A stretch of DNA of 64,000 nt, from the IMG/VR virus record IMGVR_UViG_3300044833_000182, positions 32,109-96,108 of that record; one strand, 5' to 3'. The notes under the pieces are model-generated. The model had not been told where the DNA came from. It made no database searches and worked only from the letters and a program-made list of their open reading frames with translations. Below, one piece after another: positions 1 to 64,000 of the stretch. Each line of letters begins with the position of its first letter. Position 1 is the first letter of the stretch. The translations under genes were made by a program, and so were the position numbers. The DNA is from a virus.

Positions 1-417
1 CCGTACCTGGCCGGCCGCGATCCGGCTGCCCCGCTGTTCTCGCCTGCGGAGGCGCGAAAAGAGCGCAACGCTGCCCGGCGAGCGGCGCGAAAGACGCCCG
101 TGCAGCCGTCGCAGCAGGACCGCAGCAAGAAGGACCCGGCGCGGAAGCCTGGCGAGCGCTGGACCACGGAGAGCTACGCTCACGCGATCGCCAGCGCGAT
201 CCGCAAGGCCAACCGGGCGCGAGCGGAGAAGGGACTGCCGCCCGTCGCTCACTTTCACCCTCATCAGCTTCGCCATAACGCGGCGGGAGAACTGAAGCGG
301 CAATTCGGCTGGGAAGTTGCCCGAATTGTCTGCGGCCATACGAGCGTCCAGACCACGTCGGGGTACGTCCAGCGCGATCTTCGCGCGGCTTTCGAGGCCG
401 TTGAGAAGGTCGGTTGA
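1..417 (+). CDS. Tyrosine recombinase (integrase), C-terminal part
   Basis: The frame is open from the first base, so the N-terminal part lies outside the window. What remains is the catalytic core of a tyrosine site-specific recombinase: HQLRH at codons 88-92 supplies the His/Arg pair, GHTS (His at codon 113) the second His, and SGY (Tyr at codon 122) the nucleophile that forms the 3'-phosphotyrosine link during strand exchange. Spacing fits the family. It would integrate or excise the element. The attachment site was not identified. Partial gene; family assignment is firm. Confidence 0.9.
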   Translation, partial: PYLAGRDPAAPLFSPAEARKERNAARRAARKTPVQPSQQDRSKKDPARKPGERWTTESYAHAIASAIRKANRARAEKGLPPVAHFHPHQLRHNAAGELKRQFGWEVARIVCGHTSVQTTSGYVQRDLRAAFEAVEKVG

Positions 418-428
418 CACCGTGGCGC

Positions 429-434
429 TATAAT
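429..434 (+). promoter_or_regulatory. Possible -10 box downstream of integrase
   Basis: A perfect TATAAT lies just after the integrase stop. A TTGACA sits only 9 bases upstream (414-419), too close to act as its -35, so this is at best a -10 element with a poor -35. The 418-665 interval holds no gene that I can support. Confidence 0.25.
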
Positions 435-579
435 TCACCTGACGCGCGACGACGGCCGGCTGTCATTCCTGGGAATTGCGAAAAAGGACGTGACGCCAGC
501 GCTGCCGCGGTGTTGTAATACCCGCTCGCACCAGGTGGATCTCGTCTTTCAATGTCAGATAGCGAATATCTGCTATTAA

Positions 580-599
580 GGATGCCCCCTGCGGCATCC
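580..599. repeat. Hairpin in the 418-665 intergenic region
   Basis: GGATGCC and GGCATCC form a 7-bp inverted repeat around a 6-base loop. There is no T-run, so it is not a clear terminator. It lies about 65 bases before the next gene and could be an operator or an mRNA hairpin. Confidence 0.35.
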
Positions 600-665
600 C
601 CCTCCACCGGGCGCATGGAACGGCGTACACTATTTCAGTGTCCCGTGAAACAAGGATTGCGCCCC

Positions 666-983
666 ATGCAGGAATCAGAAGCGGAAGCCTTGCACCGGCT
701 GGCGGCGCAGGCCCTTCATTACGCAGCCGAGCGGATGACACAGGTTCGGGAGGAACCTGTGTCGGAAGACGCTGCCTCGTCAGAGGAAAAGTACCTTCTG
801 TTCTCGCCCACAGAGGAAGCGATTCTCGCCGCCGTGCCCGTCGAAGGTTGGATGACAGCCGAACTGATCGCGGAAGCCATCGACGAACCGCTGGAGGGCG
901 ACCTGAAACCGCTCCTGCGGAACCTCGTGGCCCGCAAGGCGCTGCGCAGCGCGCAGGGTAGGGGCTACCGGCGCCGAGCCTGA
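666..983 (+). CDS. Small winged-helix-like protein
   Basis: A 105-residue protein; start ATG 666 (MQESEAE) is chosen over 552 because the extra 38 residues read like noise. The C-terminal half (PTEEAILAAVP..., LLRNLVARKALRS, GRGYRRRA) has the helix-helix-wing pattern of a winged-helix DNA-binding domain ending in a basic tail. An 11-bp perfect inverted repeat (737-763) lies inside the coding sequence. It sits next to the integrase, so a role in lysogeny control is possible but not shown. Confidence 0.65.
   Translation: MQESEAEALHRLAAQALHYAAERMTQVREEPVSEDAASSEEKYLLFSPTEEAILAAVPVEGWMTAELIAEAIDEPLEGDLKPLLRNLVARKALRSAQGRGYRRRA
737..763. repeat. 11-bp perfect inverted repeat inside a coding region
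   Basis: GACACAGGTTC (737-747), a 5-base loop, then GAACCTGTGTC (753-763). The outer half-site TGACAC is the same hexamer found around the three divergent regulator promoters further right, so this may be an additional operator. Confidence 0.5.
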
Positions 984-986
984 ATC

Positions 987-1050
987 CGGCTAAGGGGGCC
1001 TTGCCGCGGCAAAGGGGTCTTAGCGCTAATTCCCGGCTAAAGGGGCTTTT
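987..1050. repeat. Three iterated repeats upstream of an HTH gene
   Basis: Three imperfect copies of CGGCTAAGGGGGCCTT-like sequence occur at 987-1003, 1007-1022 and 1034-1050, all in the same orientation, directly before the HTH gene at 1083. Spacing is 20 and 27 bases. Direct repeats in front of a DNA-binding-protein gene suggest operator sites, possibly autoregulatory. Confidence 0.5.
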
Positions 1051-1082
1051 GTTTGCCGCCGCGCCCCGCATATTATTGCGGC

Positions 1083-1349
1083 ATGCTCGATCCCACGAGA
1101 GAGAGACTGATCGGTATGACGGAGGCCGGCCGGCTGATGGGCCGGCACCGCGAGACGATGCGCGCACTGGTGAAGCGCGGGGCGATCGAGGGCGTGGAGA
1201 TGGCCGGCCGGCTGTACACGTCGGCGGAGGCAATCCGCCGGGCGGTTGTACCCGTTGAGGAAGGCCCGCAGCCTGCGTCCGCCGTGGACGTGCAGGCGGA
1301 CTATCGGCGAGCGATGGACGATCTGCGAAGGCGCGGGATGGTGACGTAG
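1083..1349 (+). CDS. HTH DNA-binding protein, excisionase/MerR-like
   Basis: An 88-residue protein starting at ATG 1083 (MLDPTRERL). The segment MTEAGRLMGRHRETMRALVKRGAIEG followed by GRLYTSAEAIRRA (shown in pieces) is a MerR/HTH_17-type fold: first helix, recognition helix, then a wing with a conserved tyrosine. Planctomycete proteins of the DUF1580 type look alike. An upstream start at 1053 is possible but adds only ten residues. Likely an early regulator or excisionase. Confidence 0.6.
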   Translation: MLDPTRERLIGMTEAGRLMGRHRETMRALVKRGAIEGVEMAGRLYTSAEAIRRAVVPVEEGPQPASAVDVQADYRRAMDDLRRRGMVT

Positions 1350-1378
1350 CCGCGCCCACTACCCGGAGGACCACGACC

Positions 1379-1651
1379 ATGAGTATCAATGACCAGCCCC
1401 CGCAGCCGTCCGCCTTCGTTCCCGGCGCCAGCGTGCGGTTGAAGTCCGGCGGCCCGGAGATGCGCGTGGTCGTTACGGTCGGCGGGTGGGTGTGCTGCGC
1501 CTGGGTTGACGCAGACGGCGTGCAGGAGGCGCACACGTTCGACGGCGACGCGCTACAGCCCGTGGACGCTGGCGAGGCGATGGAGAGGCGGGAGTCGGGC
1601 GAGCCCGCGTGGGGTGAGGAACGGGAGGGGGACGGGGAGGAGCAACCGTGA
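1379..1651 (+). CDS. DUF2158 (YodC-like) small protein
   Basis: A 90-residue protein. Residues 12-60 carry the DUF2158 signature: a FVPGASVRLKSGGPEM start, then a VCCAWVD strand and the FDGDALQPV end. Members are small beta-rich proteins with no assigned function, common in phages. The stop overlaps the next start (GTGA), so the two are probably translated together. The tail after residue 65 is acidic and low complexity. Confidence 0.65.
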   Translation: MSINDQPPQPSAFVPGASVRLKSGGPEMRVVVTVGGWVCCAWVDADGVQEAHTFDGDALQPVDAGEAMERRESGEPAWGEEREGDGEEQP

Positions 1652-2256
1652 ACGTACTTCCGGGAGAGAACATCCGCACGCCGGCACTCCAGGCCGCGAA
1701 ACTGGCGCTGCTGTTCCGCGGCCTGGCCGATTGGACGGTCGTGTACGATTCAAACGCCGAATACAAGGGCCAGATGACAGTTCACCCAGAAGAAAAACGG
1801 GCGGTGATCTACGCTTGGGGCGAGCTGACCGCGGAGCCGCCCGATTACCTCTTCCACGAGGTGTTGCACGCGGCCTACCGGGCGGCCGTCCGAAAGGGTT
1901 ACGACGGCGAGGAGGAGTTCGTCCAGGACGTGTGCGGTATTCTGACCGGGGGAATGACCATGAGCGACGGCGGGCAGTTCAAGGCAAGCGACGAGCGGCA
2001 ATTCCAGCCGGGCGACGTGGTGCGGCTGAAGAGCGGCGGGCCGGCGATGACGGTGATGGAAGCCACGCCCGGCAGATGGATTCACTGCCGCTGGTTCGTG
2101 TTCAGCGAGCAACGGCTCAAGAAGGCTGTGTTCCTTGACGTGTGCCTGAAGAAGGATCCGGGCGAACTGCCCGCGGCAACATCGCCTGCGGTGGAGGAAC
2201 TGCGCCGGCACTGCCTCGGACCTGATCGGCCACCGATGTACGGCGGGCAAAAGTAG
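1648..2256 (+). CDS. HEXXH putative metallopeptidase fused to DUF2158 domain
   Basis: A 202-residue protein starting at GTG 1648. Residues 1-100 form an alpha/beta domain with HEVLH at residues 70-74 inside a predicted helix, the zinc-binding motif of zincin peptidases. Residues 117-165 are a second module (FQPGDVVRLKSGGPAM) homologous to the whole upstream protein. The two read continuously in one frame; an internal ATG near codon 103 could also start the DUF2158 part on its own. The third zinc ligand was not identified, so catalysis is unproven. Confidence 0.6.
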   Translation: MNVLPGENIRTPALQAAKLALLFRGLADWTVVYDSNAEYKGQMTVHPEEKRAVIYAWGELTAEPPDYLFHEVLHAAYRAAVRKGYDGEEEFVQDVCGILTGGMTMSDGGQFKASDERQFQPGDVVRLKSGGPAMTVMEATPGRWIHCRWFVFSEQRLKKAVFLDVCLKKDPGELPAATSPAVEELRRHCLGPDRPPMYGGQK

Positions 2257-2276
2257 GCTTATTACCTAAAAGCCTA
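2254..2276. repeat. AT-rich hairpin over the stop codon
   Basis: TAGGCTT and AAGCCTA form a 7-bp stem around a 9-base loop; the stop codon TAG is in the left arm. It lies between convergent genes, so it could assist termination, but no U-tract follows. Confidence 0.35.
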
Positions 2277-2288
2277 TACGGCGGCGGA

Positions 2289-2482
2289 ATGCTCGAGCAG
2301 GGCGGCGGAGACGATGCACGATTATGCTCGAGCATAACTTTCGCGGCTGATGACATCGAATCGCATAATCGGGACCAACTCGAAGTCCTTTGCCGTCAAT
2401 AGGTTGCGTTCTCGAGTAGAGGCGGCTCGATCCGGGCGGGCGGTTTCTCGAGAAGCCCGCTCGAGGTAGCGGCTGCTCGAGC
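2289..2482. repeat. Cluster of six CTCGAG palindromes
   Basis: CTCGAG occurs at 2292, 2327, 2411, 2447, 2460 and 2476. Two copies sit in larger palindromes: TTATGCTCGAGCATAA (2322-2337, perfect 16-mer) and TTCTCGAGAA (2445-2454). The 314-base stretch 2257-2570 between convergent genes holds no credible gene. Elsewhere in the window CTCGAG is scattered and rare. Such phased palindromes suggest a protein-binding region (partition, termination or packaging); which one is unknown. Confidence 0.6.
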
Positions 2483-2570
2483 TAGCGGCCGGTTGCTTGC
2501 GGGCGGGTGGGGGTGCGAGGGCGGCGAGGGGAAGGCTTGCGGCTCTCCCCCTCGCGGAAGGTGGGATGGG

Positions 2571-3404
2571 TCAGGTGGATTCGATCAGATCCCACACCCG
2601 ACGACGGTAGTCTTCCCGGATCGCCTTTGCCCCTTCTGGCGTGATGTGATCGCAGAGTGGCGGAAGGTCGGAGTCGGCTTCTTTCCACGACGAGACGCCG
2701 GGGAATGCCCGCGAGAGGACAGGCCACCAGTGGGGATCGTTCAGCGGAGCGCCCCTTGCGTTCACGTCCCAATAGTCATCGGTTGTGAAGTCGGCGTCTT
2801 GGTCGCCATCGACGAGGGTCTGATGGAGAACGGCGTAATACCAATACCGCGGATCGTCCTCGCACGGCGCGATCTCGACGATGCGAACGACGGGCTTGCC
2901 CATTTCCAAGGGCGTGTGCGTATCGCCCCGATAGGACTTCCCCGGCAGCAAGGGCGGCATCGGAACGGAACCGGGCACAGCGGCCGTCTGTTCGACAGCC
3001 TCTTCGGCGTCCATCTGAGCGAGCGCCGGGGCTTCCGGTTCGACCTGCGGAGCATCCATCTCCGTGAGGAGTTGCAAGGCCCCGTCAACGGTGAGGGGCG
3101 GTTCGCCGGCCTCTTCACGGAGGCGGATCGGCTCTTCGAGACGGTGCCAGTTCTCGGCGAGACGCATGCGCACCTGTGCGGTCCGGAGCGGGGCGCGGAA
3201 ATTCTTCTGGACGAAAGGAATCCATCCGCCGTGGCCGACGAGTGGCTTTGCCTCCAAGAGAACGCGGCCGACATGGACGGCGTCGGCGAGAGAGGCAGTG
3301 GTGTGCCGGAGTTCGCTGCTGTAGTAGTCGTTCGCCCGCTGGCACAGCGCAAGCGCCTGCTGCTGGGACGACACGACGATGGCCGGGGGATTGAGGTTCT
3401 TCAC
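2571..3404 (-). CDS. DUF3102-like phage protein
   Basis: A 277-residue protein; GTG start at 3404 (VKNLNPPAIVV) with a GGAGAG ribosome site 7 bases before it. The segment VGRVLLEAKPLVGHGGWIPF...NFRAPLRTAQVRMRLA (residues about 35-75) is the DUF3102 signature, a domain often found near replication or partition genes in phages and mobile elements. The C-terminal 120 residues contain many acidic and aromatic positions and are unrecognised. It follows the small regulator at 3470 on the same strand, probably as one operon. Confidence 0.65.
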   Translation of the reverse strand: MKNLNPPAIVVSSQQQALALCQRANDYYSSELRHTTASLADAVHVGRVLLEAKPLVGHGGWIPFVQKNFRAPLRTAQVRMRLAENWHRLEEPIRLREEAGEPPLTVDGALQLLTEMDAPQVEPEAPALAQMDAEEAVEQTAAVPGSVPMPPLLPGKSYRGDTHTPLEMGKPVVRIVEIAPCEDDPRYWYYAVLHQTLVDGDQDADFTTDDYWDVNARGAPLNDPHWWPVLSRAFPGVSSWKEADSDLPPLCDHITPEGAKAIREDYRRRVWDLIEST

Positions 3405-3469
3405 GATGTCTCTCCGTGGAGGATGGGTGAGGCCAAAAGCGCAGGATGTCTGCGCATTTGAGGGACTGC

Positions 3470-3739
3470 TTACCTCTTGTCCGTTGGGTCTGGATGGTCC
3501 TTCTTGAACTTGCCGTAGTCCCGAAGGACGTTGGGGCGGAGGTAGCCGTCGATCATCTGGGCAATCTTCATCCGCTTGTTGCGACTGTCGCGAGTGAAGA
3601 AACACATTTCACGGATCATCTCCAGGAGATCAACAGCGATGCGAGCGGTCTCCGACTCCGGCTCTTTGGACGCATCGTCAGGGGGAGGCGACGGAGGCTT
3701 CTTGCCCATGATTGGCTCCAGCAAGAACACTGCCGACAT
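3470..3739 (-). CDS. Small RHH-like regulator, copy 1
   Basis: An 89-residue protein starting at ATG 3739 (MSAVFLLEP), preceded by GGGAGGC. Its N-terminus (LLEPxxxKKxPSxPP) and core (TARIAVDLLEMIREMC ... LRPNVLRDY) match the minus-strand protein at 18786 residue by residue, which also fixes the start. The core resembles the ribbon-helix-helix-like small proteins abundant in planctomycetes. It is transcribed away from the long plus-strand operon, a repressor-like arrangement. Confidence 0.6.
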   Translation of the reverse strand: MSAVFLLEPIMGKKPPSPPPDDASKEPESETARIAVDLLEMIREMCFFTRDSRNKRMKIAQMIDGYLRPNVLRDYGKFKKDHPDPTDKR

Positions 3740-3791
3740 TGTGACGCCTCCCGATGTTACCCGCGACAAGTGGAAACGGACAAGCCATTTA

Positions 3792-3820
3792 AGTATACCA
3801 GGGCGACGATTCTGTGACAA
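3792..3820 (-). promoter_or_regulatory. Sigma-70-type promoter for the minus operon
   Basis: On the minus strand TTGTCA (3815-3820) is separated by 17 bases from TATACT (3792-3797). It would drive the regulator at 3739 and the DUF3102 gene after it. It lies back to back with the plus promoter at 3863. Confidence 0.7.
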
Positions 3821-3862
3821 GGGATTTTAGCCCCGATTTCCAGTTTCCAGTCACAAATCACC

Positions 3863-3891
3863 TTGACACCAGTTACTCACCCTGCTAAGAT
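3863..3891 (+). promoter_or_regulatory. Sigma-70-type promoter for the plus operon
   Basis: TTGACA (3863-3868), a 17-base spacer and TAAGAT (3886-3891). The -35 reads TTGACAC, as in the promoters at 19180 and 38850 that also face a small minus-strand regulator. Confidence 0.75.
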
Positions 3892-3937
3892 ACACATCAG
3901 TCACCCAACCACCGCCCGCCCCTCCGGAGCTTCGACC

Positions 3938-4099
3938 ATGACGACCACAAAGACTTTCGCGAAATCGATCAAGTGCCAGGTCTGCGGCTGCACCGTGATG
4001 GTGGCGCGCACCGCGAGGTTGCCGGTGCGGACGTGTCGGGCGCTGGCCCTGGCGAACCATGTCCAGACACTGCACTCGCACCTGCTGCCGCGGAAGTGA
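3938..4099 (+). CDS. Small zinc-finger-like protein
   Basis: A 53-residue protein starting at ATG 3938, after the promoter at 3863 and a CCGGAG ribosome site. It has CQVCGC near residue 14 and NHVQTLHSH near the end, a plausible C2H2-like zinc site. No function recognised. It is the first gene of the long plus-strand operon. Confidence 0.55.
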   Translation: MTTTKTFAKSIKCQVCGCTVMVARTARLPVRTCRALALANHVQTLHSHLLPRK

Positions 4100-4140
4100 T
4101 ATTTCCACCTTTGCCTTCGCCTCCTCCGGAGCCTCCCGCC

Positions 4141-4629
4141 ATGTGCGCCACCCCGACCGCCGCCCCCGCGACCCGCCCGACGCCCTGCATCATCGCCGCA
4201 GGCAGCGTGGTCAGTTTTCAGTGCGCCCACGGCGAACACGCGAGGTGCCGGGTGGAAGCATGTGCCTGCTCCTGCCACAAGCCGAAGACGCCCGCGGCGG
4301 CAACGGTCGCCGCCCGCCCGACGCCCCGCAGCAAGCCCGCCCGCACGCTGCGCATCCTGTGCCGCCCCGCCCCGGGCGAGTTGGTGGTGGAAGTGACGGC
4401 CAGCGACGGCCGGAACATGTATCACGTCTTCGCCTGCCCGCCGTTCAGCGGCACGGGGCGCGCGTGGATCTGGCAGGGGCTCGGCCGCAAGACCGGGTCG
4501 CGCTACGAAGTGAATATGGGCAGTGGCAGCGGCGACGGGCAGGGCGGGTCGTGCGAGTGCAGGTCGCGGGTGACGTGCCGCCACCGCAGCGCCACCGAAG
4601 CCTTGTTGGCGCGCGGCGACCTGTCCTGA
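4141..4629 (+). CDS. SWIM zinc-finger protein
   Basis: A 162-residue protein; ATG 4141 follows CCGGAGCC. Near the C-terminus CECRSRVTCRH has the CxCx5CxH spacing of a SWIM zinc finger, a DNA- or protein-binding element. A second Cys/His patch (HGEHARCRVEACACSCH) lies at residues 28-45, separated by a Pro/Ala linker. The upstream in-frame extension to 3973 overlaps the previous gene and is not needed. A second SWIM protein is at 20687. Confidence 0.6.
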   Translation: MCATPTAAPATRPTPCIIAAGSVVSFQCAHGEHARCRVEACACSCHKPKTPAAATVAARPTPRSKPARTLRILCRPAPGELVVEVTASDGRNMYHVFACPPFSGTGRAWIWQGLGRKTGSRYEVNMGSGSGDGQGGSCECRSRVTCRHRSATEALLARGDLS

Positions 4630-4666
4630 TTGTTGCCTCACACCCTTTACCTCGGAGGATCGAGAG

Positions 4667-4936
4667 ATGGCAGACCATACACCCGGCCCGTGGAAAGTGC
4701 TGCCGAAGAGCAGCCACCTCAGCATCATGGAAGGCGACGAGTGGAGCGCCGTCCCTATCTGCGATGTCTATATCGCGTCGCGCCCAGACGAGGGGAAAGC
4801 CAACGCCCGGCTGATCGCCGCCGCGCCAACGATGTACGACCTGTTGCACGAGATCCGGCATCGTGTCCCGGCCGGCAGCGAAACGCACGGGTTGATTGCC
4901 GCCGTGCTGGACGAGATCGACAACGGCGCGCCCTGA
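4667..4936 (+). CDS. Phage HTPGPW-type conserved protein
   Basis: An 89-residue protein beginning MADHTPGPWKV and containing ANARLIAAAPTMYDLL, the two hallmarks of a small protein family found in very many tailed phages. The function is unknown. Its presence supports the phage identity of the region. A GGAGGAT ribosome site precedes it. Confidence 0.75.
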   Translation: MADHTPGPWKVLPKSSHLSIMEGDEWSAVPICDVYIASRPDEGKANARLIAAAPTMYDLLHEIRHRVPAGSETHGLIAAVLDEIDNGAP

Positions 4937-5049
4937 CCGCTAACCCAGCCCGCCCCTCGCCCCCCCCCTCGCCCCCGGGGAGTGCAGCCCGTCCGCCCCC
5001 GGCGGCGTCCTCCCGCGACGACGAGTAACCCAAACACTACTGGAGCGAC

Positions 5050-5238
5050 ATGAGCATTAACGAGGCTGTGGAATCTCTGAGGCAGAAACTTGGAGAACCC
5101 GACGTGTTCATCGTCCGCCATGACGGCACGACGATAACGGTCGATGTGAACTTCGTCTACCGGGTCGAGGAAGTGAAAGCACTTGGCGACAAGTGGCAGG
5201 ATTTCCCCCTGCAAATCGGTAGGCGAAGTTGTTGGTGA
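5050..5238 (+). CDS. Hypothetical small protein
   Basis: A 62-residue protein (MSINEAVESLRQKLGEP) with a beta-rich centre (DVFIVRHDGTTITVDV). A GGAG site lies 6 bases upstream of the ATG. Nothing recognisable; coding potential rests on the ribosome site and spacing in the gene train. Confidence 0.5.
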   Translation: MSINEAVESLRQKLGEPDVFIVRHDGTTITVDVNFVYRVEEVKALGDKWQDFPLQIGRRSCW

Positions 5239-5299
5239 GAACACAGTGCGGCGCGTCCGCCCCCGGCGGCGTGTGGCCGGGGAGTAAGGAGTCCAAGCT

Positions 5300-5818
5300 A
5301 TCACCGAACTTCACGCCGACAACCTGAGCAACCGCCTGCGGGAATGCTCCTTCTCGTTCGATCGGGCAATGGCTTCCGGAAACTGGCCAGCCGCCATGCG
5401 CCTGTGGCTTGATCTCCTCGCCGCTTACAGTACGGTCATTCGCGAGGCGCGGTCGGCCAGCGTCGAGAATGACGCCCTGTCCGCGGAACTGAAGGTCTAC
5501 CGCCCTACCCGCACCGGCCGGCCAGCAGCGCCATTCCTCGAACGGCACATCTACGTCTTCACGGCGCGATCTCCGTGGGTGTGCGCGGCGGTGGAGTTGC
5601 GTCAGACAATTCAGATACCACCTATCTTTGGAGGCGGATATTATCAGGAGCATTACGTTCCAGAGAAAAAGACGGTGTGCGGGAAAACAACGTCCTACCC
5701 GGTGTCGGAGCGGTTTACGTCGGGCGGGTGGCCGCGCCTGCATGAGTTGTGCCCCGAATGCACGACGGCGCTCGTCAAGGCGGGAGCATTCCCCGTCGAA
5801 CCTATCACCGGTAGTTGA
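5300..5818 (+). CDS. Hypothetical zinc-binding protein, possible ATC start
   Basis: A well-formed AAGGAG (5286-5291) lies 8 bases before an ATC codon at 5300, with no ATG nearby; the next in-frame ATG is 5369, 69 bases later. The intervening codons (ITELHADNLSNRLREC) look coding, so initiation at ATC, or an ATG mutated to ATC, is likely. The 172-residue product has a helical N-terminal half and a C-terminal VCGK...LCPEC cysteine pair set that could bind zinc. Function unknown. Confidence 0.55.
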   Translation: MTELHADNLSNRLRECSFSFDRAMASGNWPAAMRLWLDLLAAYSTVIREARSASVENDALSAELKVYRPTRTGRPAAPFLERHIYVFTARSPWVCAAVELRQTIQIPPIFGGGYYQEHYVPEKKTVCGKTTSYPVSERFTSGGWPRLHELCPECTTALVKAGAFPVEPITGS

Positions 5819-5827
5819 GGAGTCAAC

Positions 5828-6178
5828 ATGCCGACTGAACCACCAGCCCCGCTGTCCAGCGCCGAGGGCGCCGTCCTCTACCTCTTGCGGCGCATCGCCC
5901 GCGATCCGGGCCTGCGCTGGCTAATGCTCCACACCCAGGCGTTCGGCAAGCTATGCGAGGCGGAAGCTCTTCGCACCGAAACGACGGTGGACGCTGTCGA
6001 GAAGAAATACGGCGTGCCGTGCCAGGAGGGGAGCGTCGAACTGGTCCGGCTGCGGAAGGTCAAGGAGGCAGCGGAAACGCTGATCGAGTTTATCGAGCAA
6101 GACGGCGGGAAACTACTCTTCAAGGAATCCAGTGTTGTGCTGGATCTGCGCGCCGCCCTGTCGAAAGACGGTGAGTGA
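5828..6178 (+). CDS. Hypothetical helical protein
   Basis: A 116-residue, mostly helical protein (MPTEPPAPLSS), preceded by GAGGAG. No family recognised. Its stop is followed by a 90-base spacer to the next gene. Confidence 0.55.
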   Translation: MPTEPPAPLSSAEGAVLYLLRRIARDPGLRWLMLHTQAFGKLCEAEALRTETTVDAVEKKYGVPCQEGSVELVRLRKVKEAAETLIEFIEQDGGKLLFKESSVVLDLRAALSKDGE

Positions 6179-6270
6179 CGGCCGGCAAGCAGCGTCAGGG
6201 CGAGAACGAAGCGGCGGCCCGCGCGGGCGCCGGTGTACGGGGAAGCGGAGACCTTTTAAGGAGAATCACG

Positions 6271-6708
6271 ATGGAGAACTGGCGGAAGGTGTTTCGCGAC
6301 GGTCTGGCTCCCCTGCTCTCCGTGGAGCATTTGGAGGCTTTGAAAGAGGCGCTGGAGAGTGACGATCCTGCTCTGCTGCAAGGCTCAACAATGATGCCTC
6401 CATTTTACCGATCTGAATGGTTGGTGGAAGGCGCATGCTTGCTGGCTTACCCATACGCGGCTGTCAATGGAGGTTTTCTGCACGACGACGATCCCTCCGA
6501 ACTCAACATTGAAGCGGCGCAGGCTGGCGACGTTGAGGCATTCTTCGCGCAAACGTGTTCTGGCATCGATCAACGGCTGGCGGACGCGGAAGAACCAACA
6601 CCCCACCAACTCCTGCTGGAATGGTTTGACGAGACGCCGCGCGACGAGATGCGCATCAACCTCCTTCCTGAAATCGAGCGCGAACTGACGCGGCGCGGCG
6701 GTCTCTGA
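6271..6708 (+). CDS. Hypothetical acidic protein
   Basis: A 145-residue acidic protein; ATG 6271 (MENWRKVF) is chosen because AAGGAG sits 8 bases before it, while the in-frame extension to 6175 reads as spacer. No domain recognised. Confidence 0.6.
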   Translation: MENWRKVFRDGLAPLLSVEHLEALKEALESDDPALLQGSTMMPPFYRSEWLVEGACLLAYPYAAVNGGFLHDDDPSELNIEAAQAGDVEAFFAQTCSGIDQRLADAEEPTPHQLLLEWFDETPRDEMRINLLPEIERELTRRGGL

Positions 6709-6736
6709 CTCCTGACTTCCCGGCCGGAGTCCACGG

Positions 6737-7012
6737 ATGGCGACGTATCCGATCACCGGCCCAGACGCTCAGATCCTTAACGCTGGAGCGGTATGTACCT
6801 ACCTCGGTTGCGAGTTGCGCACTCTCCGCCGCTGGATCGAGGCCGGCCGCTTTCCCCGGCCCCGGCGCGTCGGCCGAACGCGGTTCTGGACCGGGCAGGA
6901 CATTGCCGCCTATCTGTCCCTTGAAGGCCGGTATGTCGTCGGCCCGCAGGAAACTGATGACGAGGAACCGCCGAAAAAAAGCAAAAAGAAGGGCGAAACG
7001 CCGCCCGGGTAA
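6737..7012 (+). CDS. Excisionase/MerR-type HTH protein
   Basis: A 91-residue protein. Residues 14-65 (LNAGAVCTYLGCELRTLRRWIEAGRFPRP, RTRFWTGQDIAAYL) form the helix-turn-helix and wing of HTH_17/excisionase proteins, with a conserved Trp in the recognition helix. The tail is Lys-rich (KKSKKK). Likely a DNA-bending or regulatory protein. Confidence 0.7.
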   Translation: MATYPITGPDAQILNAGAVCTYLGCELRTLRRWIEAGRFPRPRRVGRTRFWTGQDIAAYLSLEGRYVVGPQETDDEEPPKKSKKKGETPPG

Positions 7013-7030
7013 AGGATTCTTTCGGTGTCA

Positions 7031-7080
7031 CTCGCGGCCACTGATGACCACTGGCGTACATCTCGCGGCCACTGATGACC
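7031..7080. repeat. 19-bp direct repeat, two copies
   Basis: CTCGCGGCCACTGATGACC occurs at 7031-7049 and again at 7062-7080, 31 bases apart (three helical turns), just upstream of a promoter. This spacing suits a pair of regulator binding sites on one DNA face. Confidence 0.6.
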
Positions 7081-7119
7081 GGGCAAAGCCGATGCCAAAA
7101 AATAGAGAAAATGTAGCTG

Positions 7120-7147
7120 TTGACAGCATGGAAATCGCGTGTAATCT
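7120..7147 (+). promoter_or_regulatory. Sigma-70-type promoter
   Basis: TTGACA (7120-7125), 16 bases, TAATCT (7142-7147), in a locally AT-rich patch 31 bases before the next start codon. The 19-bp direct repeats end 40 bases upstream. Confidence 0.6.
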
Positions 7148-7177
7148 TCTTGAGTCGCCTGCGAAAGGCCCTCGACC

Positions 7178-7486
7178 ATGACGAGCGAAACGCGGCTCAT
7201 GTCCGCCTTGCACGACCTGCCCGCGGGCAACGCCGAGCCCGCCGCCAGCGCACCGCAACCGGCTGCGAAGGTGCTGTCTCCGATCAAACTCCCCTGCCCG
7301 TTGTGCGGAGAGGAAGACGCTGACATCAGCGTGCATCTGGCGAACCTGGGGAGCGGTGAAGAGTTCATGTGCGACGACTGCGGCGAGGACTTCAGCATCG
7401 CCGAGGTTCGCCGGTTCATCGCCCGATGGACGCCGATTTTGGATTGGTTGAGCGCCATTCCGACGACGCCGCCCGACGCCGAGTAA
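7178..7486 (+). CDS. Zinc-ribbon protein
   Basis: A 102-residue protein with CPLCGEED (about residue 40) and CDDCGEDF (about residue 67), the two CxxC knuckles of a zinc ribbon. First gene after the 7120 promoter. Function unknown. Confidence 0.6.
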   Translation: MTSETRLMSALHDLPAGNAEPAASAPQPAAKVLSPIKLPCPLCGEEDADISVHLANLGSGEEFMCDDCGEDFSIAEVRRFIARWTPILDWLSAIPTTPPDAE

Positions 7487-7523
7487 CGCCCCGCACCCCT
7501 TCGCCCCGACATGAGGCCACCAC

Positions 7524-7841
7524 ATGCTCACCCGCTCCCTCCGCACGCCGTACCCCCTGCCCACCGACGCGCCACCGCGCCGGCGCATCACGGAGGTTGA
7601 GGCCGCCGTCATGGTGTCGGCCGTGGGCGGCCTGGCGGACCTGGTGGCCGTGCGGAAGACGCTGGCGATGTTGCTCAACTGGGACCGCGAGCAGCAGGAC
7701 CGCGAGATCGAGGCGGCGCGGCGCAGCGGCCGGGTCACGGGGACGGCGCGCGAGGGACGCAACGGTGTGACGGCCGAGCAGCGGGCGACGGAGACGGCGG
7801 ACGGGTGCGGGTATCTGAGCATCCGCGAGGAGGGGGCATGA
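7524..7841 (+). CDS. Hypothetical protein ahead of the methyltransferase
   Basis: A 105-residue basic, Arg-rich protein. Its stop overlaps the methyltransferase start (ATGA at 7838), so the two are translationally coupled. Could be a partner of the enzyme; nothing in the sequence proves this. Confidence 0.55.
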   Translation: MLTRSLRTPYPLPTDAPPRRRITEVEAAVMVSAVGGLADLVAVRKTLAMLLNWDREQQDREIEAARRSGRVTGTAREGRNGVTAEQRATETADGCGYLSIREEGA

Positions 7842-9073
7842 TCGCAACCGCAAAGGACGTGCTGGAGGGACGGGCGGCGTGGGCGTGTGACCCGGCCGAC
7901 AACCTCGTATGGCTGGCCAGCCTTCCTGCGAGCTGCTGTTCGCTTTCGGTCACATCCCCGCCATACGAAGGTCAGAGACTTTACGGAGCCGTCAAGTTCA
8001 AGCTCGTGGGTCAGGCGTGGGTGGACTGGATGATTCCGCGCGTCGTCGAGATGTGCCGGGTCGTCAACGGTCTGGTGTGTATCAACATGAGCGGTTGCGT
8101 CGAGGATCGGATGTATCACCCCGTCGTCGAGTGGTTGGTTGCCGACCTGACGCGGAATCATGGTCTGGTGTGCGGCCCCGCCCCCTACGTCTTTTTCCGC
8201 TACGGTATCCCCGGCTCGGGAGGGTCGGGAAAAATCGACCGCTACCACCGGCGGGATTGGGAACCGGTGTACGCCTTTGCCCGTCTGGAGAACCTGCCGC
8301 TGAAGTGGACGGACGCGACGGCGATGGGGCATCCGCCGAAGTGGGCGCCGGGTGGGGAGATGAGCAATCGGCTGAAGAACGGCCAGCGCGTCGGCAAGTT
8401 CGGTGCGGGCGGAAGCAGCAACAGCAAGGGAGGTATGGGCCGTAAGAAGAACGGCGAAATGGAACCGACGCGCAACTCTTCCCTGGCGGAAACTGTGATC
8501 GTTGGCGGCGAGACTCCCGGTCTGTTCGGCCCTGTCGAGGAACCGCCAGCCGATCCCTACGGCCACGACCGCGCGACTTCGGGCGGCAAGAGAGCGAACG
8601 GCGAGCGGAAACCGCCAACGAAGCACGTCACCCGTCGCCGTCACGGCGACGGGGAGCGCGACGACGGCCAGTATGAACCGCCCGTTTTGGCGAACCCCGG
8701 GAATGTGATCAAGGCGCTGTACAACGCCGAAGAAGTCCGCCAACTCTTTGACGACCTCGTGACGCAGAAGATCGAGCCTGGCGACGTGGTCCGTTGTCTC
8801 GTCGGCGGCGGTCTGATGGGGCATCCGTTGTGCCACCGCAATGAAGCCCCGTTTCCAGAAAGCCTCGTGGAGTTCTTCATCCGTTCCTACGCCGCTCCCG
8901 GCAGCATCGTCCTTGACGCCTTCTCCGGGAGTGGTACGACGGGCGCCGTCGCGGTGCGGGAGGGGCGGCGGTTCATCGGCGCGGACGTGCGGCCCGATCA
9001 GATCGAGGTTGCCCGGCAGCGGATTAGTGGCGAGACGCCGTCTCTCTTCGCCGCGCAGGAGCCCCCGCCCTGA
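7838..9073 (+). CDS. DNA methyltransferase, SPPY (beta) class
   Basis: A 411-residue protein; ATG 7838 overlaps the previous stop. TSPPY at residues 39-43 is motif IV and DAFSGSGTTG near residue 365 is motif I, giving the IV-then-I order of beta-class amino-methyltransferases. SPPY is more usual for N4-cytosine enzymes, DPPY for N6-adenine, so N4-methylcytosine is the best guess. A low-complexity Gly/Ser/Arg insert occupies about residues 185-290. No restriction endonuclease is adjacent: probably an orphan protecting phage DNA. Confidence 0.85.
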   Translation: MIATAKDVLEGRAAWACDPADNLVWLASLPASCCSLSVTSPPYEGQRLYGAVKFKLVGQAWVDWMIPRVVEMCRVVNGLVCINMSGCVEDRMYHPVVEWLVADLTRNHGLVCGPAPYVFFRYGIPGSGGSGKIDRYHRRDWEPVYAFARLENLPLKWTDATAMGHPPKWAPGGEMSNRLKNGQRVGKFGAGGSSNSKGGMGRKKNGEMEPTRNSSLAETVIVGGETPGLFGPVEEPPADPYGHDRATSGGKRANGERKPPTKHVTRRRHGDGERDDGQYEPPVLANPGNVIKALYNAEEVRQLFDDLVTQKIEPGDVVRCLVGGGLMGHPLCHRNEAPFPESLVEFFIRSYAAPGSIVLDAFSGSGTTGAVAVREGRRFIGADVRPDQIEVARQRISGETPSLFAAQEPPP

Positions 9074-9210
9074 CGAACCACCCCCTCCGGCCGCGCCAGG
9101 CCCCGCTCGTTGCGGAATCAGCCTGGCCGCCGCGGTTCACGCCCGCGGACGCATCCCTTGCCGGCCGGGATGGGGAGTTTTCAGATCGCCCGCAACCGAA
9201 GGAGCAACCT

Positions 9211-9648
9211 ATGGGAACTCGCGCCGACGTATATCTCGGTCGCGGCGAGCAGGCTGAATGGCTCGGCAGTATCGCCTGGGACGGCGACCCTGACGGCGTC
9301 CAGGCCGCGCACCGCACCTACGGCGAACACGGCCGCGCCATGCTGCGGGCGACCGACGAGAAGGCGTTCCGCGAGGCCGTCAAGGCGTTCCTCGCGGCGC
9401 GCGAGGACGACGCCACCCTCCCGGAGATGGGCTGGCCGTGGCCGTGGGAGAACAGCCGCACCACGGATTTCGCCTACGCCTTCGACGGCGGCAAGGTGTG
9501 GGCGTCCTGCTTCGGTTATGCGTGGTTCGATCCGCTGCTGCCGATGCCGGAAAGCGACGGGCCAAAGTCGGCCGTTTTCCCGGACATGACGCATCGCCAG
9601 AAGGTGACGATGGGGCCGCGGTCGGGGCTGATCGTGCTGGGAATGTAG
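9211..9648 (+). CDS. Conserved phage protein (GTRADVYLGRG family)
   Basis: A 145-residue protein starting MGTRADVYLGRGEQAEWLGSI, a beginning I have seen in phage hypothetical proteins. It is Trp-rich in the middle (GWPWPWEN). Function unknown. Confidence 0.6.
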   Translation: MGTRADVYLGRGEQAEWLGSIAWDGDPDGVQAAHRTYGEHGRAMLRATDEKAFREAVKAFLAAREDDATLPEMGWPWPWENSRTTDFAYAFDGGKVWASCFGYAWFDPLLPMPESDGPKSAVFPDMTHRQKVTMGPRSGLIVLGM

Positions 9649-9651
9649 CGA

Positions 9652-9770
9652 ACCATCCCGGGCCGCGCCGCCGCGCCGAGAGCGTCGGCAGCGTGACACG
9701 CCTTCCTGCCCCGGCTCGTTGCTGGCGGCGGGTGGGCGGCCCGGGGGAAGGAAACAAAGGAGAAGACGAC
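9652..9770 (+). other. GC-rich structured spacer
   Basis: CCCGGGCCGC shortly after the stop pairs with GCGGCCCGGG before the next ribosome site (10 bp), enclosing GCCGA/TCGGC and other pairings. Similar spacers, sharing GCTCGTTGC, lie at 9074-9210 and 14968-15066. A structured mRNA leader or recombinogenic spacer; no T-run for a terminator. Confidence 0.4.
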
Positions 9771-10040
9771 ATGGCATGCCCCACATGTAATGCGACGATG
9801 GCAAACCTTGGCCTGGAAAGCGAACGCGTCTTCCACTGCGCGACGTGCGGGACGGTCAAGAGCGTGGACGCGAACGGATTCGAGAACGTGACCGTTCCCG
9901 CACTCGTCGGCCGGGTGCGCGACTGTCTCAAGCAGTCCATCGCCGAGCCGCGCAGTTTCTCCGTCGCCGCGTGGTACTTCAGGGCGGCGTGCGAGGCGGC
10001 AGGCCTCGAGGTGGACGCTGTGAAGCAGGATTCACCGTGA
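9771..10040 (+). CDS. Zinc-ribbon phage protein
   Basis: An 89-residue protein with CPTC and CATCGT knuckles at residues 3-30 (zinc ribbon), then a helical domain. ATG 9771 follows AAGGAG. Function unknown. Confidence 0.6.
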   Translation: MACPTCNATMANLGLESERVFHCATCGTVKSVDANGFENVTVPALVGRVRDCLKQSIAEPRSFSVAAWYFRAACEAAGLEVDAVKQDSP

Positions 10041-10041
10041 G

Positions 10042-10126
10042 ACCAGCCGGCCGGACACGCCTTTTCATGAGGCGTTGGGGCGCACCCCGCAGACGACTGG
10101 GCAACGTCTGCGGGCGTCCGGCTGGT
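10042..10126 (+). ncRNA. Three-way-junction RNA candidate
   Basis: ACCAGCCGG (10042-10050) pairs with CCGGCTGGT (10118-10126). Inside are two hairpins: ACGCC/GGCGT (10057-10075) and CCCGCAGACG/CGTCTGCGGG (10086-10114, 10 bp). The whole fills the gap between two genes. No known RNA family recognised. It may be a regulatory mRNA element rather than an independent RNA. Confidence 0.4.
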
Positions 10127-10151
10127 GGATAGACGCCCGGAGGAAGCAACG

Positions 10152-10403
10152 ATGCCTGAAGACCCCATCGACCAGATCGCCCGCGAGCTTGGCCTGGGAG
10201 CCACGAACCGTTACCCACACGGCAAGAACGCCCCCGATGACGAGGGCGAACTGAGGGCTGGCGTCACGCTTCAGGACGAGTTCATCATCCTGGCGTTCGG
10301 CAAGCCGGTGTCATGGGTAAGCATGACGGCGGCGAATGCCCGAGAGATAGCGGCGCTATTGCTGAAGAAGGCTGACGCGCTGGACGTCGCACGGCGAAAC
10401 TGA
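10152..10403 (+). CDS. Hypothetical phage protein
   Basis: An 83-residue protein; ATG 10152 follows GGAGGAAG. The end (ANAREIAALLLKKADAL) is a helix pattern seen in several phage hypothetical proteins. Function unknown. Confidence 0.55.
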   Translation: MPEDPIDQIARELGLGATNRYPHGKNAPDDEGELRAGVTLQDEFIILAFGKPVSWVSMTAANAREIAALLLKKADALDVARRN

Positions 10404-10433
10404 TCGCCCTTCACCCAACCGAAAGGACACACC

Positions 10434-10889
10434 ATGACCCTGAACGAACAGCCGCCGCTCGACGCCGACCGCTGGGATGACGCCGCCTACCGCGACGAAC
10501 TGCTGCTGCGCGTGCTCCCGGAGTGTCTCTGGGACGACGCGAGCGGAGACTACTCCACGCCAGAGGAGGCGAACAAGCGCGCCGAAGACTTCGTCGCGGA
10601 GGCCATGCGCCGCCGGGCGGCAAGGCGCAAGAAGCGGCAGACGGACGCGACCGGCGCAGACGACTCGCCCAGCTTCATCGGCGCGGCCATCCACCGGATC
10701 GACGGCGAGGAGCGGCGGCGCCGCCGGGACGCGCGGCCGGACGCCGTGGCGGCGAGGCAGCAACGCCGCCACCCGTCATGGACGCCGCGACAAGGTCCGA
10801 AGCCATCTCCCTGTCCGGGCAGGAAGCGCTCGACGCGCTTCTCCGCGACCGGGAACGGCACAAGGCGATCCGTCGTCAGGAGCCGCTGA
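10434..10889 (+). CDS. Hypothetical protein, possibly frameshifted near 10770
   Basis: A 151-residue frame. The first ~110 residues (MTLNEQPPLDADRWDD onward) look coding, rich in Asp/Arg helices. The last ~40 residues read like an out-of-frame shadow of the gene at 10778. Either the true gene was shifted near 10770 or the two genes overlap by 112 bases. Confidence 0.45.
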   Translation: MTLNEQPPLDADRWDDAAYRDELLLRVLPECLWDDASGDYSTPEEANKRAEDFVAEAMRRRAARRKKRQTDATGADDSPSFIGAAIHRIDGEERRRRRDARPDAVAARQQRRHPSWTPRQGPKPSPCPGRKRSTRFSATGNGTRRSVVRSR

Positions 10890-11044
10890 ACAGCGAGCCC
10901 GAGCCGGACGGCCGGTGTGCGGCGGGCGAGTGCGAAGTGATCGAAGTGGTGGACCAGCGGGAAGAGGCGTTACAGTTCCGAATCGTCGGTGGGGGCGAGC
11001 CCGAGAATATCCCGCACCACTATGAGGCAGACTTGCGGGACTGA
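10778..11044 (+). CDS. Hypothetical protein overlapping the previous gene
   Basis: An 88-residue frame (MDAATRSEAISLSGQEAL) with good coding character through to the stop, but no clear ribosome site before ATG 10778. It may be the true continuation of the 10434 gene after a frameshift. Confidence 0.45.
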   Translation: MDAATRSEAISLSGQEALDALLRDRERHKAIRRQEPLNSEPEPDGRCAAGECEVIEVVDQREEALQFRIVGGGEPENIPHHYEADLRD

Positions 11045-11179
11045 GTCACGAGGAAGCGCTACCTGCGGCGTGCCACATTCGCGGTTCCTAGGTTATCGCG
11101 TCATAGGCGTCAGCAGGAACCCCCGGACGCCCGCCCATAACGGCGGGGCCGCGTCGAGAGGCGCGCCGTAGCGACGGTC

Positions 11180-11301
11180 GGGGGACTTTGCCCCTGTGCA
11201 TGGTGCATTCGACGAACTACTGCCGGTCTGGGCGCTGGGGCCGAAACCCCGTGCGACCCCATTCCGGCAGCGTTGATCGGGTTCGATTCCCGGCCGGGGC
11301 C
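11180..11301 (+). other. Structured spacer with a tRNA-like T-arm
   Basis: CTGCCGG (11220-11226) pairs with CCGGCAG (11264-11270) around GGGG...CCCC, and TCGGG-TTCGATT-CCCGG forms a T-arm ending near 11300. The 3' CCGGGGC finds only an imperfect partner (GCCCCTG, 11188) at a 113-base distance, and no proper D-arm or 7-base anticodon loop is seen. So it is tRNA-like but not called as a tRNA. No gene in 11045-11327. Confidence 0.35.
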
Positions 11302-11327
11302 TGAACAGAACTACGGAGAAACCAGCT

Positions 11328-11870
11328 ATGGAACGCTCCCCACCCGACGCCCCCACGCTCTCCGACCTGGCCGGCCGCGCCCGCGAACTGGCCGACGCCC
11401 TCGCCGTGTCCCCGCCCTGCACGGAGGCGATAGCGGGGCGGGCGTCGTGCCTCTCTCTGAAGGAACAGGAGTGGCGGCGATTCCGAGACCTGCGCAACGT
11501 CCCCTCCCTGACGCTCTACCGCCGGTTCGGCGAGCACGACCTCTGCCAGCCGTGCCGCGCCTACTGGTTCGCCCGCCGCTGCGAGATGGTGGTGCAAGAG
11601 ATGCTTGACGCCGCGCCGCCGCCAGAAGCGCCGGCCGTTGCGCCGCCCGCGTTCGACCCGGCAGCGTGGTTCCAGCAGACGCGGCCGGGGTTTCCCGTCG
11701 CCTGCTTGGGGGCGGTAATGGTTCTCCCCGCGATGACCGATTGCCCTCTCGGCTCCCTCGTCCCGCTGGCAGAGTGGCTCCTGGAGCAGCGGCCGGATTT
11801 AGAGGGGGCGATTCACACGGCCGTGCTGGAGCTGACGCGGAATGAGGATTTGAACGCGGCGGGGTGCTGA
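11328..11870 (+). CDS. Hypothetical protein with CxxC motif
   Basis: A 180-residue protein. Residues 60-90 (DLCQPCRAYWFARRCE) hold a possible metal site; the rest is helical with an Ala/Pro-rich middle. Preceded by GGAG. Unrecognised. Confidence 0.55.
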   Translation: MERSPPDAPTLSDLAGRARELADALAVSPPCTEAIAGRASCLSLKEQEWRRFRDLRNVPSLTLYRRFGEHDLCQPCRAYWFARRCEMVVQEMLDAAPPPEAPAVAPPAFDPAAWFQQTRPGFPVACLGAVMVLPAMTDCPLGSLVPLAEWLLEQRPDLEGAIHTAVLELTRNEDLNAAGC

Positions 11871-11938
11871 GGATGAGGGGATGCGAGGAGATTGAAAGCA
11901 GACGAGAATTTGGGCGGATATAGCGGAAGGAGATCCAG

Positions 11939-12499
11939 ATGACGAAAAAGGCAAGTCCGAAAAAGGCGAGTCGCCGCGTAAGCGTGAGCGACCGTGCCAG
12001 CGAAATCATTCAGAGGACGTGGGGGGATGTCCCCGTTCTCGATGCCACGGAGAATTTGCGCGTATTCATTCTTCCGGAAGACACGGTCGGCGCAGTCCGA
12101 AAAGATCCTGGATGCTGCGTCTTCGCGCGTGCATGCCAACGCACCTTTGGGGCAACAAAGGTTCTCTTTTTCCGCTCCGTTGCCTACGTCGAACTTCCCG
12201 ACGACGCGGGCAAGAAGCGGGTCGAGAGGTTTACCATGACCCCGGGCATGCGCAAACTCGTCGAGGCGTTCGATGCGGGGAAAAGCGTGATTCCCGAGGG
12301 TGGCTTCCTGCTGAAAGCACCTACTTACAGCAGGACCTTTGAACACTCCCGCGCCAAGAAAACCGCACAGCGGGAGCGGCAGAAGTTGCTCGGCAAGGCA
12401 GAACGAAAAGGCAACGCGGGCTCTGGCAGATACGAAGACGCTCCGCTCGTCGTTGATCTTTCTGTCCGTTCAGGTACGGGAGCCGTCCATTTCTCCTAG
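11939..12499 (+). CDS. Hypothetical basic protein
   Basis: A 186-residue protein with a Lys/Arg-rich N-terminus (MTKKASPKKASRR) and a middle domain (CCVFARACQRTFGATKVLFFRS in pieces) that reads like a folded alpha/beta unit. AAGGAG precedes the ATG. Function unknown; a DNA-associated role would fit the charge. Confidence 0.55.
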   Translation: MTKKASPKKASRRVSVSDRASEIIQRTWGDVPVLDATENLRVFILPEDTVGAVRKDPGCCVFARACQRTFGATKVLFFRSVAYVELPDDAGKKRVERFTMTPGMRKLVEAFDAGKSVIPEGGFLLKAPTYSRTFEHSRAKKTAQRERQKLLGKAERKGNAGSGRYEDAPLVVDLSVRSGTGAVHFS

Positions 12500-12541
12500 A
12501 AGGACGGTTCGCCCGGATGCTGAACACAGGAGACCGGCACG

Positions 12542-12724
12542 ATGCCCACACTCACCCGATGGACGCCCTTCGCGGCAGGCGTCTGCAAAAAGCTCAGGCG
12601 CTGGCTGCTGTTCGCAGCCGGCATGCTGCTGGGGACTTTGGAAGCCACCCTCTGGCTAGGCGAGTACGAGTTGCTCGCGGCGGCGCTGATGTTGATGGAA
12701 GCGGCGGTGGGAGAGACCTACTAA
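12542..12724 (+). CDS. Small membrane protein
   Basis: A 60-residue protein with a hydrophobic stretch (WLLFAAGMLLGTLEATLWL) after a basic start (KKLRR), and a second hydrophobic segment behind it. It fits an inner-membrane topology with one or two spans. GGAG lies upstream. Confidence 0.5.
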   Translation: MPTLTRWTPFAAGVCKKLRRWLLFAAGMLLGTLEATLWLGEYELLAAALMLMEAAVGETY

Positions 12725-12745
12725 CGCCCTGAAGAGAAAACGCTG

Positions 12746-13324
12746 ATGCTCGCCGCCGAAGAAGACGCCCTGATCCGCCTCCACTGGCCTCTGGCCCGCC
12801 TCCTGGCTGGCAAGCACGGTCGCGGCCGTCTGCGCTCCGACGACGGCGAGCGCCTCAGCGACGCCCTGCTTGGCCTGCTTCGCGCCGTCCGCACTCACCG
12901 CCCGCACTGGTTGCACCTGCACGCCTGGATCGAACGAAAGGTTAGAGGCGCTCTCCTCGACGGCGACCGCGAGCGGAGCGTGATGTCACGGTCACTGACG
13001 AAAGAAGTTGTCGCCGGCCGTCGCGAGGCCCTTCACCCTGCGACGAGACAGGAATTGCCTGATGGGATTTTCAGTCTGCCTGACTGCCGTGAGGAGGCTC
13101 CCGATGCTTCCCTCGTGCGCCGGGACCTGCTTGGCCGCCTGCTGCGCGACCTCAGCGTCAGCGAGCGCTCGACGGTTGAGCGCTATTACCTCGACGGTCT
13201 GACCCACGCGCAGATTGCAGCGGCGGACAGTCTCTCTCGGACGGGCGTCTTGCGGCGTCTCACTGATCTGATGCAGCAGTTGCGCGAGAAGGCCGCGCTG
13301 CTGGCCGAACGGGAGAAACGCTGA
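12746..13324 (+). CDS. Sigma-70-like transcription factor
   Basis: A 192-residue protein. The N-terminal half (HWPLARLLAGKHG, LSDALLGLLRAVRTH) resembles sigma region 2; the end (LSVSERSTVERYYLDGLTHAQIAAADSLSRTGVLRRL, in pieces) is a region-4 helix-turn-helix of the -35-binding type. Probably redirects RNA polymerase to phage promoters. The stop overlaps the next start (TGATG). Two other sigma-like proteins lie at 18341 and 49339. Confidence 0.75.
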   Translation: MLAAEEDALIRLHWPLARLLAGKHGRGRLRSDDGERLSDALLGLLRAVRTHRPHWLHLHAWIERKVRGALLDGDRERSVMSRSLTKEVVAGRREALHPATRQELPDGIFSLPDCREEAPDASLVRRDLLGRLLRDLSVSERSTVERYYLDGLTHAQIAAADSLSRTGVLRRLTDLMQQLREKAALLAEREKR

Positions 13325-13941
13325 TGCCCGCCGCCGACTTGGCCCGCCGTTCCACCTGCCGCCCGGGACTGACGAGCCGCAGCTACCGCCGGGAGCACCC
13401 GTCGAAGGCGCTGGCCCCGGCCAGCGATTGCTGCCTGCTGGACGCGGCCCGACAGGAGAGGATCGCCCAGCACGCCGCCCGCCGCCGAGAGGGAATTGCC
13501 GTGACGCGACAATCGATCCTCGCCGAAGTGTCTGCCGAACGCGACCGTCAGGACCGCGACTACGGCGCCAGGCATGATGACGGCCTTCAGCGAAACGACT
13601 GGTCTGCCATCGCCGCCCGTCATCTCGGGCTCGCTTCCAGCGACGGCGCGGAGACGGACGCCGACCGCTGGCGTCGCCAACTCATCCGCCTCGCAGCCGT
13701 TGCCGTGGCCGCCATCGAGTCAGCCGACCGCAAGGGCCAATCTCACCCGGAACTGGCGGCACGATTGCAGGCGCTCGCCGATCAGCACTGCGAGCCCGTG
13801 TTGCTGCTGGCGGACGGTGCGCCCGGGATGGAGTACCGGTCGCGCACTCCCTACGGCGTGTTGCTGAGTCAGGCGAGCGGGTGGGAGAAGGCAAATCAGA
13901 TGAGGACGATTGAGCCAACGAAAATGGAGGGCGTCTCGTGA
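13324..13941 (+). CDS. Phage conserved protein (AERDRQD family)
   Basis: A 205-residue protein. From residue 60 it carries ILAEVSAERDRQDRDYG ... HDDG ... LIRLAAVAVAAIES, a pattern common in phage proteins of unknown function. The overlap TGATG with the sigma factor supports ATG 13324; GTG 13501 would give only the conserved domain. Stop overlaps the kinase start. Confidence 0.65.
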   Translation: MPAADLARRSTCRPGLTSRSYRREHPSKALAPASDCCLLDAARQERIAQHAARRREGIAVTRQSILAEVSAERDRQDRDYGARHDDGLQRNDWSAIAARHLGLASSDGAETDADRWRRQLIRLAAVAVAAIESADRKGQSHPELAARLQALADQHCEPVLLLADGAPGMEYRSRTPYGVLLSQASGWEKANQMRTIEPTKMEGVS

Positions 13942-14462
13942 AACGCTGCCTTATTTACAGAGGCTTGCCGGGCGCCGGAAAAAGTACGGCGGTTCGCTGG
14001 CGTCGAGCATCCCTCGCCTGGGACGGCGTCGAGTTCGTGGTTTGCTCTTCAGACGATCACTTCATCGGGCCCGACGGCGTCTATCGCTTCGCGCTCGCCG
14101 AGTTGCCTGATGCTCACGCCGCATGTCAGCAGAAATGCCTGGACGCAATGGCCCGGGGCGTCAGCGTGGTCCTGATCGACAACACCAACGTCACCGCGAG
14201 GGAGTGCAGGCCATACGTCGATCTCGCTCAGCGGTACGGCTACACCGTGGAGTTCGTCGAGCCCAGCACGCCGTGGGCGTTCGACCTGACGGAGTTGAGC
14301 AACCGCAACACGCACGGCGTTCCCTTGGCGACCCTCCAGCGGATGCTGTCGCGATGGGTTCCCGACATGACCGTGGAGAAGGCGCTGACGGCCGACCCCG
14401 CGCCTGGGAAGCCGACCAACGATGAACGATGCGCCGATCTCGCCCGGGAGGTGCGGAAATGA
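13938..14462 (+). CDS. P-loop kinase, AAA_33/N4BP2L-like
   Basis: A 174-residue protein from GTG 13938. GLPGAGKST at residues 9-17 is the Walker A loop, SDDHF and VVLIDNTNVT follow as in AAA_33-type (N4BP2-like) nucleotide or polynucleotide kinases. Length fits a free-standing kinase domain. A HAD phosphatase at 34769 could be its 3'-phosphatase counterpart in nucleic acid end repair; this pairing is only inferred. Confidence 0.75.
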   Translation: MKRCLIYRGLPGAGKSTAVRWRRASLAWDGVEFVVCSSDDHFIGPDGVYRFALAELPDAHAACQQKCLDAMARGVSVVLIDNTNVTARECRPYVDLAQRYGYTVEFVEPSTPWAFDLTELSNRNTHGVPLATLQRMLSRWVPDMTVEKALTADPAPGKPTNDERCADLAREVRK

Positions 14463-14749
14463 GCAAATCCCTCAACCTCGACCGCCTCTCCCCTGACGAC
14501 CTGCGCCGTCTGGTTGTCGTCCTGATCAGCCGCCTCGACCAGGCCCGCATGGGCGAACGCGACGCCGGACGCAGTGCGACCAGGGCGACGCTGCAAGCCG
14601 CGGCAGCACTGGCAAACGAGCGGCGAGCGGTGCAGGAGACGATCGAAGCGGTTCGCGGCGAGCGGGACGCTCTGCGCTGGGCGGCGGAGGCGGAGCGGGA
14701 GGTGCGGGGGCTGCGATGGATGCTGAAGCAAGAGAGGAGGAGAAAGTGA
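14459..14749 (+). CDS. Coiled-coil protein
   Basis: A 96-residue highly charged protein; ATG 14459 overlaps the kinase stop. Residues 40-96 form a probable coiled coil (AEAEREVRGLRWMLKQERRRK in part). Stop overlaps the next GTG start. Confidence 0.6.
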   Translation: MSKSLNLDRLSPDDLRRLVVVLISRLDQARMGERDAGRSATRATLQAAAALANERRAVQETIEAVRGERDALRWAAEAEREVRGLRWMLKQERRRK

Positions 14750-14967
14750 GCTACAACCGCGAGAGCCTGATTCCGTTCTCAACCTGGAAACACGTCGTGA
14801 CCGGGTCGTTTTACACCGTCTTCGGCATTGCCTCCTGCTCCACGAACGGGCCGCGCGAAGGAGTGGAGGAATCCGTGGTCTACGTCAGCCACACATACGA
14901 TGGGTTGCTCTACCGCGAACTCAGCGAATTCACCGATGGCAGATTTGAGCCGGTTACGCCCACCTGA
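14746..14967 (+). CDS. DUF1653-like protein
   Basis: A 73-residue protein from GTG 14746. It matches the DUF1653 pattern: a GSFYTVFGIASCS strand pair, then ESVVYVSHTYDGLLYRELSEF. These are small single-domain beta proteins of unknown role, frequent in phages. Confidence 0.6.
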   Translation: MSYNRESLIPFSTWKHVVTGSFYTVFGIASCSTNGPREGVEESVVYVSHTYDGLLYRELSEFTDGRFEPVTPT

Positions 14968-15066
14968 AGCCGCGGCCGGCGGCGGGTGTGCGGGCGCTCG
15001 CTCGTTGCGGACAACATCGCTGGGCTCGCGCCCGATGGCCGGCCGTGAACGGATCTGGAGGGGAAA
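14968..15066 (+). other. GC-rich structured spacer
   Basis: CGGGCGC pairs with GCGCCCG (7 bp) inside a GGCCGG-type outer pairing; CTCGTTGCGG is shared with the spacer at 9107. No gene; a GGAGGGG ribosome site ends it. Confidence 0.4.
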
Positions 15067-15672
15067 ATGATCAGCTTGATTGTTGCCATGACCAAACGCG
15101 GCGTCATCGGGGACAGCGGCCGAATCCCCTGGCACTGTCCGCCGGACCTGAAGCGGTTCCGTGATCTCACGATGGAAAAGGCTGTCGTCTTCGGTCGCAA
15201 GACGTGGGAGAGCATCAGCAAGCCGCTTCCCGGACGGCGCGTCTGGGTCCTCACGCATCGACCGGACCTGTACGAGACGGCAACGGCCGACGACCCGGAT
15301 TACTTCGGACATCTATGGGAGCAATTGGTGCATCTGGGCGCTGGTTGGCCGGAGGTGCTGATCTGCGGCGGCGCGTCGGTGTACCGGCAGGCGCTCGCTC
15401 TGACCACGCAACTCGGGGGAATCGACTGGAAGAAAGCGCCGCCGATGGTGACGCGGATGTATCTCACGGAGTTGGACGCCGACGTTCCCGGTAGCGTCTT
15501 CTTCCCGCCGTGGGACCGCGGCGTGTGGCGAGTGATCTCGTCGGAGCGGTGTGAGGGCGACGGGCCGAACGCGATGCCGCACACGTTCAGCGTCCTGGAA
15601 CGTTCCGGGAGAGCGGTTCCCCCGGGCTCTTCGCCCGCAACCTCCTTGTCAGAGGGCGCGCCTATGGGCTGA
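15067..15672 (+). CDS. folA: Dihydrofolate reductase
   Basis: A 201-residue protein that reduces dihydrofolate with NADPH, sustaining thymidylate synthesis. ISLIVAMTKRGVIGDSGRIPW at the start (in pieces), the DLKRFRDLT helix, FGRKTWESI (NADPH-binding), and LICGGASVYRQAL are the diagnostic motifs, in order. The last ~25 residues after HTFSVLERS are a low-complexity extension. Phages often carry it to supply nucleotides; no thymidylate synthase is in the window. Confidence 0.9.
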   Translation: MISLIVAMTKRGVIGDSGRIPWHCPPDLKRFRDLTMEKAVVFGRKTWESISKPLPGRRVWVLTHRPDLYETATADDPDYFGHLWEQLVHLGAGWPEVLICGGASVYRQALALTTQLGGIDWKKAPPMVTRMYLTELDADVPGSVFFPPWDRGVWRVISSERCEGDGPNAMPHTFSVLERSGRAVPPGSSPATSLSEGAPMG

Positions 15673-15760
15673 CGTGATAGTGAAGGCAGGTTGGGGCGCG
15701 GCGGCGTCTGCTGGCAATCGAACGCCGCCGCGCGTTTCGCCCGGGAAAGGAGCATCGACG

Positions 15761-15973
15761 ATGGAAGACAACAAAGATCCTCAGGGGTGTTTCTACTGCT
15801 GCCTCGCCGCGGTGCATGTCTGCTCTGGGTCCGGCGGCTGCGGCAAGCCGATCTGCGTCGTTCACAGCCAGCCTTACGATGGGGGCGGCGGCTGGCGGTG
15901 CCAGACGATTCTGACGCCAGCAGCTGAACTGGCGGTCACGCCCGCCAGCGAGGATGACGGTTCGCCTGACTGA
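15761..15973 (+). CDS. Cys-rich small protein
   Basis: A 70-residue protein with CFYCC, CSGSGGCGKPIC and a later CQT: a likely zinc-binding fold. ATG 15761 follows AAAGGAG. Unrecognised. Confidence 0.55.
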   Translation: MEDNKDPQGCFYCCLAAVHVCSGSGGCGKPICVVHSQPYDGGGGWRCQTILTPAAELAVTPASEDDGSPD

Positions 15974-15986
15974 GAGAGGAGACGCG

Positions 15987-16178
15987 ATGAAGGCATACAC
16001 CTGTACGCAAGCCGAGCCCTGTCCGGAGAAGCGCGCCAAGGCGGAGACTCCCGCGGGGCATCTGTTCATCGTGAACCATCCCGACGCCGCGAAAATGGAA
16101 GTCATGGAAACGGACGGCAAGGGCGCAGAACACAAGCGCATGGCGAATGTGTGTCCCCACTGCCGGGAAATCTGGTGA
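15987..16178 (+). CDS. Small protein with C-terminal CPHC
   Basis: A 63-residue protein (MKAYTCTQAEPCPEKR) ending in NVCPHCREIW, giving four Cys for a zinc ribbon. GAGGAG precedes ATG 15987. Confidence 0.55.
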   Translation: MKAYTCTQAEPCPEKRAKAETPAGHLFIVNHPDAAKMEVMETDGKGAEHKRMANVCPHCREIW

Positions 16179-16189
16179 GGAGCGACCCC

Positions 16190-16354
16190 ATGAAGAAGCA
16201 CATCTTGCACTTCGCCCAGCTCCGCCACCGCGGCGAGCGCATCCACCCCCGGCACCGGCGGGATCGGGCGTTGTGGCGGGTGGTGCTGCGGGTGGTGCTG
16301 CGGGCGGTGGCGCCGCTGGTACGGCTACGGAAGGAGGAACAATCATGGGCATGA
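16190..16354 (+). CDS. Very basic small protein
   Basis: A 54-residue Arg-rich protein (MKKHILHFAQLRHRG) overlapping the next start by 10 bases. Its second half is a tandem repeat of WRVVLRVVLRAV type, encoded by repeated GGGTGGTGCTGC. GAGG precedes it. May be real or fortuitous. Confidence 0.35.
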   Translation: MKKHILHFAQLRHRGERIHPRHRRDRALWRVVLRVVLRAVAPLVRLRKEEQSWA

Positions 16355-16623
16355 ACCCTGAACAGCGAGCAACGGTGTACGCGGACAAGATCGCCCAATC
16401 CTTCGGGATGGACAACAAGGACCGCAAGGAGGTGTATCTGCTGTTCCTCGAAGCACTCAAGGCGCAACAGGCGGACGCAATGCAGCCGCTGGTAACGATC
16501 CGCGACATTGCCCGCGAAGCGCCCGAAGGCGAACACGGCAGCGCGGACGAGGTTGTGGCCCGGTTGGGGGAGATTGCCCGCGACGCCCTGCGGCAGACGC
16601 TGGATCTGGAGGGGGACGCCTGA
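16345..16623 (+). CDS. Hypothetical helical protein
   Basis: A 92-residue acidic helical protein (MGMNPEQRATVYADKI); GAAGGAGG precedes the ATG. The stop abuts the next start (TGATG). Unrecognised. Confidence 0.55.
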   Translation: MGMNPEQRATVYADKIAQSFGMDNKDRKEVYLLFLEALKAQQADAMQPLVTIRDIAREAPEGEHGSADEVVARLGEIARDALRQTLDLEGDA

Positions 16624-17036
16624 TGATGACCCAGAACGATTGGGACCGCCTACAAACCATGATCCGAGAGGAGTTGGCGCGCGACGGCAAACTGCGGGTG
16701 GACGTGGACGTTCTCTCCGCCCTCATCGGCGAGAAGCTCGCCCCCGTCGTCGCCGGCGCCGTGGCCGTCATGCAGGAAATGCGCGAGCGTGACCGGAAGG
16801 CCGCAGGACACCGCGCCGCCCTGGAGCGAATCAGACTCCATGCCAACATCGGCGAACCATACTCCGCTGATGTCGCCCGGGAGGCGCTCGCCGGCACCAG
16901 CGAGAAACCAGCCGACCCCTGCCGCACCGCCCTGGAGCGCATTGCCCGTGAGTGCGGGGCGAGCCCGCAAGAGGCTACCGGCGTGCTGGCGGCGCGGATT
17001 GCAGGGGAAGCGCTGAAGCAGGAGGAAACGACGTGA
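16623..17036 (+). CDS. Hypothetical helical protein
   Basis: A 137-residue protein with two copies of ALERI(R/A)-type helices (residues about 63 and 103), suggesting internal duplication. The stop overlaps the next GTG start. Confidence 0.55.
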   Translation: MMTQNDWDRLQTMIREELARDGKLRVDVDVLSALIGEKLAPVVAGAVAVMQEMRERDRKAAGHRAALERIRLHANIGEPYSADVAREALAGTSEKPADPCRTALERIARECGASPQEATGVLAARIAGEALKQEETT

Positions 17037-17737
17037 TCCGCACCGTGGGAGACGAGTTGCTGCAAGCGATCCGCGAAGAACCTGGCGTCGATGCGCCGCG
17101 GATGATCTACGCCGACTGGCTGGAAGAGAACGGCGGGGACGCCGACCGCGCCGCCTTCATCCGCCTGTGCTGCATCAAGGGACGGTCCATGCTGCCCGTT
17201 GCGGCCGGGAAGATGCTCGACGCGCACGCGGACAAGTGGCTGCTGGAGCCGCTGGAGAAGCTGACCGGGCTGCCGATGATGGTTGGCTGGAGGAAGGGGC
17301 GCAGGTTGGCCTTGCGCGTCACAGGCGGGGGCAGCGTGAACGCCTGGGCAATCCTGAACTACCGTCGCGGGTTCGTCGCTGACGCGACGTTCTACACAAT
17401 CAAGCAGGCGTACTACCTCGCCGGGGCGGTTATGGCGATCGAGCCAACGGCCGTCTGCCGCTTCGCCCATTCGCAAGCATTACCGTGCGGTTCATGGCAT
17501 ATCGACTGCCGGACGTTCATGGAGCCGCCGCCACTCGTCCCGCGCCCGTGGGAGCGCTTTTACGCGGAGTGGTTCGACCTGCTTGCCGGGTTCGAGGGGA
17601 CTTCGGACGGCCACAAGCACTACATCCGCCAGTCGCGCGAGTCCCCGCAGCAGTGGCGCGACCGGGCGCATGGCGCCGCCGACGCGGCCTTGACGGCGCT
17701 GGCACGGCAGAAGGCGGCGATGCTGTCGGCCGATTGA
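17033..17737 (+). CDS. TIGR02996-type planctomycete protein
   Basis: A 234-residue protein from GTG 17033. IREEPGVDAPRMIYADWLEENGGDADRAAFIRL (residues about 12-44, in pieces) is the TIGR02996 repeat-companion signature, strongly expanded in Gemmata and relatives. This is the best host marker in the window, along with the copy at 37067. Function unknown. Confidence 0.8.
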   Translation: MIRTVGDELLQAIREEPGVDAPRMIYADWLEENGGDADRAAFIRLCCIKGRSMLPVAAGKMLDAHADKWLLEPLEKLTGLPMMVGWRKGRRLALRVTGGGSVNAWAILNYRRGFVADATFYTIKQAYYLAGAVMAIEPTAVCRFAHSQALPCGSWHIDCRTFMEPPPLVPRPWERFYAEWFDLLAGFEGTSDGHKHYIRQSRESPQQWRDRAHGAADAALTALARQKAAMLSAD

Positions 17738-17840
17738 ACCACCCTTCCCCGGCGTGCGGCTTGTCGCCGCCGTCCCGCACTCGTTGGGCGCTTGCGCTGG
17801 GCCGGGAGAGGGGGACTTTCGCCAGTGAAGGAGGAACGCG

Positions 17841-18326
17841 ATGGCTGAGGAGAACGAATCGCCCAATGAAAGACCTCCGTTGTTCGTTGAGCCAACGACC
17901 AGGCAGGAGGCCGAAAAAAGGATTGTCACGCTCAACGGCGAGAAGGCCAGCATCGAGGGGCAACTCTCAAACATGGGGAAGAGGCATCCGGACGGGCAGA
18001 TGATGACCGGCGTTGAGTACCATCAGTGGCGACATCGCGCCATCTGCGCGGTGAAGTGGAAGACAAGCGAGGCGCTCTTCCTGAAAAGGTGGCTAGCGGC
18101 TCATCCGCCGGCAAGCGAGGGCGTCGGTGGGAGCCTGAAGCGCCCTATGGGAAACATCATGAAAACGCTCGGCAGGCAGGTGGCGGCGATGGAGAAAATA
18201 CGCCTGGCCGCGATGGAATTGCTGGAAGGTCTGCCCGCCGATCAGACCGAAGAGGTTGAATTGCTGACGGACAACCTCGCGGCGGCGCTCGATGCGTTTG
18301 AACAAACAACCGCGGAAGATTCCTGA
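17841..18326 (+). CDS. Hypothetical helical protein
   Basis: A 161-residue, charged, helical protein; GAAGGAGG precedes ATG 17841. A 100-base GC-rich spacer (TTCCCCGGCGTGCGG) separates it from the previous gene. Unrecognised. Confidence 0.55.
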   Translation: MAEENESPNERPPLFVEPTTRQEAEKRIVTLNGEKASIEGQLSNMGKRHPDGQMMTGVEYHQWRHRAICAVKWKTSEALFLKRWLAAHPPASEGVGGSLKRPMGNIMKTLGRQVAAMEKIRLAAMELLEGLPADQTEEVELLTDNLAAALDAFEQTTAEDS

Positions 18327-18340
18327 TAGGAGCAACGCCG

Positions 18341-18730
18341 ATGCAATCCGGAACCATCCACCTGCCCCGCCCCTGCCGCAAGCGCGTCGCCTCCCTCGAC
18401 GCGCTCTTCCCGGACGACGCGCGGCTCGGCGACTTCCTCAGCGGCGACAACCGCCCGGACTGCACCAGCGCCGCGGGCCGCGACCGGATGGACCGGCTCG
18501 ATGAGTTGCTGGCCCTGCTGACGGCGCGACAGCGGGAGATTCTCCTGATGAGCGTCGAGTGCGGCAACGTGGAGGCGGCCCGGCGGCTGGGGGTGGTGGT
18601 CGGCAGCGTTGCGATGACGAAAGCCCTTTGCTTGCTGAAGTTTCAGCGGGCGATAGCCGGACAGCGGGTGTGCGCGTGGCGGGGGCGGCCGGAGAAGGTC
18701 AAGCGGCGGCCGGGGGAGAGGGCGGGGTGA
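18341..18730 (+). CDS. Sigma region-4-like DNA-binding protein
   Basis: A 129-residue protein. Residues 48-95 (LLALLTARQREILLMSVECGN, VEAARRLGVVVGSVAM) form a region-4-type helix-turn-helix; there is no region 2. It could bind -35 elements as an accessory sigma or anti-sigma-like regulator. GATAGGAG precedes the ATG. Confidence 0.55.
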   Translation: MQSGTIHLPRPCRKRVASLDALFPDDARLGDFLSGDNRPDCTSAAGRDRMDRLDELLALLTARQREILLMSVECGNVEAARRLGVVVGSVAMTKALCLLKFQRAIAGQRVCAWRGRPEKVKRRPGERAG

Positions 18731-18785
18731 ACCGCGGACCGCGGTGGAGGAGCGACGAGGGGCGGGGGAGGGGAGGGATGATGGG

Positions 18786-19067
18786 TTACTTCTCCGGCCT
18801 CCTCAGCCTATCCATTACCGCCTGATAATCCCGGGTGATTGCTGGACGGTTGATGGAATCGAGGTAGTCGGTGAGTTTTAGGCGCTTACCGCCCGGCGCC
18901 TTGGTGTGAGCGCAAACGATCCGGGCTTGCTCGATCAGTTCGACCGCAAGACGGACGGTCGCAGTAGGAGCCTGGTAGGGTTCCGGCTCCGGAGGAGGAT
19001 CAGGCGCGGGAGGGGAAGAAGGTGTCTTCTTTGCCACGGCAGGGTCCAGTAATGCCAGGGTCGTCAC
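18786..19067 (-). CDS. Small RHH-like regulator, copy 2
   Basis: A 93-residue protein from GTG 19067 (ribosome site AGGAG). It parallels the protein at 3470 over its whole length: LLDPAVAKKTPSSPP at the start and TVRLAVELIEQARIVC ... INRPAITRDY in the core. It stands alone on the minus strand, facing the promoter at 19180. Probable autoregulating DNA-binding protein. Confidence 0.6.
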   Translation of the reverse strand: MTTLALLDPAVAKKTPSSPPAPDPPPEPEPYQAPTATVRLAVELIEQARIVCAHTKAPGGKRLKLTDYLDSINRPAITRDYQAVMDRLRRPEK

Positions 19068-19149
19068 AAACTACTCCTGTTTCAAGGGTAACAGTGTCGA
19101 TGGCACACGACCAGACGCCGTACCATTGTACGCGGAAATCCCGTTCCAG

Positions 19150-19195
19150 TGACACTTGTAAATTACGGTTTCTGTGTCATTGACACTTTGTGTCA
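19150..19195. promoter_or_regulatory. TGACAC operator array
   Basis: Four half-sites in alternating orientation: TGACAC 19150-19155, GTGTCA 19174-19179, TGACAC 19181-19186, GTGTCA 19190-19195. The last three make two overlapping perfect palindromes with 1- and 3-base centres and cover the -35 box of the 19180 promoter: a repressor operator layout. Confidence 0.65.
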
Positions 19196-19208
19196 GTAGC
19201 ACTATACT
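19180..19208 (+). promoter_or_regulatory. Sigma-70-type promoter
   Basis: TTGACA (19180-19185), 17 bases, TATACT (19203-19208). Starts the replication operon (19257 onward). Buried in the TGACAC operator. Confidence 0.8.
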
Positions 19209-19256
19209 ACGTTCTGACAAACAACGCAACCCCATCGCCCACGAGGAACTGTCGCA

Positions 19257-19463
19257 ATGAGGTACTACCTGGAGATCGAAGAGAACAACGACCGCCTCCC
19301 GGTCGGCAACCTCCGCGGTTACACCACGCTCGACGAAGCGAAGAAGGAAGCCGAGAAGTACGTTGACGACACTCTCCCCGCCAACCGCGTTCGCGTCTTT
19401 GCCCACGTCGCGACCGCGTATCTTCGCGGCGACGGCGAGGCCGCCGTTCAGGACGAGAAGTGA
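19257..19463 (+). CDS. Hypothetical small protein
   Basis: A 68-residue protein (MRYYLEIEENNDRLP), first gene after the 19180 promoter. A beta-strand then helix pattern (TTLDEAKKEAEKYVDD). Unrecognised; GAGGA before the ATG. Confidence 0.6.
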   Translation: MRYYLEIEENNDRLPVGNLRGYTTLDEAKKEAEKYVDDTLPANRVRVFAHVATAYLRGDGEAAVQDEK

Positions 19464-19499
19464 ACCCCATCGCTCCTTCACCCCACGAGGTCACCTACC

Positions 19500-19682
19500 A
19501 TGACTCGCCGCGCAGCAAGACTCCTGAAGCGGTTTGAGAACGCCGCCCGCGAACTCTCCTGGCTCGGCGGGCGCGATCCGGACGCCCACGACGAGATCCA
19601 GAGTGAGTACAAGGCGGCGCGGAAGGCGCTGATGGAGTACATCGGAGAACTGGAGAAGGCCACGGAAGGGGTGAGGCAGTGA
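19500..19682 (+). CDS. Small helical protein
   Basis: A 60-residue charged helical protein (MTRRAARLLKRFENAARELS). Its stop overlaps the GTG start of the next gene. Unrecognised. Confidence 0.5.
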   Translation: MTRRAARLLKRFENAARELSWLGGRDPDAHDEIQSEYKAARKALMEYIGELEKATEGVRQ

Positions 19683-19939
19683 AAGCATGTGACCGCTGCC
19701 TGGCAGCAAATGCCTTCAAGACATCCATCCTGTTCGGCAAACACGACGGATCACGGAAGAGCGGCGCGCGCCGGATTCTGAGCGTGAACTGTGAGTTGTG
19801 CGACCAGTGTATCACCGATTTGCTTCACGAGTTCGGCCGGTTGAAGGCGGCCTTCCTCAAGGCCGGCATCAGCCCGGACGGCCCAGCGAAAAACATGAAA
19901 GAACCCATTTCGCCCGCAACAATGGAGACCGCATCATGA
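19679..19939 (+). CDS. Zinc-binding small protein
   Basis: An 86-residue protein from GTG 19679 with CDRC (residue 4) and CELCDQC (about residue 37), a likely zinc knuckle. Stop overlaps the SSB-like gene (ATGA). Confidence 0.55.
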   Translation: MKACDRCLAANAFKTSILFGKHDGSRKSGARRILSVNCELCDQCITDLLHEFGRLKAAFLKAGISPDGPAKNMKEPISPATMETAS

Positions 19940-20670
19940 GCGTTTTCAAGCGTCCCACGGGCAAGACCGGCAGCGGCGGCGACTTCGAGTTGCCCAGCGA
20001 AGAACCCCAACCCGCCGTCCTCATCGGTATCATCGACATCGGCACGCAGACGAGCCCGAAGTACGGCAAGAGCCGTCAGGGCGTGTTCATCTGGGAGTTG
20101 ACCGGCGAGGAGAGGAAGAAGGACAACACCCCTTTCATCCTGGCGCACAAGTTCACGTTGAGCATGAACGAGAAAAGCAACCTGTACAAGTTCGTCAAGG
20201 CGTGGCGGAAGAATGTCACGGACGGCGAGGAGTACGACGTGGCCGGACTCCTCGGGATGAAGGCCGTGCTCAACATCGAGCTGAAGGGCGGGCAGGGCGA
20301 GAAGGGGGACCGGACCTACCTGGAAATTCTGGGGGCGAACAAGCCGGCCAAGGGCCAGACGGTGAACGACCCGGAGAACGACCCTCTCCTCTGGGAGATC
20401 GAGGGCGGGAGTGAGTTGCCCGAGCAGAAGTGGATTCCCAACCTCTACGGCAAGCCGATCCAGGAGATGATTCGCGAGTCCGACGAGTGGCGCGCCCGCG
20501 AGGCGCAGCGCGCCGGCGCCGAGAAGACGAAGGCTGTGGAGAAGGAAGCCGACGCCGCGTTCAGCAGGGCCGCCCCGGCGCCTGAACCTGAGCCGGAGGA
20601 AGAGCCGCCCGTGCGCGCCGGCAAGCGGCAGACGACAGCCGCGGCTGTTGAAGACGAGATCCCGTACTGA
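19936..20670 (+). CDS. SSB-like phage replication/recombination protein
   Basis: A 244-residue protein; ATG 19936 overlaps the previous stop. The N-terminal two thirds (PAVLIGIIDIGTQ..., GVFIWELTGEE, FTLSMNEKSNLYKFVKAW, LYGKPIQEMI) match a family seen beside phage recombination genes and are compatible with an OB fold. A disordered Glu/Pro/Ala linker then ends in EDEIPY, close to the acidic DDDIPF tip by which bacterial SSB recruits partners. It likely coats single-stranded DNA for the primase-helicase two genes down. Confidence 0.6.
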   Translation: MSVFKRPTGKTGSGGDFELPSEEPQPAVLIGIIDIGTQTSPKYGKSRQGVFIWELTGEERKKDNTPFILAHKFTLSMNEKSNLYKFVKAWRKNVTDGEEYDVAGLLGMKAVLNIELKGGQGEKGDRTYLEILGANKPAKGQTVNDPENDPLLWEIEGGSELPEQKWIPNLYGKPIQEMIRESDEWRAREAQRAGAEKTKAVEKEADAAFSRAAPAPEPEPEEEPPVRAGKRQTTAAAVEDEIPY

Positions 20671-20686
20671 TCCAAGCGAGGCTGAC

Positions 20687-21007
20687 ATGGCCAGCATCTT
20701 TCTTCAGTGCGTGGTGGGCGGCGGCACGGAAGCTCCGCCCACCGGCGCCCCGTCGCTCCTGATGGAGCCGGTCGTTGTTCGGGAAGCGAACCTCGTGGTG
20801 AACGAGATCGCCTGCGCGAACGGCCGTGCCTGGCAGGTTCGCCGTACTTCTGCGCTCAAGGCAGGCGCAAAGGAGCCGGGCGACGTTCACCGGGTGACGT
20901 TCGCCTCGGGCGTGTGGTCATGCTGCTGCAAGGCGTGGCAGTATCGGGGCGCGTGCAGGCACGCCAGCGCCGTCAAGCAACTGCTCAACGGGGAAAGTCA
21001 TGGGTAA
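20687..21007 (+). CDS. SWIM zinc-finger protein
   Basis: A 106-residue protein from ATG 20687. CCCKAWQYRGACRH near the end has the SWIM CxC...CxH pattern; the preceding strand (VHRVTFASGVWSC) is also typical. Between the SSB-like and primase-helicase genes, so a role in DNA binding during replication is plausible. Confidence 0.65.
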   Translation: MASIFLQCVVGGGTEAPPTGAPSLLMEPVVVREANLVVNEIACANGRAWQVRRTSALKAGAKEPGDVHRVTFASGVWSCCCKAWQYRGACRHASAVKQLLNGESHG

Positions 21008-21236
21008 GAACGTGTGCTCCCACGTCCGCAAGGCGTTCTTCCGCCAGCAGATGGCGGACGGCCGATTTCAGGTGCGCGAGGCCTGCCTCGATTGCTGGGA
21101 GAACCCGCGCGGGAGTGGAGTCTGGGTGAGCCGGAGCGAGTTGATCGTCCCGCTGGAAGACCTGCCCTTGTATCCGGACGCGCAAGAACGGGTCATCCCT
21201 GGCCAGCCCCGGCAAGGCGATCTTTTCGGGGGCTAA
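21000..21236 (+). CDS. Small zinc-finger-like protein
   Basis: A 78-residue protein (MGKNVCSHVRKAFFRQ) with CSH and CLDC residues for a possible zinc site, ending in RQGDLFGG, a QGDLF-like tail resembling sliding-clamp-binding motifs. Overlaps its neighbours by a few bases on both sides. Confidence 0.55.
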   Translation: MGKNVCSHVRKAFFRQQMADGRFQVREACLDCWENPRGSGVWVSRSELIVPLEDLPLYPDAQERVIPGQPRQGDLFGG

Positions 21237-23434
21237 TGATGGCGAGCATCTTCACCGTTCCCGTGGAAGCAGCAAGCAACACCTCTACAGCGGACATCGA
21301 CGCCGCGGAGATTCGCCGCGCCATGACCCTTTTCGGGGCTCACGAGAAACTGGTGGAGATCCGCGCTGTCTTCGGCGAGCGTCGCAAGGCGAGAGGGCGA
21401 TTCCATCCAGGCACAGACCTTGACGCTTTCGTAGAGACGGCGCGGATGTTTTCGGGCGAGGGAGCGACCAGCATCTATTTCACCATCAATCCTGTACCAA
21501 CGGAGCCAGCCAAACTCACCACCGACAATGACGTTTTGCATCGACAGCTACTGTTCATTGACGTGGACGCTCTCACGCCCGACGCACACAGCAACAGCAG
21601 CGAGCCGGAGCACGAGGCGGCGCGAGAAATGGCGCTTGCCGTCCGCGAAGCACTTGCAACGGAAGGCTGGCCGACGCCGATTCTCGCCGACAGCGGCAAC
21701 GGCTGGCATCTCTATTACTGGATCGACCTGCCCGCTGACGAGCCCACCCGGGAACTTATCTCCGCTTTCCTGAAGCGGCTCAAGACGAAGTTTGACGGCG
21801 GCGGCAAGATCGACCCGGCCGTCTCCAACGCCGGGCGAATCAGCAAACTCCCCGGAACATGGGCGCGTAAAGGTCTGGACAGTCCAGACCGTCCCCACCG
21901 ACAGGCGCGCCTGCTCTGGGTTCCGGAGGAAAAAGAGCTTGTTTCGCCAGAACAGATTGGAGCGTTTCTCGCAGCAACTACCGAAAAGACCCACAAGGCC
22001 AACGGGACAGTGCCGCCCTTCTCGGCGTTGAAGCCGCGAGTGAACGCCAGCGGCAGCGATTCCGCCTACGCCCGCAAAGCGCTCGCGGACGAATGCGCCC
22101 GCATGGCGATGACTTCCAGCGGCGGCTTGAACACCCAGCTTTTTAAGTCCGGCGCCGCGTGCGGGAACTTCGTCCCGCACCTTCTTTCCGAGGCTGAGGT
22201 TTTCGATTGTCTTCTAGCGGCCGCGCATACGGCGGGATGCGACAACCCCGCCAAGGATGAGGACACCCTCCGGCGGGGCATCCACCAGGGCATGGAGACG
22301 CCCCGGTATGCACCCAAGCCAGCGCCCGTCAGTGCGCCGCCTTCCGCGACGGAAGCCAACGGCGTTCTGGAGCGGGTCACAATCACGGCCATTGAAATAA
22401 CACCGCGAAAGGTTGAATTCCTCTGGCCGGGCCGGATTCCCGCCAACAAATTGACTACCTTCGCCGGAGTTGGGGGACTGGGAAAAACTTTTTCACTCTG
22501 CGACATAGCCGCCCGCTTGAGTACCGGCGCTCCCTGGCCCGACGACCCGGACAGCGCTGCGCCCAAGGGGCGGTCGCTCATTATCAGCGGCGAGGACGAC
22601 GCCGACGACACGCTTGTCCCCCGTCTGATCGGCATGGGGGCCGACCTTAACCGCGTGTCCTTCCTGACCATCAAGGCCCTTGACCATTTCACCCTCCAGC
22701 AGTTGCCCTTGCTGGAGCGCGCCTTGGAAGAGATGCGCGGCGAATGCCGATTCCTCGCCATCGACCCGCCCACGGCCTACCTCGGAGGGATCGACGATCA
22801 CAAAAACGCCGAACTCCGGCAACTGCTGACGCCCCTGAAGAGTTTCGCGCACAAGCACAACGTCGCCATCGTTTTCAACACGCACATCACGAAATCCGGA
22901 GGCGTCAAGGTAGAGGCGATGATGCGCGTGATGGGTTCCGTTGCCTGGGTCAACGCCGTCCGCGCGGCACACCTGTTCGCCCGCGACCCCGATGATAAGG
23001 ACCGCCGGCTCTTCCTCTGCATGAAGATGAACGTGGCCAAGGAGAAGAGGGGCCTCGCCTATCGGCTCGTGGGCGAGCCGGGCGAGGACGCAGGGCGCCT
23101 GGAATGGATGGGTGAAGTGGACACGTCGGCGGACGACGCCATCAACGCTGGCGGCAAGCAGTCACGCGGGGTTGTCGCTTCCCGGTGGTTAATCGAGCGG
23201 TTCCGCGAAAACCTCGAATGGCGGTCAGACGACCTGATCGAGGCCGGTAGGCAGAACGGCGTCAGCCGCAACGCCCTCTTCGAGGCGAAGGATCGCCTTT
23301 GCCTGCCCAAGGCAAGGAAGACCACCCACACCAACGGAGACACCTGCTGGGTCTGGTGGGTTCCGGCGGACTGGCCTCATTTCCAGGCGTCCGTTAAACC
23401 GGAAGCCGCTGGGCCCGATGAAACGCCGTTCTGA
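21236..23434 (+). CDS. Primase-helicase (AEP primase + RecA-like ATPase + wHTH)
   Basis: A 732-residue replication protein. LFIDVD (residues 107-111) gives the metal-binding DxD of an archaeo-eukaryotic-type primase, GNGWHLYYW (154-162) and RISKLPGT (201-208) complete it. GVGGLGKT (411-418) is the Walker A and FLAIDPP (D510) the Walker B of a RepA/AAA_25-type RecA-fold helicase. Residues about 650-710 (DLIEAGRQNGVSRNALFEAKDRL, in parts) form a winged helix matching the C-terminus of the protein at 23728. Start TAATG overlaps the previous stop; ATG 21239 is equally possible. Confidence 0.85.
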   Translation: MMASIFTVPVEAASNTSTADIDAAEIRRAMTLFGAHEKLVEIRAVFGERRKARGRFHPGTDLDAFVETARMFSGEGATSIYFTINPVPTEPAKLTTDNDVLHRQLLFIDVDALTPDAHSNSSEPEHEAAREMALAVREALATEGWPTPILADSGNGWHLYYWIDLPADEPTRELISAFLKRLKTKFDGGGKIDPAVSNAGRISKLPGTWARKGLDSPDRPHRQARLLWVPEEKELVSPEQIGAFLAATTEKTHKANGTVPPFSALKPRVNASGSDSAYARKALADECARMAMTSSGGLNTQLFKSGAACGNFVPHLLSEAEVFDCLLAAAHTAGCDNPAKDEDTLRRGIHQGMETPRYAPKPAPVSAPPSATEANGVLERVTITAIEITPRKVEFLWPGRIPANKLTTFAGVGGLGKTFSLCDIAARLSTGAPWPDDPDSAAPKGRSLIISGEDDADDTLVPRLIGMGADLNRVSFLTIKALDHFTLQQLPLLERALEEMRGECRFLAIDPPTAYLGGIDDHKNAELRQLLTPLKSFAHKHNVAIVFNTHITKSGGVKVEAMMRVMGSVAWVNAVRAAHLFARDPDDKDRRLFLCMKMNVAKEKRGLAYRLVGEPGEDAGRLEWMGEVDTSADDAINAGGKQSRGVVASRWLIERFRENLEWRSDDLIEAGRQNGVSRNALFEAKDRLCLPKARKTTHTNGDTCWVWWVPADWPHFQASVKPEAAGPDETPF

Positions 23435-23606
23435 GGTCAAGTGTCCCGGTTTCTCTCCCCAAGTGGGGCCGGGACGATTGGGACGATTGCAACACTTGAG
23501 GTTAAGTCTATATGCGACAACATGTTGGGTCTGTCCCATTTACCACTGTCCTCGAATGGAGAGCGGGACACTTGAAAAGTGCCGGGACACTTGAGCGCTT
23601 TTTCAA

Positions 23607-23654
23607 GTGTTTCAATCGTCCCGGTTTAAATTTCCACCGGGACGATTGAAACAC
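23607..23654. repeat. 19-bp perfect inverted repeat with AT-rich centre
   Basis: Left arm GTGTTTCAATCGTCCCGGT (23607-23625), 10-base centre TTAAATTTCC, right arm its exact complement (23636-23654). It is the strongest palindrome in the iteron region and has a melting-prone centre, as an origin or strong operator would. Confidence 0.75.
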
Positions 23655-23677
23655 ACCTGTTTAGCTGTGAAACAGGT
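23655..23677. repeat. 8-bp hairpin between iterons
   Basis: ACCTGTTT (23655-23662), 7-base loop, AAACAGGT (23670-23677). Lies between two iteron copies; could be a structural part of the origin. Confidence 0.5.
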
Positions 23678-23727
23678 CAAGTGTTGCAATCGTTTCAATC
23701 GTCCCGAAAACCCTCTAGGAGGATTCC

Positions 23728-24105
23728 ATGAAACAGATCATTTTGACCCTTCCCGAGAACGTCGAGCTTCTCCTGAACGAGGCCGCCACTCGTCACTTGA
23801 TGAGCCTGGAAGGCTACGCTTCCCACGTCCTGACCCGGGCGCTTCAGCGGGGCAGTCGCCATCAGGGACAGACCCCTTACCGCCGCAAGAACGCCGCCGC
23901 GTTTCTCCACAGACTCGCAGCCGAAAAGACCCTCTGGGTTGCCACGGACTTGTGGACTCGCGCCCGGGAAGACGGCGTCAGCCGACAGGCCATCTTCGAG
24001 GCGAAGGAGGATTCGCTGATCGAGATCCGACGCAGAAAGATGGAAGAGTCCGTCTGCTGGATCTGGGACCTGAGCCAGCTTGTCCAGAGCAACGATCACT
24101 CCTAA
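23728..24105 (+). CDS. RHH + winged-helix replication-associated regulator
   Basis: A 125-residue protein; AGGAGG precedes the ATG. Residues 1-40 (MKQIILTLPENVELLLNEAA) look like a ribbon-helix-helix strand and helices. Residues 62-118 repeat the winged helix of the primase-helicase: DLWTRAREDGVSRQAIFEAKE then VCWIWDL, against DLIEAGRQNGVSRNALFEAKD and CWVWWVP. Directly follows the iterons. Likely binds the same sites and controls initiation or expression. Confidence 0.65.
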   Translation: MKQIILTLPENVELLLNEAATRHLMSLEGYASHVLTRALQRGSRHQGQTPYRRKNAAAFLHRLAAEKTLWVATDLWTRAREDGVSRQAIFEAKEDSLIEIRRRKMEESVCWIWDLSQLVQSNDHS

Positions 24106-24132
24106 CCACCCAAACGCTTGAAGGGAGATTAC

Positions 24133-25293
24133 ATGGCCAGACTCGCTGATCTCATCTCGCAATGGAAATGGACGCCCCCTGTCACCTACTCCGGGGCGAC
24201 TGACGACGTGCTTGCGGAATGGAAAACCGCCGCCGATGATCTGCGCGACAAGATTGCCGCTTCGGTGATCATCTCTGCCGACAACGTTTGCGAGTACCTC
24301 TTCGCTGGAACGGACCAGGAAGAATGGGAATACATGAAGGATTTCCCCTGCTGCGCCCCGCCCTTCCCGTCCTTCTTTATCGAGATGGCTCGCCCCTCTC
24401 GCATCACTTCAGAGAAACCTCGTCCCGGGTCGTCCGCCTCCATGCTCCCCTTGCAATGGGGTTGGTATTTCGAGGCGATCGACCACGCCGAAATCATCGC
24501 CGGACAAACCGAGACGCCCGGGGAAGCCGTATCCCGCCTGGAGAAAATCGCTGCACAAGTTGAGCGGGTAATCGATGTTCGCCTTATCCAGGCTGCGGCA
24601 CAGTCAACAAACCACGGCGTTGACCCAGCAGCCGCGTTTGCCGGATTGCCTGATCGCGAGAAAGACTACGTCATGCTTCTTCGCACCATCGAAGCCGCAA
24701 AAGAAGGTAACGCCAACTTTGCCCAGGGCGTAGCCCAGGAGCTTGCGGCTACATCCTGGATTCTCAAAGCCGTTCTGGTTGCTTCGTCGCCTGGAAAAAT
24801 CGTTGGCCCGTCTCTCGCCCTGTCTTTCCAGATTGGCGAGGCCGGAAACATCCTCCACAAGCCGATGTTGCAGGTTTATGGAAACCACGCCTTTAACAAT
24901 CGATCTCTTGCCGAAGGGTTGAGTCAGACTTCCGGGCCGCTGATCTTCCCTGCTCTTCTCGCGCTCTCATTCGTCAATTGCAAGAACGTACAGGTCGTGA
25001 ATCACGAGCCGGCGCCGCCATCGTCCGGTACTCACCTGAAGCGCCCGCTTCTTCGTTACCACGTTCTCAACATCGAACCGATGAAGACGGTTCTTCGGCG
25101 TGATGGCGGCTCGGAGACTGCCGGTGTGAAACGCGCGCTTCACATCTGTAGGGGCCACTTCGCTAACTACACCGAGCGCGGCCTGTTCGGTAAGTATTTC
25201 GGCCGCTTCTGGGTTCCCTCCCACGTTCGCGGCAGCACATCTCAGGGATACATGGAAAAGGACTATGCGGTTCAACCCGGGAAGCATTCGTGA
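24133..25293 (+). CDS. Hypothetical protein with HICRGHF...LFGKY...VRG signature
   Basis: A 386-residue protein; ATG 24133 follows AGGGAG. The C-terminus (HICRGHFANYTERGLFGKY then PSHVRGS) is a conserved end seen in proteins of phages and plasmids with no assigned role. The rest is mixed alpha/beta with a hydrophobic middle (LIFPALLALSFVNCK). Codon choice looks less GC-rich than its neighbours. Confidence 0.55.
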   Translation: MARLADLISQWKWTPPVTYSGATDDVLAEWKTAADDLRDKIAASVIISADNVCEYLFAGTDQEEWEYMKDFPCCAPPFPSFFIEMARPSRITSEKPRPGSSASMLPLQWGWYFEAIDHAEIIAGQTETPGEAVSRLEKIAAQVERVIDVRLIQAAAQSTNHGVDPAAAFAGLPDREKDYVMLLRTIEAAKEGNANFAQGVAQELAATSWILKAVLVASSPGKIVGPSLALSFQIGEAGNILHKPMLQVYGNHAFNNRSLAEGLSQTSGPLIFPALLALSFVNCKNVQVVNHEPAPPSSGTHLKRPLLRYHVLNIEPMKTVLRRDGGSETAGVKRALHICRGHFANYTERGLFGKYFGRFWVPSHVRGSTSQGYMEKDYAVQPGKHS

Positions 25294-25345
25294 CCACCGA
25301 CGCCGTCTGTGAGACAAACAATCCCAACCCTTGAGGACCAGTGCC

Positions 25346-25828
25346 ATGCCGACCTACCGCACCGCCACAAAGGAAGTCACTTCGCTGATAAGCGAAGTGA
25401 TGAATCAGTACCACCCGGACCTGGAAAAGGCCGGAGTGACCGTGTCCGCTCTCTTCGCCGATGAACTTCGGCACCACGGATATTCCGCCCGGGCGACCAT
25501 CAAGATCAACAGCGTGAAGGACCGGATTGAGGGCAAGGCTGACTGCACCCTCACCATCTGCGAACCGGATTGGGAAGAGATGAGCGCAGAGGAACGGTCG
25601 GCTCTGATCGACCACGAGGAAACCCATCTCATCCTCGTGCGCGATGAAGACAAGCGGGTGAAGTACGATCAGGCCGAGCGGCCGAAACTGAAGATGCGCG
25701 AGCACGACTTCCAGGGCGGCTACTTCTTCGAGGTGGCTGAGCGGCACAAGGAATCCTCGCCGGAGGCCGTCAGTTACAAGCCCTTACAAGCCCGAATGCG
25801 ACAGCTTTTACTCTTCGAGGACTCCTGA
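25346..25828 (+). CDS. Putative phage metallopeptidase (PhageMetallopep)
   Basis: A 160-residue protein starting MPTYRTATKEV. The order YHPDLEKAGVTVSALFA, then LIDHEETHLIL, then RPKLKMREHDFQ..YFFEVAERH matches the putative phage metallopeptidase family; HEETH (about residues 95-99) is the zinc-binding HEXXH. The substrate is unknown. Confidence 0.75.
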   Translation: MPTYRTATKEVTSLISEVMNQYHPDLEKAGVTVSALFADELRHHGYSARATIKINSVKDRIEGKADCTLTICEPDWEEMSAEERSALIDHEETHLILVRDEDKRVKYDQAERPKLKMREHDFQGGYFFEVAERHKESSPEAVSYKPLQARMRQLLLFEDS

Positions 25829-25829
25829 C

Positions 25830-26042
25830 ATGCGTGTTCCCGTCGAGATCGAAGAAATAGAACTGGACGGCGATCACGCGCCCGTGCCCAGCATCCAGGC
25901 GACCTGCCAGCGGTGCGGACATGAAACGCAGTCGTTCGGCACATCGGAGAAATCCGTCAAGCGCTGCCTCGTCTTGCTCCGCAAGGAATGCAGGAACGAG
26001 GAGAGCAATTTCTATGTCGCCAGCGAGGAGGATGAATCGTGA
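25830..26042 (+). CDS. Small zinc-finger protein
   Basis: A 70-residue acidic protein with CQRCGHETQS and two later Cys. The stop overlaps the next GTG start. Unrecognised. Confidence 0.5.
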   Translation: MRVPVEIEEIELDGDHAPVPSIQATCQRCGHETQSFGTSEKSVKRCLVLLRKECRNEESNFYVASEEDES

Positions 26043-26671
26043 CCCCAGCCGTCTTCCTCGCCGACCTGCGCCGCGCCGGCTTTTCCCTCCGCTCCGAGGC
26101 CGGCAAGCTCCTCATCGCCCCGTCGAGCAAACTGACCCCCGCGCAGGTTGCCCTGATCAAGCAGCACCGGGACGCCCTCCTCCTCCTCCTTGCCGACGAG
26201 GAGGCGGCCCTGTCGGCGCTGGCCGACCGCGCCTTTCTGGGACAACCCGTTCGCGGACCCACCGAGCAAGACCGCGCACGAGCCGACCGTGCTGCTGAGG
26301 TGGGAGAGCGGCGAGGTAATGGCGTTCAGTCGTCGCTTCGTCTTGTGGTGGGAGGCGCGAGCGGCAGAGGGCAGGGCGACCGCGGAGAAACTCGCCCGGC
26401 GAGACCGGGAAAAGGCGAAGAAACGGGCGAAGGCGCGGAAGCAGAAGCAGGCCCGGCTGTTCGACCCGGAACAGCGCCCGGAGGCGATGTAGGCGTGTGG
26501 ACCGGATGGATCAAGATGCTGGGCGAGCCGTGGCGGCGGCTCGTTGCCCACGAGGACCGCTGGGAGTGCTGGCGCCGCTTGCTCGACCTGCGGCCGGGCG
26601 TGGACGAAGCAAGTTTTGAGCTTCTCGTGAACGAAGGGCAGACGCCAGACCATCGAAGGAAACCCAGATGA
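26039..26671 (+). CDS. TubC-docking-like N-terminus; frame likely shifts near 26230
   Basis: Residues 1-60 (FLADLRRAGFSLRSEAGKLL, LTPAQVALIKQHRDALLLLL) resemble the TubC N-terminal docking domain. After about 26230 this frame turns to low-complexity Gly/Arg, while the +1 frame (PFWDNPFADPP ... VLLRWESGEVMAFSRRFVLWW, to a stop at 26492) looks coding. From 26495 this frame looks coding again. I read it as: N-terminal gene 26039 continuing in the +1 frame to 26492, then a separate small gene. Confidence 0.4.
   Translation: MTPAVFLADLRRAGFSLRSEAGKLLIAPSSKLTPAQVALIKQHRDALLLLLADEEAALSALADRAFLGQPVRGPTEQDRARADRAAEVGERRGNGVQSSLRLVVGGASGRGQGDRGETRPARPGKGEETGEGAEAEAGPAVRPGTAPGGDVGVWTGWIKMLGEPWRRLVAHEDRWECWRRLLDLRPGVDEASFELLVNEGQTPDHRRKPR
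26190..26492 (+). CDS. Probable continuation in +1 frame (26039 gene)
   Basis: The segment from about 26235 encodes APFWDNPFADPPSKTAHEP and then an Arg/Lys/Ala-rich helix ending QARLFDPEQRPEAM. It has no good start of its own. Best explained as the C-terminal part of the 26039 gene after a sequence or translational frameshift. Confidence 0.4.
   Translation: MPTRRRPCRRWPTAPFWDNPFADPPSKTAHEPTVLLRWESGEVMAFSRRFVLWWEARAAEGRATAEKLARRDREKAKKRAKARKQKQARLFDPEQRPEAM
26495..26671 (+). CDS. Small Trp-rich protein
   Basis: A 58-residue protein from GTG 26495 (VWTGWIKMLGEPWRRLV), rich in Trp and Arg. It shares the frame of the 26039 ORF but probably is a separate gene. Stop overlaps the next ATG (ATGA). 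Confidence 0.4.
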   Translation: MWTGWIKMLGEPWRRLVAHEDRWECWRRLLDLRPGVDEASFELLVNEGQTPDHRRKPR

Positions 26672-26985
26672 CCGACCGCGACGCGCTCAACAACGACCTG
26701 GAAGCCGGCCCCGCCCTCACCCTCGCCGCCGGCTTGTTCGTCATCGGCGGCGGCCGTCCGGCGGCGCGGCAGACACAGGAGGGACGCAACATGGCTACCG
26801 CCGCCGAATGGACGGTGCTGGACAACCTCGAACACCACTGGCCCGTGCGAACGAACCTGCCGCTGGATGTGGCCGAGGCCGCTTACGAAGCGTGCGAGGC
26901 CCGGGGGTGGGTGAGCGACGGGGCGGTTACGCCAGCTGGGAAGGTGGAGTTGCTCAAGCCGCTGACGATGGAGAGCGAACCATGA
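26668..26985 (+). CDS. Hypothetical protein, possible wHTH
   Basis: A 105-residue protein; ATG 26668 overlaps the previous stop. The second half (WTVLDNLEHHWPVRTNLP ... ACEARGWVSDGAVTPAG) has winged-helix-like spacing; an internal ATG 26791 preceded by GGAGG may be the true start of that part. Stop overlaps the next gene. Confidence 0.5.
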   Translation: MTDRDALNNDLEAGPALTLAAGLFVIGGGRPAARQTQEGRNMATAAEWTVLDNLEHHWPVRTNLPLDVAEAAYEACEARGWVSDGAVTPAGKVELLKPLTMESEP

Positions 26986-27269
26986 CCGATTATGAAGCAC
27001 TCAAGATGGAACTGGAAGGCGTCAAAAAGGCGTTCGCCATCATGGAAAAGGGCCTGGAATCGGCGTGCGAGCTGATGGACGATCTGAAGCAGCAGACGCG
27101 AGCGCAGGCCGCCGAGATCAACCGTCTTGCAGACGAGGCGGCGCGGCTGCGGAGGCTGTGTATTGCGCACCACGTTGATCCCGACCGGTGCGGCGAGTTT
27201 CCCGGTGGGGAGCAGTGCGGCCGAAGGCATGGGCATGAAGGGAAGTGCTGCTGGCTGAATGGAGACTGA
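26982..27269 (+). CDS. Coiled-coil protein with Cys-rich end
   Basis: A 95-residue protein: residues 1-60 form a coiled coil (EGVKKAFAIMEKGLES), then CGEFPGGEQCGRRHGHEGKCC, a likely metal-binding end. ATG 26982 overlaps the previous stop. Confidence 0.55.
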   Translation: MTDYEALKMELEGVKKAFAIMEKGLESACELMDDLKQQTRAQAAEINRLADEAARLRRLCIAHHVDPDRCGEFPGGEQCGRRHGHEGKCCWLNGD

Positions 27270-27283
27270 AGGAGGATTGAAGG

Positions 27284-27520
27284 ATGACCAGACGCAACAT
27301 TCAGAACGCCCTCGCCCGCGCCTTCAATGAAGGTTCGGACTCGTGTCTCGCCGGTCTCAAGCCGTGCGACAACCCGTACAAGGACGGTGGCTTGCCTGCC
27401 CTCTACGAGAAATGGCGACAAGGCTGGTGGCATATTCAACTAAATTGGTGTGCCAGCGTCAACGGCCGCTGGCCGGCTGGCGCGCCGCGGCCGTGTGCAG
27501 CGGGAAGGAGGGCGAAGTGA
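27284..27520 (+). CDS. RMF/CrpP-like small protein
   Basis: A 78-residue protein. ALARAFNEGSDSCLAGLKPCDNPY ... LPALYEKWRQGWW (in parts) has the pattern of ribosome modulation factor-like proteins: aromatic-Gly helix, CPY-like turn, second helix with a terminal WxxGW. RMF dimerises ribosomes; phage relatives have no proven function. The C-terminal 25 residues are low complexity. Confidence 0.5.
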   Translation: MTRRNIQNALARAFNEGSDSCLAGLKPCDNPYKDGGLPALYEKWRQGWWHIQLNWCASVNGRWPAGAPRPCAAGRRAK

Positions 27521-28068
27521 GCGCAAACGTCAACAACCCGACTCATCGAAAGAGCAAACAGCGCCTTGCCGTGGAAGCAGCAATCCGCACCAATCGCAGC
27601 TTGACACACAAGGCTCTGGCGAAACGGTTCGGCGTCTCCCCGCAGAGGATATCCCAGATCAACCTGGCGATGCCTCCCGCTGAACGCTTGTTCGGAAAGA
27701 GATGGGAGCCGACAGAGGCGCAGCGTAACCGAGCCGACGCTATCGCCGCTGCTCTGCGAGAACGCTGTGACCGTTCCGATACGGAGATAGCCAGGCTGGC
27801 TGGTTGCGCCTGCTCCACTGCGGGAAGGCACAGGAAGCGTCTTGGGTATCCCCGGTACTTCGCCCCAAACAGGAACCGAGGAGTCAAGGGTCAGCGCCGC
27901 CTTGCTATCGAAGCAGCGCTTCTCGAAAAGCCGATGAGTTACGGCCGTATCAGGGAGATCGCTGAGGATTTGGGCGCGTCGTACGAGTACGTTTCTTGGT
28001 TGTGGTTCCATCTGAAGCCGGCCGATGCGCCCGATCTGCGCAAGGTGAAAAGGAGGGGGACGTCATGA
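27517..28068 (+). CDS. HTH protein, first of a split pair
   Basis: A 183-residue protein from GTG 27517 with several HTH units (LTHKALAKRFGVSPQRISQI, DTEIARLAGCACSTAGRH, YGRIREIAEDLGASYEYVSW). Its C-terminal HTH and LKPADAPDLRK end match the protein at 29308 (IKPAGAVDLRR). The TnpB element has been inserted between these two genes, altering the last codons here (RRGTS instead of a stop after RRGT). Confidence 0.6.
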   Translation: MSANVNNPTHRKSKQRLAVEAAIRTNRSLTHKALAKRFGVSPQRISQINLAMPPAERLFGKRWEPTEAQRNRADAIAAALRERCDRSDTEIARLAGCACSTAGRHRKRLGYPRYFAPNRNRGVKGQRRLAIEAALLEKPMSYGRIREIAEDLGASYEYVSWLWFHLKPADAPDLRKVKRRGTS

Positions 28069-29214
28069 CCTCACGGCTTGCACCGGAGGCTTGCAGGCAG
28101 TCTTGGCCGGATACATCGGCGGCAACGGCGACCCCTGCAATAGGGCGCATGACGACGCCCCTTTATCTCTAATGTTTCGAGCAGCGTTTTCGTCCGCAGG
28201 CGATTCATGACCACACGCACGGCACACAAACTGATCCCGACTTCTCCGGTTGGCCTTCTCACAGTGGCCGCATTGGGAGCAAGTTCGCGACGTGTTCCGT
28301 GGATCGATGAAGACCACGGGAACGCCAGCGCGAGCCGCTTTGTATGTCAGGAATCCCCGAAGCTGATGAAACGCCCACCCCTTGAGACGGTTGAGTTGAT
28401 CAGGCCCGCGAGCGGTTGTCCGGCTGCCGATTCCCTGGAGATCCTCCAGAGCGATCACGCTGCCGGTGTCTTTGGCCTTCTCGACGATGCACTTAGTGAT
28501 TCGATGGTTCTCGTTTGCCCTGAAGCGAGCCTCCTTCTTGCGGATCTTTCTGAGATGACGCCGGGCGCTCTTGCTACCGCACCTGTTCAGGTTGCGCCGA
28601 TGCTTCCCGTAGCGCTTACGGACTTCTTCCACCTTCGCCCCGGAGAAGACTTCTCCATCGCTGTCCACGGCAAGGTTTACCACGCCAAGGTCAACGCCGA
28701 TTACATCGGAAACGGTGATGGACTCGGGCGCTTCGTCCTTGATCTGGACGTGAAGGAAGTATCCGCCGTCTGGGCGCTTGACGAGCGTGGCGCTGGTGGG
28801 GTATTGGTCGCGAAGAGCGTCCCGCTGGAAGTCGCCGACCGAGGTAGCAAATCTTTCGCGGCCTTGCAGGAGTGTCAGGCCGAAAGTCCAATCATTTTCA
28901 TGGAAGCGAAAGATGCGAACGTCATAGTCGATGCTGGTCGGATTAAACATCGAGTCGCACCTATTAGGAACCTTGAGCGCCGTACAGGCGCGGGCGATGG
29001 CGCGAATGGTCAGGTTGGCGGACAGGCCGAATTCGGCCCGCACAGTGTGGTAACAGGCTTCCTGAACCTCGATCTTGTTTGTGCTACCGATGGCGCGGCA
29101 AACGTTCGCGATACGGTTGCAAGCAGCGGCGAACGCTTTGAGTGTGGCGTCAATCTCCAACGCCTGTTCGGCTGTGGGATCAAGCTTACAGCAGATGGTA
29201 CGCACAAGTTCCAT
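28063..29214 (-). CDS. tnpB: TnpB, RNA-guided nuclease of IS200/IS605 type
   Basis: A 383-residue protein. The RuvC residues are all present: D175 in GVDLG, E257 in ALEDLQG and D341 in ADENAARNI; the zinc finger has C312, C315, C331 and C334. Full length for the family, no internal stop, so a catalytically intact omega-RNA-guided nuclease is predicted. The guide RNA is expected to overlap the 3' end of the gene near 28063-28200. It can be mobilised only by a TnpA from elsewhere. Confidence 0.85.
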   Translation of the reverse strand: MELVRTICCKLDPTAEQALEIDATLKAFAAACNRIANVCRAIGSTNKIEVQEACYHTVRAEFGLSANLTIRAIARACTALKVPNRCDSMFNPTSIDYDVRIFRFHENDWTFGLTLLQGRERFATSVGDFQRDALRDQYPTSATLVKRPDGGYFLHVQIKDEAPESITVSDVIGVDLGVVNLAVDSDGEVFSGAKVEEVRKRYGKHRRNLNRCGSKSARRHLRKIRKKEARFRANENHRITKCIVEKAKDTGSVIALEDLQGIGSRTTARGPDQLNRLKGWAFHQLRGFLTYKAARAGVPVVFIDPRNTSRTCSQCGHCEKANRRSRDQFVCRACGHESPADENAARNIRDKGASSCALLQGSPLPPMYPAKTACKPPVQAVRS

Positions 29215-29272
29215 GCGACTATTTTACCACGAAAGATGTCGCTTTACCATGTCGGTAGGCGACGGTTTTACC

Positions 29273-29290
29273 TACTGCCTAAAGGCAGTG
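29273..29290. repeat. Terminal hairpin of the TnpB element
   Basis: ACTGCCT and AGGCAGT form a 7-bp stem with a 2-base loop (29274-29289), 17 bases inside the inferred element edge, as expected for the left-end hairpin recognised by a TnpA-type transposase. Confidence 0.5.
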
Positions 29291-29307
29291 ATTCCCGGGA
29301 GTGGGAC

Positions 29308-29775
29308 GTGAGCGCACCAGGTCAGAGATTCCCCCGCCGCCTTGCCATTGAGGCGGCAATTCGAGCCGATCCCTCCGCTCCGTTTCCCGTGATCATCGCG
29401 GAGGTAGAGAGGCAGATGCCCGCAGCGGAGCGGATTCCGAGGAAGATGGGGCCGCCGTCGAGTAAAGCTCCCGCCATCCGGGCGGCGCTGCTGGACAACC
29501 CCCGGCAGACAAACGACGAGGTTGCCCGGAAGGTGGGATGTCACCCGAGTTACGTCAGCGATATTCGTTCCCGCTTCGGGTTCCCGACCGTCCGTAAGCC
29601 GAAGCCCATCGGCAAGGTTCGTCGGCTTGCGGCGCAGATGCTCCTCGCGGAACCCATGCGCCGCGGCCGGGTGCAGGAGGTTGCGGACGCTCTTGGCGTC
29701 TCGCGGGGGTGCATCTACGCCATCTGGTTCAGGATCAAGCCGGCCGGCGCGGTTGACTTGCGGAGGGCGAAGTGA
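29308..29775 (+). CDS. HTH protein, second of a split pair
   Basis: A 155-residue protein from GTG 29308 (VSAPGQRFPRRLAIEAAIR). HTH units: TNDEVARKVGCHPSYVSDI and RVQEVADALGVSRGCIYAIW. Its start (VSA) and end (DLRRAK) parallel the gene at 27517: a tandem duplication. The stop overlaps the VRR-NUC start. Confidence 0.6.
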   Translation: MSAPGQRFPRRLAIEAAIRADPSAPFPVIIAEVERQMPAAERIPRKMGPPSSKAPAIRAALLDNPRQTNDEVARKVGCHPSYVSDIRSRFGFPTVRKPKPIGKVRRLAAQMLLAEPMRRGRVQEVADALGVSRGCIYAIWFRIKPAGAVDLRRAK

Positions 29776-30122
29776 GTATCCGCAAACCGCGAGAGACTGA
29801 TTTGATCCGCCCCGCCCTGCAACTGCTGGCGATGCGTGGCTGCTTCGCGTGGCGGTCAAACTCGGGTGCGGCTCGCTTGCCTGGCCGCGGCGGCAAGCTG
29901 CAACTGGTGCGGTTCGGCACGCCCGGGGTGTCAGACCTCCTTGCAGTAGCGCCGGGCGGTAAACTGATCGCTGTCGAACTGAAGGCCGGGAAGAACCCGC
30001 AGACGAAGGCGCAGGCCGCGTTCGCGGAGCAGGTTGTGGCGCGCGGCGGGATCTACCTGCTTGTCCGTGACCTGGCGCAACTCAACGAGGAACTCGACCG
30101 CTTGCTCAAGGAGGCACGATGA
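29772..30122 (+). CDS. VRR-NUC nuclease
   Basis: A 116-residue stand-alone VRR-NUC domain. GTPGVSDLLAVAPGGKLIAVELKAG (in parts) holds the PD-(D/E)xK core (Asp, then ExK), with QxxxAFAEQVVARGG following. Phage versions cut branched or structured DNA. GTG start overlaps the preceding stop; the stop overlaps the next ATG. Confidence 0.8.
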   Translation: MSIRKPRETDLIRPALQLLAMRGCFAWRSNSGAARLPGRGGKLQLVRFGTPGVSDLLAVAPGGKLIAVELKAGKNPQTKAQAAFAEQVVARGGIYLLVRDLAQLNEELDRLLKEAR

Positions 30123-30448
30123 GCGTTTACGTTGACCGACTCCGGGATTGGGGCTGGCGGCTCGGTCCCTCATCGCACCTTATCACCGACGAGGGGAACG
30201 AAGTTCTTCACGCCTTCGCGGCTAGCATCGGCTTACGAAAAGCCTGGTTCCAACCGTCGCCGTCCGGCGTTCACTACGATCTGTGCGCATCCAAGCGACG
30301 TACAGCGGTTGCTCTGGGTGCAATCGAGCTGGACGACGCGTCCTTCCACGCGATCCTCAAGGCGTGGCGCGGCAGGGCGGTTGCCGCCGTCAACGCCGCC
30401 GTTACGGAAGAAGAAAAGGCCGCTGTCCGGATGCACCTCTTTCGCTGA
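30119..30448 (+). CDS. DUF4031 protein
   Basis: A 109-residue protein: MSVYVDRLRDWG, then SHLITDEGNEVLHAFAASIGL, WFQPS and HYDLCASKR match DUF4031, a small phage/actinobacterial family of unknown activity. ATG overlaps the VRR-NUC stop. Confidence 0.7.
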   Translation: MSVYVDRLRDWGWRLGPSSHLITDEGNEVLHAFAASIGLRKAWFQPSPSGVHYDLCASKRRTAVALGAIELDDASFHAILKAWRGRAVAAVNAAVTEEEKAAVRMHLFR

Positions 30449-30460
30449 GGAGAACCATTC

Positions 30461-31204
30461 ATGACCACCACGACCACCGCATCTCGCCCCCTCCCCTGGC
30501 TCTCCGCCCTGTGCGACGAGGAGCGCTCCGGATCACTGTACCGCGAGCCGCACCGCCTGCCCGACGGCTCGCTCGTCGCCACGGACGGCCGCGTGTTGTT
30601 CCGCGTGACCGGACTGGCCGCCGACTACCCGCCGTCGGAGGGAGACCGGCTGGCCTCTGTGCAGGCCATCCTCGCCGCGCCGGCCTCGCCGCTGGGCGTG
30701 ATCGACGGCGCGGTGTTCCGGGAGTTTGTCGATCCCGCGTGCAGCGCGTGCAACGACATGGGCGTTACGGAGTGCAAGGAGTGCGACGGAAACGGCGTGA
30801 TTGAATGCGAGACGTGCGGCCACGAGGCCGACTGCATCGAGTGTCACGGCGATGGTCCCCGCGACGGCTGCTCCGTCTGCGGGGCCAAGCCGCCGCCGTA
30901 CGAACAGCGGCATCACCAGTGCGAGGCGGGCGGGCGGTTCTTCGATCGGCTGCTGCTGGCCAAGCTGCCCCGGGAATGTACGGGCGTCTTCCGCGTGGGC
31001 GAGGCGGCGCTGCCGGGCGGGGAGAAGTGGGTTCTCCGGCTGGCGGGCGAGAGCGTCATCGAGGGCGCGGCGTGCGCGTGGTCGATGATCGTGGTGGCGA
31101 TGGACCGGAAGGCGGATGGAGAGGTTCCGGCGCTGCCGATGCAGGGCGGCGAACCCCCGCCGTCCGGCGAGGCGGCGGGTGAGGGAGAGGAGGCGACGAC
31201 GTGA
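30461..31204 (+). CDS. Protein with DnaJ-type zinc-finger insert
   Basis: A 247-residue protein. Residues 91-145 (CSACNDMG, CKECDGNG, CETCGHEA, CIECHGDG) are four CxxCxGxG-like repeats, a DnaJ-type zinc centre. It is flanked by beta-rich segments (DGSLVATDGRVLFRV and GEKWVLRLAGES) reminiscent of sliding-clamp-like phage proteins, but that is tentative. Stop overlaps the methyltransferase GTG. Confidence 0.6.
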   Translation: MTTTTTASRPLPWLSALCDEERSGSLYREPHRLPDGSLVATDGRVLFRVTGLAADYPPSEGDRLASVQAILAAPASPLGVIDGAVFREFVDPACSACNDMGVTECKECDGNGVIECETCGHEADCIECHGDGPRDGCSVCGAKPPPYEQRHHQCEAGGRFFDRLLLAKLPRECTGVFRVGEAALPGGEKWVLRLAGESVIEGAACAWSMIVVAMDRKADGEVPALPMQGGEPPPSGEAAGEGEEATT

Positions 31205-32676
31205 AGGACGCGACGGCGGAGGATGTGATCGCCGGACGGGAGCCGCACGCGGTTCTTCTCGGGGACTGCTTGCAAGTGCTGCCAACGCTGCCGGACGGAT
31301 GCGCCGATGCGATCATTTGCGATCCACCTTATGGGCTGGATTTCATGGGTCGTGCGTGGGATCACGGCGTCCCGGGGATACCGTTCTGGGAAGCGATCCT
31401 CCGTGTCTGCAAGCCCGGTGCGCATCTGCTGGCGTTCGGCGGGACGCGAACCTTCCACCGCCTGACGTGCGCCGTCGAGGATGCCGGATGGGAGATAAGA
31501 GATACGCTTATGTGGTTATATGGATCTGGCTATCCGAAATCGCATGACGTGAGCAAGGCTATTGACAAGGCGGCAGGCAGAGTAAGTCATTCGGTCGTGA
31601 CATTGAAGCGCCGTCTCGCCGAACTGTTCGACGCCAGCGGCAAGCAGCGGAAGCAGATCGACCATGAATGCGGCTTTCGCGCCTGCAATTATCTCACATT
31701 GCCGGGAGAGGGGAAGCGGCCGGACCCGTGGGTCAACGTGCTGCCGTCTCAGGAGAAGTGGCAGACGATCAAGCGGGTGCTGGGTTGCAATGCTGACATC
31801 GCAGAAGAACTCGACGCGATCTACGCCGAGGCCGAGCGGGAAGTCATCGCGAAGGGGTTCCGAGTCCGCCTGTCGAGCACCGTCCAGTTTTGCGGCACGA
31901 GCGATGGCGAGTACGACATTACCGCCCCAGCGACCGCTGCCGCGAAGCAGTGGGAAGGCTGGGGGACCGCTCTTAAACCCGCGTGGGAGCCGATCATCGT
32001 TGCTCGCAAGCCTCTGGAGGGCACGGTCGCGCAGAACGTTCTGAAGCACGGGACAGGGGCGCTGAATATCGGGGCGTGCCGTGTCGGAACAGAAAGCACT
32101 ATCCGCAACCAGAACGAAGGGCCGACGTGGAGCGGGAAGTTTCAGGGCGGCAAACGGCTTAACGGGAGCGACGCAGGCCGCTGGCCCGCTAATGTCATTC
32201 TTTCTGACGATACCGAAGTCCTGGAGATGTTCCCGGAACGAAAGGTCTGCGCTCACGGGCCTGGAGTGAAAGCAAAAGGAATGTTTGGCGTGACAGCCGG
32301 TGCTGTGGCAGGCTATGACGACTCCGGCAGCGCCGCCCGCTTTTTCTATGTGGCCAAGGCGGACAAGACAGATAGAGGACACGGTAACACTCACAATACC
32401 GTCAAGCCGACCGCCCTGATGACCTGGCTTTGCCGCCTTGCGTGCCCCGCTGGCGGACTCGTTTTAGACCCCTTCGCCGGGTCAGGTTCAACAGGCGTCG
32501 CGTGCCGAATGGAGGGACGCCGCTTCATCGGGATCGAGGAGTCGGCGGAATATGTCGAAATCGCCCGCCGCCGTCTCGCCGCCTGTAACCCCGTCGCTGA
32601 CCTCGCGGACAGAACCGCCGCCCGCGAGCCCGCCGCGCAACCGGACTTGTTCGCGGCGCTGGAGGATACGCTATGA
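31201..32676 (+). CDS. DNA methyltransferase, DPPY (beta) class
   Basis: A 491-residue protein. DPPYGL at residues 41-46 is motif IV and DPFAGSGSTG near residue 421 motif I, order IV-I (beta class, usually N6-adenine). A long middle segment (about 110-240) is an inserted specificity or extra domain. NTVKPTALMTWLCRLA precedes motif I, as in this class. No partner nuclease beside it; the second orphan methyltransferase of the element. Confidence 0.85.
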   Translation: MKDATAEDVIAGREPHAVLLGDCLQVLPTLPDGCADAIICDPPYGLDFMGRAWDHGVPGIPFWEAILRVCKPGAHLLAFGGTRTFHRLTCAVEDAGWEIRDTLMWLYGSGYPKSHDVSKAIDKAAGRVSHSVVTLKRRLAELFDASGKQRKQIDHECGFRACNYLTLPGEGKRPDPWVNVLPSQEKWQTIKRVLGCNADIAEELDAIYAEAEREVIAKGFRVRLSSTVQFCGTSDGEYDITAPATAAAKQWEGWGTALKPAWEPIIVARKPLEGTVAQNVLKHGTGALNIGACRVGTESTIRNQNEGPTWSGKFQGGKRLNGSDAGRWPANVILSDDTEVLEMFPERKVCAHGPGVKAKGMFGVTAGAVAGYDDSGSAARFFYVAKADKTDRGHGNTHNTVKPTALMTWLCRLACPAGGLVLDPFAGSGSTGVACRMEGRRFIGIEESAEYVEIARRRLAACNPVADLADRTAAREPAAQPDLFAALEDTL

Positions 32677-33014
32677 CACCTGGACGACTTGCAGAATTGC
32701 GTCACTGGCTCAAGATGTGTCGCGATGAATCGATTCCAGAATTGGAGTGGCAATCGGTGGTGCGCCAGTTGCTTGACGCTGTTGAACAGTTGCAAGCTCA
32801 ACTCAAAGAACATGCTCTTGACCCGGACATCCTGGACTGTGCGGCAGTCGCGAAAATGTGCGGAGTAGCCCCTCGCACGGTCATGATGTGGTGCGACAAC
32901 GGGCGACTCCGCTGCGAGCGGGAGGGGTTGACCGCCAACCGCGTCATCCGGCGACAAGACGTGATTGACTTCATGCACGAACATGGATTCGCTTTCGTGG
33001 AGAACGACCTGTGA
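32673..33014 (+). CDS. Coiled coil + MerR-type HTH protein
   Basis: A 113-residue protein: residues 1-48 are a helical segment (LLDAVEQLQAQLKEH), residues 52-105 an HTH_17-type unit (DCAAVAKMCGVAPRTVMMW, RVIRRQDVIDFM). Stop overlaps the GTG 33011. Confidence 0.6.
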   Translation: MTPGRLAELRHWLKMCRDESIPELEWQSVVRQLLDAVEQLQAQLKEHALDPDILDCAAVAKMCGVAPRTVMMWCDNGRLRCEREGLTANRVIRRQDVIDFMHEHGFAFVENDL

Positions 33015-33256
33015 ACGAATCCGACTGGCTTTCCAGCGACACCCCCGCCTCCATGCTCGCCTTCCTGCTCGCCCCGAGCGGCACGAGCGGCGGCCGGGGG
33101 GCTGCGCCGCCGATCAGCGAGAGAAAGCAGGATGTATCGGCTAGCGTCGATTCTGAATCCTTTACGGATGGCGTGCGTCTAATAAGCGGGTCGGCGAGGC
33201 GTTGCGAGCGCCTGCCGACCCTGACCACAACCACCCTTCTTGCGAAAGGGCATGTC
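33011..33256 (+). pseudogene. Truncated 5' end of an SMI1-companion-type gene
   Basis: From GTG 33011 the frame reads NESDWLSSDTPASMLAFLL, which aligns with [19 protein letters not shown] at the start of the intact gene 33756. After about 20 codons the similarity is lost and the frame runs through low complexity into the HNH gene. A hairpin (33189-33218) lies in this tract. Best read as a gene start stranded by the HNH insertion. Confidence 0.5.
33189..33218. repeat. 11-bp bulged hairpin before the HNH gene
   Basis: GTCGGC-g-AGGCG, 7-base loop, CGCCT-GCCGAC. No T-run. May be a remnant of an intron-like RNA or a structure keeping the homing gene silent. Confidence 0.4.
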
Positions 33257-33766
33257 ATGGCTGAGCGTATTCCTATCGCCTTGCGCCCTACCTTTCAACC
33301 GCGCCCTGGCAACACCGGAGCCGCAGTCGCCTACCTCCTCTGGACGTTGGCTGGCAGCACTGTCCGTCTCGACGGCGGCTGCTGGGAGTGGATTGGCAAC
33401 CGGCACCAGGACGGCTACGGCTATTTTGAGATCGACGGTACGCTTTACCGCGTCCACCGTCTCGTTTACGAAGTCTGCGTCAGCGACATCCCTGATGGGT
33501 TGATGGTGCTTCACCGTTGCGACTACCGTTCTTGCTGCAATCCCGCCCATCTCTATGTCGGCGATGCGCTCGCCAATATCACCGACTGTCTGGTGCGCGG
33601 ACGGCACCCGGCGAGCAAGTTGAACAACGATGCCGTGCGTGATATCCGCCGCCGTGCTGCCTTGGCGAAGAACAGAAACTATAGCGCCCTCGCACAGGAG
33701 TACGGCGTTAGCTACGGTTGTATCAAGGACATTGTATACCGAAAGAGGTGGAAGCATGTCGATTAG
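33257..33766 (+). CDS. HNH homing endonuclease
   Basis: A 169-residue protein, ATG 33257. [46 protein letters not shown] are the HNH_3-type blocks of free-standing phage homing nucleases; a C-terminal HTH ([18 protein letters not shown]) would bind DNA. It lies between a truncated gene start and the intact gene it resembles, and overlaps the latter by 11 bases. Confidence 0.8.
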
Positions 33767-34766
33767 CAGCGAGACCGACTGGTTTTCTTCTGTCGATCCT
33801 GCTGCCATGTTGGCCCATGTTCATGGCAAGGTGTCGGACAGAAAGTTCAGATTGTTTGCTGTGGCCTGCTGTTATCAAGTTTGGCACTTACTCACGGACG
33901 AAAGGTCAAGCCGAGCCGTTGAAGTCGCTTCCCGTTTCGCGGACGGTGAGGCTACGGAAAACGAGAGATTCCGAGCTTGGGATACGGCCATATTCGAGAC
34001 GAGTGGTCTTGTCTTCGCCGCCGCCCGTTGCGCTGATGATGATGCGCACATACATCTGTCGCCCGGGATCGTTTGCAATGCTGTCGAGCAATGGTTTCCC
34101 TTCGCTTCACAAGTCGCCTTGCTGCGTGACATCGTCGGCAACCCCTGGCGACCCATCCGCTGCTCCTGGTGCGCGGGTGACGGGTTGGCGTCTCACGAGG
34201 ATGACGAGAGGAAGTGCGGCGTGTGCGGTGGAAGCGGCGGACTGCCGTTGCGATGGCTGACGCCCCTCGTGGTTTCGCTGGCGACTGCCGCCTATTCCGA
34301 ACCGTCCCCCGCCGACCTCCCCTGTCCCGCCTGCCGGGGCAAGGGAAGGCGACGCGCCGTACCTGTTGCGCCGGACAGCGAGCGGTCGTGTCCCGAGTGC
34401 GGCGGCAAGGGGCGGGTGGCGAATCCGTTTCCCGGGGTGCTCGACCCCGACCGGCTCGCCGTACTCGCGGACAGCCTGGAAGAGGCCGGTTTGTCGCCTG
34501 AAGAGGAATCGCCCTGCCCAACTTGCCGGCCATACCACAACGACCCGAGAAACCCCTGGGGCGTCGGCCCCGGCTATCACCCCGAGCGCGATCCAGCAAG
34601 CGGCCGGCACGAGGGGGCATGGACGAATTGCAAGACGTGCAACAGCCGGGGCGGGAATCACGCCGGAACCGTCCGCAAGCCGTCCAGGCTTCTGACTCAT
34701 CTTCGCGAGCCGGGGCCGCACGTAAAAGGTTGTCACGTCATCGACGCGCTGCTCGGAAAGGAGTGA
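33756..34766 (+). CDS. SMI1-companion-type planctomycete protein with zinc centres
   Basis: A 336-residue protein. Residues 5-55 ([36 protein letters not shown]) belong to a family expanded in Gemmata genomes. DnaJ-like CxxCxGxG repeats follow ([32 protein letters not shown]) and a [12 protein letters not shown] segment echoes TIGR02996. Start within the HNH end with AAGAGGTGG before it. Function unknown. Confidence 0.65.
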
Positions 34767-34768
34767 TC

Positions 34769-35257
34769 GTGAAGGCGCTTTTCCTAGACGTTGACGGAGT
34801 TCTTAACGGGCATGAAAAACACCCCTCCAGCCCGTACACAATCATCCGCCCCGACTGCGTCCAGCGGCTCAACCGGGTAATCGAGGCGACCCATTGCCAG
34901 CTCGTTATCTCGTCGGCGTGGCGGTACATGCTGCTGCGCGTGAAGGGCCGCAAGCCCGCAATGACGCCCTACGGGTTTCAGTACATGCTGCACACGCACG
35001 GGCTGGTCTTCTGGGCGCACGGCTGCAAGGTGGTCGGCTTTACCTGTGCCGACGAGAAGATCCCCGAACGCGGTAAGCAGATCCTGGCGTGGCTGGCCGA
35101 GCATCCCGAAGTCGAGCGGTGGGCCGTCGTGGACGACGATCCGATGGCGATGGAGTTGGGGAAGCATCGGCGGCGGCTGGTGCGGACGGACGGGGCGAAG
35201 GGACTGCAAGACGCCGATGTGGTGAAGCTGATTCGGCTGCTGGGAAAGGAGAAATAA
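34769..35257 (+). CDS. HAD-family phosphatase
   Basis: A 162-residue protein from GTG 34769. FLDVDGVLNG (residues 5-14) is HAD motif I, VISSAWR motif II, and WAVVDDDP motif III near the end. Resembles the small HAD phosphatases of phage and polynucleotide kinase 3'-phosphatase type. Could complement the kinase at 13938 in end healing; substrate not shown. Confidence 0.75.
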   Translation: MKALFLDVDGVLNGHEKHPSSPYTIIRPDCVQRLNRVIEATHCQLVISSAWRYMLLRVKGRKPAMTPYGFQYMLHTHGLVFWAHGCKVVGFTCADEKIPERGKQILAWLAEHPEVERWAVVDDDPMAMELGKHRRRLVRTDGAKGLQDADVVKLIRLLGKEK

Positions 35258-35259
35258 CG

Positions 35260-35460
35260 ATGAGTTTTCGCGATGAATGGTGGGCTCGTCAGGTTCGCTG
35301 TCCGAGCGTCAGTCTTGATGGGCTGCGCTGCGGGCTGGAAAAAGGTCACGACGGGGAGCATTCCGCTCTGATCGAGACGGGCGCTCCGTGGGAAAACGAC
35401 GGCGTCAAGCTGCTGCCGGCTGTGAAGAAGCCGCGCAAGAAGAAGGACGGTGCATCGTGA
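35260..35460 (+). CDS. Small Cys/His protein
   Basis: A 66-residue protein: CPSVSLDGLRCGLEKGHDGEHSA is a C-x(8)-C-x(4)-H-x(3)-H zinc-knuckle pattern common in phage and actinobacterial small proteins. Lys-rich end. AAAGGAG before the ATG. Confidence 0.6.
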   Translation: MSFRDEWWARQVRCPSVSLDGLRCGLEKGHDGEHSALIETGAPWENDGVKLLPAVKKPRKKKDGAS

Positions 35461-35484
35461 GCATGCCTATGAGGAGGGTTCTTG

Positions 35485-35859
35485 ATGCCGCGCAACTCAC
35501 AAGGTGAAATGTTCCTGCGATCCTGCCTTGCCGAGCCGGGAGAAAGCCTGCATCGGTTCGCGCTCGAGGACTGGCTCAATGAGGGTGGCCGATTCGGGGA
35601 GGGACTCCGCAATCCGGGAAAATGGCTGATCGAGTATCGCGGGAATCATTCCCGATGGGCTCTCCTGTGGCTCTATAAGATTCTGGGCCAGTATGGCGAG
35701 CGCTGGATTGCCACGCTCTCCCGCGTCGAACTGCCTCGCTGTGTGACCTGTGGGGCACGCGCCTACTGGAGTTTCGCCCCGACCTGGCATTGGGTCTGCG
35801 ACCGCGATAGCTGCCTTCACAGCGCCAAACTGGAGCCGAAGGAGGAAAACCCATCGTGA
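35485..35859 (+). CDS. Hypothetical protein with zinc site
   Basis: A 124-residue protein; ATG 35485 follows GAGGAGG. CVTCGARAYW and CDRDSC near the end make a likely zinc ribbon. Stop overlaps the GTG of the next gene. Confidence 0.6.
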   Translation: MPRNSQGEMFLRSCLAEPGESLHRFALEDWLNEGGRFGEGLRNPGKWLIEYRGNHSRWALLWLYKILGQYGERWIATLSRVELPRCVTCGARAYWSFAPTWHWVCDRDSCLHSAKLEPKEENPS

Positions 35860-36074
35860 AGACAACTCGACTCGCCCTGATTTTCTTGTTCGTCACCGTC
35901 TTTGTCTTTGGCTACACCGTGGACCGCTGGCAGCTCGGCCGGCGCATCGACCGGCTGGCGGAGCGGCAAGAGATTCAGTCCACGATTATTCGCCTTTATG
36001 GGGAGCAAATACTCGAACTGGAGAATCGCGCCCATGTTCACCACCTGGAAGGGAAGAAGGAGCCTCCTCGATGA
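35856..36074 (+). CDS. Membrane-anchored small protein
   Basis: A 72-residue protein: residues 4-22 (TRLALIFLFVTVFVFGYTV) form one membrane span, followed by a charged coiled coil. Spanin- or holin-accessory-like in shape, but far from a lysis cassette. Overlaps both neighbours. Confidence 0.55.
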   Translation: MKTTRLALIFLFVTVFVFGYTVDRWQLGRRIDRLAERQEIQSTIIRLYGEQILELENRAHVHHLEGKKEPPR

Positions 36075-36289
36075 GTGACCGTGACGATGTGCCGCTGACA
36101 ACCTGGTACAGCGGCAAACTCCTGCTGATTGACGACGCCGATTGGGTCGTTCTCCCCTGTGTTTGTGGTCACGCGAAGGCGGCACACGAAGGCCACACGC
36201 ACGCGGTGGGGACGGAGCCGCCGAGTCATTGCTCGCAGGGGTGCGGGTGTCGGGAATACGGGCCAGAGAAGAGGAAGGTGCAACCGTGA
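36071..36289 (+). CDS. Cys/His-rich small protein
   Basis: A 72-residue protein with CVCGHAKAAHEG and HCSQGCGCREY, a pattern recurring in phage and actinobacterial proteins, probably zinc-binding. ATG overlaps the previous stop, stop overlaps the next GTG. Confidence 0.6.
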   Translation: MSDRDDVPLTTWYSGKLLLIDDADWVVLPCVCGHAKAAHEGHTHAVGTEPPSHCSQGCGCREYGPEKRKVQP

Positions 36290-36864
36290 GCGAACCGATT
36301 TCGGAAGTCTGCCTCGCCGAAGCCCGCGAGGCGGCGGCGCGGATGGCGGGATGGCGCTGGGAGGCGGTGCCGGCACCGGAAATGCCGTCTTGCTCCAGCT
36401 TTTTCGCTGTGCGGGCGGGTGGGGAGCGGATTGTCTTAGTACAAAACTATCCATTCCAGACCCAGCACGCCCACCACGCCGCACTGGCCGAGAACCTGCT
36501 GCCGCTGCTGCTGGCGGCGGTGGAGGAGCGGGATGGGTTGCTGTGGCGAATGACCGACAGCGAGGCGTATCAGTTGGGACAGGAAACCGAGCGGCGCGCC
36601 GTGCTGGACGTGATCCACACACTGAACCCTGGCAGCGGCGTGGCGATGGCCGATCTGGAGTTCCACGTCACCCGTGAGCGCGGCGTCATCCGCGAGCCGC
36701 TGCCGCCGGAGCAGGCTCGCCGTGAATTGGATCGGCTGCGCGCCGCCGTCCGCAAGCTGGCCGAGATGTTCACCCCGCTTGACGAACCCACGCGCGCCGG
36801 CCTCATCGCTCGCATCGGCGAGACCGAGAAGTTTGTACGGCAACTGGCGGAGACTGTTCGATGA
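36286..36864 (+). CDS. Hypothetical helical protein
   Basis: A 192-residue protein from GTG 36286. The N-terminal quarter is beta-like (FFAVRAGGERIVLV); the C-terminal half is charged helix (QARRELDRLRAAVRKLAEM). Unrecognised. Confidence 0.55.
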   Translation: MSEPISEVCLAEAREAAARMAGWRWEAVPAPEMPSCSSFFAVRAGGERIVLVQNYPFQTQHAHHAALAENLLPLLLAAVEERDGLLWRMTDSEAYQLGQETERRAVLDVIHTLNPGSGVAMADLEFHVTRERGVIREPLPPEQARRELDRLRAAVRKLAEMFTPLDEPTRAGLIARIGETEKFVRQLAETVR

Positions 36865-37070
36865 AGCATCCCGCGCTCTACCAACCCGGCGACAAGGTCA
36901 AGGTGCTGTTCGCCTGTAAGTGGCGTCCGGCCACCGTGCTTCGCTCGTTCGAGTGGCCCGATGGGTGGGGCAACACCTGTACGTCCTACGTCGTGCGGCT
37001 GCGCGGCGGGACGGGTGAGAACAACGAGATTAGTTGCGGGCCGAACTCGCTGAGAAGGGGCAAACCATGA
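36861..37070 (+). CDS. Small beta-rich protein
   Basis: A 69-residue protein: YQPGDKVKVLF...WRPATVLRSFE resembles SH3/Tudor-like small barrels (PGDxVxV). ATG and stop overlap the neighbours. Function unknown. Confidence 0.55.
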   Translation: MKHPALYQPGDKVKVLFACKWRPATVLRSFEWPDGWGNTCTSYVVRLRGGTGENNEISCGPNSLRRGKP

Positions 37071-37789
37071 TCGCCACCACCGCTGACGCCTTGCTCCTTG
37101 ACGTGCTGCTCGCGCCGGAGGAAGACTGGCCGCGTTTGATCCTCGCCGACTGGCTGGCGGACAATGGGGACGTGGACCGCGGCGAATTCATCCGCTGCCA
37201 GATCAGCATGGAAGCGATGACGGACGACGAGTGCAGCCAGTGTCGGGCGCGGCGAACGGGCGGCCAGCACACGAACGGCCCCTGCCGGTGTTCCGCGAGG
37301 CTGAAGGCGGCGAAGCAGCGAGAGTACGGCCTTGCCTTTCGGCACATCGTCGAGTGGTCCGGGAACCTTCCCGGGCTGCTGTCGATCCCGGCCGAGAACC
37401 TGATGGAGTTCCGCGATCCCGCCCCGTGGAGGTTCCGCCGCGGCTTCATCGATCACGTCGACCTGCCCCTCGCGGCGTTCATGGCGGAGGGCGCGGCCGC
37501 GAAGATCTTCGCGGCGCACCCGGTGCGGAGCGTGCGGCTGGTGGACAGGGAGCCGCGGTGCTCCGGAACGATTCAGTTCGGCTGGTGGAACGACGACCGC
37601 GCTCCGGCTCAAGATCCTACCGATCCTGACGACCTTCCCGGAGGGCTCTGGCATCTGCTGCCCGCCGCGAACACTGGCAGCGGTTCCGGCTGGATTTGGT
37701 ACGCCACGACCGACGCCGCCCACGCGGACCTGTCGGCGGCGGCTGTGCGGTATGGGCGACGGGCCGCGGGACTGGAGGGCAAGCCATGA
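37067..37789 (+). CDS. TIGR02996-type planctomycete protein
   Basis: A 240-residue protein, ATG overlapping the previous stop. LAPEEDWPRLILADWLADNGDVDRGEFIRCQ (in parts, residues about 16-46) is the TIGR02996 signature, parallel to the copy at 17033. A Cys cluster (CSQCRAR ... CRCSAR) follows. Function unknown. Confidence 0.75.
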   Translation: MIATTADALLLDVLLAPEEDWPRLILADWLADNGDVDRGEFIRCQISMEAMTDDECSQCRARRTGGQHTNGPCRCSARLKAAKQREYGLAFRHIVEWSGNLPGLLSIPAENLMEFRDPAPWRFRRGFIDHVDLPLAAFMAEGAAAKIFAAHPVRSVRLVDREPRCSGTIQFGWWNDDRAPAQDPTDPDDLPGGLWHLLPAANTGSGSGWIWYATTDAAHADLSAAAVRYGRRAAGLEGKP

Positions 37790-38013
37790 AACCCGACGAA
37801 GTTACTCTCTTGCTCGCCGTCGCCGCCAAGTCCGCGGAGGCGAGCGTGCGCGACGTGGTGCAGGCCAGCGGGATTCACCACAAGCGCTGCTTGTATCTGC
37901 TACAAAAATGGTGCGGTAAGGGCTGGTACAGTTACGGCGTGAGTTTGGATCTGGGCTGGCTTACCGAGAAGGGGAAGGAAGCCGCCGCAAAGGCAAAGGA
38001 GGAATTACGATGA
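37786..38013 (+). CDS. Winged-helix-like small protein
   Basis: A 75-residue protein: VTLLLAVAAKSAEASVRDVVQASG then KRCLYLLQKWCGKGWYSYG and WLTEKGKEAA follow the helix-helix-wing order of a small winged helix. Overlaps neighbours at both ends. Confidence 0.6.
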   Translation: MKPDEVTLLLAVAAKSAEASVRDVVQASGIHHKRCLYLLQKWCGKGWYSYGVSLDLGWLTEKGKEAAAKAKEELR

Positions 38014-38204
38014 CTTGCCCCCAACTTCCGCCCCCTGACGACTCCGACCACGACGACGCGCCCGCCCTCTGCCCGACGTGTGGCGGCGACGGCTGGTGCA
38101 TCGTCGGGCTGGACTACGACGTTGAGGACGGCGTCAACGGGCCATTCGACGGTGAGACGGAGCGGTGTCCCAATTGCGGGGGCACGGGGCGGGCGGCGGA
38201 TTGA
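38010..38204 (+). CDS. Small DnaJ-type zinc-finger protein
   Basis: A 64-residue protein with CPTCGGDG and CPNCGGTG, the two halves of a DnaJ-like zinc site, separated by an acidic loop. Its last 71 bases overlap the HNH gene on the opposite strand. Confidence 0.65.
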   Translation: MTCPQLPPPDDSDHDDAPALCPTCGGDGWCIVGLDYDVEDGVNGPFDGETERCPNCGGTGRAAD

Positions 38205-38499
38205 CCGGGACGAACGTTTGTGCGCGGCTGCTGCCGATCAGCCGATACAGGTCGTCGGGATGCCAGCCTTCGGGCGCGTGACCGAGGACGTGGTACAGTT
38301 CCGCCATGCCGTGACACTCCGGGCAAAGGGTAATGCCGTTCTTCGGCACATAACCGCCGCCGGGTACCAGGCTCCGGTCAGTGATGTGGTGCGGATCAAG
38401 CTTCGCGTCCTTTTTGCCGCACACCCGGCAGCGGAAGCCATCGCGCGTAAAGACGGCCTTGCGGAAAGCCGCGCGTCGTCCCTTCTTTGCCTGGCTCAT
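38134..38499 (-). CDS. HNH endonuclease
   Basis: A 121-residue protein on the minus strand: VFTRDGFRCRVCGKKDAKLDPHHI then GITLCPECH give the classical HNH with CxxC zinc knuckles. The ATG overlaps the stop of the RHH-like gene upstream, so they form an operon. The C-terminal ~20 residues overlap the plus-strand gene 38010 in antisense. Confidence 0.75.
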   Translation of the reverse strand: MSQAKKGRRAAFRKAVFTRDGFRCRVCGKKDAKLDPHHITDRSLVPGGGYVPKNGITLCPECHGMAELYHVLGHAPEGWHPDDLYRLIGSSRAQTFVPVNPPPAPCPRNWDTAPSHRRMAR

Positions 38500-38741
38500 G
38501 ATGTGCTTCCTTTCTTCGGCCGGCCGCGGGGGCGCTTTGGTGTTGGGTCTATGTCGGTCGGTTTGAGTTTCGGCGACTGAACCTTGACCGTTGGCGGTTG
38601 GGCAAGGTGGCGCTCGATTGCGTGAACGATTTCGTCGCTCTCCGACCGCCCGTTCCTGGCGGCTAGCGCTGCTAGATCATCCAGCAGATGTTCCTTTCCC
38701 GGTTCCAGGCGAAACGCCCCTCGCTTGCGGTCTGACGGCAT
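38496..38741 (-). CDS. Small RHH-like regulator of the third divergent module
   Basis: An 81-residue protein; ATG at 38741 with GGAGGG 7 bases before it. MPSDRKRGAFRLEPGKEHLLDDLAALAARNGRSESDEIVHAIERHL (in parts) has ribbon-helix-helix-type order; the tail is Pro/Lys-rich (KRPRGRPKKG, AT-hook-like). It is not a close copy of the two other regulators but sits in the same divergent position. Confidence 0.6.
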   Translation of the reverse strand: MPSDRKRGAFRLEPGKEHLLDDLAALAARNGRSESDEIVHAIERHLAQPPTVKVQSPKLKPTDIDPTPKRPRGRPKKGSTS

Positions 38742-38849
38742 CTTGTTCCCTCCGTGATCGGCCGGACGCATTATCTGGCCCTGTTGCCAGTATAGCAGAT
38801 TAGTGATGTTACGGTGACGAGGAATATTCGGATTATTCGGAATCTTTCC

Positions 38850-38877
38850 TTGACACCGCCCGTCTAACTGGTAAGAT
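38850..38877 (+). promoter_or_regulatory. Sigma-70-type promoter
   Basis: TTGACA (38850-38855), 16 bases, TAAGAT (38872-38877). The sequence TTGACACC and TAAGATACA is nearly the same as at 3863-3893. Faces the minus-strand regulator. Confidence 0.75.
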
Positions 38878-38881
38878 ACAA

Positions 38882-38902
38882 GTGTCGCCACGGTGACGAC
38901 AC
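38882..38902. promoter_or_regulatory. 21-bp near-perfect palindrome, likely operator
   Basis: GTGTCGCCACGGTGACGACAC is palindromic apart from one mismatch and the central base, and starts 5 bases after the -10 box of the 38850 promoter. A related CGGTGACGA lies at 38812. Fits an operator for the neighbouring regulator. Confidence 0.65.
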
Positions 38903-38924
38903 TAAACACGACTCGGAGCCGGCC

Positions 38925-39125
38925 ATGACGACAAAAGAAGCAATCGCCGCCTTGATTCAGCGCTACGGCATCGACGGCGCTCTGTCGGCGGTTGCCGATC
39001 AGGTCGAGGAATACGCAGAGGAACACGAGGATACGGTTCCGGAGTCGGCCGAGAAGTACGACAAGATCGCCCGGGCCGTCCGGCGCACGGCGAAGGAGGC
39101 CAGAGAGATTTTGGCCAGCAAGTAA
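38925..39125 (+). CDS. Small acidic helical protein
   Basis: A 66-residue protein, first after the 38850 promoter (MTTKEAIAALIQRYGIDGAL). Helical throughout, ends in KEAREILASK. Unrecognised. Confidence 0.55.
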   Translation: MTTKEAIAALIQRYGIDGALSAVADQVEEYAEEHEDTVPESAEKYDKIARAVRRTAKEAREILASK

Positions 39126-39151
39126 CCAGTTCACTCCGGGATAGTGTAACC

Positions 39152-39373
39152 ATGACGAAGCTGATGCGACTCCGGCGAATCGAAGCCGGAGTCTACGAAA
39201 CGCTGGACGGCAAGTTCCGGGTGGACCACTGGAGCAACCCTCCCGGGGGGAACCGCCCTTCCTGGGCAGTGAACGAGCGGGACGGTAAGGCGTGGGACTT
39301 CGTCTGCGAACTACTCACGCTGTCTGACGCCCGCCGATATCTGGCCGGCGAGAACGTATTCATCTTGAGTTGA
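39152..39373 (+). CDS. Hypothetical small protein
   Basis: A 73-residue protein (MTKLMRLRRIEAGVYET) with strands then a helix (LTLSDARRYLAG); the order GVYETLDGKFRV...WAVNE suggests a small alpha/beta fold met in phages. Unrecognised. Confidence 0.5.
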   Translation: MTKLMRLRRIEAGVYETLDGKFRVDHWSNPPGGNRPSWAVNERDGKAWDFVCELLTLSDARRYLAGENVFILS

Positions 39374-39427
39374 AACAAGCCCGGTTCGTTCAACGGAGAA
39401 GGAGGGGCAAGACGGCTGGCGGCTAGC

Positions 39428-39504
39428 CACCAGCACCCGTCACCCCCGAAAGAGGACACCGGCAACTAAGCCGGAGATGGGCGGTTCGACTCCCCCGCCG
39501 GGCG
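39428..39504 (+). other. tRNA-like segment, not a canonical tRNA
   Basis: CCGGC-AACTAA-GCCGG resembles an anticodon arm but with a 6-base loop lacking U33, and GGCGG-TTCGACT-CCCCC a T-arm with one mismatch. The 3' GCCGGGC has no 5' partner. Possibly a decayed tRNA. No gene in 39374-39561. Confidence 0.3.
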
Positions 39505-39561
39505 CTTTGATGACTGGCCCCTCGCCCTTCCCCCTCGCCCTCGCCCCGGAGAACAACGCCG

Positions 39562-39750
39562 ATGAGCAGCTTTGAAGCCTGGAACGAGTTCCGCCGCAAC
39601 GAGACGCGCGGCCTTGAGGAACGCGGTCCGTTCTGCTGGCATTGCGGGCAGAAGTGTAGCGGCGACGTAACCGAGACGGTGAGCATCGACGGGCAGACCG
39701 CCGAGGTTGCCGTCTGCGAGCCGACCGAGAACGGCGAGCCCGGTTGCTGA
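39562..39750 (+). CDS. Small zinc-ribbon protein
   Basis: A 62-residue protein with CWHCGQKC and two later Cys. Leader CCTCGCCCCGGAG. Unrecognised. Confidence 0.5.
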   Translation: MSSFEAWNEFRRNETRGLEERGPFCWHCGQKCSGDVTETVSIDGQTAEVAVCEPTENGEPGC

Positions 39751-39783
39751 TGCACATCCTTCCCCTCGCCCCGGAGAACGACC

Positions 39784-40113
39784 ATGTCTGAGCCAACCGA
39801 ATCTTACATCTGCCGTGACTTCAGCGGCCGTACCTTCCTCGCCAGCGAGAACCTCGCGGCGGCCCTGGACCGCGAGACCGTCCGCAGCCCGGTCAACATC
39901 GCCGACGCCCGGGAAATCCACGTCGGGCAGGTCTGGCGCAGCCTGGATACGGGCAACCGCTGGCGGGTCGTGTCCCTCACCCTGGGATCGCAGGAAGGCG
40001 ACGGCAAGGTGACGGTGGAGCGGTTGTCGCCGCGGCCGAAGTGGGAGGAGGCGTCCGGGGGCCGGTACACATGGCATCCCGGGGCGTTCGCGGCGATGGT
40101 TCTTGAGTCCTGA
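39784..40113 (+). CDS. Hypothetical protein
   Basis: A 109-residue protein: VGQVWRSLDTGNRWRVVSL at the centre looks like a small beta barrel. Leader CCTCGCCCCGGAG. Unrecognised. Confidence 0.55.
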   Translation: MSEPTESYICRDFSGRTFLASENLAAALDRETVRSPVNIADAREIHVGQVWRSLDTGNRWRVVSLTLGSQEGDGKVTVERLSPRPKWEEASGGRYTWHPGAFAAMVLES

Positions 40114-40144
40114 CCCTTTCGCTCTCGCCCATTGGAGGATGACG

Positions 40145-40357
40145 ATGAAGACGTATCGCTGCTGGTATCGGGACGGTTCCGCGCGGACCATCGACCAGGA
40201 ATCTCACGAAGGAGCAGCCAAGGAAGCGCAGGAACTTGCTGGACTGGACAACGGACCTGTCCCGACCGATCCCGTCGAGAAGAAGCGATATCTCGCTGCT
40301 TGCAAGGTGAAGCGAACTGAATGCCTGACCGATGGACTGACTCGAAACTGGAAGTGA
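40145..40357 (+). CDS. Hypothetical small protein
   Basis: A 70-residue protein from ATG 40145 (MKTYRCWYRDGSARTI) after TGGAGGA. Strand-helix pattern. Unrecognised. Confidence 0.5.
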   Translation: MKTYRCWYRDGSARTIDQESHEGAAKEAQELAGLDNGPVPTDPVEKKRYLAACKVKRTECLTDGLTRNWK

Positions 40358-40384
40358 CCGTCCTTCGCCCCGGAGGATCGAGCA

Positions 40385-40642
40385 ATGGGCAAGCGCCCCA
40401 AATGCTTCATGTGCTCCCGCAAGGCCAAGGCGCTTACTGCTGGGCGAGACGGCTCAACTTATTGCAATGCTCAGAACGTCGTTCTGTTCTGCTCTGTTCG
40501 CTGCGCTGCCAACTACGGACTCCTTTGGGGTTTCCCGGAAGTGGTTGACCACTGGCACTTTTGCGCTCAAACGAACGAATGGGAGTGTGTCGAGGCCGAC
40601 GCTTGCCTGAAGTGCAGGACGGTCGAAACTGAAGGAGATTGA
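40385..40642 (+). CDS. Cys-rich small protein
   Basis: An 85-residue protein: CFMCSRKAK, FCSVRCAANY and CLKCRT give a treble-clef-like zinc arrangement (FCSxxC is typical of MYM/TRASH-like knuckles). Leader CTTCGCCCCGGAGGA. Confidence 0.6.
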   Translation: MGKRPKCFMCSRKAKALTAGRDGSTYCNAQNVVLFCSVRCAANYGLLWGFPEVVDHWHFCAQTNEWECVEADACLKCRTVETEGD

Positions 40643-40644
40643 CC

Positions 40645-40875
40645 ATGCCCGCGTACAAACTGCCCCTGTCCGTCGATGAACAGCAGCGTATCAGCGATGC
40701 CGCCAATCCGTTCGACGTGCCCGCCCTGCTTGATCTCGTGGCTCGCTCACAGGAGATTATCGGGGCGTGTCGGTGCCAAGCACGAATCGCCCTGAAGGAC
40801 CGAGACGAAACGCGCCATTGCCTACGAAACATCGTCGCCATGTGTGACCAGATCATGCCGGAGAGCCAATCGTGA
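40645..40875 (+). CDS. Hypothetical helical protein
   Basis: A 76-residue protein from ATG 40645 after AAGGAG. Charged, helical. Stop overlaps the next GTG. Confidence 0.5.
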   Translation: MPAYKLPLSVDEQQRISDAANPFDVPALLDLVARSQEIIGACRCQARIALKDRDETRHCLRNIVAMCDQIMPESQS

Positions 40876-41090
40876 ACCTCGCTCGTGTAGCCCTCTATCT
40901 GGAGTACATCGCCTACCGCCTGCGGTGCGAGGCCGGGGAGAAACCGCCGCCGATCCCCGCGCCGGACGCCGTCAACGTCGATCTGCTGGAGGCGTGTCAA
41001 TCGCTGATTGAGTGCGGCGAGGTCGGTTACATCCCGCACCCGGACACGCTGGATCGCGCCCGGGCCGCTGTCGCGAACGCTCGCACCTGA
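40872..41090 (+). CDS. Hypothetical small protein
   Basis: A 72-residue protein from GTG 40872 (VNLARVALYLEYIAYRL), helical N-terminus. Unrecognised. Confidence 0.5.
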   Translation: MNLARVALYLEYIAYRLRCEAGEKPPPIPAPDAVNVDLLEACQSLIECGEVGYIPHPDTLDRARAAVANART

Positions 41091-41140
41091 CCCACCCTCG
41101 CCCGGCGACCGCCCCGCCGCGGCTGACGGAGGAACGACCG

Positions 41141-41401
41141 ATGACCGCCGATCAGCTTCTCGCCTCGACGCCGTCCCTCCTGCGGAAGCTCGACGCGATC
41201 CGCGCCGCGCTTAACGACGAGGCCGGCGAGATCATCGAGCAGTGGCAGACTCTCGCCTCAATGGGGGTGCAGCGGGCCGACCACGCCGCGGCGCTGCTGT
41301 CTCGGCTGCGCCCGCACCTGACGGAGTTGCAGCGGTTCGCCCGGAACTGCGAGGCCCAGATTGACGCTGTGGTGCGCGACCCGTTTGGCCGCGCACCCTG
41401 A
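41141..41401 (+). CDS. Hypothetical helical protein
   Basis: An 86-residue helical protein from ATG 41141 after GGAGGAACGACCG. Unrecognised. Confidence 0.5.
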   Translation: MTADQLLASTPSLLRKLDAIRAALNDEAGEIIEQWQTLASMGVQRADHAAALLSRLRPHLTELQRFARNCEAQIDAVVRDPFGRAP

Positions 41402-41434
41402 CCCCGCACCCTTCGCCCGTGGAGGAACCGACCG

Positions 41435-41683
41435 ATGTTTCGCTGTCTGGAATGCAACGAGGTCGTGAAGACCGAAGAAGGAATGGCCGGCCACAAGTGC
41501 CCGATGGGACCGCAAGCCCGCCTGCCCGTTCTCGAAAACGAAGTGCGGAACATGCTGCGGATGTTCTACCGGGACGACGTGCCGGAACGCCGCGAGTTGG
41601 GTCCGACTGGCTCGATCGTGCTGGTTGCCGTGCTGCGCACCACTGCGGAGCGCTGGCGGAGCCTGCTTGACAGCGAGTCTTGA
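41435..41683 (+). CDS. Small C2H2-like protein
   Basis: An 82-residue protein: FRCLECNEVVKTEEGMAGHKCP has CxxC then H/C ligands (zinc-finger-like), then a helical region. Leader CACCCTTCGCCCGTGGAGGA. Confidence 0.55.
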   Translation: MFRCLECNEVVKTEEGMAGHKCPMGPQARLPVLENEVRNMLRMFYRDDVPERRELGPTGSIVLVAVLRTTAERWRSLLDSES

Positions 41684-41713
41684 CCCGCACCCTTCGCCCT
41701 GGAGAAACAACCG

Positions 41714-42046
41714 ATGTCCGAAATCGAAGAACTCCTCTCTGGCGTCCGCCCCCTGCCCGCCTGCCTCTACGAGAAAAACGGGCTGATCCTCGCCCGCGAT
41801 CCGCTCGACGCCGACCGGCAGCCGCCGTTCCGGGTGGTCGCGGATTGCAATACGGCGTCGGCGCGGAGCATCGCCGGGGCGCAGCCGAAGCGGTGGGCGG
41901 AGGAGTTGTGCCGGCGGGCGAACGCCCATGAGAAGCTGCTGGCGGCGCTGAAAAACTTGCTCCTCGTTTCGCTGCCCACCGACGTTTCCGGGCAGCGCTG
42001 GGTTGACGAGGCCCGCGCTGCTGTGGCCAGCGCCGAATCCGCCTGA
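41714..42046 (+). CDS. Hypothetical protein
   Basis: A 110-residue protein from ATG 41714 (MSEIEELLSGVRPLP). Leader CACCCTTCGCCCTGGAGAAA, nearly the same as the gene before. Unrecognised. Confidence 0.55.
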   Translation: MSEIEELLSGVRPLPACLYEKNGLILARDPLDADRQPPFRVVADCNTASARSIAGAQPKRWAEELCRRANAHEKLLAALKNLLLVSLPTDVSGQRWVDEARAAVASAESA

Positions 42047-42079
42047 CCGGCCACTAATCACCCCGAAGGAATCCCGACC

Positions 42080-42298
42080 ATGCCGCGCCGCAAGCCGCTT
42101 CCGAAGCCTCCGAAAGAGTTGCCCGTTCTCGTCGCTGTCGAACGGGACTACTTCAGCCTGCGGCTGCGGCTGCTGAATCACTCGCCCCCGTTCATCGCCG
42201 CGATGAGCGAGGCGCAGCGGCGGGAGGTGCGCGACCTGTGCCGGAGAATGATTGACGCCCTTGACGCCCTCCATCCCCCGAAGGAGTCCCGACCATGA
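42080..42298 (+). CDS. Hypothetical small protein
   Basis: A 72-residue basic protein (MPRRKPLPKPPKELP). Stop overlaps the next ATG. Unrecognised. Confidence 0.5.
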   Translation: MPRRKPLPKPPKELPVLVAVERDYFSLRLRLLNHSPPFIAAMSEAQRREVRDLCRRMIDALDALHPPKESRP

Positions 42299-42843
42299 AT
42301 CCCCGTTGGACGCCGGGCGACTGGATTCTGGGTGAAGGTGAGATCGATCAGGATGAACGCGGCTACGACGGTTACATTTATGCGCCGCCGGAAGAGGATA
42401 TGCCTGCATCAGAGGCAGGCGGGAATTATCCTGACGACTTGCCTGAAGTCGCCAAGGTGGACCACGAACCCGACGCCCGTCTCATCGTCCACGCAAAGTC
42501 GATGGCGGCGCTGCTGGAAGACTGCCTCGCCCTGCTCTCCAACCGCTTCGGCGCGGCCGACGACCCCGAAGCGGAGGAGCTATGTCATCGCGTTGCCGTG
42601 CTGCTGCACAACGCGGGAGCGGGCGAGCCGGCGAGGATTGCGGGGCAGAAGACGGCGCGGAAGGTGGCGGGAAAGTGCGAGCATCCCGGTTGTACGAACG
42701 CGGCAACGGATACGGTCTACTCGCGGAATCTGCGGCGCGTGCTCTGCTGCTGCGGTGGTCACGCTCAACTCGTCGTGGACGAACGCAACCCGGAGTACGA
42801 TCACGACTGCGAGAATTGCGGTTGTCACCTGCCGATCAACTAA
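42295..42843 (+). CDS. Hypothetical protein with C-terminal zinc site
   Basis: A 182-residue protein. The start (WTPGDWILGEG, DARLIVHAKSMAALLEDC) recalls the HTPGPW/ANARLI family; the end (CEHPGCTN ... CENCGCHLP) is Cys-rich and likely binds zinc. Spans two modules. Confidence 0.55.
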   Translation: MNPRWTPGDWILGEGEIDQDERGYDGYIYAPPEEDMPASEAGGNYPDDLPEVAKVDHEPDARLIVHAKSMAALLEDCLALLSNRFGAADDPEAEELCHRVAVLLHNAGAGEPARIAGQKTARKVAGKCEHPGCTNAATDTVYSRNLRRVLCCCGGHAQLVVDERNPEYDHDCENCGCHLPIN

Positions 42844-42865
42844 CCCCATAAGGAGTTACCCAACA

Positions 42866-43195
42866 ATGGCTGACGGCCGACCCAAGTATTACATTCTCGA
42901 CGACGCCGGCGCCCCTGTCCCCACCGATCTGCTGACGTGGGGACGATGGATGGCTGATCACGACACCGACCGTATTGTGCAGCAAACCGAGATCGAGGGG
43001 CGCTGGTCGCTGAGTTCTATTTTTCTCGGACTGGACCACCAGCACGATCCCAACCGGCCGCCGATCCTCTGGGAAACGATGTTCTTTTCAGAGGGCGGCG
43101 AGGCCGACTACCAGGAGCGGCACACAACCAGGCAGCAGGCGCTGGAACGGCACGCCGCAATTGCCGAGCTGATCCGCAAGGGCCAGATGGCCTGA
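42866..43195 (+). CDS. Conserved phage protein
   Basis: A 109-residue protein from ATG 42866 (after AAGGAG): YYILDDAGAPVPTDLLTWGRWM, then SSIFLGLDHQHDPN, PPILWETMFF and RHTTRQQALERHAA. This order is a recognisable phage hypothetical family. Function unknown. Confidence 0.65.
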   Translation: MADGRPKYYILDDAGAPVPTDLLTWGRWMADHDTDRIVQQTEIEGRWSLSSIFLGLDHQHDPNRPPILWETMFFSEGGEADYQERHTTRQQALERHAAIAELIRKGQMA

Positions 43196-43220
43196 TCCGT
43201 ACACCGAAGGAGTCCCGACC

Positions 43221-44546
43221 ATGACCTCCCCCCTCCATCAGCTCCAATCCCAGGAAGCCGCCCTCGCCGGCGCCGTCCGAACAACCGCCCGGACTGTCCG
43301 CGAGATGGGCGGCGATATCGACGCCAGCCTCGCTGATCTCGCCGACGCCCTCGACGGCAACCGGCGGCATCTCGCGGACGGCATGGCCCGGTTCGCCGGG
43401 ATGCTGCTCTCGGCCGCGCAGGATCACGCGGAGGCTGCCGCTGGCGTGCTGCTGGCGCTGCCGGAACCGCAGCAGGAACAGGCCGCCCCGCTGCTGGGCG
43501 TGGCCGCTGTCAACTCCATCCGCCCCGCTGGCGAACCGCTGCCCCGCACGCCCGCGCAGCAGGCCCGGCTGAACGGGTGGCATGACGTACCGTGCCCCCG
43601 ATGCGGCAGCCTGCACACCGCTGGCGCCACCCGGCAGAACGGCGTTCGCGTCTGGTGTTGTCAGGACTGCGGCGCCGCCGGGCAGGGCGACATCCGCCAA
43701 CCCCCCGTGGAGGCCGCCGTCGCCGCCAGCCGGGCGGCCGTCAAGGAGGCGCAGGCTGCGGCGGTTGCGGTCGATGACGCGCCGGTCGCCGGTCCCTCGA
43801 TGGCCGCGACAATGGCAGGTTGCCCGCCGGTGATGCGGGGGCCGGTTGCGGAGGCGTACGCCGAACCGCACCCGGCGGAGGGTGATCCGTTCGATGAACT
43901 GCGCGAGGCGGTCGGCAACCGCCTTGACGGGATCCAGTACGCCGACAGCACTGCGGGCGACGACGTGATCGGCACTGGCGTTCGCCGTTCCACTGCTGAC
44001 GATCTGATCGACCTTCACCCGTCGCCCGGCGGAACCGAGGACGACGGCAAAGAGGCTGCGGCAACCGCCCGGGAGATCGTTGATCACGTCGCCGATTCCA
44101 TCGCTGCGGATGCCGCGAAGGGTGACGACGTGATTGACCTGAGCGGCGACCGGCCCCTCCGCCCGCTGACGAACGCCGAAGCGGAAGCAGCCTACGACGC
44201 AGCCGAGCCGGTTCACGTCAGCGAGGACCGTATCAAGGAAATCGTGGCCTATGCGACTGACGAGAAGTCCGATGACGGTGGCGAGGATATGATTGACCTG
44301 TCTCCGCCGCCCACCCCCGCCGCACACGCCCCGGAATCGCCCCAGGACGCGACGGCCGGGCAGGCGACCCGCGAGGCGTCCGGGGGCGGCGGGACGCGGC
44401 AGGAAGCGGCGGGGGCGGGGGAAACGGCGTGTCCGGCAGCCGATGCCGACCAACGAGAGCGAGACATGGCCGCTCACACCCGGATCGTCGATGCCGCGCA
44501 GGAGCAGGGGCTTTGCGATAGAACTCTCGTATTTCTATCAGTTTAG
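43221..44546 (+). CDS. Zinc-ribbon protein with repeated acidic motif, C-terminus truncated
   Basis: A 441-residue protein: helical N-terminus, zinc ribbon (CPRCGSLHTAG ... CCQDCGAAG, residues about 118-155), then a long disordered acidic tail with the motif DDVIG, DDLIDLHPSP, DDVIDLSGD, EDMIDLSPPP. The last ~10 residues (CDRTLVFLSV) come from an inserted transposase remnant starting near 44520, so the natural end is lost. Confidence 0.55.
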   Translation: MTSPLHQLQSQEAALAGAVRTTARTVREMGGDIDASLADLADALDGNRRHLADGMARFAGMLLSAAQDHAEAAAGVLLALPEPQQEQAAPLLGVAAVNSIRPAGEPLPRTPAQQARLNGWHDVPCPRCGSLHTAGATRQNGVRVWCCQDCGAAGQGDIRQPPVEAAVAASRAAVKEAQAAAVAVDDAPVAGPSMAATMAGCPPVMRGPVAEAYAEPHPAEGDPFDELREAVGNRLDGIQYADSTAGDDVIGTGVRRSTADDLIDLHPSPGGTEDDGKEAAATAREIVDHVADSIAADAAKGDDVIDLSGDRPLRPLTNAEAEAAYDAAEPVHVSEDRIKEIVAYATDEKSDDGGEDMIDLSPPPTPAAHAPESPQDATAGQATREASGGGGTRQEAAGAGETACPAADADQRERDMAAHTRIVDAAQEQGLCDRTLVFLSV

Positions 44547-44838
44547 TTTCATTTCATCACGTTTCGTCTCAAAGCGTTGAACGACAGGACGGCCGGGTCT
44601 TCTTCGTCCGCGCCGTCCGGCTCGTCGTCCCAGAAGATCGGCTCGATGCCCAGCTCGATGTGAGACGCATGGACGACGCAGATATTGTGGCACAAAAACT
44701 TGCACAGCACCTCGTTCTTCATCGAAACGTCCGTCCGGCTGCGGACGTGGTCGCGGAACTTCGCCTTGATCATCGAGAACGTGCTTTCGGCGTTGCTGCG
44801 CTGGTGATAGTGCTTCAGGAACTCTTCGGAGCGGACGG
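44520..44838 (-). mobile_element. Transposase remnant (DDE, IS4/IS5-like), C-terminal part
   Basis: On the minus strand the frame from about 44838 to 44549 encodes SEEFLKHYHQRSNAESTF, MIKAKFRDHVRSRTDVSMKNE and VLCKFLCHNICVV, the C-terminal block of an IS4/IS5-class DDE transposase (the Glu of AESTF is the likely third catalytic residue). No N-terminal part. The local base composition is more AT-rich at 44520-44580. It has cut off both neighbouring genes. Confidence 0.65.
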
Positions 44839-44890
44839 CAACGAGTTCGACCGCTACAAGCAGGGTTGGAACGCCGGCCGGGAATCACTG

Positions 44891-45055
44891 ATGGAGTTGC
44901 TGCGAAAGGTGGAGTGGTCGGCAAGAGCTGACGGGGAATACGCATGGCAAGTGTGTCCCGTCTGCCTTGAAGGGTGGAAATACAGTATGGAACATGCGCC
45001 CGGTTGCAAGCTGGGCGAGGCTCTGGGGCGGAAGACGACGGAGGAAACCCGATGA
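44891..45055 (+). pseudogene. N-terminally truncated phage gene
   Basis: From ATG 44891 the frame reads MELLRKVEWSARADGEYA, then CPVCLEGWKYSMEHAPGCKLGEALG, a zinc-ribbon pattern of small phage proteins. Codons back to about 44838 (NEFDRYKQGWNAGRES) also look coding, without a start. The 5' end was lost to the transposase remnant. It may still be translated from 44891. Confidence 0.5.
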
Positions 45056-45108
45056 CGTACGAAGAGAAAAGACTGCGCCGGGCGCGAAGAAGGGGAGGGG
45101 TGAGCTGA
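45052..45108 (+). CDS. Tiny basic ORF
   Basis: An 18-codon ORF (MTYEEKRLRRARRRGGVS) that starts in the previous stop and ends in the next start (TGATG). The overlaps suggest translation coupling; may be only a link. Confidence 0.25.
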   Translation: MTYEEKRLRRARRRGGVS

Positions 45109-45142
45109 TGATCCGACGATGTCGTCACTGTGGCGTGCCCTA

Positions 45143-46375
45143 CTGGGCCTGGCACGAAGTCCTGCAACAAATTCAGGTGGCATGCTCGGTGAACCATTTT
45201 CGCATCATCGGAGGGGACCAGAGCCACGCAAAGGGATGGGCGTAGCGTTGGTTGTACTCCGGTCTCGAGACGGTAATATGCTCGATGAACTCGGTCCGGC
45301 TCCTCCAAGAGCCACGCTTGATGTAGTAGTAACTGAACGCTTCGATCAACGATTCTGCTTGGTTCAGCCACGAGGCATGCACCGGCGTGAACCGGGGCCG
45401 CCACCAATCCCCGCACCCCGACCAGTACGCTGCCGTCGCGGCCGCCGTATGGCTGGGATCCCCGTCCTGCACCAGGAACACCCCTTTCAAGCGGCGATGC
45501 CGGCGGCGGAAGGCCCTCAACTCCCTGATGTAGTGCTCCGCGTCCTTGGTGTCCTCAGCCACTACCTCCATCCAGCCGCTGTGGACGACCAAGAAAAACA
45601 ACAGGTTGACCGTGCCGTGCCTGGTGTACTCGAACTCCTGTTGCTCGATGGAGCCGGGGATGGCTCGCCGGATCGGAGTACGCTCCAGCACCTGGTGGTT
45701 GGGCTTCTCATCCACCGCCACCACCCAGATGCCCTGCCGGGCCAACCGCTCCGCATTGGCATAGCACCAAAGGACTTGCTCTGCCCGCTGCTTGAACTGC
45801 TCGTCGAGACGGGATGTTTTCCAGTAACGGGTGCGGTGCGGTTGCAGGTGCGCGTCTTTGAGGATCTGCCGAACCGTGCGTGGGCTGATGGCGGCCACGA
45901 TGCCATCGGCGACCGCCTGGCTCGCCAGATCCTTGCTGGTCCAGTGAGTGATGTGCAGTCCCTCGGCGATGGGCTCCAGGCAGGCGAGTTTGATGATTTG
46001 GGCACGCTGCAGGGGGGGAAATCTCCTGCGGACGGCCCACGCGGGGTTCGTCCAGTAGGAGAGCCTTCCAGCCGCCCTGCTCGTAGCGGCGGCAGATTCG
46101 CCAAACCGTGGTTCGGTCACACTCCAGGCGGTTGGCTACCGCTTGGACCGGTTCCCCGCCGGCAACGGCCAGGACAATACGGGCACGTTCAACCTCAAAG
46201 AAGGGAAGTTGCCGGCTGCGTGCCACGGCCTGTAAGATGGGGGCATCGACGGCAGCGACAGTCAGGGGACGGGGCTTCCGGCCACGCATGGGATCACCTC
46301 CGCTGCGGGAGCAGGGCCTATCCCCCATCGTACCACTTCCCGCGAATTTGTTGCAGGACTTCGTGCCAGGCCCAC
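45143..46375 (-). mobile_element. IS630-family insertion sequence
   Basis: Terminal inverted repeats of 30 bp (45144-45173 and 46345-46374) are perfect, beginning TGGGCCTGGCACG; the outermost base differs. The element is flanked by TA on both sides (45141-45142 and 46376-46377), the IS630 target duplication. It carries one transposase gene in two frames. Confidence 0.9.
45173..46289 (-). CDS. IS630 transposase in two frames
   Basis: Starts at ATG 46289 with GGAGGTGATCCC before it (MRGRKPRPLTVAAVD). The N-terminal HTH (VQAVANRLECDRTTVWRI) is in one frame and the DDE domain (VAVDEKPN, VQDGDPSHT, NQAESLIEAFSYY) in another. The frames meet at a run of seven C on the coding strand (plus-strand G at 46013-46019): GRPQEISP then PLQRAQI. 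A programmed frameshift is known in this family; an inactivating indel is the alternative. It ends inside the left inverted repeat. Confidence 0.8.
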
Positions 46376-46601
46376 TACTCCACCCGCGCGGGACGCGGGC
46401 TGTGTCGCGGTTGCTTTGACGTACCGCTGATTCGCGAGCAGTACCCGCCGCTTGCCCCGTTCGGCGGGAGCGAGGCCGGCAAGATGCAGCGCAAACAGCG
46501 CAAGCCGAAGAAGGACTGAGCAGACCGCTGTTACCCGACCTCACACCCTGACGCCTCGCCGCCCCGGTCCGGCCGCGGGGAGGGAGGGGAACCTGCCGAC
46601 C

Positions 46602-46630
46602 TTGCGATGACGCTATTGGACGGGTATACT
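46602..46630 (+). promoter_or_regulatory. Sigma-70-type promoter
   Basis: TTGCGA (46602-46607), 17 bases, TATACT (46625-46630), upstream of the XRE gene. The 13 bases GGACGGGTATACT (46618-46630) recur exactly at 53147-53159. Confidence 0.65.
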
Positions 46631-46674
46631 TGGCGTTTGGTTTTGATAGTCGCCCCGGACCGGAGGAATCCCCG

Positions 46675-46926
46675 ATGCCCCACCCTTCACCCCCCACTCT
46701 CGGCGCGCTCCTTCGCGCCGCCCGCGACGGCATGGGCATGTCGCGGGCGGCGCTCTCCCGCGAGACCGGCCTGGACCTCGCCTACCTCGAACGCATCGAG
46801 GCCGACGTGGTCCAGGCCCCGAGCTGGTTCACCGTAGTACTGATCGCCGACGCGCTGGGCGCCGAGCTGGAGGAGTTCCGCCCGGGGGTCAAGCCGCCGC
46901 CGAAAAAGGGCAAGGCGACGGCGTGA
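46675..46926 (+). CDS. XRE-family HTH regulator
   Basis: An 83-residue protein: LGALLRAARDGMGMSRAALSRETGLDLAYLERIEADV (in parts) is a Cro/C1-type HTH. It is monocistronic-looking with its own promoter and follows the IS-damaged region. Candidate lysogeny or operon regulator. Confidence 0.75.
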   Translation: MPHPSPPTLGALLRAARDGMGMSRAALSRETGLDLAYLERIEADVVQAPSWFTVVLIADALGAELEEFRPGVKPPPKKGKATA

Positions 46927-47052
46927 AACTATTTCCGGGAATTCCGCTGCACCGCGCTGTTTTGCTGTATCATTACCGTCTATTGGCTGGTAGAATGAGT
47001 AAGTCAGCCGCGGGAATCCCCCCCCGCCGCGACCCCGAAGGAGACGACAACA

Positions 47053-47340
47053 ATGGCGGCACGCAGAGGAAAAAGAAGTTGGACGGCTGTGTGGACCGTC
47101 TGGACGGCCGGAGGGACCGGGCCGGAGATGTTCGAGAACACCCAAAGCGGTTTTGCGTCCGAAGCCGAGGCTCTGGCGTTCGCCTCTTCCGAAGAGACGA
47201 ACGGAGCAACGAAAGAACGGGTCGAGGCGGAGATCGCTGCCCGTGAAGCTGCTGCTGTGGCCCCCGTCAAGGCATGGGGACAGAATCCCCACCCCGAGGC
47301 GTCCCGCTTCGAGGACGAGGATCGTGGGCGGAACTGGTGA
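47053..47340 (+). CDS. Small protein of the WTVWT family
   Basis: A 95-residue protein beginning with a strand WTAVWTVWTAGG then a helix SEAEALAFASS. The next genes (47390 IWTVWIPDG, 47635 RIWTAWER, 47955 VYVVRDASG) show the same strand-helix layout, pointing to a local gene family. Function unknown. Confidence 0.55.
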   Translation: MAARRGKRSWTAVWTVWTAGGTGPEMFENTQSGFASEAEALAFASSEETNGATKERVEAEIAAREAAAVAPVKAWGQNPHPEASRFEDEDRGRNW

Positions 47341-47389
47341 CATCCCCGCGGCCACAACCGCACAACGCCGGAAGGCCGGTAGAGGAGAG

Positions 47390-47605
47390 ATGAAGATGAC
47401 GACCGCAACTGATCTGATCTGGACAGTCTGGATACCTGATGGCCGTTTCTTTCGGGTTCTCGCCCAATACCCGACGCACCGCGAGGCCGAATACACCGCC
47501 TCTGACATCCGATCCGATGGTCAAGAGGCCGTCGTGACGAAGACGGGCGACCGGACGGACGACGCCATCCGCGCCGGCAATCGTCGTCCCAAGGTGCGGA
47601 TCTGA
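47390..47605 (+). CDS. Small protein of the WTVWT family
   Basis: A 71-residue protein from ATG 47390 (after GAGGAG): IWTVWIPDGRFFRVLAQYP, then a helix THREAEYTASD. Paralogous in layout to 47053. Unknown role. Confidence 0.55.
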   Translation: MKMTTATDLIWTVWIPDGRFFRVLAQYPTHREAEYTASDIRSDGQEAVVTKTGDRTDDAIRAGNRRPKVRI

Positions 47606-47634
47606 CCACCAATTCGCCCCGGAGGAACGAGACG

Positions 47635-47883
47635 ATGGCGACCATGACGCGCGACGAGAGGCTGACGGTTGAGGATCGGATCTGGACCGCGTGGGAGCGG
47701 TCCAGCGCCATCGCCCAGAACGACTACCATCGCGACTGTGCGGCTGCTCACGCCGCGTGGCGAACTGGCGGCTCGTATTCCGATCTGGAGGCCGCCACAA
47801 AGGCCGCCCTCGCCGCCAGGAATACGGCGGAAGAGGCCGCGTCGGAGACGTACCGTGCGGCTATGCGGTCGTTGCGGTCCTGA
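47635..47883 (+). CDS. Small Ala-rich helical protein
   Basis: An 82-residue protein (MATMTRDERLTVEDRIWTAWE) with a long Ala-rich helix. Leader TTCGCCCCGGAGGA. Confidence 0.5.
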   Translation: MATMTRDERLTVEDRIWTAWERSSAIAQNDYHRDCAAAHAAWRTGGSYSDLEAATKAALAARNTAEEAASETYRAAMRSLRS

Positions 47884-47954
47884 CCCCACACCCCCACCTC
47901 ACGCGGCCCCGGCCGCACACGCCGGACGGCCGGCAGACGCAAGGAGACTACTCG

Positions 47955-48128
47955 ATGGCAGACGCAGTGTATGTGGTGCGAGACGCCAGCGGCGAGTACG
48001 TCGCGGACGAGACAGGCGAGCGGCGGACGCCGGCGAGCGATGAGGCGTTCGAGTTCGCCTCCCGGGAGGCGGCCAGCGCCGCCGCCCATCGGGAAACTGA
48101 CCGCGTGCTGGTTCGCGAGGACGAATGA
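47955..48128 (+). CDS. Small protein of the WTVWT family
   Basis: A 57-residue acidic protein (MADAVYVVRDASGEYVADE) with the same strand-turn-helix layout as 47053 and 47390. Stop overlaps the next start. Confidence 0.5.
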   Translation: MADAVYVVRDASGEYVADETGERRTPASDEAFEFASREAASAAAHRETDRVLVREDE

Positions 48129-48289
48129 TGCCAGCCCCATCGCGAAAGTTCTGCCAGTTCTGCGGGCGAGAATTTCAGCCACGCGACTATCGTCAAGTGG
48201 CGTGCTGGGAGGAGAGCTGCCGGGCGGCGCTCAAGGCCGCCCGGAACAGGAAGAACTATCAGGACAGGACAGGAAGAAAGAAACGATGA
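48125..48289 (+). CDS. Small zinc-finger protein
   Basis: A 54-residue protein (MMPAPSRKFCQFCGREF) with FCQFC at residues 9-13 and later Cys (ACWEESCRAA), typical of small treble-clef proteins, then a Lys/Arg tail (GRKKR). ATG overlaps the previous stop. A short ORF that could easily be missed. Confidence 0.6.
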   Translation: MMPAPSRKFCQFCGREFQPRDYRQVACWEESCRAALKAARNRKNYQDRTGRKKR

Positions 48290-48349
48290 GCAAGGACCGA
48301 TTGTCCCCGGTGGCGTGATCGTCCACCCCTGATTACGGGAGGCTGGATC

Positions 48350-48562
48350 ATGTCCCTGACAGACCTGGAAACCGCCTGCAACCGCGTCCTGATCGACTGC
48401 CTCCCGGCCAGCCTCAAGGCCGCAATTCGGGAAGCCAGGGCCAAGGGAGCGACCCGCAAGAACCTGCTTCGCGTGGTCCGCAAGGCGACCGGCGGCCGTC
48501 GCGGTCTGACCGCCCTTGGCGTCGAGGCGCTCCTCGACGAGATCATCCGCGAGAGCAACTAA
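48350..48562 (+). CDS. Hypothetical helical protein
   Basis: A 70-residue basic helical protein (MSLTDLETACNRVLIDCL), with GAGG 11 bases before the ATG. A 10-codon ORF (48286-48318) precedes it and may be a leader. Unrecognised. Confidence 0.5.
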   Translation: MSLTDLETACNRVLIDCLPASLKAAIREARAKGATRKNLLRVVRKATGGRRGLTALGVEALLDEIIRESN

Positions 48563-48626
48563 CCCCACCACCCGCGGCCCCAGCCGCACACCCGCCGCGA
48601 GAGCGGCAGACGCAAGGAGAACGACG

Positions 48627-48842
48627 ATGGAATGCTTCGACCCGCGAACGAACGTCAACTATCCCGATCACGAGGAATGGGTCACTGAGACTCGCGACTG
48701 CCTCGGGATATGCACCCGCTGCGGAGAAATCTGCGACCTCGCCGCTTGTCGCGTGATGGCCAGGCGCGGCAACGTCATGTGCCAGCGGGCCATGCGCGAA
48801 GCCGGCTACGAGTGGGCCGCGCCCAAGACGGCGGCGCCTTGA
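48627..48842 (+). CDS. Small zinc-binding protein
   Basis: A 71-residue protein from ATG 48627: CLGICTRCGEICDLAAC is a dense Cys cluster for metal binding. Leader GGCAGACGCAAGGAG, identical to that at 47933. Confidence 0.6.
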   Translation: MECFDPRTNVNYPDHEEWVTETRDCLGICTRCGEICDLAACRVMARRGNVMCQRAMREAGYEWAAPKTAAP

Positions 48843-48883
48843 CGCCCCCTCGCCCGCACCTTCGCCCCGGGAGGAATGAGACG

Positions 48884-49111
48884 ATGACGACTGACCAGGC
48901 ACAGCAGATTGTGGACGCAAGGCACGCGCAAATCGACGCGCGGAACGCCCAGGTTCCCCGCGACGACAAGGGGCGTCTGCCGGAGAAGCAGGCCGGCGCC
49001 TATCGCCTTTTTCCGACGCTGCAAGACCGGGACTACTGGCGCGCCCGCCTCGCTCTGGGGACGATTCCCCCGGACGAAGTTGCCGAACTGGAAGCCGCGC
49101 TCGCCGAGTAA
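48884..49111 (+). CDS. Hypothetical small protein
   Basis: A 75-residue protein (MTTDQAQQIVDARHAQI) with DYWRARLALGTIPPDEVAEL near the end. Leader CTTCGCCCCGGGAGGA. Last gene before the strong terminator. Confidence 0.55.
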   Translation: MTTDQAQQIVDARHAQIDARNAQVPRDDKGRLPEKQAGAYRLFPTLQDRDYWRARLALGTIPPDEVAELEAALAE

Positions 49112-49125
49112 CTCCGCACCTTCTC

Positions 49126-49160
49126 CCCCGCGCCGCTTGCCCGGCGCGGGGTTTCTGTTT
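49126..49160 (+). terminator. Rho-independent terminator
   Basis: CCCCGCGCCG (49126-49135), 6-base loop, CGGCGCGGGG (49142-49151), followed by TTTCTGTTTG. A perfect 10-bp stem with a T-rich tract: ends the 39-49 kb gene train. Confidence 0.85.
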
Positions 49161-49192
49161 GTACTCAACTCCTTTGCACCCGTCGCTTTATC

Positions 49193-49221
49193 TTGAACCA
49201 ATCCCCTCCCTGACGTACAAT
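49193..49221 (+). promoter_or_regulatory. Sigma-70-type promoter
   Basis: TTGAAC (49193-49198), 17 bases, TACAAT (49216-49221), 33 bases after the terminator. It drives the sigma factor at 49339 and begins a new transcription unit. Confidence 0.75.
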
Positions 49222-49338
49222 CCCCTGCGCCGTTCCGCAACCTCCGCGCGTGGTTAACCGTGCGTCGGCCATCGGGAGGCGCTGCGTATCGCGCCACCCC
49301 GGGAGCGGCTTTCTTCCAGCCCCGTCTGAGGGCGTTTC

Positions 49339-49887
49339 ATGGCTCGCGCCGACCCATCCCCGACGCCGGAAAGGCTTCCCGAACAATCCTCCGTTCTCAG
49401 CGCCATTGACTATTTCAACCTCATTCGCCGAGAGATTCGGAAGCATCTGCACAGCCCGGGAGTGAACAGCGACGACCTCTTCGGGGAAGCCGAAGGGGCG
49501 GTCGCCGCCGGGCTGCTGACCTACGATCCGGCGAATCCCAAGCACGGCCCGCCCGCCGCCTATCTCACCGTCTGCATCAAGCACGCCCTCTCTCTGTGGT
49601 GCAAGAAGGAAGGGAAGCGCGTCGCCCGCGAGAAGCCGCTGTCAGAACACGCCGAGCCCGTCTCGACCGCCCCCGGCCCCGGCGAGGTCAGCCTGCGCGA
49701 TTCCTTCCTGGCGCTGATGGACCGTGTGCTGGCCGGCCGGCAACTCAAGGTGATGAAGCTGCTCGCGGACGGCTGGCTCGTCTGGGAGATCGCCCTTGAA
49801 CTGCACATCAAGGAAACCACGGTCAGCGTCCACAAGGGAAGGGCCATTGCCACCCTGCGGAAACATCCTTTTTTCCCGCTGGCGTAA
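49339..49887 (+). CDS. Sigma-70-like transcription factor
   Basis: A 182-residue protein. Residues 20-75 (FNLIRREIRKHL, DLFGEAEGAVAAGLLTYDP, AYLTVCIKHALSLW) match region 2; residues 125-175 (RQLKVMKLLADGWLVWEIALELHIKETTVSVHKGRAI, in parts) region 4. Being the first gene after a terminator/promoter pair it may switch on the late genes to its right. The long 120-base leader has no obvious gene. Confidence 0.75.
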   Translation: MARADPSPTPERLPEQSSVLSAIDYFNLIRREIRKHLHSPGVNSDDLFGEAEGAVAAGLLTYDPANPKHGPPAAYLTVCIKHALSLWCKKEGKRVAREKPLSEHAEPVSTAPGPGEVSLRDSFLALMDRVLAGRQLKVMKLLADGWLVWEIALELHIKETTVSVHKGRAIATLRKHPFFPLA

Positions 49888-49993
49888 AGGTTTTCGGCCC
49901 CGGAGAGGCGTATATAGGTAGGGACAGAAGAGAGAGACATACCATCCGGAATGTCTGGTGGTGCTGCGCGCCGTGGGGGAAGCGAGGTAGAGC

Positions 49994-50686
49994 ATGCCTG
50001 CTTCCGAGAAACCGTCCGGGCAAGTGGGTCAGCAAGGATGGGTGCCCTCCCCTGATCCGACGGAGATGACCACCCGGGCGCTGCTCCGCGAAGTGGCGAT
50101 GCTGCGGGAGTTGATGGAGTCGCGCATCAACTCGCAGAAGGAGGTAGTGGAGACCAGGTTGACTGCGATGGACAAGGCGGTTGTTCTCCTGCAAACGTCC
50201 ACTGAATTGCAGCGGACTGTCATCCTCTCCCAGGTGGAGCAGCTTAAAGACCTTCATGGGGAGAAGTTCCAGGGCGTCCAGCGGCAGTTCACGGAGCGCG
50301 ACGAGCGGACGAAGAGCACGGCGGAGCTGAACCAGAAGGCCATCGACGCTGCCTTGCAAGCCGCCAAGGAACTTGTTGGGGTACAGGCGAAAAGCAATGA
50401 GCAGACGAACGCCAAGACGGAGTCGATGCTTGTGAAGCAGGTTGAAGGGATCATCGACCTGATCAAGACGAACGCCCTCAGCACGAGCGACAAGATCGAG
50501 GCGAACGCGAAGAGCGCCAACGACCGGAACGACGGGATGAAAGAGCGCATCGCGATGATGGAGAGCCGGCAATCCGCGTACGAAAGCCGGGGCAAGGGCG
50601 CCGGCGACATGTGGGGCGTGATCATAGGAGTGATTGGCGTTGTCGCCGCTGTGGCGATTGTGGTGGCGACGGTGATGCACAAGTAG
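49994..50686 (+). CDS. Coiled-coil membrane protein
   Basis: A 230-residue protein: long charged coiled coil (residues 28-205, e.g. REVAMLRELMESRINS) and a C-terminal span (WGVIIGVIGVVAAVAIVVATV). This shape recurs in phage genomes near lysis or virion genes. Function unknown. Confidence 0.6.
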   Translation: MPASEKPSGQVGQQGWVPSPDPTEMTTRALLREVAMLRELMESRINSQKEVVETRLTAMDKAVVLLQTSTELQRTVILSQVEQLKDLHGEKFQGVQRQFTERDERTKSTAELNQKAIDAALQAAKELVGVQAKSNEQTNAKTESMLVKQVEGIIDLIKTNALSTSDKIEANAKSANDRNDGMKERIAMMESRQSAYESRGKGAGDMWGVIIGVIGVVAAVAIVVATVMHK

Positions 50687-50698
50687 AGGGGCCGTCCC

Positions 50699-50842
50699 GT
50701 GTGCTACCTCCTCGCCGGCGGCATCCTCCTGGCTTCGCTCCTGCTCGCCCTTCGCCTGCTGAAGCGCCGCCCGGAGAAACGGTTGACTCGCCCGGTGCCG
50801 CCGCCGCCAAGGCTGCCGCGGCGCTACGTGGATGAGGAATGA
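50699..50842 (+). CDS. Small membrane protein
   Basis: A 47-residue protein from GTG 50699: YLLAGGILLASLLLALRLL is one membrane span, followed by a basic Pro-rich tail (KRRPEKR, PPPPRLPRRY). Short; supported by composition, with GAGGGG before it. Confidence 0.5.
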   Translation: MCYLLAGGILLASLLLALRLLKRRPEKRLTRPVPPPPRLPRRYVDEE

Positions 50843-50857
50843 CCCAAGGGATTCATC

Positions 50858-51841
50858 ATGGCAGTGGTCAAGGTCGCAGTACCGAAGCTGAACATCACCG
50901 CACACTTCACGCCACGGCAAGCGATGCGCCGCCGCGGCGTGTTCCGCGAGTTTCAGCACACGGCGCCCATCATCCCGGCCACGGTGCTGCCGGTGGATTG
51001 CACGGGTGACGGCAAAGTGATCGCGCTGATGGATCACAATGACGCTTACGGAATCTGCGGATTTGCGATGGCAAATCACGTCGATGGGATCTGGACGTTC
51101 GGGCAGGGCAAGCCCGGGTGGAAGGAAAGCGTCTGCGATCAGGACGCCTTGCTGGCGCAGTACCTGCGGGTCAGCGGCGGGGACAACGGCGTCGATGAAG
51201 CGATGATGGTCGGCTCGGGCGGCGCCTGGCGCGTCGGCATCGCGGGGAACCCGGCGGCGTGCATCGTGGACGCCCTCGACATCGACGTGGCCAACATACC
51301 GCTCGCTCAGTTTTGCATCGACAACTTTTACAACGTGTGTATGGCCTGGTCGGTCCCTGACGACTTCATCAAGGGGTTTGACACGGGCACGGTGTGGACC
51401 AACGCCGACACACCCAATCCCATGAACGGCCACTACACGCCGTTGGCCGACGTGCGCACTGACGGCCTCTACCGTCTGTTTTCATGGGGCACCTGGTGCT
51501 GGGTCGGCCCGAAGTTCGTCGCCAGCGTGCAGCCGCAGTGTTTTACGGCGTTCTCCGCCCGCCAGTTCGACCCGGCCACCGGACTCGACAGCAAGAATCG
51601 GCACGTCACGACCCAGGCGAAGGTGTGGTCTTCTTGCGGTGGCAACGCCATCCCGGCCAGCGTTATCAACGCTTTTCCGCCCCCGGGTGGGGTTGTCCCT
51701 CCTCCGCCACCTCCGCCTCCTCCCCCGCCTGTGGGGCCAACGGAGGCCAAGGTCCAGGCGGCCGTGGACGTGCTGTTCTCTCGTTACAGGCGCGTGACGA
51801 AGCAAATGATCGACGCGGCCATTCAGGGAGCATTCCGTTGA
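50858..51841 (+). CDS. Putative papain-like cysteine peptidase
   Basis: A 327-residue protein. DHNDAYGICGFAMANH (Cys 67) and MNGHYTPLADV (His 192) followed by FSWGTWCWVGPKF fit the order and context of papain-like proteins seen in phages and actinobacteria (a GDC-type helix, then GHAV and WG). An eleven-residue proline run (about 284-294) links a helical C-terminus that resembles a small self-association unit. No signal peptide. Could act on host wall or proteins; activity unproven. Confidence 0.45.
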   Translation: MAVVKVAVPKLNITAHFTPRQAMRRRGVFREFQHTAPIIPATVLPVDCTGDGKVIALMDHNDAYGICGFAMANHVDGIWTFGQGKPGWKESVCDQDALLAQYLRVSGGDNGVDEAMMVGSGGAWRVGIAGNPAACIVDALDIDVANIPLAQFCIDNFYNVCMAWSVPDDFIKGFDTGTVWTNADTPNPMNGHYTPLADVRTDGLYRLFSWGTWCWVGPKFVASVQPQCFTAFSARQFDPATGLDSKNRHVTTQAKVWSSCGGNAIPASVINAFPPPGGVVPPPPPPPPPPPVGPTEAKVQAAVDVLFSRYRRVTKQMIDAAIQGAFR

Positions 51842-51848
51842 GGAAGCG

Positions 51849-52037
51849 ATGGCCAGCAAGGCGCAGTTGGAGAAGGTGTCTGAACTGGAAAAAGCCGGGT
51901 GGAAAGTTCTTCCCCCGCTTGATCCGGGAATGATGGGCGCTCCTGTACCGATGCAGTCGCCAGATAAAAAGACGTGGCTGGTTCACGAGGACGGCCACTT
52001 GACAGTCTCGCCCGTTCCGGAGCATTCACCACCATGA
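51849..52037 (+). CDS. Hypothetical small protein
   Basis: A 62-residue protein (MASKAQLEKVSELEKAGWKVL) ending in a Pro-rich tail. Stop overlaps the next ATG. Unrecognised. Confidence 0.5.
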   Translation: MASKAQLEKVSELEKAGWKVLPPLDPGMMGAPVPMQSPDKKTWLVHEDGHLTVSPVPEHSPP

Positions 52038-52252
52038 CGGACAAGATCAAGGCGAAGCTGATGGCTCACGGCGTTCCGGCCGACCACTGCGACCGCCTGG
52101 CGGCGCTGCCCGCCGCCGCGCGGAAGACGGTGAATTGGGACGTGCTGCTGGACACTGCGGTTAAGAATGGTCCGGCAGCAATTGCCGCACTGCCGGGGCT
52201 GATCGCGCAGATTATCGCGATTTTTACTCCGTCTGTTCCCCAGACGCCGTAG
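52034..52252 (+). CDS. Small protein with hydrophobic C-terminus
   Basis: A 72-residue protein ending NGPAAIAALPGLIAQIIAIF: a possible membrane-inserting helix. The same C-terminus is repeated at 53024-53125 after the HNH gene, so the gene had been duplicated in tandem. Confidence 0.6.
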   Translation: MTDKIKAKLMAHGVPADHCDRLAALPAAARKTVNWDVLLDTAVKNGPAAIAALPGLIAQIIAIFTPSVPQTP

Positions 52253-52338
52253 CGGAACTACGGATAATCCGATAAAATGGACCCGCAGGGTATGTAACGC
52301 CCTGCGAGTCCGGTTGCAACCTTTCTGAGAGGCTGCTC

Positions 52339-53022
52339 ATGTCAAGGATAGGAGTCCGCGGGAAAGACATCAAGGTCGAGGATAGCTTCGGAAGGTGGAC
52401 CGTTATTGGCGGTCGAGACATGATCGCCGAAGGAACGCTCGGCAAGACGCGCCCCGCCCATCTGTGCCGGTGCAGTTGCGGCAAGGAAAGGCTGGTCAGA
52501 GATGGAGCTTTGACAAGAGGAGAGTCGATCAGTTGCGGATGTTATCAATCGGAAGTGGTGTCGGCAGCAGCCCGGAAGAGAAACACGACCCACGGAGCGA
52601 ACCGCACCAGACTGCATCGTATCTGGCACGGCATGCTTACCCGATGCAACGATCCGGAGAACGAGGATTACGGAGGGCGAGGGATTTCGGTCTGTCCGGA
52701 GTGGCACGACTTCGCGGTTTTTCAGACATGGGCGCTAGCTAATGGCTACCGCGATGATCTTCAGATTGACCGATTCCCAAACAACGACGGCAACTACGAA
52801 CCGGGAAACTGCCGATTTGCCACGAACAAGGATAACAACCGTAACAGACGGGATAACGTTCTCCTGACGGCCTGGGGTGCAACAAAAACGATAGCAGAGT
52901 GGGCTGAGGATTCGCGCTGCTTGATCAGTTACGATTCGTTGGTGTATCGAGTCGGAAAAGGCAAATGGGATCATGAACGAGCGATTTCGACGCCGTCCAG
53001 GCAGCACAAGAAGAAGCTGTAA
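52339..53022 (+). CDS. HNH/AP2-type homing endonuclease
   Basis: A 227-residue protein. CRCSCGKERLVRDGALTRGESISCGC is an N-terminal zinc unit; RIWHGMLTRCNDPENEDYGGRG, ISVCPEWHDF and QIDRFPNNDGNYEPGNCRFAT (in parts) form the HNH-like core of phage homing nucleases; the end is a DNA-binding tail. It sits between a complete gene and the truncated second copy of that gene, i.e. it invaded a tandem duplication. Confidence 0.75.
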   Translation: MSRIGVRGKDIKVEDSFGRWTVIGGRDMIAEGTLGKTRPAHLCRCSCGKERLVRDGALTRGESISCGCYQSEVVSAAARKRNTTHGANRTRLHRIWHGMLTRCNDPENEDYGGRGISVCPEWHDFAVFQTWALANGYRDDLQIDRFPNNDGNYEPGNCRFATNKDNNRNRRDNVLLTAWGATKTIAEWAEDSRCLISYDSLVYRVGKGKWDHERAISTPSRQHKKKL

Positions 53023-53023
53023 G

Positions 53024-53125
53024 CTTGCGGAAGTCGTCAAGAACGGTCCGGCGGCGGCTGCTGCCCTGCCCGGCCTGATCGCGGCGATTCTGGCGATCTT
53101 CTCGCCGCCCGCCCCGACGCCCTGA
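53024..53125 (+). pseudogene. 3' fragment of a duplicated small gene
   Basis: The frame LAEVVKNGPAAAAALPGLIA, then AILAIFSPPAPTP and a stop, aligns with the end of the 52034 protein. The 5' two thirds are missing, replaced by the HNH gene. Confidence 0.7.
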
Positions 53126-53262
53126 CGCATCCCGGCCGCGCGCCCGGGACGGGTATACTCGGCCGGCCACCAGAAAACAGTTTCAGTTATGTGGATAAAT
53201 GGAGACGATTTTGCTACTGCTGGGCTTTCATTTGACAGCGGTAATATGGGATAATAGCAGGT

Positions 53263-54465
53263 ATGGTCATGCACCAGCGCTGCTATCGATTCCGTATGCA
53301 ACCCAACCGGAAGCAAGAACAGTCTCTTGCTCGTCTGGCAGGTGCGCGTCGATGGGTATGGAACTGGGCGCTTGCTCGGCGGAAGATGTACTTTGCCGAA
53401 CATGGCAAGGGTATTTCAGCGGCGCAGCTTTCCCGAGAATTGACGGCGCTGAAGGATCAGCCAGAAACGGCGTGGTTGCGCGAAGTCCACGCGCAGGCGC
53501 TGCAGCAGGTTTTGCGCGACTTGGACCGGGCGTTCGTCAACTTCTTCGAGCGCCGCGCCGGTTTTCCGCGATTCAAGAGCCGCAAGCGATCTATCCCGTC
53601 TTTCCGCATTCCGCAACACGTCAAGGTTGCGGACGGCAAGGTGTATGTTCCGAAGATCGGCCTCGTGCGAATTCGCCAATCACAGGCGGTCGAAGGCGAG
53701 AGCAAAAGTGCCACCTTCAAGCGGGACGCCTGCGGGAACTGGTACGTTACGCTGGTTGTTGCCTTTACCATGCCGGACGTTGCGTTGCCGCCGCCCGATC
53801 CGGAGAAGGTTGTCGGCATGGACGCTGGGCTGAAGGACTTCATCGTTCTGTCCAACGAGGAGCGCGTTCCGGCCCCGCAGTTTTACCGCAAAGCGCAGAA
53901 GAAACTACGTCGCGCCAACAAGGCATTTTCTCGACGGAAGCGAGGGAGCAAGCGGCGCGACAAGGCGCGACGACGGATTGCCCGCATTCAACAGCAGACG
54001 GCGAACAAGCGGCAGGACTTTCTGCACAAACTGAGTACGGACATTGTCAAACGGTTCGATGGCGTCTGCATCGAGGATCTGAACGTCAAGGGCCTTGCGA
54101 GAACAAAGCTGGCCAAATCGTTCACCGATGCCGCACACGGGGAGTTCAGACGGATGCTGGAGTACAAGTCGCTCTGGCATCGCAAGCATCTTGTTGTCGT
54201 GGGGCGATCCTTCCCCTCGACGAAGACTTGCAGTGCGTGCGGCGCGGTCAACGACAACCTCACGTTGAAGGATCGGCAGTGGATCTGTCCGGCGTGCGGG
54301 GCTATTCTGGATCGCGACCTCAACGCCTCTTGCAACATCAGAACGGAAGGACTGAGAATCTTGGCCGTGGGGCACACGGACAATAACGCTCGGGGAGTCT
54401 TTATAAGACCTTGCGCAAGCGGGGCAGTGGACGATGAACCGAGAATCCCGATGCCGCAAGGCTAG
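53263..54465 (+). CDS. tnpB: TnpB, RNA-guided nuclease of IS200/IS605 type
   Basis: A 400-residue protein (ATG 53263 or 53269). RuvC residues: D187 in GMDAGLK, E271 in CIEDLNV, D352 in DRDLNAS; zinc finger CSAC (323, 326) and CPAC (342, 345). All present, no stops. Its sequence differs greatly from the copy at 28063, so it is a separate acquisition. The guide RNA should overlap the 3' end near 54350-54500. No TnpA in the window. Confidence 0.85.
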   Translation: MVMHQRCYRFRMQPNRKQEQSLARLAGARRWVWNWALARRKMYFAEHGKGISAAQLSRELTALKDQPETAWLREVHAQALQQVLRDLDRAFVNFFERRAGFPRFKSRKRSIPSFRIPQHVKVADGKVYVPKIGLVRIRQSQAVEGESKSATFKRDACGNWYVTLVVAFTMPDVALPPPDPEKVVGMDAGLKDFIVLSNEERVPAPQFYRKAQKKLRRANKAFSRRKRGSKRRDKARRRIARIQQQTANKRQDFLHKLSTDIVKRFDGVCIEDLNVKGLARTKLAKSFTDAAHGEFRRMLEYKSLWHRKHLVVVGRSFPSTKTCSACGAVNDNLTLKDRQWICPACGAILDRDLNASCNIRTEGLRILAVGHTDNNARGVFIRPCASGAVDDEPRIPMPQG

Positions 54466-54514
54466 GGAGTGTCAATCGGCCCTCCCGGCGCCGGCCTGGA
54501 CCACGAGGAAAGCG

Positions 54515-54772
54515 ATGCCGCCACTGAAGGACATCCTTGGAAAGCCGGGGCAAGGGATTCACTTTCATTTCCTCGGCATTGCCGTCCTTGACGTGCTGGC
54601 GACCGTGCTCCTGGGAGCGGCGATGGGCTGGTTGACCTGCTGGCTGACTGACTCGATGCCAATGATCTGGTTTGTCGCGGTGCTGTATGTCGTGATTCTG
54701 TTCGCGATTGGTGAAGCACTGCATCTTATCATTGGCGTCGATACGACGGTCGCTCGATGGTTACAGGAATAG
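54515..54772 (+). CDS. Small integral membrane protein
   Basis: An 85-residue protein from ATG 54515. PPLKDILGKPGQGIHFHFLG leads into membrane spans (VLDVLATVLLGAAMGWL, WFVAVLYVVILFAIG) and ends ALHLIIGVDTTVARWL. The LGxPGxGxH ... GVxT pattern is shared with conserved membrane proteins of large viruses and phages; function unknown. The TnpB element ends just upstream. Confidence 0.6.
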   Translation: MPPLKDILGKPGQGIHFHFLGIAVLDVLATVLLGAAMGWLTCWLTDSMPMIWFVAVLYVVILFAIGEALHLIIGVDTTVARWLQE

Positions 54773-54791
54773 GTTGGGAAAGGGGCGAGTA

Positions 54792-55349
54792 ATGTACAAA
54801 GAATATCTCGAATGCGAGAAGCCGCTGTTCCCCCTCCGCAACCCCATGCTGCGGAGCGGTGTCCAGCCGACGCCAACCGATATCCTCGGGCCGTTCTACA
54901 AGGCTGGCGCGCCGCTGGTCGCAAACGGCGTCATCGGCGAGGCCGATCAGTTCAACCGCCTGACCATCCACGTTTCCGGGCGTGTTCTATCGGTGGACGG
55001 CGAGCCCGTCGCCGGGGCCGTACTGGACGTGTGGCAGGCGGACAGCCACGGCGTGTACGACAACGACGGGTACAGACTGCGCGGCAAGGTCGAAGCAAAC
55101 TATGTCAATGTCGGTGGATACGAGTTTCAGACGGTCATGCCCGGGGACTACCAGATCGGCGACGAGCCGCCCGAGTTCCGCTGCGCCCACATCCACGTCA
55201 TCGTGACGGCGTCTGGGTTCAAGACGCTGACGACGCAACTGTACTTTGCTGATGACAAATACGATGCGACTGATCGCTGGTTCGACGCCAGGCGGGTGAT
55301 CCAGGTTCCGCACGGGACGTTCGATTTCGTCCTCGTGCCGGAGGGCTGA
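54792..55349 (+). CDS. Intradiol ring-cleavage dioxygenase-like protein
   Basis: A 185-residue protein. The fold and Fe(III) ligands of intradiol dioxygenases (catechol 1,2- or protocatechuate 3,4-dioxygenase) are in place: WQADSHGVYD (Y89), VMPGDYQIG (Y120), CAHIHVIV (H133, H135), then TTQLYF. It would split an aromatic diol with O2. No signal peptide and no other aromatic pathway gene nearby. It could be an accessory metabolic gene or a re-used structural fold. Confidence 0.7.
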   Translation: MYKEYLECEKPLFPLRNPMLRSGVQPTPTDILGPFYKAGAPLVANGVIGEADQFNRLTIHVSGRVLSVDGEPVAGAVLDVWQADSHGVYDNDGYRLRGKVEANYVNVGGYEFQTVMPGDYQIGDEPPEFRCAHIHVIVTASGFKTLTTQLYFADDKYDATDRWFDARRVIQVPHGTFDFVLVPEG

Positions 55350-55350
55350 C

Positions 55351-55545
55351 GTGGACGACGGCTCAAGCAACGAGGAACTGTGGAGGCGGGCCAGGAAGCC
55401 GTCCGGCGGCGGTTCCGGCTGGAAGAGCCTGGACTGGTTCGAGGCGCTTGCATGGGCCGGAATCACGGTGACGCTGCTGGCGTTCTTGGCGTTTGTGCTG
55501 TGGGCGTGCCTCTGGCTGGAGAAGCACAGCTGCCGGTTTCTTTGA
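55351..55545 (+). CDS. Small membrane protein
   Basis: A 64-residue protein from GTG 55351: one span (AGITVTLLAFLAFVLWACLWL) after a polar N-terminus. Starts one base after the previous stop. Confidence 0.5.
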   Translation: MDDGSSNEELWRRARKPSGGGSGWKSLDWFEALAWAGITVTLLAFLAFVLWACLWLEKHSCRFL

Positions 55546-55558
55546 GAGAGGAATGGTG

Positions 55559-55849
55559 ATGAGTCCGCTCAACTGGATCATGGCTGGCCTGCTCAAGGTC
55601 CGCGCCAACCGCGCAGCCGGCAATCCCACGACGCCGCTGCCGCCGCTGGTCCCGCCCCGGCCGGTCAAGGAACCGGCGAGCGAGGCGACGGACGGCGTGG
55701 AATGGCTGCTGGTGGAAGCGCCGGGCATATTCGGCGAAGGCGTATTGACGGCGCGCGGCCGGACCAAGAGCGAGGCTCGCTCCCGGCTGAAACGCCGTCT
55801 GAACCTGAAGCGCCTGCCGCCCGGAACGCGGCTGACGCGGTGCGGCTGA
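55559..55849 (+). CDS. Hypothetical protein
   Basis: A 96-residue protein; ATG 55559 is preferred to 55553 because GAGAGG is 7-8 bases before it. WLLVEAPGIFGEGVLTARG looks like a folded beta unit, the tail is basic. Stop overlaps the next ATG. Confidence 0.5.
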   Translation: MSPLNWIMAGLLKVRANRAAGNPTTPLPPLVPPRPVKEPASEATDGVEWLLVEAPGIFGEGVLTARGRTKSEARSRLKRRLNLKRLPPGTRLTRCG

Positions 55850-56019
55850 TGCCGAAGCGAAAGTGGAGCCTGCAAACGCGGCGGCGGGCCGACCGGGATC
55901 ACGCCGCGAAGAAGGCGGCGAGGAAACAGCGACAACACTTGCTGGCGGTCAAGAGCGAGGTGGAGTTGCGGCGGATGGTGCTGGCATCGCGGGCAAAGCA
56001 GAGGAAGAGACACCGATAA
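55849..56019 (+). CDS. Small very basic protein
   Basis: A 56-residue Lys/Arg-rich helix (MPKRKWSLQTRRRADRDHA); likely nucleic-acid binding by charge. Start overlaps the previous stop. Confidence 0.45.
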   Translation: MPKRKWSLQTRRRADRDHAAKKAARKQRQHLLAVKSEVELRRMVLASRAKQRKRHR

Positions 56020-56095
56020 AGGGACGGCGCAGGACGGTCGGGACGCATTCTCGTCCTGTGCCCGCCCGATTCGACCGGAGAGGTAAAGGCATCAT

Positions 56096-57727
56096 GTGTG
56101 GAGGAATCTTCGCTGGCTGAAAATCCTGGCCCTCGCCGCGACGGTCGGACTGACAACGGCCGCCGCGCCAGCCCCGGAACCGCCGCTGTCGTCGCCGGCC
56201 GACGCGGTTGTCCTTGCCTGGAAGGACGCACAGACGCTGCCCGCAGACGATGCGCCCTTCATCCGCTACCTATGGGTGGCGACGCCCGGCGCGAAAGCCA
56301 CGGCGGTCTGGAGGCTGCATCAGAACCTCCTCTCCCGGTATTCCGAGATGACGGAGCCGGTCGAGATAACGCCCTGGCTGTGGCGCATCGACCTGCGCGA
56401 ACCGCAGTGGGAACCGGCGACCTGGGAGAAATCGGCGACTGCGGAGAACGAGGTTTACTTCCATCAGACGGTGACTCTCGCGGAAGACGCCGTCTTCGCG
56501 AAGGTCCGGCCGATCGGATTGAGGACGAAGGGAACGTTCAGCAAGGGCCGCAAGCCGGGGAGGTTCCTCCAGAGCAAGAAGGCTGGCGCGAAGGTGCAGC
56601 TCGCCGCGGCATGGCTGCCCGGCGAGACGGTCGTGAAGCTCCGCGAGTTGCTGTATACAGAATCGCCTGTTCTGAATGCGGAGTGGTTGTTCGTCCAGAG
56701 CGCCCGGCAGCGGAACCTCCTCAACGACGACAACCACGGGCTCGGCTACTACGACTTTTTGCGGCTGAAGGACCGCAGGGATTACTTCGAGCTGATCGAC
56801 CCGAAGTCAAACTTCGTCCGTGCCTCCGAACTGTTCGGCCGGGAGTTCCTGGCGGCTCTGGACAAGAGCGCAATCAGCCCGCAGAACCGGCAGTTTTTCC
56901 GGTATCAGAGCCGGGGCGGCGGGACATGGTCAACGCTTGACACGGACAAGCAGAAGGGTCGCGGGGTAGCGCTGAAAAACCTCCGCAGGCCGGACTCAGG
57001 CGCAAAGGACCAGACGGGCAGGTTCAAGCACAACACGGAGGAGTGGTACGGGCCGATGTCCAACGGCCTGCCGGCGGTGTTTCTCAGCGACGACAAGGGA
57101 GTGCGGCAGAACGTCGCCCCCGGAGATACGCATGGGCTGCACGATCGGAGCAGCCTGAACGAGAGCAACAGCCAGACGCTGCACATCGGGCTTTCCTGCT
57201 GGCAGTGTCACTATCCGAACGTGCTGAAGCCGTTCACCGACGACGTCCGCAAACAGTACGCCTTGGGGCAACTGACCTTCCTGGGAGCGAAGGACAAGAA
57301 GCAGGGGCTGGAGTTCCGCCAGCTCCTGATGAGTGATATCTACACGGCATTCGCGGACGATCAGGCGCTTTACGTCCGCGCCTTCGCGAAGGCCACGGTG
57401 ACGAGGGACCACCCGAAGGGGCTGGATGTCAAGACGGCGGTGAAGTGGTACAGCCGGTGGTTCCACGCCTACGCCACCGACGACGTAACGCTGGCCAGTT
57501 CGGCTCGCTGGTTGGGGGTGACGGAGGCATTGTGGTTGCGGGCCCTGCGGAATTACGCCCGGCCGCTGCCGAATGCGGCGATCCTCTCCGATGAGGCGCT
57601 GGGCAGGTTCTTGCTGAAGGAACCGCTTGGGATGACGCGGTTGACGTTCGAGGATTCATACTCGCTCGCCCAGGTTGTGCTGGCGCAAGAACGGGCGCGG
57701 ATGACGAAGGCAAAGGACAAACCATGA
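56096..57727 (+). CDS. Exported c-type cytochrome-like protein
   Basis: A 543-residue protein from GTG 56096. Residues 1-22 (WRNLRWLKILALAATVGLTTA) form a Sec signal peptide. SCWQCH (C368-H372) is a CxxCH heme-c attachment site in a C-terminal helical domain. The N-terminal 350 residues are not recognised. The stop overlaps the next gene, another heme-c protein (ATGA), so the two are probably made together and exported to the periplasm. Confidence 0.6.
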   Translation: MWRNLRWLKILALAATVGLTTAAAPAPEPPLSSPADAVVLAWKDAQTLPADDAPFIRYLWVATPGAKATAVWRLHQNLLSRYSEMTEPVEITPWLWRIDLREPQWEPATWEKSATAENEVYFHQTVTLAEDAVFAKVRPIGLRTKGTFSKGRKPGRFLQSKKAGAKVQLAAAWLPGETVVKLRELLYTESPVLNAEWLFVQSARQRNLLNDDNHGLGYYDFLRLKDRRDYFELIDPKSNFVRASELFGREFLAALDKSAISPQNRQFFRYQSRGGGTWSTLDTDKQKGRGVALKNLRRPDSGAKDQTGRFKHNTEEWYGPMSNGLPAVFLSDDKGVRQNVAPGDTHGLHDRSSLNESNSQTLHIGLSCWQCHYPNVLKPFTDDVRKQYALGQLTFLGAKDKKQGLEFRQLLMSDIYTAFADDQALYVRAFAKATVTRDHPKGLDVKTAVKWYSRWFHAYATDDVTLASSARWLGVTEALWLRALRNYARPLPNAAILSDEALGRFLLKEPLGMTRLTFEDSYSLAQVVLAQERARMTKAKDKP

Positions 57728-58602
57728 AACTGTTCGGCTTCTTCCTGATCCTCCTTGCCGGCCTGGCGCTGCTGATGCTCACGCCGCCGGCGGAGGCCGT
57801 CTGTTACACCAGCGGTTATTCCGTCCCGTCGTATGCGCCCAGCTACACCAGCTTCCGCAAGAGTTTCAGCGGCTACAGCAGTTACTCGACGGTTTATCCC
57901 GTCGCGCAGTTCGTCGGCGTGCCGATCCCGATTTTTGGCAGCGTGTACATCGGCCCGACCGGCGTTGCCAGCGCCGCGGCGGCGATTGGACAGGGCACCG
58001 GCCCGGTCGCCCAGCAAGCCGCCGCCGTGCAGGCCGCGCCTGCCCCTGTTGCTCCCGCTCCCGTAGCTGCCGCCCCGCAGCCAAACAACGACATGCTCAC
58101 GCAAGTCCTCGCCGTGGTGAAGCAGATCGCCGCGAAGCAGGACGCACACGGTTACGCGATCAAGAGCCTGGCGGACCGGCAGGACCGGCACGAGCAGCGG
58201 CTGGCAGCGGTGGAAGCGGCGATGAACCTTCCTCCGCCCCCACCCACTCCGCCTCTTCCACCGCCGCCCATGAAGGAGGCCGCCCCGGACGAAGCAGCCG
58301 TGCCGCCTGCGCCCCCTGTCAAGCTCGACGCCGCCCTGACGATCGCCAACCGTTCCTGTGCCGCTTGCCACCTGAAGGGCAACCACAAGCGAGCGGATTC
58401 TGACGGCTTCGTGCTGCTGGAAGCGAAGGACAGGCGGACCGCGCTGACCGACAAGCAGCGGAAGAACTACCTGTCGCACATCAGCGGGGGCAAGATGCCG
58501 CCCCCGGACAACGCGCTGAGCATCCCGCCGCTGACCGCTGACGAGAAGAAGGTTCTGACTGCCGATCTCGACAATTACCCGATCAAGCCCGAGGCGAAGT
58601 AA
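57724..58602 (+). CDS. Exported c-type cytochrome with coiled-coil stalk
   Basis: A 292-residue protein. Signal peptide MKLFGFFLILLAGLALLML...AEA; Tyr/Ser-rich segment; Ala/Pro linker; coiled coil (about 130-170); Pro-rich linker; then a small cytochrome c domain: SCAACH (C212-H216) and GGKMPPP (Met 258, likely axial ligand), ending LTADEKKVLTADL as in planctomycete cytochromes. An electron-transfer module on a stalk. Confidence 0.7.
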   Translation: MKLFGFFLILLAGLALLMLTPPAEAVCYTSGYSVPSYAPSYTSFRKSFSGYSSYSTVYPVAQFVGVPIPIFGSVYIGPTGVASAAAAIGQGTGPVAQQAAAVQAAPAPVAPAPVAAAPQPNNDMLTQVLAVVKQIAAKQDAHGYAIKSLADRQDRHEQRLAAVEAAMNLPPPPPTPPLPPPPMKEAAPDEAAVPPAPPVKLDAALTIANRSCAACHLKGNHKRADSDGFVLLEAKDRRTALTDKQRKNYLSHISGGKMPPPDNALSIPPLTADEKKVLTADLDNYPIKPEAK

Positions 58603-58659
58603 CTACCAACTGTATAGTTTCGCCCGGCTGTACAGATCAAGGCTGGAAGGAGAAACAAG

Positions 58660-58902
58660 ATGCACTTTCGTAACGGCAGGGTTGCCCAAAACGGCGACAA
58701 GGTCGTACTACTGCCGGAGAGTTGGGGTTATCCGGTTGTCGGCATCCTGTACGACGCTGTGGCCGGGAACGATTGCTGCAACGGCAGGCTGGCGCCGATC
58801 AGCAACAGCGATCCCATGCCGAACCTCGCTGAATGCCTGCATCTCGACGACGTGAAGGCGGCGGTGGCGGGTTCGGAGGCGTGTGCCAAGAAGAAGCCAT
58901 GA
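58660..58902 (+). CDS. Conserved phage protein (FRNGRVAQNGDKV family)
   Basis: An 80-residue protein: RNGRVAQNGDKVVLL, VVGILYDAVAGNDCCNGRLAPI and LAECLHLDDV are the blocks of a phage hypothetical family, usually in the accessory part upstream of terminase. AAGGAG precedes the ATG. Confidence 0.65.
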   Translation: MHFRNGRVAQNGDKVVLLPESWGYPVVGILYDAVAGNDCCNGRLAPISNSDPMPNLAECLHLDDVKAAVAGSEACAKKKP

Positions 58903-59141
58903 CGCAGCCGCACACAATCATGGTCTTCGACAGATGCCAGACGCCCGGCTGCAAGTGTTCGCTCCTGTCCGTCCTCGAAGGCATCCGCGGGACGTGTACG
59001 ACGTGCTGGTTCGAGAGCCAGCCGCCCCGCATACGACGGTCGATGAACGCCCTGATGGCTGCGGCGTTCGACGAAGACGGGACGAAAGCGAAGGCGGCGG
59101 CGCTGGATACGCTGGAGAGGATGAGGGCAACGAAACGATGA
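58899..59141 (+). CDS. Small Cys-rich protein
   Basis: An 80-residue protein: CQTPGCKCS and CTTCWF suggest zinc binding. ATG overlaps the previous stop, and the stop overlaps the next ATG. Confidence 0.55.
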   Translation: MTQPHTIMVFDRCQTPGCKCSLLSVLEGIRGTCTTCWFESQPPRIRRSMNALMAAAFDEDGTKAKAAALDTLERMRATKR

Positions 59142-59389
59142 TGCCGCGATACCACCCGACCGTCGCCGTGCTGGCCAGCGATGTCAATGCCGTGACGCAT
59201 CACGCCCCCTTCGGCGATCAGGCGGCGCGGTACGAGGACAACCGCAAGGCGGTCCTTGGCTTGATGGTCTTGCTCCGGGGGAACTGCCCGGCGTCGCCCG
59301 AACTGGAAACCGCCCTGAATCGGCTGCGTGAGTGTCTTATGTGGAGTAACGCATCCATCGCATGCAACGAGAAAGAAGATAAACAATGA
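59138..59389 (+). CDS. acb2: Acb2/Tad1-hairpin-type cyclic nucleotide sponge
   Basis: An 83-residue protein. THHAPFGDQAARYEDNR, then CPASPELETALNRLRECL and MWSNASIACNE match the Acb2 family pattern (YHPPKGDQxxRY...CPxSxE...MWANAxIARNE). Acb2 proteins assemble into hexamers that bind the cyclic di- and trinucleotides of CBASS (and some Thoeris signals), blocking host immunity. All pattern positions are kept except small changes. Clear homology by eye; activity inferred. Confidence 0.75.
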   Translation: MMPRYHPTVAVLASDVNAVTHHAPFGDQAARYEDNRKAVLGLMVLLRGNCPASPELETALNRLRECLMWSNASIACNEKEDKQ

Positions 59390-59907
59390 AGACTTTCGCA
59401 TTGTTCGCCGCCCTGTTCTGCTTGACGCTGTTCGCCGTCCCCTCCCAGGCCGGCAAGTTCGCGAAGGGTGGAGGCGGCAAGGGGGCCGGCGCCCGGACGG
59501 CTGGGGCGAAGGCTGCTGCGCCTGGGGCCTTTCGCCGCGGCAGCGGGTTCCGGCACAATGGCTACTTCGCGGGCAACAGCATCTACGGCCGCGGCTACTA
59601 CGTCAACGGGCTGTACGTCGGCGCGACCGCCCAGCTTTACGCGGCCTACACGGCTCCTTCCGCGACGATTTACGCCGACCCGGCGCCAGCCCAGGCGTTC
59701 GCCGCCCCCGCGCCGGCATACGTCGCGCCTCCGCCGCAGCCAGCGGTGTACTACGCGCCCGCTCCCGTGGTCTACTACTCGACCCCGGCGTATTACTCCG
59801 TTCCAACTTACTACAGCCCGGCCTACTACGGCGGCGGCTACGGCGGCTTCCGCAGTTATGGCTACGGCGGAGGGTTCCGCGGAGGGTTCCGCGGCGGGCG
59901 GCGGTAA
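59386..59907 (+). CDS. Exported Gly/Tyr-rich protein
   Basis: A 173-residue protein with signal peptide MKTFALFAALFCLTLFAVPSQA, a Gly/Lys/Ala-rich section, a short ordered part (NSIYGRGYYVNGLYVGATA) and a Tyr/Pro/Gly-rich end (PAYYGGGYGG, FRGGFRGGRR). Resembles surface or cell-wall-associated proteins. ATG overlaps the previous stop. Confidence 0.6.
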   Translation: MKTFALFAALFCLTLFAVPSQAGKFAKGGGGKGAGARTAGAKAAAPGAFRRGSGFRHNGYFAGNSIYGRGYYVNGLYVGATAQLYAAYTAPSATIYADPAPAQAFAAPAPAYVAPPPQPAVYYAPAPVVYYSTPAYYSVPTYYSPAYYGGGYGGFRSYGYGGGFRGGFRGGRR

Positions 59908-59982
59908 GCCTCTCACGGGGACGCCGGAGCGCTGCGCACCGGTAATGCGCAGCCTCCGACGGTTGATTCAAACGAGGCACAG

Positions 59983-60234
59983 ATGGACGAGCTAGACGAT
60001 CTGCTGTATCGTCGCTGGCGCTGGGAGGCGGCGGAGGGCTTCTGCTTCGGGTTGATCTGGTTCAGCCCGGTTCTTCTCTGCCTCGGCTGGGGCAAACTGT
60101 GGCCGCTCTTCGTGGTTCTGCCGGTCGGCGCGGCCTTCTATTTCGTTCAGGAGATGACTCGCCGAACGCGGCGGGAACTGCGCGACTGGCGGCCGCCGGT
60201 CTTTGAGAACGGCAAGGCGTACCGGTCGCGGTAA
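59983..60234 (+). CDS. Small membrane protein
   Basis: An 83-residue protein with two hydrophobic spans (FCFGLIWFSPVLLCLGW and LWPLFVVLPVGAAFYFV) between charged ends. Holin-sized, but no lysin is next to it. Confidence 0.55.
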   Translation: MDELDDLLYRRWRWEAAEGFCFGLIWFSPVLLCLGWGKLWPLFVVLPVGAAFYFVQEMTRRTRRELRDWRPPVFENGKAYRSR

Positions 60235-60270
60235 CAACAGAACAACACTCTTCGCCCGGGAGAATGAACG

Positions 60271-60528
60271 ATGCCCGTTACCGACCAGCAACTTCAGCAG
60301 CTTCAAACGATGGTCGCGACCCTCGTCGCCGACAAGGCGGCGGCGGACAGCGCCACGCAAACGAGCAACGCCGCCGACACGGCCGCGGTGCAGTCAGCCG
60401 CGGCGGCCGCGCAGGCGAAGCTCGACGAGGCTGCAGCGGACGGCAAGGCGACGAGCGACCTGACGGCGCTGATGACGTTCGTGGACGGGTTGGCGAACCC
60501 GCCTCCGGTCCCGCCGCCGACGCCGTGA
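60271..60528 (+). CDS. Ala-rich coiled-coil protein
   Basis: An 85-residue protein (MPVTDQQLQQLQTMVATLVAD) with an Ala-rich helix and a PPPVPPPTP end. A common small phage-protein layout. Leader CTTCGCCCGGGAG. Confidence 0.55.
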   Translation: MPVTDQQLQQLQTMVATLVADKAAADSATQTSNAADTAAVQSAAAAAQAKLDEAAADGKATSDLTALMTFVDGLANPPPVPPPTP

Positions 60529-60543
60529 GGGGAGGGATAAACC

Positions 60544-61077
60544 GTGTGGGTCAAGTGCGACAAGTGCGGGCGGCATTACGACGATTACAGCCGGTGGACG
60601 ATCTGTCCGCACGGCCCGCTCGGCTTCGCCCCTGACGACTACTGCCCGCACTGCGACACGCTGAAGACCATTCACGGCCTCTGTCGTCATCAGAAGGAGC
60701 AAACCAGTGCATCCAGCGGTGTCCCACGTTCTGAAGTTCTTCAGCTTCACGCATTTGCCGCCCCATCTTCAGGAGGTGTCGCGGCCGTTCGCGGAACTGG
60801 CGAAGCAGGTGGCGGAACGCGCCCCGGACAATCAGGAGACGACGGTGGCGCTGAGAAAACTCTTGGAAGCAAAAGATTCGGCGGTAAGGGCAACACTCTG
60901 AGACGCCTTTACCTGTGGTTCCTCGCTCGCTTCCGTTTGTCGCCGGACGCCGTGTGCGAAATGTCCAAAGGGATGGGATTGGTGGACTACCATGATTATC
61001 CCGATGACGAATTCGGCAAGCCGGACCATTTCGTTGAACTGACGTGCAAGAGGTGTGGAAAGAGGTTCCGGATCTGA
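60544..61077 (+). CDS. 177-codon ORF with zinc units at both ends, hosting a nested gene
   Basis: From GTG 60544 (after GGGGAGGG) the first 55 residues (VWVKCDKCGRHYDDYSRW, CPHCDTLKTIH) are a phage zinc-ribbon protein. No stop follows; the frame runs through low-complexity sequence, where the gene 60707 lies in another frame, to a C-terminal zinc domain (LTCKRCGKRFRI). Either a lost stop codon or a genuine long protein. The last 59 codons probably form a separate gene (60898). Confidence 0.5.
   Translation: MWVKCDKCGRHYDDYSRWTICPHGPLGFAPDDYCPHCDTLKTIHGLCRHQKEQTSASSGVPRSEVLQLHAFAAPSSGGVAAVRGTGEAGGGTRPGQSGDDGGAEKTLGSKRFGGKGNTLRRLYLWFLARFRLSPDAVCEMSKGMGLVDYHDYPDDEFGKPDHFVELTCKRCGKRFRI
60707..60901 (+). 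CDS. Second Acb2/Tad1-type hairpin protein, nested
   Basis: A 64-residue protein from GTG 60707 with AAGGAG 7 bases before it. FFSFTHLPPHLQEVSRPFAEL, then TTVALRKLLEAKDSAVRA, is a common phage helical-hairpin protein that I place in the Acb2/Tad1 hairpin superfamily. It is entirely inside the 60544 ORF in another frame and has better coding character there. Stop overlaps the CTG start of the next gene. Confidence 0.6.
   Translation: MHPAVSHVLKFFSFTHLPPHLQEVSRPFAELAKQVAERAPDNQETTVALRKLLEAKDSAVRATL
60898..61077 (+). CDS. Phage zinc-finger protein, probable CTG start
   Basis: A 59-residue protein. RRLYLWFLARF at the start, then DYHDYPDDEFGKPDHFVELTC and KRCGKRF match a widespread phage family that begins with MRRL. 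No ATG or GTG is available there; CTG 60898 overlaps the TGA of the previous gene (CTGA) as ATGA does elsewhere. The alternative start ATG 60961 would lose half of the conserved protein. Confidence 0.55.
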   Translation: MRRLYLWFLARFRLSPDAVCEMSKGMGLVDYHDYPDDEFGKPDHFVELTCKRCGKRFRI

Positions 61078-61090
61078 GGAGGGGCAAGCC

Positions 61091-61327
61091 GTGATCTCGA
61101 CGCATGCCATCAATGGCATATTCGCTGTCCTCTCGGACGGGGCTCGTTCGTGGTCGTTCATTGACATCGCCAGGGTGATCATCATCGTGATCGCTGTGTG
61201 CGCCGTGGTGTTCATCGCCTGCAAGGCAATGGGCATCCAGATCCCGCAGTGGGCGATCCAGATAGGCGTTGTTGTCCTTGTCGCTTTCGTCGCCATCGTG
61301 GCAATTTCCCTGCTGGCGACGATGTAA
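61091..61327 (+). CDS. Holin-like membrane protein
   Basis: A 78-residue protein from GTG 61091 with two spans (ARVIIIVIAVCAVVFIAC and IQIGVVVLVAFVAIVAIS) joined by KAMGIQIPQW, a pattern of putative phage holins or small membrane proteins. Position before the terminase is compatible. No adjacent lysin seen. Confidence 0.5.
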   Translation: MISTHAINGIFAVLSDGARSWSFIDIARVIIIVIAVCAVVFIACKAMGIQIPQWAIQIGVVVLVAFVAIVAISLLATM

Positions 61328-61411
61328 ACCACCCCGGGCCGCGCCCGGACGTGCAAAGCCGGACAGCAGACGCACCCCGGCGCGGCACGGACCATGTAAG
61401 AGGGAAAAACC

Positions 61412-62023
61412 ATGTTCGACGCTTTCGAGGTCGGCTGCCGCACCATCGGCGTGAACCCTGCCACGGTGCAGGTGACAGCCGCTGCCGCCCTTGGCCTGCT
61501 GATTGCGGCGGCAGCCCTGCTGGCGTCCGTGATCGGCGCGTACAGAACGGCGAAGGTCGGCCTGTACCTGACGCGGGCAACCTGGCGGTGGACGTTCCCC
61601 GCGCGGCCGCCGTCGCCCTTGTGCGCCTCCGTGCTGCGGGCGCTGGCGGGGCCGAAGCTGACGCTGGAACCCGGCCGGAACGTCCTTGCTGGCCCCAACT
61701 TCCGCGCGTCCTTCAAGGCGGACGCGGACGCGCTGGAGTCATTCGAGGTCCGCTCGGTGAAGAAGGTTCCTGAGCGCTGCGGCAACAGTTCCGCGGCGAT
61801 CGAGTACAGCCAGGACGTGCTGCCGCTGCTGGTGCTGAAGAGCGAGCGGAAGTTGGTCGAGAAGGCATCGCTGGCGGCCCGCAAGCGGGTGCTGCAAGAG
61901 AACGCGGACATGGCCGGCTGCGAGGCGATGGACGCGCTGGCCGCGGGGGCGCTGCCATCCTGTGCCACGACTACGGGCAACGGGGCGAAGGATTGGCCGA
62001 ATATGGCGCGGCGGACGGGGTGA
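61412..62023 (+). CDS. Membrane-anchored hypothetical protein
   Basis: A 203-residue protein: span at residues 23-45 (AAAALGLLIAAAALLASVIGA), then a soluble domain that reads as mixed alpha/beta. GAGGG before the ATG. Unrecognised. Confidence 0.5.
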   Translation: MFDAFEVGCRTIGVNPATVQVTAAAALGLLIAAAALLASVIGAYRTAKVGLYLTRATWRWTFPARPPSPLCASVLRALAGPKLTLEPGRNVLAGPNFRASFKADADALESFEVRSVKKVPERCGNSSAAIEYSQDVLPLLVLKSERKLVEKASLAARKRVLQENADMAGCEAMDALAAGALPSCATTTGNGAKDWPNMARRTG

Positions 62024-62099
62024 GACCACGCGGGACAGGGAGTGTCGGGGGAGGCTGGAGAGAGGCCTCCGCCGGCGGTCCTTGGAGGAGAGAACGGCG

Positions 62100-62351
62100 G
62101 TGGACCCCGAACGAAACTACGCCTCCTGGGTGCCAGTGGAATCCTCCAATCTCCACTCCGTTATCTGGTACGAAGACCGGACTACCGGCGTGGGCATGCT
62201 GGGCGTCCGCTTCGGCGGGCAGAAGGGTAGGCCGATCACGACGTATGACTACATCGGCGTGCCGGAGAGCGTGTATCAGGGACTGCTTGCCGCGCCAAGT
62301 AAAGGGAAGTATCACGCAGCGAATATCAAGAACAAGTATCCGTGGCGGTGA
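62100..62351 (+). CDS. KTSC-domain protein
   Basis: An 83-residue protein from GTG 62100 (after GGAGGAG). VESSNLHSVIWYED, then YDYIGVPESVYQGLLAAPSKGKYHAANI is the KTSC domain, a small fold fused or adjacent to phage and tRNA-synthetase-like genes; function unknown. Confidence 0.75.
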   Translation: MDPERNYASWVPVESSNLHSVIWYEDRTTGVGMLGVRFGGQKGRPITTYDYIGVPESVYQGLLAAPSKGKYHAANIKNKYPWR

Positions 62352-62381
62352 GTGGCGAGGAGGCGGATTCGAGGCGCGACG

Positions 62382-62891
62382 ATGGGCGGCAAAACCACAA
62401 ACACCACAAAGGCAAAGCCAAAAAAGAAGACGCATCCTTGGCAACCGAAGTTCCTGGCCGCGCTGAAGAAGACCGGCAACATCTGCAAGTCTGCTAAAGC
62501 GGCTGGCGTTGATCGAGGGACCGTTTACGACTGGCGGGACGCCGACGAGGCAAACGCGGAAGCGATGACAGAGGCGATCTCTCACGCCAAGGAAGACTCG
62601 ACAGACGCCCTGGAAGCGGAGGCGGAGCGGCGGGCGAAGAAGGCAAGCGACGTGCTCTTGATCTTCTTGCTGAAGTCGCGGAAGCCGGACGTGTATCGGG
62701 AGGTTCATCGGCATGAGCACAGCGGCCCCGGCGGTGGGGCAATCACCCATGAGCAGCGAATCACCTTCGCGGAATTCGAGCGACTACCTCTCGAAGACCG
62801 CGTCCGCATCCTTCGCGCGCAGGTACTCCTACCGGGTGGGGATCGAAACGGGCGAACTGTTCCGCCAGGAAATGAGCGTGTGCCGGGATGA
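62382..62891 (+). CDS. terS: Terminase small subunit-like protein
   Basis: A 169-residue protein: basic start (TKAKPKKKTHPW), HTH FLAALKKTGNICKSAKAAGVDRGTVYDW and a helical oligomerisation part (DALEAEAERRAKK, DVLLIFLLKSRKPDVYRE). It would recognise phage DNA for packaging. The end (about 130-169) overlaps the large subunit frame; GTG 62352 is an alternative start. Confidence 0.7.
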   Translation: MGGKTTNTTKAKPKKKTHPWQPKFLAALKKTGNICKSAKAAGVDRGTVYDWRDADEANAEAMTEAISHAKEDSTDALEAEAERRAKKASDVLLIFLLKSRKPDVYREVHRHEHSGPGGGAITHEQRITFAEFERLPLEDRVRILRAQVLLPGGDRNGRTVPPGNERVPG

Positions 62892-64000
62892 CCCGGTCCA
62901 CTTCATCTCGCAGTGGTGCTACACCTGTGACCCGCGCGACCGCCGCGTGTGGCCGCTGGACCCCTTCCCCAAGCAGGAGGCGTTCGTTCGCTGGCTGCAA
63001 GAACGGGAGCGGACGCAGACGGACGGACTGGCCGACAAGAGCCGGGACATGGGGGTAACGTGGTTCTGCTCCGCCTACGCCTTGCAAGGCTGGCTCTTTC
63101 GCTCCGCGTTCTCGTGCGGGTTCGGCTCGCGCAAGCTGGAACTGGTCGATACGCTTGGGGACCTCGACAGCATCTTCGAGAAGGTCCGCTTCATGCTCTA
63201 TTCGCTGCCAGCGTGGATGCTGCCCGAAGGATTCCGCCGTGTCGCGCATGACAAGGAGGGCGTCCTTGTCAACCCGGCAAACGGTTCGAGTATCAAGGGC
63301 GAAGGAGGAAATAACATCGGCCGCGGCGGGCGGTCCTCGATTTACTTTGTGGACGAGGCGGCCTACATCGAGCGTCCCGAGTCGATCGAGCGCAGCCTTG
63401 CGGAGAACACCAACTGCCGGATCGACGTGAGCACGCCAAACGGCCCCGGCAATCCGTTCGCGACCAAGAGGTTTTCGGGGAAGGTCAGCGTCTTCACCCT
63501 TCATTGGAAGGACGATCCGCGGAAGGGCGAGGAATGGTACGCCGAGAAGAAGAGGACCAAAGACCCCGTCACCGTCGCTCAGGAAATCGATATCGACTAC
63601 TCGGCGTCCGTCGAGGGCATCTGCATCCCCGCCGTCTGGGTCCGCGCCGCCGTGGAATTGAAATTGCCGATGGGCGCCCCCATTGTCGCCGGCCTGGACA
63701 TCGCCGAGTTTGGCGCTGACCGCTGCGTCCTGATCCCCCGCGCCGGCCCCTTTGTCCTTCCCCCCGTCGATTGGGGACAGTGCAACACGACGGAGACGGC
63801 GCACCGGGCAAGGGAGATTGCGCAGAAACAGGAGGCAAAAACGGTGTGGTTCGACGTTGGGGGAGTCGGGGCTGGAATCCGGGGGACGTGGGACAGTAGC
63901 GAGCAGAGGCTCCCTTTCGACGCGGTCGCCGTGAATGCGGGAGAGTCGCCGACCTTGACACGCTGGCCGGACGGGAAAACCTCGAAGGAGCGGTTTGTAA
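62713..64000 (+). CDS. terL: Terminase large subunit, 3' end outside window
   Basis: The frame is open to the window edge. ADKSRDMGVTW is the Walker A-type loop of phage packaging motors, SIYFVDEAAY the Walker B with catalytic Glu, DVSTPNGPGNPF the coupling motif, and VAGLDIAEFGADR the first Asp of the C-terminal nuclease that cuts concatemers. Start is unsure: ATG 62713 and 62749 overlap the small subunit widely; ATG 62872 gives a short overlap but drops RRYSYRVGIETGELFRQE, which looks conserved. Confidence 0.85.
   Translation, partial: MSTAAPAVGQSPMSSESPSRNSSDYLSKTASASFARRYSYRVGIETGELFRQEMSVCRDDPVHFISQWCYTCDPRDRRVWPLDPFPKQEAFVRWLQERERTQTDGLADKSRDMGVTWFCSAYALQGWLFRSAFSCGFGSRKLELVDTLGDLDSIFEKVRFMLYSLPAWMLPEGFRRVAHDKEGVLVNPANGSSIKGEGGNNIGRGGRSSIYFVDEAAYIERPESIERSLAENTNCRIDVSTPNGPGNPFATKRFSGKVSVFTLHWKDDPRKGEEWYAEKKRTKDPVTVAQEIDIDYSASVEGICIPAVWVRAAVELKLPMGAPIVAGLDIAEFGADRCVLIPRAGPFVLPPVDWGQCNTTETAHRAREIAQKQEAKTVWFDVGGVGAGIRGTWDSSEQRLPFDAVAVNAGESPTLTRWPDGKTSKERFV

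Follow-up and report, generated by a model that had tools for sequence, protein, structure and literature searches.

Does a small open reading frame in the genome of a presumed planctomycete phage encode an Acb2-type sponge for cyclic oligonucleotides, and which ligands would such a sponge hold? The question is raised by positions 59138-59389 of the window, by which we mean the whole stretch of DNA that was analysed, 64 kb out of a 96,108-base IMG/VR virus record. An Acb2 sequence pattern had been pointed out there and read as a sponge against CBASS or Thoeris signalling, with the additional idea that THH instead of TYH in the first helix might alter ligand choice.

The acb2-like gene, its operon and the phage

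The open reading frame is present at the predicted place, running on the + strand from ATG 59138 to TGA 59389, and its 83-aa product contains all of the quoted motifs: THH (residues 20-22), HAPFGDQAARY (22-32), CPASPE (50-55) and MWSNASIACNE (68-78). The full protein sequence and the features of the locus are as follows.

MMPRYHPTVAVLASDVNAVTHHAPFGDQAARYEDNRKAVLGLMVLLRGNCPASPELETALNRLRECLMWSNASIACNEKEDKQ*

58660..58902, + strand: upstream gene, 80 aa; no family match in Pfam or PHROG
58899..59141, + strand: upstream gene, 80 aa, cysteine-rich and zinc-ribbon-like by eye; a search for family matches found none
59138..59389, + strand: acb2-like gene, 83 aa, with the Acb2/Tad1 hairpin domain (PF24729) at residues 21-76
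59198..59200, + strand: codon CAT of His21, at the cyclic-dinucleotide-stacking Tyr position (T4 Vs.4 Y8, PaMx33 Y11)
59243..59245, + strand: codon of Arg36, family-invariant, at +15 from the Tyr position, a spacing as for T4 K23 and PaMx33 K26
59386..59907, + strand: downstream gene, 173 aa, with an apparent signal peptide and a Gly/Tyr-rich body; no family match of the secreted-looking product in Pfam or PHROG

The stop end of the cysteine-rich gene overlaps the acb2-like start by 4 bases, and the downstream gene begins within the last 4 bases of the acb2-like gene, an arrangement on both sides like that of a tightly packed phage operon. Since the overlap with the upstream gene sets the start, we place it at 59138; the in-frame extension 5' of this ATG is Arg/Gly-rich and overlaps another gene.

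The attribution to a planctomycete phage is supported indirectly by the following features.

17033-17737 and 37067-37789, + strand: two proteins with the TIGR02996 domain, which is named after Gemmata obscuriglobus
62382..62891, + strand: terminase small subunit (PHROG_4044)

The terminase small subunit, just past which terminase large subunit similarity was found near 63480-63640, identifies the record as that of a tailed phage, and the two TIGR02996 proteins suggest that its host is probably a planctomycete. Other genes of the window were noted in passing. Two overlapping genes at 56096-57727 and 57724-58602 (both +) encode apparently secreted products with CxxCH haem motifs (CWQCH, CAACH), which resemble c-type cytochrome proteins of host type, here carried by a phage; for the product of the former, matches were confined to a single uncultured phage of 595 kb (23% identity) and, weakly, to 3 of 199 Planctomycetota genomes. 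An intradiol-type dioxygenase domain is found at 54792-55349 (+; PF00775 Dioxygenase_C, 80.9 bits), an IS200/IS605-type TnpB at 53386-54465 (+; guided_TnpB, 303 bits) and sigma-70/ECF-like sigma factor proteins at 49339-49887 and 12746-13324 (both +), the last two under their curated cut-offs.

Assignment to the Acb2/Tad1 hairpin family

The family assignment of the original prediction is borne out by profile comparison, in which the protein matches Pfam PF24729 (Acb2_Tad1_hairpin) with 38.1 bits at a curated cut-off of 27 and PHROG_1454 at 5e-13. The same Pfam model is matched by the proven Acb2 of phage T4 (Vs.4, 71 bits) and by 76 of 76 aligned family members. Against a profile built from 75 relatives, with the window protein left out, the protein reached 82.7 bits, and 2000 shuffles of its own sequence gave 7.7 bits at most. 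A T4-type Acb2 profile recovered 67 of the 80 relatives of the window protein along with 5 further matches among 6007 six-frame ORFs. Direct alignment of the family with T4-type Acb2 by hhalign gave 59.6% probability over the last 25 columns only, which correspond to the second long helix, where LRECLMWSNAS of the window protein pairs with LKEASMWACRA and the motif LRECLMW/LKEASMW is thus shared. Full-length identity to T4 Acb2 (88 aa, compared with 83 aa here) is low, and the Pseudomonas-phage Acb2 (p26, PDB 8H2J/8H2X/8IXZ) has diverged to a degree where no direct sequence match is found. Single-sequence search of the PDB with the window protein returned chance hits only, and PADLOC holds no model matching it. 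A reading as ExsE, suggested by a sub-threshold NCBIfam match of 19.6 bits with a cut-off of 35, was rejected.

Relatives are numerous. With the window protein alone, a pattern search in IMG/VR found none, a five-sequence alignment query yielded at least 433 loci, and with one relative as query 476 phage records matched under a loose limit; 61 bacterial contigs of many phyla also carry family members, probably for the most part in prophages. Direct relatives of PHROG_1454 type in Paenibacillus, Gordonia and Tunturiibacter phages share 37-46% identity over 59-62 residues and, in contrast to the window protein, keep TYH. Most of these are annotated as hypothetical or as 'phosphomannomutase', the latter label on Acb2-family proteins of Paenibacillus and Brevibacillus phages (records H10-H17 and H22) being an apparent misannotation. 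The family is large and widespread, so the window member is ordinary in kind, though new and divergent; little is known of the family in planctomycete phages, abundant as it is overall.

Predicted fold

An AlphaFold2 monomer model computed from a 60-sequence alignment places helices at residues 9-19, 28-49 and 54-77 with a mean pLDDT of 90.6, and no beta-strand is predicted. One short and two long helices are the layout published for the Acb2 protomer (PMC10419184, PMC12043709) and are shared, as predicted here, with T4 Acb2, in which the linker between the long helices is longer. THH, present as claimed, does not lie in the first helix but just after it. In Foldseek, T4 Vs.4 with bound cGAMP (7uq2) ranked 2nd to 4th (probability up to 0.91, TM 0.60, E 1.4), and a structural second look gave it a Z of 6.6 with an rmsd of 5.1 over 66 residues, tied with unrelated hairpins. 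These structural matches are statistically weak, helical hairpins being a common fold. Family membership is therefore a claim carried by the sequence profiles, which the fold evidence supports and does not prove.

Tad1 (7UAV, 8KBB) shares the C-terminal helical hairpin and falls in the same Pfam family, so that a Tad1-like gcADPR sponge directed against Thoeris has to be weighed here. The family profile matches Tad1 PDB chains weakly (E about 0.01), and Tad1 hairpins also appeared in the structural second look (Z 5.6). However, Tad1 carries an N-terminal beta-sheet domain (PMC12043709) that is absent from the 83-aa protein, which is free of predicted strands, and the in-frame extension upstream of ATG 59138 is Arg/Gly-rich and overlaps another gene. 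Binding of gcADPR has been described for Tad1 and Tad2, not for Acb2 (PMC12043709). We consider a Tad1-like function very improbable. Of the proposed targets, Thoeris is not supported, while profile matches, sequence motifs and the predicted architecture all speak for membership in the Acb2-type family.

The ligand site

Position 1 of the PF24729 profile corresponds to T4 residue 7, so position 2 is Y8; its counterpart in the window protein is residue 21. T4 Y8 and K23 align with Pseudomonas-phage Y11 and K26, respectively, and His21 and Arg36 of the window protein occupy these Tyr and Lys positions, the equivalence of Arg36 with T4 K23 being taken from its spacing of 15 residues from the Tyr position. 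The same spacing separates Y11 from K26, and the basic residue is thus equally spaced in both studied proteins. The Tyr/Lys pair comprises known ligand contacts of the studied Acb2s and does not define the family; its changes bear on ligand choice, not on fold family. Among 75 aligned relatives, the Tyr position is Tyr in 72, His in two (L017, L071) and Phe in one, whereas Arg36 is invariant in the window-type branch, where Arg is the norm. T4 Acb2 further differs in its stacking Phe82, at the position of which both the window protein (Ala75) and the Pseudomonas-phage Acb2 have Ala. In a planctomycete genome (G294), a PF24729 protein near position 1501 (L161) apparently has Arg at the stacking-Tyr position (YERHAPCGD).

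The idea that THH alters ligand choice is sensible, since His stands in place of the Tyr through which the characterised Acb2s contact cyclic dinucleotides. With the stacking Tyr changed to His and the Lys position occupied by Arg, cyclic dinucleotide binding is probably altered, and mutation Y8A in T4 Acb2 is reported to disrupt it (PMC12657218). His21 may still stack on bases, and binding of cyclic trinucleotides could persist, because the trinucleotide site of Acb2 has been published as separate from and independent of the dinucleotide site (PMC12043709).

The substitution does not stand alone. Four otherwise conserved positions are changed in a way seen in 0 of 75 relatives (F19V, I35N, A39V, A43M), and Y21H, R54P, S57E and T61N are further departures, from which the function of the protein may be altered or decaying. 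The His21 codon CAT is a single base away from the Tyr codon TAT, and an assembly error is possible for this base alone, but the protein also departs from the conserved residues at the four positions above. The departures, together with the effect of Y8A, would also fit a decayed or repurposed Acb2 relative, a protein with the hairpin fold in which cyclic-nucleotide binding was lost or never present. Yet the reading frame is intact and lies in a packed operon, His at the Tyr position recurs in the two relatives mentioned, and none of the eight residues that are invariant in the 60-sequence alignment has been lost (H22, P24, Q28, R36, M68, N71, I74, A75), which makes decay or repurposing quite unlikely in our estimation.

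A functional sponge could also owe its His21 to selection by the host. Panoptes-type guards act against phages in which Acb2 takes away decoy dinucleotides; Acb2 triggers Panoptes, and T2 reportedly carries a mutation that probably disrupts the dinucleotide site (PMC12657218). As a special case of the sponge reading, the protein might thus have been retuned off cyclic dinucleotides and now act mainly on cyclic trinucleotides, in keeping with the identity of the changed residue and with the independence of the two sites. However, base stacking is still open to His, a one-base difference in a metagenome-derived record could be an error, and Panoptes in the host would have to be assumed; we regard such retuning as fairly unlikely. 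The likeliest outcome, judged from the sequence, remains a sponge that works but binds dinucleotides in an altered way.

A second small protein downstream

A six-frame scan of the window with the Acb2-like family profile gave one further match (E 7e-4), about 1.3 kb downstream of the acb2-like gene.

60707..60901, + strand: PHROG_1761/5120 protein, function unassigned, 64 aa, with the pattern FxxxHLPxxLQxVSxPF...ExTVALRKLLEAKDxAVRA

This protein also matches PHROG_1454 weakly and has no match in Pfam, PF24729 included. Its family, which we refer to by the motif LRKLLEAKD, comprises 318 phage records and at least 564 IMG/VR loci. Alignment with the Acb2-like family by hhalign gave 90.9% (E 1.2e-6, 51 columns) in a pairwise comparison free of database correction, a stronger result than that of the Acb2-like family with T4 Acb2. 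The Acb2-like profile finds 74 of 81 LRKLLEAKD members with 12 other matches among 9441 ORFs, and reciprocally the LRKLLEAKD profile finds 67 of 80 Acb2-like members. Reversed and column-shuffled control profiles found no or one LRKLLEAKD member, but a control with the profile halves swapped still found 30, and the similarity is therefore concentrated in the turn and the second long helix. The predicted model (pLDDT 96.2) has one short and two long helices in the order of the acb2-like protein, and 95% of LRKLLEAKD members carry an aromatic residue (Y, F or W) where the alignment places the Tyr position.

Foldseek with this model returned no Acb2 among its matches, and neither the T4-Acb2 profile nor hhalign with it found an LRKLLEAKD member, so the link runs only via the window-type family. 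Convergence of the two families is possible, and we consider shared ancestry probable from the profile comparisons. A sponge function of the PHROG_1761/5120 protein would be a tentative suggestion, with the chances well against it. Equally doubtful is the wider idea that the family represents an overlooked, far-diverged lineage of the Acb2/Tad1 hairpin superfamily and forms a second sponge class for nucleotides, possibly splitting signals with the acb2-like gene. The two families were not seen together in the flanks (3-5 kb) of 160 other loci, and their proximity in this phage is therefore no evidence of a joint system.

Proposed function and implications

We propose that the acb2-like gene likely encodes a divergent cyclic-oligonucleotide sponge of the Acb2 family, as judged from its sequence. 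In our model, the 83-aa protein would fold as one short and two long antiparallel helices, and its copies would form a compact homo-hexamer like T4 and PaMx33 Acb2; such a hexamer of three-helix protomers has been reported for the Pseudomonas-phage protein, whereas the window protein is known from its sequence and a monomer model. By analogy with the family, the hexamer would bind CBASS-type cyclic oligonucleotides without cutting them, host effectors would stay off, and the infected cell would live long enough for the phage to replicate. The His/Arg copy may depend to a greater extent on the cyclic-trinucleotide site, which in Acb2 has been described as separate. SMODS nucleotidyltransferases, the synthase type of CBASS, occur in 19 of 294 sampled Planctomycetota genomes, and the phylum therefore has a signal that such a sponge could bind, a possible target for this phage; PF24729 proteins occur in 13 of the 294.

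A recent paper describes Acb2 as relatively rare and confined to certain phages (PMC11722364). In contrast, phages of many phyla commonly carry PF24729 hairpins as stand-alone proteins, which are mostly unannotated. If the PHROG_1761 link is true, a large set of unknown phage proteins would become testable as anti-defence sponges. A diverged Acb2 with a natural change at a dinucleotide-contact residue could moreover help to show how sponge specificity evolves.
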